From the NCBI GenBank assembly GCA_960531495.1, contig OY482847.1, positions 26,107,598 through 26,171,597 of the forward strand: a stretch of DNA of 64,000 bases, read 5' to 3'. The notes beneath the pieces were generated by a model. That model was not told the origin of the DNA. It saw only the letters and a program-made list of their open reading frames with translations, and ran no database searches. The translations under genes and the position numbers were made by a program. This document shows positions 1-64,000 of the stretch, piece after piece. The stretch comes from Zeus faber. Taxonomy: Eukaryota > Chordata > Actinopteri > Zeiformes > Zeidae. Within the stretch, counting starts at the first letter, position 1, and every line of letters starts with the position of its first letter.

Positions 1-417
1 AAGTTTCAATGACTTACAACTTGTGTCGCAGTTTTGTTTAAAAAAGGAAAAGCAATTCTGACATGCGTTTCTTACTAAGTCAAACAAACTTAGGTGCTAC
101 ATAAACCAATTGATTCATAACAAATTCTCCTTCCTCATGACCACAAATCCTAGGCTGTGGAACACCAAGCTGATTTACTGAAGAGTAAATACGAGCCAAA
201 CAACAACTACTGTACTCAGCGAATGGTTTACTTCATTTAACTTAGAGGGTAAATCCATTCTAAATGGGCGGGATTTGTTCATATACTGTAGTCCTTTTAA
301 CATATTGTTCTGTGACTTTTATTACTGTATTTATTTACTTTAAAATTTAGCTAATAAATCATTTTCATGAATCTCAGCAAATTCCAGCATTTAAGCCAAA
401 AGGCCGTCTCCAATATC

Positions 418-418
418 T

Positions 419-450
<32 letters not shown>

Positions 451-451
451 C

Positions 452-512
<61 letters not shown>
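418..512. repeat. (GCAC)n-(CA)n compound microsatellite
   Basis: A GCAC tetranucleotide run passes into a pure CA run. This alternating purine-pyrimidine DNA has Z-DNA potential. It lies in myo9a intron 2. Apparent His-Thr and Cys-Val reading frames here are products of the repeat, not genes. Confidence 0.95.
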
Positions 513-513
<1 letters not shown>

Positions 514-699
514 CTAATTTTGAATCACTGCCAACACGACGCAAAACTGCAGACATGGGCGTGGTGCTTGCACTTTATGAGCGATGGGTCGTTAATGTTT
601 CTAAATGTGGTGCCAGTGCATGCCAAAAAACTACAACTAGGTAACCATGTGATATGTCATTCACACAACTGGCACACTTTAATTTTGCTTTTGCCACTG

Positions 700-1326
700 C
701 TGCATGGCTTCTCTGCGGCGGGTGCCCGGGTGGTGGAGGGCCCACATATGTGGCTGTCTGCGGGTGTCTGCGGGGTGGCTGGCACTCGACCACATGGGTG
801 GGCATTCGGGGCTTGCGTTTGAGTGGGGCGTCTGGTCAGTTGCAGTAGGACAGACTTGCCTTTGCGCTGGGTGTTGGTGGGCGTGGGGGCCCTGCCAGCT
901 TGCCTGCCGGGCGGGTGGTTCGGGCAGGGTGTCGGCCCGGGTCCTGGCTCCGGGCCTGTAGACCGTGCCTGGCGTCCGTGGCCCGGGTTCTGTGCCTGCA
1001 GCTGGGTCTTGTGCCTGCACGTGGGGATGGGCTGTATGTGTGCGCCTCAGGGTTGCAGGGTCTCCTTGGCTCTCTGGGACTGGTTTATGCTCCTCAGGGC
1101 CGTGTGTGGGTGTTGCTCTGCGGGCTTCCGGCTTCTCTGAAGGCTGGAGGGGATTTCTGTGGTTACAGGGCAGGGTGCTTGGGGCTTTCCTGAGGCCGTG
1201 GGACTCAGAGGGGGCTTCAGGGCCTTTTCCGCTGCATGGAGGCACTACGATATAATTCCGACCTCATACACCAGATCCAATTGGGACAAGTCCGGTGGAC
1301 ACACGCACGCACGCGCACACACACAT

Positions 1327-1365
<39 letters not shown>

Positions 1366-1735
1366 CGCTTCGAACACAACACCCTCCTGATTACCTCCCT
1401 CTCCTTTTCTTCCTTGTTTACTGCCATAACTATGACAGGAAGAGGCCACGTGCCGAGTTGCCATCTGACGTTGAGATGTTTGTATTACCCTGTACATGTT
1501 GTTGTTTGGTTCTATGTTTACTTGTCTCAGCTGTGGTGATTCTCCCCCTCTTGGAGTAGTGATTAATTGTTTAAAGACCAAAACATGGTAAAATAGTTCT
1601 CCAAAGAGGGAGATTGGTGGTGGTTGTGTGTAACAAAAAGCTGTCGTCCACAGGACAGAGTTGTTGCAAGAAATTGCAGGTTGAGAAGTTGAACTCCACT
1701 TGCAGATTAACGCTGTCCTAGATGCAATGGCAAAA
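700..1735 (+). repeat. Interspersed repeat family, copy A (near full length)
   Basis: This copy has a G-rich head (about 700-1250), an internal ACGC/CA microsatellite (about 1300-1365), and a tail with the marker phrases ggtaaaatagttctc, gtcgtccacaggacagag and aactccacttgcag. The same order of blocks recurs at 57,640-58,582. Tail-only copies lie at 2,160-2,405 and 7,830-8,300, all in plus orientation. Several copies run into A-rich sequence at the 3' side, which suggests a retroposed element, but I cannot name the family. Reading frames through the G-rich head, including a 188-codon minus-strand frame, have no recognisable protein motif. Confidence 0.75.
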
Positions 1736-1739
1736 AAAA

Positions 1740-1935
1740 AATATAAATATATATATTTTTTTTTTTTTTTTTTTTTTCCATTTATTTTTTTTTCATCACC
1801 TATTGCTGTCATATTAGCTGTAGCATTGTCACTGCAACTGGAAAGACCTTGCAGTCACATGGTACAGTGCTGCCGAATAATACTTGTCCATGATAAGCCA
1901 ATAAAGCCAATAAGCCTGAACCTACGGTGGTGATG
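1740..1935 (+). repeat. A/T-rich tract and possible retroelement tail
   Basis: An A-run, a TA run and a T-run are followed by about 120 bp ending in two near copies of ccaataa(a)gc. Such short 3' iterations are typical of LINE or SINE tails. No coding part is visible. Confidence 0.35.
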
Positions 1936-1963
1936 TGGGAGCGGGGTGAGCTGTGTTCTGGGA

Positions 1964-2020
1964 TGCACCGAGTGATTCAACTGATATCAAAGCAGCTGAT
2001 GCCAAAACTACCCTCCATAT
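1964..2020 (+). mobile_element. Possible single end of a hAT-type MITE
   Basis: The motif gggatgcaccga resembles the terminal repeat of the fish hAT MITE seen complete at 59,814-60,098. A matching second end was not found, so this is at most a fragment. Confidence 0.35.
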
Positions 2021-2159
2021 ACTCTATACACTCGCTTAGAGGTTAATTTTGTGACTAGCATTTTTTAAACAGCCGAATAATATGCGAGAACAGAGTGTGT
2101 CGACACACTGGATTCTATCATATATTCGGCAGATATTAACACAAAAACAGAATTTGTCG

Positions 2160-2405
2160 TTCTAAAGCGGGGGATTGGTGGCGGTTCTGTGTAACAAAAA
2201 GCTGTGCTCTTGTCATTCCACAGGTCGTCCACAGGACAGAGTTATTGCAGCAGTTCTTGATGATTTAAGAATGAATAAAGAGTTGCTTTGCAGGTTAAGA
2301 ACTTGAACTCCACTTGCAGACTAACTCTGTCCTAGATGTAATGGCATACACATACTCTGTGTTGTATGCCCAGCATGCTGACAGCACAGGTAAAAAAAAA
2401 CAAAA
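2160..2405 (+). repeat. Interspersed repeat family, copy B (tail only)
   Basis: It carries gtgtaacaaaaagctgtgct, the gtcgtccacaggacagag block, aactccacttgcag and the terminal phrase cagcatgctgacagcacagg followed by an A-rich end. It lies about 400 bp downstream of copy A in the same orientation, so one may have inserted beside the other. Confidence 0.8.
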
Positions 2406-5270
2406 AAAAACAACGATTTGATAATTTTTGTTTCAGAATATTCTCCCAGTGGTCAGCTGCACCCCAAAAAGCCAGAGAGCGAAGTAGCACAAGTCAACCG
2501 GGCTCCCTGTGTAGGATGTTTGACAAGCACTAAGTAAATGTGCTCAGCTATTGGAAAACAGGCCTATCTTTTAGTGCAAACACTAATCCCACTCACTCCA
2601 GAAGCCTGTGTCAATACAGAATTTCTCAATGCCAGTGAGCTGCTTGCATGAGGCTCTTTTTCGGCTTAGGTTGCATTTATCAGGGTCCTGACAAATCAGA
2701 GCAGGAGGATTTAGTTACGAAGCAAGCGGACTGATTTCACTGTAAAAAAATAAAAATATAATAAAAATTTACTTCTTAAAACAGCGCGGCCATATGACAT
2801 TAATTACCCTATGTCGTATGGAGTTCATTATAATAAAAGGTTGTTGTCGTAACCTTTGACAGATTTAATAAATACATTAAAAGAGCAAGAAAACAAAGTG
2901 GGAGACTTTATTTTCATGCTGTTTTGAGGCTGTGAAGTGTGTAAAACACATAAAAGGCCATATAGAAAAGAAGGTCAGGAGAGAATGAGTGCCATGATTC
3001 CACTGAGACACTACGAACTCTGAATGGCAAGACAAAATAATGTCCCTGTTGGAGGAAAAATGTATGCAATTTATTTTTTGCACACACAACTTAACAACTG
3101 TAGGTTAACGTCCCTGCGACCTTCCCTGCCACTGTGATCAAAGACATGTTTTGAAAACCCAGAACAGAATGTGTTCCTATTAAGCTAAGAAATTCTTAAC
3201 TCTTAAGATAGCAGAAGTAAGATACGAGATTTCATGTGACTAAAACCAGTGCAGTAAAAAGGGCGGATGTACGAAAAAAATCTTCAACTTAACTAATGGT
3301 TGCACGTGGAGCCGCCTCTTCCTGTGTTTGAACATAAATTTGCGCTGAGGTTGAATACATCATCATCGGAAACCTTGATATACCAAAAACAGCGTTATGG
3401 CGGAAAAAAGGAAAAGCAGCCTAGACACCAGCGGAAGGAGAGGAAATGCAGGAGGTGCAGAAAGAAAGGAGCTTCCCAAAGCTGGACGCGGTGCAGTCAG
3501 ATGGAATGTGAGGGCGAGGGGAGGGGATGCAAAGCGCTGGGAAACATGGGGTCATGGTCCACTCCTGCATTCAGTACTGGCAAAAAATGAAAATAAATAA
3601 AAATCTGAAAACAGAACCTCAACCAAAGGAGCATTTGCAGTATACTCTGATTGTACAGACTTCAATAATTCACTTCAGACAAAATCTTGTTCTTGAAAAT
3701 GAACACGGCGATGAAAGGAGATTCTGATCCTGGTTTCTGAACTGGGTTCAAACATGATCACCAAGTCTTCACGACAAATAGGTATTGTTTTCCTTTCACC
3801 GTTTCACATGTGGCATGACTGCTGTAAACTGGCCACCTGATCCTCGTGTCCTTTACCGTGAGGCAATCTCATCCTTCATCTTAAAGTGCAGAAAAATATG
3901 CAAAACCCTGCGCATGACAAGGCCCAAGAGGAGTACAGGAGACGGTTCACATGGGGCTCGTCGGAGAAATCACTACGGGCAGTGGATTATTACTCAGGCA
4001 CCAAAAAGTAAACCTAGCTCTCTTCAAGTGTTTTGGAAGGCCAAAAGTCCCCATTATGCCAACAGTGCAAAGCTATTGTTAATTGTTATTATAGATCACT
4101 CACTGTTCGCTGAGGCCACGGTGGGCTGGGGCCCTGGCATTCCACATTTCCTCATCTTAAAACACCAACGCCAACTGCACATGGAACAGTGAGGCTACTC
4201 GGAAGAGGAGTAAGGATCTGCCACGTGGTGCGCTAAAAAATATGCTTTTCTACAAATGTATATGTGTTAGATCGCACTTTATGGCACTAAGAAGTCCCCT
4301 GGGCCAAGCCAGTGAGAAATTATACATCTGTTTTCCCACCTAACGTACCCCATCGGTTTACAACGCAAGTGTCTATACATGCTGCTCATAAGTGGTATGC
4401 AGGAGAGTCAGTGGTTTGTATCTTCCAGCCAATCCCATTTTGTACATATCATCTTGTACATTTTACACAAATATTAATGCTTGGCAGCTGGTGTTTGGCT
4501 CATTTCAGTGTGTTTATAAATGGGTGCCAGATCCTTTCAGGAGGCCAGCGTGAGCATTGTAGCTTCGTGTCAAACTCCCTATTCCAGCCACCGACTGCCC
4601 ATCTGTTATTCCCAACTGTGTCCCGAACATTGTCAGTGCGGTTTAAGCAGCAGCTACAGCTGTGAAAGCACGTGGTCATTTAAATAAATCAAAAAGTGTG
4701 GTCAGTTGACGAATACTGCAGACGTCAATTTAAAAACGAATGCCTTTGAGGCTCCACATTTTTGAATATGACTTTGAGAGGACGTTTTACGTAAGCCATG
4801 TTCCTGTATTACGGAACGTGTGCATTATCAGCCTCTCTGACTTAAGGCCTTTTTCTGCAGGACATGGCGGAGAAAAGACAGCTTTGGAGTCCTGCCTCTG
4901 TCTATGTGCCCTCCCTTATACGTCTCACTCACTTTTACCTTCCTCTACTTCACACAGGCCCAATTTACTTTGGCGTTCTTCCCATTTCCCTAATCTGAAC
5001 CGAGCATTTACCCAGCAAACACCCTCTGTCAGCCTCACACCACTGGTCTTACTGAACCTTCTGGCTCTCCACATAGCTGCATGGCAGGTCATGGCTGAAA
5101 AGCCGTACTTAGCAGTTGATGATGACTCAATTAATTTTTAATGGCGGTTAATAGCGGTTACTGTAGCCTATAATTAGCACCTATTTGCCTCAAAATTCAG
5201 GAAATCAACCATAACTGTATCTGATTAATGGTTCCTATTATCTAAGGAATCAAAGGGGTGTTCAGATACA
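2406..5270. other. myo9a intron 2 segment without recognised features
   Basis: Short reading frames are present, for example on the plus strand at 3397-3600, 3785-4192 and 4312-4665. None shows a conserved domain, splice-consistent structure or biased composition. I see no RNA gene here. Confidence 0.6.

Positions 5271-5273
<3 letters not shown>

Positions 5274-5348
<75 letters not shown>
5274..5348. repeat. (CA)n(TA)n(CA)n microsatellite
   Basis: About 21 CA units are followed by about 11 TA units and a short second CA run. Confidence 0.95.
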
Positions 5349-5718
5349 TACTGTATATACGTGTGTGTACGTGTGTTGGGTGCCCTGGCACGAGCACGCT
5401 GTGACCGCTTGCAGTCATGAGCCAACACTGAGGGTGCATTGGTAAAGCTTTTCCGTTTAGTGAAAAGCCTCGACAGGTGGTCTTATCCAGCCTCCCATAT
5501 GGGGGCCACACGTCAAGTATTAGTTGGCCAACACCAGTAATTAGCCTAGACCGCATCTACAAGGTAAAGGGGGGGTGACTGTGCACAATCACTATCCGAA
5601 AGCTAACCCAGCGCATAAAAGGAGGCCAATCCAATTAGATAGATCTCAGAGACACAAACAGCGGGACGCCGTCCAATCCCGTGTCAGTCCTGGAATATGT
5701 GTCACCTTCAAGTCACAG

Positions 5719-5724
5719 TCAAGT

Positions 5725-5761
<37 letters not shown>
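5719..5761. repeat. (GACA)n microsatellite
   Basis: Around ten tandem copies of the tetranucleotide GACA, located in myo9a intron 2. Confidence 0.95.
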
Positions 5762-7445
5762 GGGCGCTTCCGAGATTTCTGGATTCAAAGATTTGCGAGT
5801 TTCTGGATTAAATGGTTAGAATTGAGGGGGAATCCACAGCAAAAAAAATAGATAAAATCGTCCTCTATTTGAACATGTGTCATTATTCAATCAAGCCATT
5901 CGCAAACAATTGGTTTCCCATGTTATGACAGAAGACCCCTATTCTGGTCGAGATAAATTCACCTCATATCTAGAAATTGAAACCAGAGCTACAGCCCCGT
6001 TGCAGTCTGCAGAAACATTTTCTGCCTGAGAAGCAGCAGATGTCTTCCTGCAGACAGTCACAGAGAGACGCAGGCGTTGGAAAAGCTTCAAATTGGGTGG
6101 GAACTGCATCTCTATGGTGAGAAAATAGCAGCGACGGTGTCTTGTGTGCCACCATTGTTGTGGTCAATGAAAATGCCAAGCCGCGTCGATCTTAGATAGA
6201 TGGATATAAATTGATGAATCTCCTGCCCCCTGCTGAAGTGGTGTCTTCCAACTGAAGACAGATACAGGCATTCTATCTTCCTGGCAAGAGAACGGAGCCA
6301 AGCATCTTTCTGTGTGTAAAGTGCTGTTGTTACATCAACTGGCTTAAATCAAGTTTCTCATCAAGTTCCCCTTGGTGGGAGACTGGTTTCCAAGAGGATT
6401 ATTTTCCTCGCTAGATCTGTGAAATGCTTTCTGCAAGGCTCAGAATTCATTTTTCTTCACAAATCAGTTTTCTGTTTGATTCCTATTGACAAAGAGAGAT
6501 TTCACCACAACACAAAAGTTCAGAGAGTTTAAACTGGGGGCACATGGACTTAGCCAGAGGCAGCGAAACATTTCCACTCATGTTTTATGGTATCGGAATA
6601 TAAAATTCACAGTCTTGTCTTTCTCTTTTTATGTGCAGATTTTTTCAGTTTTGTCAGTATAAAAACTTTCTAGGAAGGCAAAAATAGAGCAAAATTAGTA
6701 AGTGTACCGAGTTGCACAAGGCCACTTGTGATGCGCTTTCCATGAACGCGTTACGCTGTGGTGATCAGTTCAGTCATGTCCTCCTTAAAAGTCCAGTTCC
6801 GTGTGTGTGTGTGTGTGTGTGTGCTATCAGACGGGGCTTTTCTGCACCACATCTGGCGCACGGGGCACACAGGACCGACTACGACACCCCCAGCTGTGGA
6901 CCTGGAGGCGCAAAGATCCTCTCGACCGATTTATATAACGAGAATGTCGAAACGGTGTGCCTTTCACGTTTATGTAACACCCTTTACTGATACTTAAAAT
7001 CAAAGGAGTGGGAAAACCGTTGGAGAGAAATGGCAGCTGTGGGTTCAAAGAGAGCGTAGCCAGACGAGAAGGCGGTTTTGGGCGTTACCGGTTTCGAGGA
7101 ACTTGGCTTTTCTGTGTATCAAGCCAGTACGACATGATTAGGGCACTTGTTTAGGCCCCGACGCTTAAAAGGACAGGTCCTCCACTTTTCAACCTGTTTG
7201 CCCCATTGGACTGGACTGGATTTGGAAGCTGCAGCAGAAAGGTAAATACCTCAATAATAAAGTTTGTAATGTTTGTGCTCCAACCATTAAGATGTTGGTT
7301 TCCATCACAGATAACTGAGAACAGGGTTAAAAAATAAATAGTAAATCTATCTTCTAACTAAAAAGTCTTGACCTCGAACGCTCAGGGGGATTGAACCTGG
7401 AAAACAGACGAAGGAGTTGTTCTTTACAGTAAGAGTTGAAATACC
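5762..7445. other. myo9a intron 2 segment, no gene seen
   Basis: Apart from an 11-unit TG run at about 6801-6822, nothing distinctive is visible on either strand. Confidence 0.6.
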
Positions 7446-7447
7446 AT

Positions 7448-7611
7448 ACACACACACACACACACACACACATTCCACGAAAGGCAAAGCTCGCCCCCCC
7501 AGAAAAAAAAAAAACATCCGCTGCTTTTGGACGGGAGAGTCCATGGAGGGAATAGCAACATCCAGCCAGCTGCAGATGGACAAAGTCAAGGCCAGAAAGA
7601 AGAGGACAAAA

Positions 7612-7687
<76 letters not shown>
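7448..7687. repeat. CA run and long (TG)n run
   Basis: A CA run at 7448-7472 and a TG run of about 35 units at 7617-7687 flank 145 bp of unique sequence. The two runs are complementary, so they could pair as an inverted repeat. The TG run is followed by interspersed repeat copy C. Confidence 0.9.
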
Positions 7688-7691
<4 letters not shown>

Positions 7692-7829
7692 TTGTGTTTC
7701 GTCAAAGACGAACTAAAGACACAGGACAGACATTTCACTAGTGTTTCTATTAGGCAAGAGGACGCACTAACCACGAATCTTCCAATTACAAAGCCAAACA
7801 TAAAAATATAAAACAAACGCATCCCTCTT

Positions 7830-8300
7830 CTTTCCTCCCTCATTTACTACCATAACTATCACTGGAAGAGGCAAAGTGACCAATTGCTATTCCAGTTTTC
7901 CTGGACTTAATTAACTCGATACATGTTGTCTTCCGATGTTTGTTTTTCCATGTTGTTGTTTGTTCCTATGTTTATGTTTTTCCCATGTACATGTTGTTTG
8001 GTTCTATGTTTATTTGTGTGAGACAGTGGTGAATCCCCTCTTGGAGTAGTGATTACTAGTTTATAGACCTAAACATGGTAAAATTGATTTGTGCTCTTTT
8101 ATCTTATAGGTCGTCCACAGGACAGAGTTATTGCAGCAGTTCTTGACAAATTTAATTTAAGTCTTTATTAATTGAATAATGAGTTCCATTGAAGGTTGAG
8201 AAGTTGAACTCCACTTGCAGACTAACTCTGTCCTAGATGCAATAGCATACAAATACTCTGTTGTATTGCCCAGCATGCTGACAGCACAGGTAAAACTTAC
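7830..8300 (+). repeat. Interspersed repeat family, copy C
   Basis: It begins near the ctcatttactaccataact block and runs through ggagtagtgattact, gtcgtccacaggacagag and aactccacttgcag to cagcatgctgacagcacagg, collinear with copies A, B and D. A short tandem expansion of the ttgtttg-rich middle distinguishes this copy. Its 3' end abuts the large TA/CA microsatellite. Confidence 0.8.
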
Positions 8301-8325
8301 ATTTTTTATTTTTATTTTATATTTT

Positions 8326-8549
<224 letters not shown>

Positions 8550-11500
8550 TTATAAAGCAAACAAATATTAAACCTAATTAAAACCAATTTTGCTCTGACC
8601 CAATGGCTCACTACCAAAACCCAAGGACAGTGCAAAGTAGAAACAACTGGCACCGTGTTCCCTTCCCTTCCTACAGAGAGTCTTTTCTATGCTCTCCTCT
8701 TTGGGACACACCTGGAACGGCAGGTGTGGGCTGGACAGCGGGGCAGCTGGGGATTGGGACACCAAGCGCTGACCGCACCATTCATGTGTGTCCCTGTGCG
8801 TGTGTTTGCATGTGTATGTGTCCATGATTTGCTGACAAGGCCTCTACACACTGGCAGTTCCCAGCATAAATAAAGACTCTGTGAGGGGAGGTCAACACAG
8901 GCACTTTGTGAGGCCCCCAGCTCCCGAACCTCATTTCAGAAACCATTTATTTACCGATGCTGGTTGGAAATTACACGCCGTGGTAGTGACTAGGCGATCA
9001 AATTCGCCAAAGCAAAGGCTCTGTTAAAGGTCAACTTGCACGTAGGCATACCCAGTGAAATAACGTGTTGGGAAATGATGCAACAAGTCGATTGAAGAAT
9101 TAGAGTGAATTTGAATGACTTGATTTTTGTGTAAATACTAAATATTAAATCTTAAACACAGGCCTTCACCATCCTAAATAGCTGTGAAACTAACTGACTA
9201 ACCTGCCGACCCTGCTATTGCACTGTGGCAGCAAGAGGACAGTTCCCTTTTGTAAGGCTGAGATGTTAAAGTAAAATTAAATGTAAAGAAAATTGTTTTT
9301 TTGTAAATTCATTAAAAAAAACCACAATAAAATACGATCATATTTGGGTAGCTGCACAGAAAGTTTTTATCTTTAGCACCTTGCACTGGCTAAATACCAG
9401 ATTAACAAAGTGTTCGTGATCAAAAGAGAAGAAAGCTGAACTATTAAAGGGGCCCTTTTGGCTTTAAAATCTGCCTGATGACTCTACGGACATAAGCACG
9501 ATTCTGGAAAATGTGTGTACAGGCAAATTTCAATATCAAATAAAAACACCATCTTTAACTCATCATGTGAGAACCTCTGTCTAACCTGCAATTGGGGAAT
9601 TTTGGATGGACAAAATAAATATCAACTGGATAAAATCAGCTGGAGGTTAAAGTATATAGGGTATGATTTTCAGCATATTCCAATGTGTTTTTAAATGAGA
9701 GATTGATCGTAATTAATCACAGAAATGTTAATGTAATTAAAACTTTAAATCATAATTTTACAGACTTTCGGTAAATTGTGATTGGCCCGATCAAAGTAAC
9801 TCATTTTTTTTTTTTCCTTTCTGTTTTCCAGCTTTTTGTGTCACAAAATGTGTGAGATTAAATTACAAAAAAAAGGAGTTAAAAAGAAGTTGAGAGTGAA
9901 GTGTACAGCATATAAGTAGCAGAACAGCATTCTATTATCATTAAAGACACCTTTACAATCATACTTCACATGCTTGTAATATTTTGTTCAAATAAAAGAC
10001 AAAGAAATGAACAGGCAGAGGATTCCTAAATTGATTTAGAGATAATTGCCTTCCTATCCTATTACCACGGCGACCATGTCTCGGCTCTTAAAACAAAGAG
10101 GCTGGAAGGTCAATAGTAGTAATAGTCAATCATGAGATTGCCCTTAGCCTGGAACAATCAGTGCAATCTCCAATGATCTTTGTTCCACTGACTAATTCCA
10201 CTAACTGGAGACATTTAGGGGCTGCCAAAATCGACTTTCTAGAATTCCAGTAAAGCTACAAGACATTTGCACCTTGCCCAAAAAAAGATCAGACAACGGA
10301 TTAAACCCATTCCATTGTGCACGCTCTGACATTGACCAGAGCTGCACTCTGTAGCCGCTGCACCGCACCACTCATTTTCGACATATACGCACGTGAGATA
10401 TTTATTACATTCTAAACAACAGTGGGGGAGTGCATGGTGTCATTTAATCTCTCCCTCCATCAGTCACTCTCTTACTCTTGTCTTTTTCCCTGAGAAAAAG
10501 GAGAAAGAACCAACTTCAGAGCACAGTTAATCTCAGTTGACCCCACCCTGTTGGGGGGAGTCTGGTAATACACACTAATCCTACTCAATATTAGGGGGAG
10601 GTGGTATTATGTGCTGCTGTGTGTGTGTGTGTGTGTGTGTGTAAGTAAGGGAGATGGAGAGGTGAAACTGCTGACCTGTGTTGACTCACAGTGAGACTGT
10701 TTTTGTTGGACGGGAACACTGGAGACCATAACAGGAGCTTCAACACTGAATGGGCCAACAAGGTCTTCAGAGCTCCATTACATAACCACAAAACGCAAAC
10801 AGGTAACATAATTAAATATCTATCTTCCCAATGGTCCAACAAGGTCTAACAAAATAAATCCTCCATCAACTACAATATAACTATTATAATTGTGTTTTGT
10901 TGTCCCTTCTTCACAAGTCGGCTGAAACGGTCCGTCCTAATATCATTTGTTGAGAAATCTGTTAAATTGCTTTATATAGTCGTTGTAATTTACAGCAAAG
11001 AGCAACATTATTAAAAGGTGAACTCTAACCTATTCCTAAATGGTCTAGTCTGCGATCTTATCTGAGCAGCACTTAAGAGCACCCTACCATGCACAGGTGG
11101 ACACTTTGTATGCATCAAAACACAATAAAATGACAGACTGTTTACAATAAACAGATGTGGAAGCTATGCAGAATCTGTGTTTCAGCAGGGTCATGTGTGT
11201 ATTCTCGTGCTGGTGTGTGCAGGTAAGTTCCATTGCTGGAGTGTGTCTTTGTGTATATTCTCGTTTACAAAGACCAAGGTTAGGAGCCCTGGAGTGGTCA
11301 TCTTAAAGTACAACACAGGCATTACCGTGCAGCCTGTATGCAAGCATTTCCCATTCCGCGCTGTGTGACAGGAAGTGAATCATTTTAAAACTTTACTTGT
11401 GAGCTTCCTCCGCGACACCAATTTTATGAACTGGGAATATAAATATTTAAGAGGCTTATTTGGAGTTTGTTTATATGAAATCTTTGAGCTTGGGTCTTTA

Positions 11501-12190
11501 AAGAGCATGATCACCATATCACAACCAGGAGTGAAAACGCTGACTTGGTTTATTTCAAAAACTATTTTATTTAGTGTCACTGAATATCCAACTGTTCCCT
11601 CAGCCTCACAAAATACACACATTCCCACAACGTACCTTTCCCTCCACTTCAAATGTACAGAACACACCTGCAAACCAACCGTCTTTCCAGGATAACATCT
11701 GGATTGAAGGCCTGGGTGGTAGTTAAAACCTACAAGAGGGCCCCGTCAACTGGCTAGAACTGGAAAATCTAAAATAAAGTGATATAATCAGTTCCTTATC
11801 TGGAAAGTCTGCCTGGCCTTTCTCCAACGAACACTGGACAGGGAGCGTTTCTTTCACCTATCAATCTGTCAAGACTTTTGGCTGTGTATAGATGTGTCCC
11901 ATTCAACTAAAAATAAAGGAAGACGCAAACTGTCGGGTTGTGCTTGCCAAACGGCAGTTATCTCGCAGGGAAGAGAGGATGGACCATTTCCTGCACTAAG
12001 CTATCATTACTGTACGTCTTCTCAGTGTTGTGCAAACTCAGGCCTCATGCAGAAAGACAAGCCACAGTACAGGAAGCTGAACCCAAGAATGTACAGGATT
12101 AAGCAGATATTAGGGTATATTTAAGTTTAAGTTTATATGTTCAGGAATAGTTAATGGTGTAGCTTCCATTAATACATTTATTTGATTTAG
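8550..12190. other. myo9a intron 2 segment, no gene seen
   Basis: This AT-rich unique sequence contains a TG run at about 10,617-10,642. Short reading frames such as 11,375-11,695 (plus) and its antisense shadow show no recognisable domain. The expected next myo9a motor exon was not found. Confidence 0.55.
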
Positions 12191-12327
12191 TTCTGCACGT
12201 GCTTCTAGCCTGGCATTGCCAGGCCGATTCGCTATTGGGTATTAGTCTGGAATCTCTCAGTTCAGTTTTGATTTCCAAGGGGCGTTACCAATGGGCACAG
12301 ACTTGTATCGCATGGACGCAATAGTAT

Positions 12328-12775
12328 AGACTTACAACCAATCAGAGCATTGGATAGACCTACAACCAATCAGAGCATTGGATAGACCTACAACCAATCA
12401 GAGCACTGGATAGACCTACAACCAATCAGAGCACTGGATAGACCTACAACCAATCAGAGCACTGGATAGACCGACAACCAATCAGAGCATTGGATAGACC
12501 TACAACCAATCAGAGCACTGGATAGACCGACAACCAATCAGAGCATTGGATAGACCTACAACCAATCAGAGCATTGGATAGACCTACAACCAATCAGAGC
12601 ATTGGATGGACCTAAAACCAATCAGAGCCTTGGATAGACCTACAACCAATCAGAGCCTTGGTTAGACCTACACCAATCAGAGCCTTGGTTAGACCTACAC
12701 CAATCAGAGCATTGGATAGACCTACAACCAATCAGAGCCTTGGATAGACCTACAACCAATCAGAGCCACGAAACG
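12328..12775. repeat. 16-unit CCAAT-box minisatellite
   Basis: Sixteen tandem units of 27-28 bp each contain accaatcagagc, a good match to the NF-Y (CCAAT-box) consensus. Units ending gcattgg also carry CCAAT on the opposite strand; units ending gcactgg have lost it. Most units differ from their neighbours by one or two bases, which points to recent amplification. It lies inside the TIR element and interrupts the RecQ-like frame. Confidence 0.95.
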
Positions 12776-12955
12776 TGTGACGTAGCGCTGAGCGAGCGAG
12801 TTGGTAATTAAACTTTTACCAAATCCTGTCGGACGTACGACAAACACGTCTTTCATATCAACAAAAAGCTTTTTAGAGGAAAATATACCGTCCAGTTTGT
12901 TTAATACTGTCGCGATATCGGTTTCAACGGACCGTTCCACAACAGCGGCAGCCAT
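12776..12955 (-). pseudogene. RecQ-like helicase N-terminal fragment (transposon cargo)
   Basis: An ATG at 12,955 opens a frame starting MAAAVVERSV. Residues 36-50 read DVFVVRPTGFGKSLI, which is helicase motif I (Walker A, PTGxGKS) of the RecQ-like DExH helicases. Only about 55 residues look conserved before the frame runs into the CCAAT minisatellite, so DExH motif II and everything later are absent. It cannot make an active helicase. The surrounding TIR and target duplication indicate that it was carried here by a transposon. Whether it came from a host gene or from a helicase-bearing element is unknown. Confidence 0.6.
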
Positions 12956-13160
12956 CTTGGTAAGGTGCATCAACATCTGCAGCGTCATCGTATCAAACCC
13001 ACCCCATATTAGATAAACGGCTGTGATTGGCCCGACCCTGGCAAGGTCGGGTGGAAATCTGTTTGAACGGGAGGGTGGCCAGATGTACTCTGCAGAGCAA
13101 ATGAAACATGAGCTGCAGATTAGTCCCCAGAGCATGATGGTTCCCAGGCTAACATGCTTC

Positions 13161-16100
13161 TAGACCAAATAAAAAAATACCATTCCAAAACAAGGCCAAA
13201 AATTGTATTTGTTTAGTAAGCTACGGTGGTAGTTGAAGGGAAGGAGGAATGCGAGTTGATGTCAAGTTCTGCCATATCTGGCAGAGGCATGTAAACAATG
13301 TCAGCAATTGTAGACTTCAGATAAGGTGCTACTCTAAAACAAAGTGTAACATATGGTATATTCCCATTAACACTTAGATGCATCTTTAATTTGGACAGTA
13401 GAAAAACACAAGAGAACCCATCTAGACATCCCTGAGAAATGGAAACGCCAACCTACCTGGAAGCTTCAGGTAACTAATGTAACTACAGCCATCCCTTCAG
13501 TATTCATTTCCATCAAAGTACACCTCATTATTTGAAGGACTTGAGCGACAGGGCTTGTCAGGATCTTACCAGTCAAGTACTGCCGTTGGCACTGCTTCAA
13601 AAGCATTAAAACATGTTGTAAGTGATATCTTCCATCAAGTGTTAATAATCTGTCTTTCAGAATGCCTTTGGCTTAAGGGGTGAGTTTGGGGTCCGGGTCA
13701 TTAGAAATGTACTTTCGTTGCTCTGTTTTGTTACAGTGTTCACCAGATTGTGTAAAGGCAATGCCCCAGTCGATGATTTATTTTGTTTCCACCATGGAAT
13801 TGAACTAAAAGCTTTCCAAGAAAAAGCTCTCTCTTCAAACCGGACTGGCATTGAAAACAGATTTTTTTGCAGGCGGCATGGTTGACAAATAATCATGAAC
13901 ATCCATTAACAACTGAAGTAATCTCCAGCAGGGCACTGAATCACTAAATCTGGGAGTGCAGCTGCTCACATTAAACGATTGGCATTGTTCCAGTTTGCTC
14001 CTAGGTGTGAGTGTTTGTGGAGGGCGCACATTTGTCAAATTCTAGGCTCAGAAGTCCCCCCGCAAATATTTTGGACACTGAAACTGTGACACCCACACTG
14101 GAAGTACAACCTGTCAGAAATCCACAATGCAGCAAGGAATATAGGAACTTGAAATGTCTGACAAAAGTTCTTGGCCTTTGCCCAAGATTCCTTTCTCACC
14201 CCAAAAATGCTTCCTATTAGAGTGTACTTGTTTGCTCATCCGACTGTTGACTCAAATACCGGCAATGCATGTTGGCAGAATTTGGGCAAATTTTCTTTAA
14301 CGGGACCGATTATGTTTCTTTTCAACAAATTAATAGAGGTCTCTGAGGTCCCCAAAACATGTTTTGAAAAAAAACAAAAACGTTTTTTTTTTAAGAAAAT
14401 ACCATTCAGATTATCCATTCTATATGGATTCATTCTAGTTATTCTTACATGCCTCCATACCATCCTGTTCCAAAAAGGGCTGTTTTTTGTGGGAGACCTA
14501 GTTCTGTGAGCCAATGGGGTTTAATGTTAATTCTGGGTTCCACTGTATTTAGTCTGTAAACTTTCACTGATTTCACCTTATCGGTCCAACAATATCTGGT
14601 TCTGAACAAATTTGAGGGGAGAAATACACAACCCAGTTGCTGAATCTTCACTCATATCAGACCTACAAGGCCTAATTTAAAAGTTCACCCTGATTTTCAT
14701 TGCTGTTCTGCAAACTTGTGGGGGAACATGAGTTAAGACCTTTATTTTAGATTACTTAAAAATTGCACGGTCTAATTACAATACATACAATTAAAATAGC
14801 ACAACCAAATGTGACAAGATTAGTAGTTCCATAAATCAAGAGAGAGCTTGCATCCGGTCCTTGGAACAGATGGTATGGTGAGCATAAATGGTTATAAGAA
14901 AGCATTAAGGCCGTAGGTGATGGTTGATTTCAGATTATGAAGAGGCCAGACACTAAGTTTGTCTCCTGGGCCATGTCATGCAGTAACATGTTAAAGTAAA
15001 GCAATGGTATTACGCTTCCCATGAACAGAATGTCATTAAGAAACCCCTCCATTCTAACGATCAGTGGAATCTACAAGTTCATGTTGGTTAACCTTTAAGG
15101 TCTTTCACTGGGGGCTACTGCCATTTCTTGAAGGCAATGACCCATGTCAGAGTGGTCAAGGTGAATGCCTAATCCCTCCACATCAAGATGAAAGGACAAT
15201 ACTGTTTTAGTATGGCGAGTGGCACTAAATTTCACGCTACTACTAACAAAAAAACAAACAAAGAGAATACAATTGAATGTCTTGCTCCCGTCATGCAGGA
15301 GAAAGGCATTCAGTTTGTGACTGGTAAACACTGAAGAAGAAAAGGAAGATGAATTGGCCACAGTCCCTATTCTCCATATCACGCCTATTCCGTGCCCTAT
15401 TCTCCAGTCTTGGCAACAGTCGACAGTGGGCAGAAACACAATCTCACTATGCAAACAAATAAAGACTGCCCCTCTGCTTTTAAAACCACTCATTCGTATT
15501 ACTGTGCTTGAGATTAAGCCACTTGGCTTACACATTAACTCCGCACACATGCCGATCAATAGCATTCCTAAGAGGTATGTTTGCTATAAAGAAGGCAGCA
15601 AACTATATCGTCAGTAGACCTGCTAGACCTTTGTCACATTACATTTGAACTTGGCTTTGAAGACCACGTTTTGAACTTGCAATTATTAATAAAAACACAG
15701 GAAAACATATGATCAATCTTGTAAGGGGTGGTAACTTGAGCAGTTAACTAAAAGATCTACAAAAGTGTGATTATCTAGGGCTGGAAAACCAGTTATAAAC
15801 AGTGGACTGTGAACATATGAACTGACAGTGAGCGATACAGCCCTTGTAAAACATGAAAATGTTGTCATAAAACTCCTCTATCGGCCGTTCTGACTGGCTG
15901 CATTGTGCCTATAGTTGAGGGGTGTTATGTAACACTAAGGAATTTAGTTGATCTGAAGATAAATAAGAACAGAGTGTGTAGCTGTGAACTTCTCAAGGCC
16001 TCAGCCCTGTTTCTCAGTCACAAGTACCAGAACTTTAAAATGTGACTGGAATGTTGAGGCAAGGGACAGCATGAACCCAAAAAAAGCCTCTCCTTTTCTC

Positions 16101-16682
16101 CACATTTGGCTGGAACTGGGCAAGCGTCTACCTTCTACCCTGGGCAAGCGTCTACCTTCTACCCTGAAAGACCCTGCAGTAGAATAAATACATAGACCTA
16201 GATTGAAAGAAAGAATGTTGAGCAGATGCTTAGTGCTTGAAAATAAATTTCTCTTGTATGAACTGCGTAATCCCTGCACAGCTGGACTAAAACTGTAGTA
16301 ATGCTTGAAATAGGACAGGCCCAACTCGTGGACCGACATAGGGACAGCTGTGGCCAAGCTGCGTTGCATAACAAATATGACAAGCCAACTGCACAGCAGC
16401 TCACACCAGGATGAAAATCTCAGTTTAACACAGTAGCCGTAGCCCTCCCATATAAGCAATCTGCACCAATGAATAATGAGCACCAGTATGCTTTGTAACA
16501 CCATGCACATGTATTTGTAATGAGTATTGACATTCAGCTTAGAGACCTTCTTATGGAGACAAACTGGTTAAAACAATGTAAATATGAGCGTTTGTCGAAG
16601 CTTTATCAGAACATTTTCACGTTACAAAAATGTAACGCAATGCTGTTATATACATAATGTTATGTCATCATTCTAAGCTTAC
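13161..16682. other. myo9a intron 2 adjacent to the first coding exon
   Basis: No conserved exon is visible. A 23-24 bp direct repeat, gggcaagcgtctaccttc and following bases, occurs twice at about 16,118-16,165. Reading frames such as 15,095-15,565 (minus) are unsupported. Confidence 0.55.
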
Positions 16683-17579
16683 CTCCAATACCGGCCCTGC
16701 CCCCAGAATGATCTGCTCCACCCCACTGGCAAATCCTTTCTGGCTGAGAGCGGTCAGGTGATGAATCAGGAAGTTTGTACTCTGTGTTTTTCCAGAGCCA
16801 CTCTCTCCTGATATAACAATGCACTGGTTCCTTTGTCTCTGCAACATGGCATGGTATGCCACATCCGCCACTGCGTAGATGTGCGGCTCCAGCTTCCCCA
16901 AAGCGTGGTTATCGTACATCTTGACATACTTGGGATTGTAGATAGGCAGGAATTTAAAGGGATTGATGCAGATGAGGATTGTGCCAACGTAGGTGTAGAT
17001 CCTCTCCTGGCGGAACCGTGAGCGCAGGTTGTCCAGCAGCGAGCGCTCGTTGAGCTCCGGCAGGCGGCACAGGTCAGCGTGGTCCCCTTGTGGTTCGGGC
17101 TGGGGCAGCAGGCCGCGTTCCACCATGCACCTGCGTTCCTCCGTGACTTGCAGCCACATCTGGAGGCTGCCACCATAGTGAATGGAACCGTCGAGGTTCT
17201 TCTGCCGCAGCAGGAAGCGGTAGTCCTCCCCGCCAGACAAGGAGCGCTGCTCCAGCGCCACACGGGGCCACAGCATCATCCGCTGCACAGGGCAGTCACT
17301 GGGGTTGAGGATCCATTCCTCCCCACCAAACTCCTTCACCTCAGCCAGAACGTAGCACTTAGTGCGATCCAGTCTGAGGCGATCGATGACACGCTCGATG
17401 GCCTCTGCGGCCGTGGTGGTCTTGCGGGCGCTGACCGGGCAGTAGATGGTGCCCTCGGCCAGGGCTCCTGGGTAGATGCGAACAGTGAACTCTGAGTTCT
17501 CAAAGCGCCGCCGCCGCCCAAAGGAGCCCACGCCACCAATGCCGCCACTGCCTCCGACCCCGCCATCATGAGCGTTCAT
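16683..17579 (-). CDS. myo9a: Unconventional myosin IXA, first coding exon (partial gene)
   Basis: Myo9a is a single-headed actin motor with a RhoGAP domain in its tail that inactivates Rho at cell junctions and protrusions. This exon encodes residues 1-299. The start MNAHDGG aligns with mammalian MNINDGG (recalled), which favours the ATG at 17,579 over in-frame codons upstream. A Gly-rich stretch (residues 6-21) precedes a Ras-association-like domain at about residues 26-128 ([19 protein letters not shown], then [16 protein letters not shown]). The motor begins near residue 160. The ATP-binding P-loop GESGSGKT is residues 258-265, followed by [10 protein letters not shown], where the exon ends at donor GGAG/GTAAGC. 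The rest of the motor, IQ motifs, C1 and RhoGAP domains are beyond the left edge. Teleosts may have two paralogues (myo9aa, myo9ab); I cannot say which this is. Confidence 0.97.
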
Positions 17580-17665
17580 GGCGGAGAAGGCGTTCCCATT
17601 AGTAGAACACGCCACTGGCACGTCCTTCTCTGGGCTGGAGGGGCCACAGCATCAAGACATCACTG
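17580..17665 (-). other. myo9a: myo9a 5'UTR part of exon 2, with NAGNAG acceptor
   Basis: On the minus strand the tract cacttttCAGCAGtgatg precedes the start codon by about 85 bp. Either CAG can serve as the acceptor (exon start at 17,665 or 17,662), a tandem NAGNAG site. Because this lies in the 5'UTR, the choice would not change the protein. Confidence 0.7.
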
Positions 17666-17729
17666 CTGAAAAGTGTGGGAGACACAGAGACATAATGAGT
17701 ATCAAACAAGGTTTTATTACTGTGATTGG

Positions 17730-17783
17730 TGTGTGTGTGTGTGTATGTATATATATATGTATATATATGTGTGTGTGTGTGTT
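17730..17783. repeat. (TG)n with (TATG) interruption
   Basis: Two TG runs flank a short run of tatatatgta, 65 bp upstream (in the myo9a sense) of the exon 2 acceptor. Confidence 0.85.
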
Positions 17784-19087
17784 TCAATTTTATTTATTTT
17801 AAATTCCCCCCTTGTCCTCTAAAAACCTCAACAACACAGATCCAAGTGCTTTTTTCCTTTTAATTCATCCAACACCAGATGCTGCAACATGGTACTCTGA
17901 AATCTCCTCAGATTATGACACCATGTGTGATTATGTAATCTTTTTAAAAGGACCAAATTATTTTGTGGGAGTCTGACACACATGCTCAAGAGGCGGGATG
18001 AAGGATAAATTATCTGGATCTGCATGTTTGCCGTCAACATGCACACGCTCACATGCACTTGACTCTTCACTAAATACAGAATGAAAGGTTCCACCTTCAA
18101 AACACAGCGGAGGGCCACAACAATGATTACTGTCAGACAGAAAAAAGGTAGATAAAGAGAGAGTGAGGGGAAGCTCGACTGAGCTGCTAACAAAAAAATA
18201 TTTTGAAGGGGATGTGAATTTTGTCCTTTGTTAAATGCAATAACAAAATGTAATTATGGAAAAAAATAATACCCACTATAAAATGTACCATGATGTGCAC
18301 ACTAAGCACGCTGGCTGTTTGTTTATATGACAAGGCCTCTGGTTTCTGGTAGCTGCACCTTTAAAAACTTTAAGTGCGAGAGGGCGGAGAGGAAATAGAA
18401 CTGCGACGAAAAAGGTGGTGCGCAAACGACGCCAGCTGGGAATGCACCCCTGCCTGGTCATTTCCTGTCGTCCAATACTCCTACTCCCGCCCTGTTGCTG
18501 CCTGCATAGCCATGTGTTTGCTCAGCCACAATCATTCAGTGATGTGCCATACAAAAACACATACGGTCAATAACAACAATCACCTACTCTTAACTCAAGA
18601 CCACAACAAAAACCAAACCAAAAGGAGTAGAAATGACCCCATCACTGCGTCGTGGTGGACTCTTGATTTTTTTGTGCTTTTGCTACACGACCCCTTGTGT
18701 TTTGAGTGTGTGCCCGCCTTGTGTTGTCTCTGTGTTTCTATGTGTGTGCTTAGATTTGTGTGTGTCTGGGTTTTGAGAACTGAGCTTGCGTCTGGTGCTT
18801 GGAACAGATGGTCAGCCCGCTGCTTAAGGGATAGGGGGAGATTTAAGGTTGTGGCAGGACTGCGCAGCACCAGCCTATGTTGGCCGCCTCACTATTTACC
18901 ATCACACATGGGCACTATCAACTAATTGACATCTCCTCCTGGAAAACACTTGCTCCGGCCAATCACATTACATCCTGCAATTACAACAGTCTTCTCCATT
19001 CTCTCTTGATGGAAAGACACAATTACCGTATTACACATGGCCTTGGAAGACTAAAGACATTGACAGCATTTGGAGATGAGGTTAACA
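17784..19087. other. myo9a intron 1 segment, no gene seen
   Basis: Unique sequence with no recognisable coding or RNA gene on either strand. Confidence 0.5.
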
Positions 19088-19410
19088 CGGTGGCAAGGTG
19101 GCTCAGTGGTTTGCACTGTTGCCTCACAGCAAGAAGGTCCTGGGTTTGAACCATGGCCGTCCCAGTTCATTTCTGTGCGGAGTTTGTGTGTCCTCCCAGA
19201 TTTTGGGTCGGGTTTCCTCCCACCATCAAAAAGACATCGATGTTAGGGTTAACGTCGATGTGTTGTTGGGGTGGATACTCAGGATTATGAGAGGATGTTG
19301 GCGTGTATGTCGCCGCTTTCTAAATCTGAGTCACAAGACTCACTATGGGACTGTGTGTGTAAAGCGACCTTGGGTCCCTTGAAAGGCGCTATATGAATTA
19401 AAGCCATTTT
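19088..19410 (+). mobile_element. tRNA-derived SINE
   Basis: A pol III A box (tggctcagtggt at 19,099-19,110) and B box (ggtttgaacc at 19,143-19,152) lie in tRNA-like spacing. They are followed by a non-tRNA body and a tail containing ggcgctatatgaattaaagc. The phrases gcctcacagcaagaaggtcc and tgggtttgaacc are familiar from widespread teleost SINEs. It is diverged at several promoter positions, so it is an old and probably inactive copy. It is not a functional tRNA gene because acceptor-stem pairing is absent. Confidence 0.8.
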
Positions 19411-22147
19411 CAATATTAACATTGCGGAAAAGGGTGGGGGATGGGATGAGGAAGGGTCCTGAGATGTAGATTAGATATGCTTTTAGATGTCTTAGTTGGT
19501 TCATCTTAAAGTACACTGGTGAAATTTGTGCCAAAGAGTTGAGTCACAGTTAATTATCGTTACAGTCTCAAAAGACTTGAAAACCCCACAATCAATTAAC
19601 TATTGGATAGCAACAATTAACTAAGGCCGAGACGGGCAAGGACAAGGCAACCTTGGGAAGCCAGAGCTTGAAAGTATCTCCCTTTCAGGTCGGAGCACAC
19701 GCTTTCTGTAGGAGACACAAAAGGTAAAACTGTGCATCATAAAGTAAAACAGGGGACTCAAAGGTGGCCTAAGTGCTCCAAGTGTATTTGAGTTCACTCC
19801 TGCTCCAGGGATGCCAACCCCAACCAGCAGGACTAAAAATAATACTTTTTAAGAGCTATCATAACATCGGCGCTAGTGACACATATACTAACTCTGAAGT
19901 GTCTATCTGCATTATTTCACATTTTGCCGCTGTGCTGTAGGTTTCACGACATGAAGAGTAAGCGTGAGACAGAGCAAAATGAGAGCGGAGAGGCAAGAAG
20001 GAGACCAAAAAGGATGGAGAGAGAATGTCTAAAGCATGAGATCATACCACCTCAGGCAACCTGTCTTTGCGTGGTCCAAGTTTGGAGAAAAATTAAAAAA
20101 AACAAAAAACAAAAAAAACAAAAACGTGGGACGGTCAAGATAAGCCCAGGGTCTGTCCTCTGGACGACCCAACATGGCACCTTCAGCCGAGCTCAGCGCA
20201 CAGTGTGGTCAGAAATGACAAATCACAGTGATCCGATCCGAAAGCTGTGGTTTGAGAAAGACACCGATCCGGATGAAGAAACAGGATGTTTCGAAAGGTT
20301 CTGTTCTCAGTTCTGTGAAAACACAATAAAGGGACTCCCGCTATGAGACTTTTCTTCATTCAGGTGGACGTTGGCCCTGAGAAACCCACCCGAGGTCAGG
20401 TGTTATCCAAGTTCACCAAGGTTAAGATCAACCCTTGGGTTTATCAGTCATTAGTTCGGTGGTATGGCATAACTTATAGCAAAACAGGTGATTAATGAGG
20501 AACATTCCTAGGTAGGTTTGTTTGTCCGGATGCAGCAAATTTAGTTTACATCAGATAAATCTTGAAACTGCTCATGTTTCAACAAATACTGTAAGAGTAA
20601 GAGTGCATTGCAGGTTGGTTTAAATTTGTTTTAATGTCGGAAAAATCTGCAAGACATGCATCTTTGCCAGAAAATCAGCAAATGAGTAAACAAACCACAC
20701 CTTGAAACCTGCCGAGTTGAGACGTGTGCATTACATCAATCCACTAATTCCCAGAACAGGGTTTTGTGCTCTTTCTCCCCACTGAGCTGAGCTAAGTGAA
20801 GAGTCATCTCTGAGGTTCCCTGTTGAAAAGCGCACTAAGGAGGGGTTCAGCCGTGTGACTCAAAGGCTGCCATTGTTGAAGAGTGAAGGATCAGGTTGGG
20901 TCAACTCGTTTGACAGCTGGGAATGTCATGCAGGCTCCGTACTATTTGGTCTATTTGGCTAATGACAGTTTTAATGTGCGTTTCATTCGGTCATTTGGAC
21001 TTGAGTGGAACCTTGGGTGCAACTTACCAACAAAGTCGACTAAGTGACAAAGACTACTCCCAATTCAGAACAGCATGTTTTTGTTTTTCCCTTTGCATTT
21101 GTTTCCTGTTTTTATTGCCGTGCAGGCCCTGCTCCTCGCTATATGTTAGACATATAAACCACATTTTATCCAGAGTGTAGCCTGGGATCCTCAAAACGGG
21201 GTTCCCCTGACCGCTCCAATGTCTAGGCTAAAGACCAAGGGTAACTAAGACTGTCTGAGCCCCAGAGGCAATGGAACCCCCTGACCGAGTAGCGGCACTG
21301 AGGAAGTACTCGTATGCTTATACTGCAATAAAAGTATACGTTTTGTAGCTAGAAAGGGAGGCTTAAAGTTATTCTTCAATGAGTTGAATGAGTTTGTTGT
21401 TCCTTAGGCGTGGAATTTCCTTGAGCTTGTTTTCTCTGAATTCTTGTTCATTTGTTGATTGCTTATAAAGTGCTCTGTGGCCTCTCCAAAATGTGATTAA
21501 GAAGAAACGGAGTAAAAATAAGCACTGAAAACAAATATATCCCAAATGTTCTCAAGTACTTATTGAAGTTTAGTTTGCCACAACTTGCAAGTACAGCCCA
21601 TGCAGACTTATTATGCATCCATTGCAAAAGCTAATTTACCCCTCCACTTTAATTGGGTTAAAGCATCTGCAACATTAAACCAGCCCCTATGACCCCTCCA
21701 GCACTCTCTCAGGGAGAGGAAATTGCACTTTAGAAATAAACCCCTTGCAGCTCCAGTCATATAATCAACTAGAAACAGAAGGAATGGGTACAGCTAGATA
21801 AAAAACACACAGATTGCTGGTGTGTGTGATTTATTTTTTTGTCAGACGCAGAATAAACTGATGGACGGATCGATGGATCATGGATCTATCATGGGTGGAC
21901 TGAAGGAACTTGATATGACAATTAAGCACAGAGAAGTCAAATAAAATCGAAATCTTATGTGTGGGGCAGCAGATACATGGAGAGACATGGAACTAATATG
22001 CGATAGTACAGTGAGATAAGGTTAAAAATGTATTTGCAGAAAGACTAATATAAGAAAGAGAGTGAAAGAGAGGGAGAATGACAGACAGTAGAGCACTGTT
22101 TTCAAATGGTTTCGATGAGGTTGTGGCCCCTCATAAACAGAAAGAAG

Positions 22148-22150
<3 letters not shown>
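19411..22150. other. myo9a intron 1 segment, no gene seen
   Basis: The 156-codon plus-strand frame at 19,876-20,346 is rich in Lys, Arg and Glu but has no recognised motif or homologue and contains an A-rich slip tract. I regard it as chance. Confidence 0.5.

Positions 22151-22151
<1 letters not shown>

Positions 22152-22202
<51 letters not shown>
22152..22202. repeat. (GT)n microsatellite
   Basis: About 25 GT units, followed by ggtgagtg repeats. Confidence 0.95.
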
Positions 22203-22207
<5 letters not shown>

Positions 22208-24127
22208 AGTGGGTGAGTGCCTGTCTGTCTTGGATAATATATGGTGTGTGCTGGGTTGTAAGGGAGTGGAGAAGATAACCCCCTCTGTTGGTTTGGAGGA
22301 GGGAGACAGAGGAGGAGTGAGGGGGTCAGCAGATTGATGCAGAGGTTAACATGCCGTGCAAGCAACAACTTGTACGACACACATCACATATGGACACTCA
22401 CTGGAAAAAAAAAGCATAATTTAACCATTCCTGCACCAAAATGCATTAACATGTCACACGAAAAACACCAGTGTCTTTGCCCCGTCGCACAGTCGTATTT
22501 TACCCTGACAACCGCAGCTCTTAGAAAGGAAGGCCTTGACCTTGTGAGCGCAGGAGCAACAACTCACCGGGCTGCGCAGGGAAGAAGGTCAAGGAGGCAG
22601 AGTGGTTAGAATGGTTACCTGGGCCAGGACAAGCTCGGGAATACGGAGGAATTCGGGATAATCAAATAGCCAGTGCACTCATTGTCTTGATGGAAGTGAC
22701 CAGTACCCAATACCTCCGCCCCTGTAGCACTCCCGTGGAGAGGATTAGACAATCATAAGGCTTTGCTACTAACACTGACCTACAGTGACTCTGCATATTG
22801 TTTAATCCCATCTAAGCAGTTTGGTGACGTGGCCGCGAGCAATAACCAACTTCTCACTGTATTTGACTTGATTATGAATGACCCTAAATTGGAGGAGAGC
22901 AGAACAGCAGATCGCTGACGTTGCCAAGTCAACATCCCTGCAAGATCTTTAGCTCTCAAGCAGCGTTTGAGTTGCAAATCAGCTATATAAAAAGGCCTCC
23001 TCAGGACAGAAGCACCAGAGCGCAGACTAGTTTCCTGTCTCAAATAGATGAGCTTACTGCTCCGGTGCTTGGACATTATTGGCAAAATGTCAAAACAGAC
23101 ACAGACGCCAGCACAACAGCTAATAGGAAATGTCTGAGTTGCTCGGTAAGTCATTCATCCACTGGCCTAACGAAGAACTCACAACAAAACTAGCTCTGAC
23201 GGATTTTTCACCTCCCAGAGCCTTCACTGGATTATGTAAGGGGGGAAAAAAGAAAGGTAAACTCCCACCAAGTGGAGAAGGCAACTCTGATGTTTTAGGT
23301 AATCATATGTTTAATACATCTAATATCAAATAATATTTAGTCCGTCTAGATTTACTGCTCTGATGAATGAAGCCAATTGAATTGAATGGAATCAAATGCA
23401 CCTTTTCAGGGAGTGGATAAGTAATGAAGGATCCAGTCAAGTGGGGCGGAAAAAAAGAAATACATCAATGATATTGTTCTAATATTGATATTGTGATATG
23501 GGATCAGATGCTGTCTGAGATTTCAGTCATGGTATTGTGGTACAGTGTTTTCCTGGCCCTACAGGCTGCTGAATTTCAGTGAAGTTGTCAAATTTTCTGA
23601 GAAATGCCTCTACCTGCTTGGCCATTATATCCATATTACTTATGATCAAATTCTTCAATCTTTGTGTGCAGTGAATAGTTCATGTAATAACTAAATATAT
23701 TGAGATCCCATTTCTTGGTAACATCATCCACTCTTAGTTTAGTATATACTGTATATATTATATGAAACCACAAATAGTCCATCCTCAAATTTTTGCTATA
23801 TTATCAACAGATGTATTCACGCAATGATTTGATTTTCTCAATATTGCACAACTGATGTTCCACAGACGCATCCATGTTTGCCAGCTGTTTTGAATTGGAC
23901 ACAAAACAGTTTAAAGTGTAGGTCTCGGAGCCTGTGGTTAAAAGAGTAACCTGGCCAACACTATATTTTCCTTCAATTTCCTCTTCACTTTCAGCAGGAA
24001 AACTTACAGCGCTTAAGACTTGTATTAACCAGTATTTTGTGACACCCCCTATTATTTGTCCTGCTTTTGTCAGTCGGTCTCAGGCATAATGACAAGCAAG
24101 AGGTTTGTATGTGTGTACCCTAGCAGT

Positions 24128-24480
24128 GTTTAGAAGAATACATCACAGGTCAGAGACAAAAACATAGAGAGAGAGAGAGAGTGAGTGAGTACATTGAAAT
24201 ACATTGATTTATGAAAACTGAAAATACTACATACAAAGGACAGAGGAACCGAGCAAGACAGAGATTGAATTGAGAAAAACAGAAGCAGAGCAAAACAGAG
24301 ACAGAGGAACGACAGAGAAACAAATAGAGAAAGAGCGGAGTCGAGATAGGAATGAGACAAGAGAGGTGGAGAGAGAGGGGAGGGGCGAGAGAAATAAATG
24401 GATGTGGGTTTCCTGAAATCGGAGCTGTGGGAAAGTGAGCGCCGTAGTGAAATGACAGGAAGGCAGAGTGAAAAATGAAG
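24128..24480. repeat. Purine-rich (GA) low-complexity region
   Basis: The plus strand is strongly purine-biased, with agagagag and gagacagag motifs. The antisense Ser/Leu/Phe-rich reading frames (24,130-24,899 minus) come from this CT-rich composition and are not considered genes. Confidence 0.7.
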
Positions 24481-25021
24481 GGAGACCGAGTATGAGATTC
24501 CAGCTCCTGCCCACATTCAGCCAGCGGCCCACTGCCAGCCTCCACCACCACCACGACATACTCGGGTGTAGGGGGATGATGCAACTCCTGTCCCTGTTTC
24601 CCATCCATCACCTCCCTCCTTTTCCTCCTCCTCTCATCTCCAACGGTCTTCAGTGATACACCCCTTGCCCCAGCTTTTCCACCCATCTCCAGACTGGTGA
24701 GGGACGGTGGAGTAATTACAGACACTCTTCGGTGATGGGGCCCAGATGGAGCAGTGATGGGCACTTTATTGCCCCAGTAACAACATAATAGGCCGCAGAT
24801 CCAAGAAATGAATCTTAGACTGACTTGAACGTGTTGAAGGTTTAACGTTGAAGAAAGGTTGGTGCGAGTGGGAGCCCCAGTGAAATGACAGAGAACCATA
24901 GAGATTGAATTGAGTAAAACAGAAGCAGAGCTTGGATTTTAGATGGAAAACACCTTCTAGTGTTCTCCATCACTCAAAGCAGATCTTAACTAATATTTAA
25001 CAACTATCAACTGTACTTACT

Positions 25022-25706
25022 TTAAAGCACCACTATGTAACTTTTTTACCTAAAAAATAACAGCTTCAAAACCATTTCGATGGTACACTGACTTGTAATA
25101 TGGAGGATTGCACCTCTTTCATTCCCATTCACTGCCCCCCCAAATGCCTGTTCTTGCACTATGTAACTTCTGTGTCCGGAACGAAACCAAGATTATTTTA
25201 TTTTTTTAAACATTAATTATAAAAATGCCGGTGAAAATATCCGGTATTAATGCTCAATACAAAACGTAGCCGCTCCACCTCCCCAACGGCGTGGGTGAGA
25301 CGGGCCAGCGGTGCAACCAGCACCAGCAAGGCCGCGATCCCACCTCAGCTCAGCCGGCACGCGCCGACCCCCACTTTCATTGCGCCATTTCATTGTTTCA
25401 CCCTCTGACTTCGATCTGCCAGGCCAAGCACATCCGGTACCTGCACCAGTAGTAGAGGGCCCCGTCCCTCCATGGCTCCGGCAAACGGCAAAGCTCGTGC
25501 AAGCGGAGCTGTAAACTAGGTGTACATTTTATTTGTGTTTGCAACATAAACTGTTGTTGAAACGTGACGAATATGGTTCAAATTTGTCCAGAAAATAAAT
25601 TACTTTCGGACACCGGACCGAGTTTTATGACAGTGGTGTAAAAGTGCAATTTCACTCTAAAACTGTAGGGACCCCAAATCCCAAAAGTTACATCATGCTG
25701 ATTTAA
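25022..25706. mobile_element. TTAA-flanked non-autonomous DNA transposon
   Basis: Both ends carry TTAA (25,022-25,025 and 25,703-25,706). Next come imperfect terminal inverted repeats: agcaccactatgtaactttt on the left, and, read inward from the right end, atcagcatgatgtaactttt. The body has the phrase cactatgtaacttctgtg and a GC-rich core. TTAA duplications suit piggyBac- or Kolobok-type elements. No transposase frame is present. Several TIR differences indicate an old copy. Confidence 0.75.
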
Positions 25707-28700
25707 CAGCTCTGAAAACACCAGAAACTAACCCCAATACAGTGTCTCTTAAAGGTAGTGCAAGAGCCTTCATAAGGTCTCCTTCCCCTCATCTCAGCAA
25801 GTGTTCAAGAGCAAAACATTTCAAATCAATCAGGCATCCGATCATCAACCATCAATACATGAATGTGGTCATTTGGATGACAGCATAAGTTCTAACTCCA
25901 CTTGTTAAACAGTCTATTAGACTTAGGATGATTGTTTTAAAGAGTGATGTTCTAAGAATACCAAAGCTAGTTCCACTGCAAAAAAGAAAGATAAAAGATT
26001 AAAAAAAACCTTGAGAAAAAAAGCTTTTTGATCAGTTACAGGGAATTTCAAATAAAGAGATCATAATGGAAACAAATTTAGATTTAGTCTGTTGGACTCA
26101 CTACAGAGTTAGTCTTAACGCTGCTGACAGTATTTCCACTCCGGAGAAATGTGTAGAGACAACACCTGGGTCAGCTGGACGGCAGGCAGGCTGAAACAGG
26201 TCCGTGCTGGGATCACTGTCCACACTGTAATTACACAGAGCCACTGAGGGCCTGTTAACCATTGTCCGTGCACAGAGACAATCCTGCTTGGTCATTCCGA
26301 ACTAACTGCTTGGCCAGCGTCAATCCCCTCCCCACCATAAATTCCACTGGATAAACACTGACAGGTGGCACTACACTGCCAAACTGAGGCAAAAGGAGCC
26401 TGCAAATCCGAGAGCGTGATGACATTCTCTTTGAAAAGGTTGTCTTGCGTGTGCCTATTATAAATTGAGAGCCTAAACTTTGTCATGACAGAGCTTCTTA
26501 TTGTTAATGGCCTGAGGACGAGTGGTGGAGGAAGTTAGTGGGGCAATGGAGCCGGGAAGAGACCTTAACACAGTGTGCTACACCGGGTTCCAAGGACTTG
26601 ATCCTACATTGTAGCGTCACCAAAACACCAAATAGGCACATCCTGCCTACTGTGGTTCTGTTTTGTCTTTGGTACATTTCCTCCTGCGGTTGTTTTGCCA
26701 TCACATTTGTAAATATACATAGCAATAAAGAGGAAATTATTCAACCACTACTGGAAATCACAGAAAGTAGATTAATTTCATTTTCAAATTTAAATTTGAA
26801 GCACATCTGCTTAAAATGTGCTTATAACAGAGGTTAAATGTGACATGTTAAGAAGATTCAGGAAAGTTTGAAGGTGGTCACTGTAGAAACACCATGAATG
26901 ATTTAACACAAACACACACACGCATTAAGAGCAGTTTTATCTTCCCTGCCAGAATCATATCTCTGGCAAATAAGATGGAAAATTTTTACAACAAGCATGT
27001 TTCAGTTGTTAATCCACATGTTAATTGTAGTAAATTGAACATTTATTATAAAAAAAGTGGCTTTTATGCTGGAAAATAATAATTTATCCTCTCCTTGTTT
27101 TATAAAACTGTAAATAATGAACAATCATCAAGAGTATCTAGAATTAATGGCCGCATAATAAAATGTCATTTTTCATGCTGGCAGCCTTATACAATCTACC
27201 GTTGGAGACCATAAATAAATGTGAGGGTTTATAAAAGTTTAAATGGAAAAGAAAGATGAGACAGCGAGAGTAAACTGGACCACTCCTCTGCGGTCCCCAT
27301 GGAGACGTGAACTTCCTGCGTCCACTCCCTGGACAATGACCCTGGCACTGTGTCAGAGAGGAAGCGTGTCCAAACTCCATAACAACACCATCATGCCTTT
27401 GTTTTCACAATTTCTATTTTTTCCCTCCATATAGTAAAATGGAGCAACGAGCAGTGCAATGTTAAGTATCCTAATTTGCCATATATAGGCCTGCGATTAC
27501 TTTTTCCGAGACACTGGCAACACTATTTTAGAGTTGAATTGTTATCGGGAAACAGAATATTCACCAGGTTACTAGAAAGGTTTGGCAGTAGAAAGAGAGG
27601 GACAACTTTAATATGGAGAAAAAATACAAAAGAATGGGAAATAAGATATAATGGCACGTTCCTCCTGGACATCTTGTCTTCCCCGTTTTTTACATCCCGA
27701 CACGGTGGAGGAGACAGCAGCTTTGGAAGATCCATATGCTGTACCTACTTCAACGCAATGTCTTACTTAGTCTCTAATGGCTCCACTGCTTTCTGGTCCC
27801 TCTCTGAAAAAAGTTTATTTTTCTTGTTATTTCCCATGTGTTGTAAACACCCAACGCCACTCTTCACCCACTGACTGAGGTCTGTACATACAGAGGCCAC
27901 AAAACTACTGTATCCCCTTTTACATGGATATCTGTTTACCGCAGCTGCCAAGGGAATCCAGGTAGCCGGTTAGAGATCTATTCTGCATGGTGATGTCATG
28001 TTAAACCTGGCGGAAGCAAAGAGCAGGTAATTATTAATCAGTAAGGGAAGCAATAAAACTCATGAATATGCGTGAGCTGATAGTTTCAGCTCACGCATAT
28101 TGACAGCTATCAGCAAAGAAAGTGGGAGGATTCTGGAACCGAAGCTTGAATAGATGATAAAATGAAACCGTTACAAGAACAAAGGATTCTGCAGATCAAG
28201 TCCAAGTGTCATGGACAGCGAAGAAAAGTTGGCAGCAGGTAAAATAACAGACAAAGAAAGTGCTTGTACTTTGCAATGAAAGTGAACTACAGCCGTGATA
28301 CGCCTTCTGGGATACTTGTGTCGGGATTGCAGCCCACAAGCATCACAATGCGATTTGGCAAAGGGCAGCAGTCACAGAGCAAAAAATAGTTCAGACGTTA
28401 TTCTGGATCAACGGGGCGGGTGGTCAGTTTTCAGGGGCCGGAGGCAGACAGTGGAGATGAAAGAACAGGACAGGGCAGGAAGACTCGAAGACAGCGAATA
28501 ACTAGGAGGTATCAGTGACCCGGATTATCCACGCTCGACTTCTCCCTCAGAATGGACGACTATCGGGGCCAAGAGGGCCCGGACCCGGGGGCCAGACGGC
28601 ACCGAGGAGCAGCCCAGGCACCCGCAGGGAATTGCTCATGGGTAGAAATGCTTTGCAAAAAACAAAACACAGATAAGATTCCGTCACGCGTGTAGAACCG

Positions 28701-31480
28701 ATCTACAAAAAAAAAACAAAACTTGAAGCCCAACATTTACTGTAACATAGAGAATATGAAGGCAGTAAGTAGCAGAACATGCAAAATGGTTCACTGCACA
28801 TATCTGCACACACACATAGCACAGGCGAGATGCCAGGAGAACTCATCTCCTCTTTCACAGCTGAGTGGAGATGAGCAGTAATGACTGTTGCTGATCACAG
28901 ATCACGGTGCCAAGACTGTAGATGTCTCCAACCCCACGCTGGTGAACACACAGCTGTCCTAGACCAGCGATGGGCAACGATACCATCAGCACTCGTCAAT
29001 ACTGTTTGTGTGTACAATGTTGATCCATTTCATATTTTCCAACATGAGGATATGTGGGTATGCTTGTTCTCCTCACGGCTGATTTGCTATGTGAAGCTCG
29101 ATGGAAGTTGGCAGACGGTTGATTTCGGAGGCGTTGTATAACCGCAGTGACAAGATTGCTTCCTCGAGGGCATTTCAAATCTCAGATGAATAGTCAAATA
29201 GAGCCATTTCAACGATACCACCACAAAAGGTAGTATTTGTGCGAATGATTTTTTTCTTTTTTTTTTAAAACAAGATTTGAATGACATTCACAAGCCGAGA
29301 CAACCGATCCAAAACTTGCGCACAAAAACTTATATTCGTATTTTCTTTCTCACCACTGGCCAGAGCTTCCGCTGGTCTATCAGTATCCCTGCCACACAGA
29401 AAACATGACATCACTTCTTCCTGGGTTGATTGTCTAGCCCGAGGCAGTAACGTCATTCCGTCCCAATCAATACAAAATCCGAGCTGAATACTGTAAGGGA
29501 TTTCCATGAGTCCAAACAGAGCAGCTAGGGTTAACCCTAATAAACCATAATCTGAAAAGCTGCACTTTGATTGTGGTTGATGTGAGTGACTATGCAGTTT
29601 GTTCAGTTTTCCCCCCTCTCCCGTTGTGGATGTTATCTATCCTTTTTCTTAAGGTTTCCTTTGATCGGGAGTTCAAACAGACTCACTCTCAGAGCTCTCA
29701 AACTCGGAGCTGGCTTTTAGGTCACTGCATTTGTAATGGCAATGGTAAAGACAATCAATACAGTTTAGACACCACTTTGGTTTAAAGGCAGGCACAGAAA
29801 TAACAACTAATAGGAGAGAGGCTGATTTCTTTGTGCCGTTTCATTTTTGTTTTTTAACAGAAAAAGGGTAATCGTGTCCAATTTGCAGGCTTAATGCTCT
29901 GCACAATGCTATGCACATCTGCTCAGCGCATTAGAAAAAAAACAAAAAAAAACAACTGTAATTACAGGGCAGTGTTTCGAAAGCTTGCTCACGCTCCTCT
30001 TGAGGATGGGGCAGAATGCTGTCTGTGGCTCTCCCCGTTGCGTACCACAGGCTTTTGAAATCTGAGCCTGGTGGTGCAGTCAAAGCTGCAGTGAACGGTT
30101 GAGATGGCAGAGCGTCTGCAGCGGTGCTGATCGAGCGGTAGGCAGCGCAGCCCCGACGGCATGGAACCTCCCCGGGTTTGTTTAATGGGCCGTGGCTGTA
30201 CCGTGTCAACACGTAGAGCGTCTTGTTGCTTGACCCATAGGGATCGCAACGTGGTTCAAATATTCAATTCTTTCAGCACAATTATATCAAATTAGAGGCT
30301 AAAAGTGCTGGTCACAAAGAGGCAGCTGAAACATCAATTTATTGGAAATAGTTCTGACTTAGGAAGTTAGACATTATGGAAAATAACCCATTTGTGACAA
30401 TGTACAATGATACAGACCATGCTTAAAAGTATATCTTCTTGAGGATTTGAAGGCATACTACTCAGCCATTTAACCATGGGGATTTAGTTGCAGGCATTAC
30501 TGAAATGGCATAAACCTTATGGTAATATCTCTGTACTGTACAGGACCGTATATGATGGTAGGTATAAGGTTTTCACTGACAGTGTTTTTCAACTTCTAAG
30601 TTTATATTTGTATGTATAAAACCTAGTTTCATGGCCCTTTCACATATGGTTAACATGAGCTTTTACTGCATTTAATGTGGTTTACAAAGTGAATGCTATA
30701 AAAAGGGCATCGGGCTACACTTAAATCAACTCAGCACGCATATTCCGGTCTCAACTTCTTGCTAAATGAGTTTGGCCAATGAGAGCATTTCTCCATACAG
30801 TCGGGCGCTTACCGTGCAGAACAAAACAGCTTCAAACACTTTCTGAGAACAGCCTTGAATTCCATCATCTTAAGAGGGTCAAAATGGTCCAAGTGTCCCT
30901 CTTCCAACCCTATCTAGGCATGCACTGGCCAAGACACGAAGGCCATTTGACCCAGACTCAGCGTACACCTCGGGAGAGAACACTACAGTCCTTATAAGAG
31001 TCCTACAAAGCTCGCCTAGGCTGCCGTCGCACCACTGGACTCCTGCAGCGCCACTTGTAGAGCAGATAGATTTGCAAAGCCAAGTTAGCTGCATTCACGA
31101 ACCGGCTCCTCAAGGCCGAAAAGGGGCCCTTCTATAGGCAAACTTTAACACTCTCTCCGCGTAGTCCCTCCACCGTTATCAAGGAGACAGACGTGGAAGA
31201 GTTGAAAAGGTGAGGAGGAAAAAAATAAATGATTAAAAAAACACTACTTTAAAGTACGGTAAGGCTTGGAGGTAGAGGTCGTCCTTCACAGTTTTCTCAA
31301 GATGGGTGCTTGAGTGACTGACAAATCACCTGAGAAAATAAAAAACATCCACAGACACGCCGTCTATGGTTGAGATGAATTGCAAGTAAAGTCCCCATTG
31401 TTTTCCACCAATCTCTCCTGTAAGAATTATGATATTCCTCAACACATTGAGGAAATTACACGTATAAGCTTCAACAAAGC
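25707..31480. other. myo9a intron 1 segment, no gene seen
   Basis: Apart from the hairpin at 28,065-28,101, this is unique sequence with scattered short frames and no recognised coding exon or RNA gene. Confidence 0.5.
28065..28101. repeat. Perfect 16-bp-stem hairpin
   Basis: The arms aatatgcgtgagctga (28,065-28,080) and tcagctcacgcatatt (28,086-28,101) are exact reverse complements around a 5-nt loop. A second, overlapping complement (gctgatag with ctatcagc) extends the symmetry on the right. It may be a MITE remnant or a cruciform-forming site. Confidence 0.9.
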
Positions 31481-31481
31481 A

Positions 31482-31607
<126 letters not shown>

Positions 31608-31949
31608 ACAATCGGATGATCACTGATGGAGCGCTCCAATTAAGAGTAAGAGAACCTATCCTGTTTTACATTAGACAGGAACAGGCAGCGTTTCGGGCTT
31701 CCTTATCAGATACTGTCTGTTTAATGTGGGCTCAACAGAGCTATCTCCTCTTTTCCTCCCTTCTTGACTCTCCTCTCTTCTTTGACACAAGGCAGACTAC
31801 TATAAACCACATGAATTCCTCAAGCTGCCTGGTGCTGCCTCAGTGCTCGCAGGCCATTGCAAGCATTGTTTACAATTGTCACCCTTAATTACAAAATAGT
31901 CAAACTGAAGAGTAAGTAAAGGCTAACAACCACAAAAACACACATATAT

Positions 31950-32110
31950 AGGGGGCGTACACCTTATAAAGGGGAGTAGGGACACCCCTTACCTTCACAA
32001 CAGCTGCACTACTTTTTGGAATGCTGTCCTCCAAATCATGAATTGTGTGTCGTGGGATATCGCATCATTCTTTAAGAGAAGCCTCCAGGTCTTTGAGGGT
32101 GAAAGGAGTT
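31950..32110 (-). mobile_element. Tc1/mariner transposase C-terminal remnant
   Basis: Read on the minus strand, this encodes TLKDLEASLKE, a break, then CDIPRHTIHDLEDSIPKSS and AAVVKVRGVPTPL. That aligns with the C-terminal end of Tc1-like transposases (pattern NLQDLKDLL..W..IP..T...L..SMPRR..AV..AKGGPT, recalled). An in-frame stop shows that it is dead. The catalytic DDE residues lie upstream in such proteins and are not present. The gggggc/ccttataaagggg sequence at the left may be a decayed terminal repeat. Confidence 0.65.
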
Positions 32111-35100
32111 GGAAATATACTTCGCACTTCCCTCTTGAGAATGTTCCCCTTGACGATAAAAAAGAATAAACAATTAAATGAGTCTGCAGTTTTTGGGACT
32201 GACGCACCTGAAATTGCCGTGCTGACTATTGCTTTAAAAATATCAAAGTGCTGAATGTTTAGACCCCCTTTATAGCTGACACGTGCTGATAATTTACAAT
32301 CAACCTAATATGACTCCACCACTGCAGCTGCATGTCAATTGGTCTTTGAAATATATTGTGAGCTCCATTTCACGGGGTGTTGTGTGGGTGCATTATATAT
32401 GTTATATATATACAAATAATATATAATGTATGTTTGGCTTGATGTTTAGTAAGAGGGTACCACTGTCCAGTTCAATGGAAGCACCCGCATGAAAATGACC
32501 AGTATTGTCCTATTACACAAGAGCACATGCCTAGGGATTAGGAAAGGGCATGCATGTACCGTATAGCTAAAGGGGGCCGCAGTAGCCATTGTCATATCTG
32601 TATCAACATACACACACACACATGGAGGGGTACGTTTGTTGGCATATACCACAAATATACCTGGTCAGGTACAGCATGAAAAAAAAAAACCTGGTCTGGT
32701 ACATCTTCATACTAAATGTCAAATTGGCCATAAATTAGGTGCCCAGTCCTATAGCAACTTGACTTAATGGTGTTACCTCATCAAATCTAGTGTTGGGATC
32801 ATTAACCTATTCAACGTTTATTTGTAGAGCCTGATAAAGCAGCAGGTAAAACTAACCTGAGGGTTATTTTTTCCCGAGGAAACCACTTTCTCTCCAATGC
32901 CCTTCAGGTTTCCTGTGATTGTTCGAACACAAACTAGATCACAGCGGGGATTTCTCAACAACAAAAAGGATTGAAACACAAAACTGCGCCCTACTTCTCT
33001 GTCCCAAGCAAAACACCGGCGTGTGGAATTAACTGTAGGGGGAAAATAAGGCTAATTTTAGGGATTTGAAAACATGTTGTAACACACATCAGTTTCACTT
33101 GCTAATGGGGAGTCTCATTTATCTTTATGTGAAAGAGTTGCAAAAAAAAATAATAATAATACAATTTCATGGAGATAAAAATAACAAAGCCACACAATCC
33201 AGGGTCCCCTCTCTCCATCAACACTGCAGCCACTCTTGGCAGCACAGAGTTAATGAGGGGAAATGCAAAACGCAGGGAAGCTGAGCCTTTGAGGCCAAAG
33301 CCTCCCTCATAATGGACAACCAAAGAAAGGGGGGCTTTGTTCAGTGCAACACAAGCAGGTTCCTCTTTAATGACTTCATGTGCATGCCAATCACTTACGC
33401 CATACAATCCCATCATGCGGTCACAACAGTGTTCGGGGTGTCCCCAGACACCCCCGTCAGACCGTGTAAGCAGGCAGCACGTGACTTGTGCTTTTCATCA
33501 GTCTCATTTGGAAAAGATGCTTGTCGGTTACATCACAGTGTTGTTTCCATGGTGTTACCAAAAATAAACAACCTAAAAAGACAGCCTAGACGGTTAGTGA
33601 AAAATAAACAAGTTGGAGGATGTGGTTGATAAATGCAGGGTATATAATAAAGGCAGCTTAACATATCCAGCCTTTCTTTGGGTCATGGATTCTGAAACTT
33701 TCAGCCCAGGACACATGATACAAAGACTCAAGGCCAAGATAAATGTATCTCAGTTTTAGATGAATTAAACATTGTGGCCGGCAGCATGTGAGGAAAAACA
33801 ATGTCATTGCAACTATTTTGTTCAAATGTTTCCATTTGCACCAGCCTCAGTTAAAAATGATAAAAAACGTTAAACATAAACCTCGTTCTTCCGGGCAGAC
33901 ACTCAGGAAAAGTTAAAATGGATGAAAAACAAGTTTTCCATCTAACAAGAATAACAGATACGATTGAAATTGGATAAATTGATTGAAAGTTTTCTCATTC
34001 AGCTATGAGAGCATTCACTATAAAGGGCTGTCGTCCTTCAAACATGACCAATCAAAAACATAAATATGTGCTCTATCCTATTAAGGGGTTTGGACAATAG
34101 GAGTGAACAAGAGGTATGGCAGAAAAATATCACTAGCTATCACTTTAGGAAGGGGGAAGAGACCCATTGTAACTTGTTTGTGTTGACATACTGCAGCATG
34201 TTGGGTACCAATATGTGCAGTATTCTGATGATCGGAAGGTCATCTCTGATGATGAGCACAGATGATAGAACTTCTTAAAACTCCTGCCGTCCACCGAACC
34301 CAAACATCCCATCACTGCAAGTAGTAAACTTGTTATATTAAATTTTGACCCAAAAATGTTTTAAATAATATGGTAATATATATAATACCGTTCAGCCTCA
34401 AGGAATAGCAGTCAATCAATGTTATTTATTGAAATCAGTCTATCACAACACTGAAATTTGTATAGGCCCATGTTACCTCACTTTATCGTTAATAGATGTT
34501 GTTTCACTGCCAAAAAGAATGGACCGCTATATACTGTATAAACAAGGGCTATTTTGATTCCTGATGCATTTTTCATGACTGAGCATTTCAAAACTGCTTG
34601 AGTGATGCAAATCTTCCTGCATCAGTGCGTCAGCTATATATAACGCCTAGGAAAAGATCCCTACACAAATGATGTGTCTCTGCTATATTTAAATGTCATC
34701 AGGATCCCCATATCCCTTTGAGAGATGCATTTATAGTCATCTTTAGTGTTGAGAAAATAAATAAAAGAGCATAAATGAATAAAAAAATCTGCGAAATAGA
34801 CACAACCCAGGTTGGTCACTCAGCACAAGTTTGCAAATTTCAGGAGCAGTTAAAGTGAAACTATCAAATTCATAAGCAAGGAGCATTACTGAAGCATGTC
34901 CTTCAAGCTCAAAATGAATGAACAGCATCTCCTTGGCCATCAAATATCACTGTTCCAGTAAAGAGTGGGTAGGGAAGGGAGCAGGGCGTCACAAAATATC
35001 TTTGAGCAATCAGGGAGGGATGCCCAGAACCTCAGGAGGCCAACTTTTGTCAAAGCGGTTCAGAGAGTGGGGGAATATCAACAAACTGTCTCACCGTGGG

Positions 35101-36300
35101 GAGCCGACGCTTGTTGGAAAGACGCAGTTCTTTCACATCCCATGTTGGTTTGCTTTCATGTTTGTTTACATTAAATATCTTGGAGTTAATAACAGAAAAT
35201 GGAAAAGTTCAAACAACATAGGTTTAAATGTGCAGAACTCGAGCACCCGATTCCTTAATTCGAAACCTTCCGGGGGTCTTTGGGATCGGTCCCGCACTCG
35301 CCAAAAAATTAAGTCACGGAATAAACGTTTTTTTTGTGACACAAATGAATGCCCAGTAATACTAAAATAGAGGACAGAACGCTCGAGAGGTGTCAGATGT
35401 CGGGAGGAACCAGTTGGCGGTGTCTTGGCCGAGGCCGTCTCTCAGCCTGCCCTGGCAGCTGTGTTGCCTCAGACCTCACATTCCAGCGGGATAGGCCCAC
35501 TCCACTCTCATCACCTGTGCAGATCTGAGGGACGGACGGCGTCCCAATGGAGCTGCACAGCAGTGCGACGCAATGGCAAATGTTTCACTTATTTATATGC
35601 AAGTTATTTTTAGCATCGGGGAAGGTGGAAGCATTTTGGAACTTATCAGACAAACTACATGCAAAGATGAGACGTGGGATTTTACTGATTGTCTTAAAAG
35701 ATATTAGACTGGTTCCTCTAGTCACATTTTTGTGCAATTCACACAGCCACAAACTGTAAATCTTAATCTCTCAGCATCTCGACATTTCCCCAAACGTGAC
35801 ACTCTTAGAAAATAAAGTACAGTATTATCTTGTCATACTGGCAGTGCCCTTATGTACGCTCATTGTACCCTTGGCACTTGTAATTTTGTACCTCACTGGT
35901 ACAAGAAAGGTACAATTTGGTAAAATGTTTGCCTTAACAGGGTACTGCTGGCGTGACAAGCCAAACGTACAATGTTGTACTTAATTTCCGAGGAGTGGGA
36001 GAGAGATTGAGTGAAGCGGTGACTGAATGAGTTGTGAGGAGTACCGATAGTGGCTGGCTGAGGCAGGCCCCATGATTCAGCAGCTTCTTCACCTCATCAG
36101 ACCTCCCTCCCCAATCCCAGCTGCTGTGCAGTGTGCACTGCATTATCACAGGCTCCCACTGACCTCCACTAAATAATACATTTACTCCGCCCCATTACTC
36201 AAAATAACAACACAAAATGCTTCACCTTTGGATATAATGAACCAGTTGATGTCATTGGTATGAATACAAAACACATAATTATCAGATCAATAGTAAAAAT
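32111..36300. other. myo9a intron 1 segment, no gene seen
   Basis: Mostly AT-rich unique sequence. At 35,815-35,975 the gtacaa/ttgtac-rich text (tttgtacc, ggtacaa) resembles a decayed fish MITE, but no paired ends were found. Confidence 0.45.
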
Positions 36301-36331
36301 GAATCAGCTCAACAACAAACAATAATCCGAT

Positions 36332-36337
<6 letters not shown>

Positions 36338-36371
<34 letters not shown>
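36338..36371. repeat. (AT)n microsatellite
   Basis: About 17 AT units between copies of a short motif (gatcaataat / atcaacaataa) that recurs at 36,290-36,440. Confidence 0.9.
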
Positions 36372-36375
<4 letters not shown>

Positions 36376-36859
36376 CAGGTCAACAATAAAAAAAAATTTT
36401 GATCAATAATACTAAATGAATATAGTAATCAGATCAACAATAACAAAATAACGACCGGGATAAATATAGCTATGCTCTGTTTTAGGTGTGACAGCTCTTC
36501 CAGGGGTCCTCTCTACAAGCCCTTCAGCCCAGTGACAGGGCGAGTGCGGCGAATTTGCGGAGGAGCACTTTTTAAATTTAGACCAGTGACTTTGTAGTTT
36601 CTCTGTGACACGACGAGTCACCGGACAGCGGCTTTAACTTCAACCAGTAGCTGTTTAACTTCGGGTTTTTACAAGCGCGCAGCGCACACAACCAGCCACC
36701 CAGGCTGCGCCAGCACGTCAGAGCGCTGCTATTCATTCAGTTTAAACAAAAAATCATAATAACAATGATGGGGGGGGGGGAGAAAAAAAAAAAGAAAGAT
36801 GTCTGGTTCTCGGAGGGATGGAGGATCCTAAACGACTTGATCAGCACGCTCTTCCTTAC

Positions 36860-36960
36860 CTCGGATCTCCAAGGTTGAAGCAGATCTCCCGCAGCAGCGA
36901 CGCTCCTCTCTCTCTCCCTCTCTCCCTCTCTCCCTCTCTCAGGGCTGCACACGCACCCGT
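36860..36960 (-). other. myo9a: Probable myo9a non-coding first exon (3' end defined)
   Basis: On the minus strand, ggagatccgag/GTAAGGAAG is a strong splice donor, so the exon's last base is 36,860. It lies at the edge of the CpG-rich region, 19 kb upstream of the coding exon, as expected for a 5'UTR exon. The exon body includes a GA-rich run (ctctctccctctc on the plus strand). The transcription start is unresolved; the far end given is nominal. Confidence 0.55.
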
Positions 36961-37097
36961 CTCTTTAATTCCATGGAGTCCCAAAGATTGGATTCGTTCT
37001 TGTTTTGGTTTTCTTCTTCTCCCCTCTCGGCACTCCTCGCCGCGCGGGTCATTGAGACGTTACTGGGGAGTTAGCGCAATTTCGACCGATCTTTTCT

Positions 37098-37129
37098 ATT
37101 ATTACAAAGAGGAAGAAGAAAAAAAAAAA

Positions 37130-37165
<36 letters not shown>

Positions 37166-37182
37166 AAAAAAAAAAAAAAATG
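37098..37182. repeat. (AAG)(AAT)n poly-A tract in the promoter region
   Basis: An AAG run, an A run, about nine AAT units and a long A run. Lys/Asn and Phe/Tyr homopolymer frames here are meaningless. Confidence 0.95.
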
Positions 37183-37788
37183 CAAATAAAAAGAAGCAGT
37201 CGCCGCGGGGGGATGATTAGCAGGCGGTCGCTCACTGCGCCGTCTCCCTTCTGCCGCCGCTTAATCGGTGCGTTGCACTGCGCGCACACGCCCGTTTGCG
37301 CGTCCACGCCAAACATGGGCGGGGAATAAAAACGTCCGGAGAGAGGGGGGGGGGGGGGAGAGGCTGCGTTCGAATAAAGCTCGGAAAACAAATCCTTTTC
37401 GGGGCGGTCCTTTCCCCACTTCTGAGCCTCCAAACGTGCTCCGCGACTACCCTCTTCCACTGCCTCTGTCCGGGGCTCCCCCTGTGAATCCCGCCAGCTA
37501 AAAGAAAACACGCACGCAATCACAATATCGCTTCAAAAAACGACGCGGCTGTCAAACGTCGATGTTCGGCGTGTTGTCAAACGAGCATCCATGCAAATAG
37601 AATTGTGTTGCGTGTTCATGGTGCGTGCTGACACTGCGGGGTGGAGGGGAGGGTGGAGGGGAGCGCATAACCGAGCGTGGGGATTGGATTCTTCCGAGTT
37701 CCACACCGCAATGGAACGCGGCAAGAGACGCGCGCGCAGAGGTAAACCGGGAAGTGAGACACGAGTCACAGCGATTGCGCGTTCAAGG

Positions 37789-37820
<32 letters not shown>

Positions 37821-37979
37821 CTTTAAACAAACCACCTGAAAGGAACATAAATATGTATTGTATGATGAAAATACACATGTGTGTAAATGCGCTTATGTAT
37901 TCATCATTTATGTGAACGATGTTTACGCTGTTCTCTTTTTTTGAGTCATTTACATAATAAATAAATAAAGTACAATAAA

Positions 37980-38032
37980 TAACTATATATCGATATAGAT
38001 ATATGTATATCCATATCGATATATATATTTTT
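37980..38032. repeat. AT-rich near-palindrome
   Basis: The arms atatatcgatat and atatcgatatat pair around a 15-20 nt AT-rich centre, giving cruciform potential between the two promoters. Confidence 0.7.
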
Positions 38033-38249
38033 AAGCTATAAATAAAGACACCGGGGTGGCTCTTGCGCATTAATTAAAGGCTTTTTTTCCCCCTGAGGCG
38101 GGACGTGATTGGTCGTCGCTTCGGCAACGAGCGAACGCCAACTGTCGCGCAGTGCCGCCCGTCACGGAACGGTTTACGGCCAATGTCGCGATGGGCGAGA
38201 GCGCGTTCTCTCCGCCGCTGTTGCTCGGCGCCGGACGCGCGTTTCCTCA

Positions 38250-38251
38250 GG
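38250..38251 (+). other. senp8: Candidate splice donor of a senp8 leader exon
   Basis: tttcctCAG/GTGCGT on the plus strand inside the CpG block is a reasonable donor. It could pair with an acceptor at cccgTAG (38,989) or cctgtCAG (39,003), just before the senp8 ATG. SENP8 leader exons are known in mammals; this pairing is inferred. Confidence 0.35.
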
Positions 38252-38397
38252 TGCGTCACGTCCACGCCGCAGCGTGGACGCGCTCGACGCGCTCCGCGAC
38301 GAGTCGTGCGGCTCAAGCGGCTTTCGGACGTTTTGCTCGCCCGGTGGAGTGGACGTGAGCGGCGTGAGCGGCGTGAGCGACGCGGGGAGGGAGGCGT

Positions 38398-38398
38398 C

Positions 38399-38431
<33 letters not shown>

Positions 38432-38455
38432 GCAGCAGCAGCAGCAGCAGCAGTC
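38398..38455 (+). repeat. (CAG)n tract upstream of senp8
   Basis: About eleven CAG units, one CCG interruption, then about seven CAG units. It could be promoter or 5'UTR. Gln, Ala or Ser runs in the three frames are not linked to a known protein. Confidence 0.9.
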
Positions 38456-39016
38456 TGCTCGTTCACGCACGTTAGTTTTTCCACCTTTTTTTTTTTTTTT
38501 TTAATACGAAACCATTTTTTTTTTTTTATCGTATCCTTCGATCGTCGCCGTGGTGTTCGTTCCGTCGTCACAGCTTATGTACGGGTTTTATTTTATTCCT
38601 ATGTATGAGAATTGGAACGATTTGGTTCGTTGTGTATTGCCGGTGTGTTCATTTCTTTGGTTAATTTTTAAGTGGATGTCCCATTTTTCCGTATTTCCTT
38701 TCTTATTAATGTGTTATCGCTGCTATTTTTATCGCCTATTGTTTTGCTGTGTTCTGCTGTAAGACCCCACTCAAATGATCCGTCTATCGCTTGTCTGTCT
38801 GTAATCTTATCTTTCTATCAACCTATCCAGCCGCTGTTTGTAAATGAGTTTATCTTTCCATCTATCGTATCTCGCCGCCTCTTATCTCTCGTTTACCCGG
38901 ATGAAGAAAGATAATGTTCTATTCATAATAGAGTGTTGTCTTAAACAATGCTTATTTATCACATCGGTTTCTTGATAAACCTCCCGTAGGTTGAGCCTGT
39001 CAGTCCGTCTTGGAGA

Positions 39017-39631
39017 ATGGACCCCGTGGTGCTGAGCTTCCAGGACAGCCTCCTGCGGCGCTCCGACGTGGCCCTGCTGGAGGGACCCCACTGGCTCAAC
39101 GACCAGGTCATCGGCTTCGCCTTCGAGTACTTCGCCGCCGAGCGCTTCAAAGGCCTGGGCCAGACCATCGCCTTCATCAGCCCGGAGGTCACCCAGTTCA
39201 TCAAGTGCGCTTCCTGCCGAGAGGAGTTGGCCCTTTTCCTCGAACCGCTGTGTCTGGCCTCCCGCCGCCTGGTCTTCCTGGCCGTCAACGACAACTCGCA
39301 CCAGGCGGCCGGGGGCTCGCACTGGAGCCTCCTGGTCTATCGCTGCGACCCCGCCCGCTTCGCCCACTATGACTCTCAGAAGGGCGGGAACTCGCTTCAC
39401 GCCAGGCGCATCGCCAGCAAGCTGGAGCCCTTCCTGGGCGCCGGCGGGAAGGTGCACTTCGCGGAGGAGCCCTCTCCGTTGCAGCAGAACAGCTACGACT
39501 GCGGCATGTACGTCATCTGCAACGCCGAGGCCTTGTGCGACAAAGCCGGCGTGGAAACCATCACCCCGACCCACATCACCCAGAAGAGATCCGAGTGGCG
39601 CAGGCTGATCCAGAGACTTGCAAAAGATTAA
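39017..39631 (+). CDS. senp8: Sentrin-specific protease 8 / NEDD8 protease (DEN1)
   Basis: A complete intronless frame of 204 residues (mammalian SENP8 is 212, recalled). This C48 (Ulp1/SENP) cysteine protease trims the NEDD8 precursor and removes NEDD8 from non-cullin targets in cytosol and nucleus. The papain-like triad is visible: His102 in GGSHWSLL, Asp119 in AHYDSQKGG, and Cys162 in NSYDCGMYVI, with the oxyanion Gln at 156-157. The N-terminal LRRSDVALLEGPHWLND is the family's exosite region. The ATG has A at -3 and G at +4, a strong context. Codon third positions are very GC-rich, unlike the AT-rich flanks. There is no signal peptide or membrane segment. The longer antisense frame at 38,882-39,880 is a shadow of this gene. 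Confidence 0.98.
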   Translation: MDPVVLSFQDSLLRRSDVALLEGPHWLNDQVIGFAFEYFAAERFKGLGQTIAFISPEVTQFIKCASCREELALFLEPLCLASRRLVFLAVNDNSHQAAGGSHWSLLVYRCDPARFAHYDSQKGGNSLHARRIASKLEPFLGAGGKVHFAEEPSPLQQNSYDCGMYVICNAEALCDKAGVETITPTHITQKRSEWRRLIQRLAKD

Positions 39632-39975
39632 ACCCCGTTGCTGTTCCATAGAAAATACCTTATGCTCACTATATGCATAACAGCAAATTACAAAAATAAT
39701 ATATATTAATAATCTGCTGCTGGAACCTATATGCACTTGATCATACAATGCAGTCTGTATGAGCTTGTTATATATTAAAAAAAAACAAAAACAAGCACTG
39801 ACCTTTTGGGATAGATAGTATTTGCTGACATGTTTATACCACATACACACACACACACCATCTGAACAATACACCAGCATGCCTATATATATAAAAAAAA
39901 AAAAGTGTAATCAATAAGAATGAGGAAAATGTGTCTTTTTTTATATGAGACAGTTTTTTTTTCTTTACAAAAGTT
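39632..39975. other. senp8 3' flank
   Basis: AT-rich DNA with A and T runs and no obvious nearby poly(A) signal. The first good AATAAA motifs downstream on the plus strand are near 40,590 and 40,642, so the 3'UTR may extend about 1 kb and include the MITE at 39,980-40,231. Confidence 0.4.
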
Positions 39976-39979
39976 GATT

Positions 39980-40231
39980 CAAAGGTCAAGTGTGTGGAAT
40001 TTACAGAACGGACGTGGCAGGGAATGTTATTCACAAGTATGTTTTCATTTGTGTATAATCCCATGAAAATAAGAAGTGTTGTGTTGGCGTTACCTTAGAA
40101 TGAGACGTTTTTCTCGGCATATGGAGCGGGTATGCTTCACGGAGGCCGCCATGTTGCGCCGCCATCGGGAGGGGTATTCAGTTGGTTGCGCACCGCTAGA
40201 TGCCACTAAATTCTACACACTGCACCTTTAA
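39980..40231. mobile_element. TTAA-type MITE downstream of senp8
   Basis: The left end caaaggtcaagtgtgtgg and the inverted right end taaaggtgcagtgtgtag form imperfect terminal repeats of about 24 bp. The right end reads into TTTAA and the phrase gatgccactaaattctacac is a familiar teleost MITE terminus. The interior has two YY1-like motifs (gccgccatgttg, gccgccatcg). No coding capacity. Confidence 0.7.
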
Positions 40232-42500
40232 TGCTTTTTAAGTGACTGTGGAAATGTTTACATAGAATATTGCTCAGGGTCATTTGAAATGAACTAGAAT
40301 TGACGTTATGTTCATGTCATATATTTTGGCATTTGGCAGATTGTCCTTTTTGTCAGCAGTGTGGTCATTTTCTTCTAGTTTTTTTGTCACATGGTGTTTA
40401 GGTTTCTTCCATGATAAAACTGAAGTAACTGCAGAAGGCCTGAATTTAAAGTTTTTTGATGGGAATGAGGTGGAGGTAAAACTTGAGGGCGCGAGGTTGA
40501 TAATATTGTCTCTCAAACTATTTTTTAAGTCCCTCAGGTTCCATCTTGTCTCTTGTCAAATAATGCGCTGGTATGATGGATCACAAAATAATAAACTAAC
40601 TGAAAAAGTCAAAGATTTTTTTTTTTATTCATGTATCCAGCAATAAATGTGTAGCTACATATATGTAGACGTTTGAAGTGGTAGTCCATAAGCTCTGTGA
40701 TGCTCTGTTTTGTTTTTTACTTCTGGGTTCACCCTCGTCTTTGCTCCGAGAAAGGGTTATGTCTCTGGAAAGTAGTCTAATAGATTTATTTGGCGTTTTT
40801 TTGGTCACTTGAGGTGGTGAGGATATTTTTTCTTTTGTGCGTGATGTTCTTTTTGTGAATGTACATCCATATTGACAGTTTAATGACCATAACTAGTCAT
40901 GCTGCTATATCGACTTTACCGCATGCCAATAAGTACAATTCTTTAAAAGTGCGAAATATAGCATAAAATATAGGATTTCTTAAAGAAAATGATTATTCAA
41001 ATAATAATTTGCTTATATACAAATAGACAACAGCTGTTATCGGCAGTCAGTCACTTAAAATAGTCATACAATTACTCAACCAGTCCATATTCTATTTTAG
41101 GATCTGGCAAATCTAGGATGAAGCTTGAGTTATTCTTCAGAATCAGAAAGTGGGGCAAGGTGACTGATATTCCGCAGCAACTTGAGTTTGGATGAAGTAG
41201 ACTTAGTACATGTACGATATATGAGCAGCCCATATAAAGGACCATATAAATGATGTCAGTGTCGTCCCACTGAATGAATTTATAGACCTTAATTAAATTG
41301 GCCACATGCAGTATAATCAGTCCTCTCACCAAGGACTCCCATGGCGCTGTGTGCCAGCAGGGCACTCGAGGCTGGCAGAACGAGTCCGTTTCAGCCCCGT
41401 GCGGCCGAGGGCCCGGAGCAGCTCTTAAATCTTCATGTCCTGGACTGATTCCACCTTCCAGACACCTCCTCCCCCTCCCTTTCATGTCGTTCTCATCTAC
41501 ACCCTCCGGTCATATATATTTCACCTGAAGTAGCCACGGGGAGCCTCCCAGGTTTACAGTTGTCCTCGTAAAGCGCCACAAAGCCGGGGCGCTCGTCTCT
41601 CTTGGCAGCCTGCTTTATGGGCTGGACGGCGCTGAAAGCCAGAGAGAACAATAAAGGAGGTCCGACAAATGACCGATTTGCCGAGTCAGACGTAGGCGCG
41701 TTTACAATGACTCAAACGGCAACTTTCTACCTGCACGGCGGAGTGGGAGGAGAAGCGGTTATACATGTAGCTATAGCAGAAGTGTCATAAAAACTCTCCT
41801 GTTTCATGGTTTATGTCACGCGCACAGCAGGTCCTTCCATGTGCCATAGTTGGGCAATTGAATGGAGCCTCATGCGCTGGGAGGCCTCGTGAATTTGTGT
41901 GGAGACGGTACAGAGTGGACACGGGCACGGTGGGCGGAGGAGAGGAAATACGCACTCGTAGTTTTAAGACTTTTGTGATGTGATGAAAAGTTGGGCTCTT
42001 TTAAGAGATTGGGCTCTTTACGTGAATGGAATTCGCACAGGCTGCTTGGGCTTGCAACTGAGATTATTCTATTTTAGGCCACGCCTACAACACAAAAGAC
42101 CAAATGTACGTACGTGAATAAGCAAAAGTAACAATAAACTTGTCACACAGCACTACGAGGATTATCATCAGCAGTGATATCATCAGTGATAAGATTCCGA
42201 TAGATTACATTATTATACCGTTTAATATCGGAGATTAATTTAGATCTATTGCATAAAATGACCCATAATTGCTGTGACAGAACATATTCCTCGAAATCTA
42301 GTCTTAAAACAGACATATCAAACACAACGCCCAACATGGGTTTTAGACTGGTTCAAGTCTGGAATTTTCCATCCAAGCCCTGTGCCTTGAAATGAATATG
42401 AATGGAGGAGACGACCATAAAAATCGGTGCCTCAAAGAGTCAAGCCGCTGCCGGAGGGCTTCAGGGTTCAAGGACTTCAGGCTTTGATGCCAGGTGATCA
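40232..42500. other. senp8-gramd2a intergenic spacer, no gene seen
   Basis: The 112-codon plus-strand frame at 40,308-40,646 and the 137-codon minus-strand frame at 41,072-41,485 have no recognised motif. The first may be senp8 3'UTR. Confidence 0.5.
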
Positions 42501-42587
42501 TTGAAAGCCGGCAACACAAGCGCGCGTTTCTTCTCTGCCCTGATCTCCGGGAACTTTTGAGCGTGTACTTGTGTTGCCGGCTTTCAA
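42501..42587. repeat. Perfect 20-bp inverted repeat with 47-nt loop
   Basis: ttgaaagccggcaacacaag (42,501-42,520) and its exact reverse complement (42,568-42,587) flank 47 nt. The perfect arms in otherwise unique DNA suggest a recent MITE-like insertion or selection for a stem-loop. Confidence 0.95.
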
Positions 42588-42652
42588 GCGCTCACCTTGT
42601 AAAACCCTCAAGGCCTCCAAGACTAAAGTTCTCGACCAACGACTTATCGCTT

Positions 42653-42706
42653 TGAGCCACTGAGTCTTACGGAGCTTGGGCCACTGAGTCTTATGGAGCT
42701 TGGCCG
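42653..42706. repeat. Two-copy tandem duplication
   Basis: Two adjacent copies of a 26-27 bp unit, gccactgagtcttacggagc then gccactgagtcttatggagc, differ by one C-to-T change within the quoted part. Confidence 0.9.
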
Positions 42707-42709
42707 TCT

Positions 42710-43910
42710 CCGATCACTTGATTCAAGGAACATGGACTTGGACGGAAAAATCAGGACTTGAACCTGTGACGGCGGCGCCTGAGCCATCACACAACCGGGT
42801 CACCTCCATTTAGCTTTGCTCACTGAAAAGGGCTCCCTCAAAATAGTTTTGTTTCACCAGCCATGCTTGCATTAAGTGAGTTGGAGAAGAGCCTCACATT
42901 GTTCGTACCCGGGGGCTCCCAAATCACGGAGACCGCCCCAGGTTGTGTCACGGATAAGAGCAGCGACCAAAGTTTCCCTCCCGGTGTTTCTAGGTGCTTC
43001 ATATTTAACTCCTGGCAAGGGCCTTGAAACACAGAGCACATTGTTCTCTGACCTCCTTAATGTGGCTTTCGGAGGAAGCGCACAGAACGTCGGAGCACGT
43101 CTGAAAGCGACTACGTGACGTCAAACATGGAAGTGCGCGTCAGTGTGACTGAACCGAGGAGCATCCTGAAGCCACTGTGCTTCCGGGTGCGGATCACAAC
43201 GCTCTCCCCTTCTGCTCCGGCTCGTGAAGCGGGTCAAGCGGACGACCCGGCACCACGAGGTGAAAAGAAAGAGGGAAAAAGAAGTAGGGCAGGGAACAGC
43301 AAACGTGCTGTGGGGCACCTTTCTGTGGCCCGGCCTCCCATCTGCCCATTCCCATCTACGGTCGAAGCCAAAACCCGACCTCATTTTCCTGGGTTCTCAT
43401 GAGGAGGTTTCCCCGCTCGAAAACGTGTGCCCTCATTATCGGAGCGCTTCTGAAGCTCTGATTCAGATATTTTTTGTGAATTTTTTTTCTTATCACTTTA
43501 TCATTACTACCTGTTGTTTAAACGTGAGCTGTTGTCAGACCGCAATTTCCCTCCCTCCATCGATCTATTCAGACATCGAGTGTATTACAGGGTTTAACTG
43601 AAATGCTTCGGGTCTGTCCTTTCTCCAGAAGTGGACACGTTGCTTGCACCCTCCACTGGGGTCGTCCGCTTTTTGGAAATGGAGTGTTTTTTAACTGGTT
43701 CTAGCACGGGGTCCTACAAGGTGCTGCTGTCCTCCGGTAGCTCTACAGGGAGTTGTGAGTTGTTGAGTCCGGGGTTGTTGTTGATTTTGTTTTTTTAACG
43801 CCGGCGAGGGCAGAGGCCGTGTGGGAGCATTCCAGGACGGACAAGATGGGTCCTGGAGGAACGGACGAGGCTGCAGCCTGTCTGGCCATCTGCTGCGACC
43901 TGCCTCCACT
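42710..43910. other. Intergenic spacer, moderately GC-rich, no gene seen
   Basis: Frames at 43,115-43,402 and 43,224-43,601 (plus) are short and unsupported. A CpG-rich patch at 43,060-43,270 could be regulatory, but no defined element is visible. Confidence 0.4.
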
Positions 43911-43912
43911 CC

Positions 43913-44091
<179 letters not shown>

Positions 44092-44838
44092 GATTCATGG
44101 GAGTTTGCCCTGAGTGCTTTGTTTTTCGGCCTCTCGAAAGAATCTTGTTAAATTGGGTCCAACAAAGAGCCACATGAAAGAGGAGACTGTGAAATCCTTT
44201 AGTTGCAACTCGTCAGGAAACGTCACATTACTGAGTTGTGCTTTAAAACAATACACTTCACTGAGTGGATTTACTCAGGGTCGGGCCGGTGGCTTAAAAT
44301 CAAATCATAATCCGTCCAGTAAATATGAAGGAATGCTTGAGCCAGACACAACAAATTAGCACTGAAATGAAATGAATACATAACAAATGCATTAGAAAAC
44401 ACTATATTCTATTTTGTGTTTCTAGATTCAATCCTCTGTTGTGTTCACATACGGGGGCGGTTCTCGCAGATACCGATTAGGCCTCATCGAAGACTAAATC
44501 ACACTTTTAATCTGGAGTAAGCGAAATGGCGTTTCTCAGTCATGGTTTAAAACGGGCTCAGCCTTGCCCTTGTCTTGCTTTAAACAATCAGATTTACAGA
44601 AGGAAGATCAGAGCTAATCTAGGTCTAAGTGACGTCTTAAATGGAGCCCGGATTAATGGGTGTGGCCTCCAGGTGGACCAGGTTGATCTGGACTAAGACA
44701 AATTAGGTTCGTTTTGGTAGTTTATTAGAAACCGTCAATAAATTATCACACGGGTTTAGTTAATTCTGTTAAAACAAAGTAAACTCAGCATTAAATAACC
44801 AATTAAACACAGATACCACTGAAGGCGAAAACCCATTG

Positions 44839-44840
<2 letters not shown>

Positions 44841-44879
<39 letters not shown>

Positions 44880-44882
44880 CGA
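44841..44882. repeat. (GT)15(GC)6 microsatellite
   Basis: Fifteen GT units followed by six GC units, the same CG-next-to-CA architecture as the tract at 43,913. Confidence 0.95.
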
Positions 44883-45164
44883 GCGGTAAATCTATTTATT
44901 TCTTGTGTTATTAATTTCCTGGATGTAATCTGGAATATGTATACCATAATACATAATATACTGTATACAACAATGTATAATATATATGACCCTCAGAAAA
45001 CAGATCCGAACAGCAACAAAATACTCTTTTTCAGGTTCTGGAGTTACTTAGTCTGAAATGTTTTAAATAAGCACAAAGTAAACACTCCTCTCACAGCAGG
45101 TCCAGTGATACCAATCTTAGTATAAGCAAAAACAAAAACGAATAAAAAGAAGAGATCTCTTCCA

Positions 45165-45192
45165 TGAAAAAAAAACAAAAAAAAAACAAAAA

Positions 45193-45238
<46 letters not shown>
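45165..45238. repeat. A-rich and (AT)n tract
   Basis: Several A-runs separated by single C bases, followed by about 20 AT units. Confidence 0.9.
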
Positions 45239-45240
<2 letters not shown>

Positions 45241-46400
45241 TGTCCGTCAACACGTCACCACCTCATTCACATCTCTTCACACACAGCAGTTGTGTTCTGA
45301 TTGTATCACAGTACATATTTGATCTTAGCCAGGCCAAGTATCTGTGCTTACACCGTTTACCACTTTGCATTTAAATACCCTCATTAGCACAAACGAGTAC
45401 CTATCACCGAGCGATAACCAAATCTCATCTCATAAAATTGTCACATTAACATACTTTTGAAAACATGGACATATTCATATCATTAAAAAGTGTGTTGCAG
45501 CCACTGGCATTCTGGGATTGGGGTCTGGGGAAGAACAAAGGCATATAAGCTAAACATAACTTAGAATAACTAAGTATGTGACTCATTGGTTTAAAAAGTC
45601 TTGAATGAGGAGAAATATTGACCGAAGAATCCAGCAGCATGCGGGCATGTAATCATGTCATTGAAAACTGAATTCAAAGTTTCTTGCATGAAATTTGGCC
45701 TCTACTGCAAGTGCTTTTGTAATTCGTTTAAAGGACGTGTTGTGGTTGTACAGTATTACGTGCTTCAAGTTGGAGCAGGGTGTTTAAATCAAGTCCAACA
45801 CCTTTTAGGGAGAAATATCAAATGAATGCCTGGCACGAGGACGGTGTGCTCCCATGCTTTCCTTACATCAAAGACCTGGTTTTAATGGGAGTCTGGAGGT
45901 AACCAGAGGGTCTGGGATTCATTGATGGAAGAATAAAAGTTGTTTACACCCATCACCATTTCTATCTTATTTCCTGACTTCTCACCATCCATCCACCATT
46001 AACAAACCGATAACACGATATTTGTTATTGTGTGATTGACACCAATCTCCAGTTTGCCAGCACCATTAACAGTAGATTAGACCACGAGATGGCTCATTAT
46101 GTCTACATTTTAACTGCGGTAAAAAAAAACAAAAAAAACCTCTAGTGAAGATCTACAGTAATAAACAATAAATAGACTAGCTTGTTTGCATAGTCCAGAG
46201 ATGAAGGTAAAAAGGAATGTATCTTCCAATGTACGAGTCGGAGGCGCCAATCGACGTCCGGTCCCCGGGTGGGTACTGTTTCGTCCTGAGTCGTGCTGGA
46301 CTGAGCCGTCTCCGGGCTCTGATCTGTTCAGAACGACCGGCTCTGCCGCCAGCCGGTCGCAGGCAACAGTCACCCACAGGGTCCCAGTGGAAAGTCATGG
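45239..46400. other. gramd2a 3'UTR and downstream flank
   Basis: This lies 3' of the gramd2a stop on the minus strand. I could not pick a convincing polyadenylation signal near the stop, so the UTR length is unknown. The minus-strand frame 46,177-46,398 lies within the predicted 3'UTR. Confidence 0.4.
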
Positions 46401-63426
<17,026 letters not shown>

Positions 63427-63544
63427 CTGTGATGAGAGCAAATTAAATACTTAGAACATCATGAATCCTCCCTGATCTCCCAGTATTTGTATTTGTTTTC
63501 ATGTTTTTTTTTGTCATTTCCTCATGCCATGTCACTAACCTCCA

Positions 63545-63870
63545 TGTCATTTCAGATCTGCCCACTCCCTTTCGATGTCACTCCCATCCCTCCATCTGGT
63601 TTTTCCTCAGTCCCTCAGTATAAATACCAGTCCACTTCCCTTTGTTGTCCGTCAGACTGAGACTTAGCTTTCCCGCAACTACTTCCTGATTCCTGTCTGA
63701 ACCTCTGCCTGATCCCCTGGACTCTGACTCTCTGACAGTTCCCTGCCGGATAAGTTAGCCTTCTCTTACTGATCTCCTGGTTTTGAACCCTGCCCGTTTT
63801 ATTTAGAATAAACCTTGTGGACTTTGACTTCTTAGCTTGTTTTTGTGTCGTGCTCGTGGGTTCATATCCT
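63545..63870 (+). mobile_element. LTR-like fossil (solo LTR candidate)
   Basis: The sequence has a TATA-type box (63,619-63,626) and a polyadenylation signal AATAAA (63,807-63,812) in LTR order. The intervening C/T-rich text (ctgcctgatcccctggactc) has the style of fish LTR retroelement termini. No internal region or second LTR lies next to it, so it would be a solo remnant. Family and exact ends are unresolved. It lies in the 5' part of gramd2a, antisense to it. Confidence 0.45.
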
Positions 63871-64000
63871 TTCAAAATTACAATCTGGCCAGAAATTAAC
63901 CCAGCAGACTCAGACTCTCAGAAGAGAGAACACGAGAAACAACTCACCGCCATCACGGGGACTCTCCAGGAATCTGCTGCAGGCCATGACAAAGGAGGCT

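Follow-up and report, generated by a model that had tools for sequence, protein, structure and literature searches.

A window of 64,000 nucleotides from Zeus faber (the whole stretch of DNA analysed here) contains a TIR transposon in which a 28-bp unit carrying a CCAAT box is repeated in tandem. On the account that we consider rather probable, a DNA transposon that generated 9-bp target-site duplications (TSDs) and encoded a RecQ helicase gave rise to this MITE-like element, within which a one-unit segment has been expanded and contracted by repeat instability. Judged on its sequence, it is most likely a MITE whose CCAAT minisatellite is unstable and probably binds NF-Y.

The element occupies positions 12206-13151 and is bounded by TAGCCTGG (12206) and CCAGGCTA (13151). 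Its flanks, ACGTGCTTC on the left (12197-12205) and ACATGCTTC on the right (13152-13160), match at eight of nine positions, and therefore the span 12197-13160 put forward in the original prediction runs exactly from TSD to TSD. An exact duplication shifted by 3 bp (TGCTTCTAG) is suggested by the window alone; it was rejected because other copies fix the ends at the two words given above. The left end (12206-12325, plus strand) comprises the TIR TAGCCTGGCATTGCCAGGCC (family form TAGCCTGGCATCGCCAGACCAAT) and the 120-bp left unique region; the right region (12767-13151, plus strand, 385 bp) ends in the TIR ...GGTTCCCAGGCTA, whose family form, reading inward, is TAGCCTGGGAACCAGACCAATC. An Rfam search returned no matches.

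Between the two lies the array (12326-12766, plus strand), with the unit ATAGACCTACAACCAATCAGAGCATTGG. TRF delimits it at the same positions with a period of 28, 15.8 copies and 95% matches, and a motif scan finds 16 exact CCAATCAGAGC cores on the plus strand (12338-12766) at spacings of 27-28 bp, two of which are 27 bp; the predicted amplification of a 28-bp CCAAT unit is thereby borne out. Allowing up to one mismatch, CCAATCAGAGC occurs 20 times in the window, compared to 0.98 times expected by chance. In seven units a second, opposite-strand CCAAT (ATTGG) lies 11 bp from the first box. The last core and, after it, GTGACGTAGC, a word that we take to be CRE-like, together span 12756-12786 (plus strand); the right-region consensus shows the two in this order as well. 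Scans of viral_contigs and genome_contigs for the pattern gave no matches.

A minus-strand ORF at 16671-17651 contains RA and Myosin_head domains, a layout that we take to be that of a class IX myosin; we infer both the name of the host gene, myo9a, and the number of the intron in which the element lies. Elsewhere in the window, an ORF at 38990-39628 (plus strand) encodes a Ulp1-type protease domain (PF02902, 6.9e-7) and is probably senp8, presumably a neighbour of myo9a in vertebrates, and positions 48578-48858 hold a degenerate minisatellite of TATTC type, in which periods of 5, 24, 45 and 70 are nested.

Common ends and target duplication in a dispersed family

The genome searched was the window's own (803 Mb, 153 contigs). 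The element search yielded 974 first-look candidates; scoring 40 of them gave at least 85 matches. There were 356 first-look array candidates, and TAGCCTGGGAACCAGACCAATC, the word for the right TIR, matched 277 times at up to two mismatches, compared to none for its reversed control. Dispersed copies that share both ends and array do exist, and the proposal of a TIR element stands, the ends TAGCCTGG and CCAGGCTA being common to them. Thirty loci were fetched with the window element; two (L007 and L030) were second fetches of L024 and L011 and were dropped, leaving 28 distinct copies, of which all except L028 match the right region. The consensus TIRs are TAGCCTGGCATCGCCAGACCAATTC on the left (from the consensus) and TAGCCTGGGAACCAGACCAATCTGC on the right (read from the listing). 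Both contain a short palindrome just before ACCAAT (CTGGC-ATC-GCCAG left, CTGG-GAA-CCAG right), perhaps a transposase site. As to arrays extending past the TIRs, a matter raised by the original prediction, one 1.5-kb flank of the window copy holds no core-like match (up to two mismatches) and the other holds one; in other copies the confinement of the array is partly by construction, because their ends were sought outside it.

Per-base agreement between the flanks of the 11 copies with both ends is 0.73 at 9 bp, against 0.24-0.36 at every other length from 4 to 12 and 0.24-0.28 in a cross-copy control. Seven of the 11 have a TSD matching at seven or more of nine positions, compared to none of 110 mismatched (cross-copy) pairs, which confirms the 9-bp duplication that had been proposed; a convincing TSD is absent from four. 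L028 and L029 were left out of this count, their end calls being judged false (3/9 and 2/9 by eye); with them it becomes 7/13. TSDs of the same quality are present in five of ten further both-ended loci and in three of ten loci picked by TIR, two sets in which ends were partly chosen for flank match or several ends were tried. The right-hand duplication of L006, GGTTCGAAC, resembles what we take to be a tRNA T-loop (B box), and this copy may sit in tRNA-like sequence.

The helicase fragment and the variable array

A minus-strand ORF (12955-12806) reads MAAAVVERSVETDIATVLNKLDG...DVFVVRPTGFGKSLI and runs from its ATG to a Walker A motif (MAAAVVERS...PTGFGKSLI), the truncated start of a RecQ-like helicase gene. 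That identification, made in the original prediction, holds on the strength of relatives. The window fragment alone scores below the cut-off in Pfam (best AAA-ATPase_like, 0.012; DEAD, 0.095) and without significance in NCBIfam (best 0.055); against solved structures it meets designer PPR proteins through many weak repeats, with no single stretch passing. The consensus fragment is likewise below the Pfam cut-off (best ResIII, 0.0083; DEAD, 0.039) and gave nothing informative against solved structures. A protein search of the genome with the window fragment returned 118 matches, and the less decayed relatives read close to IFSLKEEQTTALKAFVDKKDVFAVLPTGFGKSLIYQLAPLV. Two shorter relatives match Pfam DEAD at 1.8e-5 and 4.6e-4, slightly below the curated cut-off, while a longer decayed one, L053 (on C2), continues through SPLVALMEQQ and matches the RecQ profile TIGR00614 at E=2.7e-11 (42.9 bits; the whole-protein cut-off is 219.8) and PDB chains of human-type RECQ5 at 4.5e-7. 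L086 retains remnants of what are presumably later RecQ motifs, and the long frames L071 and L072 (on C5 and C22) have helicase starts about 53-54% identical.

The helicase start sits 196 bp inside the right end, which it adjoins in both one-unit and array copies; a helicase match is present in eight of ten loci picked by the exact right TIR, and L053 and L073, longer decayed copies with the helicase start, retain that TIR. The fragment had been described as an unusual cargo. Capture, the first reading of it, was rejected on this position, and the fragment makes most sense as the beginning of a gene that belonged to the progenitor itself. Its place by the right end and the RecQ match of a longer relative thus argue that the element is a MITE-like derivative of a RecQ-encoding transposon. 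In L073, L085 and L086, which have helicase remnants, no credible left TIR was found at up to four to five errors and no transposase was seen in frames read by eye; the progenitor's transposase and left half were not found among the family copies read.

Two minus-strand motifs accompany the helicase ATG: CCAAGATGGC (12951-12960), which surrounds it and is presumably YY1-like, and a lone CCAATCACAGC (13020-13030), 75 bp upstream on the side facing away from the array, which would be a promoter-like CCAAT box. The original prediction also offered the element as a possible promoter for an autonomous relative; the box belonging to the helicase start is this one, outside the array. The CCAAT box (-75), a GC box (-50), the YY1-like motif (-3) and the CRE-like word are exact in 25, 16, 33 and 20 of 41 copies, compared to 25, 10, 12 and 9 for control words of other lengths. 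In L009, L011, L027 and L029 the helicase start codon lies within a second tandem duplication, about 60 bp in length (right region about 146-208).

The array is a variable state that occurs in a minority of copies and is scattered over the family tree. Although copies picked by their match to the window element (28 in all) carry 7.6-50 units, the 34 distinct loci among the best helicase-protein matches (at most 20 taken per search, five second fetches left out) have zero or one unit in 20 cases, two to four in six and at least five in eight, and ten loci picked by the exact right TIR have 1, 1, 6, 2, 1, 2, 0, 1, 4 and 0. The dispersed copies sharing array and ends that the original prediction looked for are present, but with zero or one unit in 20 of 34 loci the array is not a hallmark of the family. 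Six copies that have these ends and the helicase start but no more than one unit measure 473-590 bp; four have a TSD matching at seven or more positions, four keep CCAAT and one keeps the whole 11-bp core. Fully read copies of the family have between 0 and 50 units, and the range may extend to about 60: the longest uninterrupted run fully read has 50 units (L021), and on C13 (L012) a run of 45 reaches the locus edge, with matches that continue perhaps to about 60. A reading of the C13 array as about 84 units long was withdrawn, there being a gap in the matches (L012 consists of the run of 45 and 18 after the gap).

On a tree of 41 copies the size classes are interleaved. The class with at least ten units requires 12 changes, compared to a shuffled mean of 13.6, and 107 of 500 shuffles are as low as 12; at least three changes are forced by well supported branches, while 25 of 38 inner branches are open and the bootstrap is not settled. 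Because arrays are in the minority and unclustered on the tree, array copies seeded no successful lineage that could be seen; they are no more numerous for having arrays. Over 537 units, differences per unit average 3.14 within a copy and 4.05 between copies. The window copy (12740-13122) and L032, which lie 690 kb apart, share a tract, 98% identical, that starts in the last unit and stops at about 13122, and their termini are different on both sides; the tract likely reflects gene conversion or recombination between copies. A recent expansion from one to 16 units, considered on the basis of this pair, was rejected since the 98% block is limited and both termini are divergent.

Tandem-repeat instability is the probable origin of the array, and a history can be proposed. 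The progenitor would have been a DNA transposon making 9-bp TSDs and encoding a RecQ-like helicase that began 196 bp inside the right end; internal deletion would have turned it into a non-autonomous MITE-like form. The short form (473-590 bp, six copies), with its single CCAAT unit, would be ancestral, and in a minority of copies the 28-bp segment would have been repeatedly expanded and contracted via slippage or unequal exchange.

Putative NF-Y sites and rival explanations

The NF-Y consensus is RRCCAATSRS. Fourteen of the 16 cores fit it, the two misfits being the boxes directly after 27-bp spacings; the rest of the window holds seven such sites. Binding of NF-Y to the array units is plausible on this showing. 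In the available text of one study, NF-Y contacts span -7 to +17 and 24 bp is the least spacing of adjacent trimers (PMC4982600); 28 bp exceeds this minimum, and therefore 16 same-strand boxes at 27-28 bp could be filled together. The opposite-strand boxes 11 bp away, which in seven units overlap the first NF-Y footprint, could not be filled as well. On balance we expect the units to be NF-Y sites that can be occupied side by side. The same text gives 31 bp as the CCAAT spacing that promoters favour and, for LTR12, 24 and 41 bp (PMC4982600); the spacing of 28 bp here matches none of the three.

Among the 28 circular 10-bp windows of the unit, positions 11-20 are the best conserved over 28 arrays (mismatch 0.050, compared to up to 0.101 elsewhere). 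Copies in which the core is better conserved than the remainder of the unit number 19 of 28 (Wilcoxon p=0.0008), or 21 of 28 when the two polymorphic positions 24-25 are omitted (p=0.008). We regard this as modest evidence for NF-Y; mutation bias could produce it.

The coincidence of the best conserved window with the NF-Y consensus tells against a neutral minisatellite, in which the array is simply replication slippage in a dead MITE, its CCAAT content incidental and unbound. This alternative accords with the finding of zero to two units in 23 of the 34 loci drawn from the best helicase-protein matches and in eight of the ten TIR-picked loci, with the scatter of array sizes over the tree, and with units that are only somewhat more alike within copies than between them; we think it unlikely, yet a serious contender. 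Alternatively, the units could be extra subterminal transposase sites, a role ascribed to the tandem repeats of Galileo TIRs in the accessible part of PMC4079207. Such a role has that precedent and the presence in both consensus TIRs of CCAGACCAAT, which has ACCAAT in common with the unit; the array is, however, one-sided, stands 120 bp from the left end and is borne by less than a majority of copies, and we judge the idea improbable. That the copy in the myo9a intron is a host enhancer regulating myo9a seems scarcely credible: an exon encoding RA and myosin head domains lies next to it, and it offers 16 NF-Y-like sites, but it is one of many dispersed copies and its sequence reveals nothing specific to the myo9a insertion. 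An action of the array on myo9a is without support.

That NF-Y keeps array copies of this MITE nucleosome-poor we rate as somewhat short of an even chance. That a nucleosome-poor state helped array copies to transpose, or was kept by selection, is doubtful. In the most far-reaching version, itself rather unlikely, a fish DNA-transposon family would have made an expandable NF-Y array (from one to at least 50 sites) out of a promoter-type CCAAT box; the array, scattered over the genome, would be a tunable chromatin-opening module that raises transposase access or else serves as a regulatory island or a sink for NF-Y, and behaviour like that of LTR12 would have arisen independently in a cut-and-paste transposon. 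The family is in any case a natural dose series, in which related insertions with the same ends carry from none to dozens of NF-Y-type sites in one genome. It is suited to asking how chromatin opening depends on the number of CCAAT boxes and on their spacing, and could also show whether such arrays benefit transposons or help mobile DNA to spread.

Relation to known systems

As a short TIR element without transposase, with many copies and TSDs, the element agrees with the description of a MITE. Helitrons are not known to have TIRs or TSDs, and this element has both. The TSD of hAT elements is 8 bp; flank agreement at 8 bp is 0.32, compared to 0.25 in the control. By way of the L053 fragment (TIGR00614) the progenitor gene matches the RecQ helicase profile, and in this it would resemble KolobokH and Kolobok-1_CCri, DNA transposons that encode a RecQ helicase; the former is said to occur only in fungi and the latter comes from a red alga (both from the partial text of PMC9587614). 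Their TSD is the 4-bp TTAA (PMC9587614), unlike the 9 bp here, and agreement at 4 bp is 0.32 (control 0.25) as opposed to 0.73 at 9 bp. A TSD of 8-10 bp is a criterion for Mutator/MULE elements (PMC4079207, in the portion available), and the 9-bp TSD fits Mutator-like elements, a likeness that is suggestive only.

TIR elements with internal tandem repeats are known from Drosophila, namely Tetris / DAIBAM and Galileo, and Tetris copies have TSDs of 8-10 bp and no conserved ORFs, as here; the repeats of Tetris and Galileo are about 220 bp long and lie inside the TIRs, and the available part of the paper mentions no CCAAT array or RecQ remnant (PMC4079207). CMITEs are tandem arrays of MITEs themselves (PMC2872659). 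The titles and abstract openings surveyed, a coverage that excludes subscription journals and Repbase, describe no NF-Y array in a DNA transposon.

The closest working analogue is provided by the NF-Y repeats of LTR12 (ERV9), whose U3 contains a unit of about 41 nt that bears NF-Y sites and is repeated 5-17 times (PMC11853044); LTR12 regions bound by NF-YB have CCAAT distances of 24 and 41 bp (PMC4982600). In both systems, as far as the accessible texts go, CCAAT boxes are repeated in tandem within a mobile element, those of LTR12 being bound by NF-Y (PMC11853044, PMC4982600, PMC10968565). LTR12 is an LTR retroelement with a unit of about 41 bp and a demonstrated enhancer, whereas the present element is a DNA transposon with a 28-bp unit in 0 to at least 50 copies, known from sequence alone; where active, its array would act like the NF-Y arrays of LTR12.
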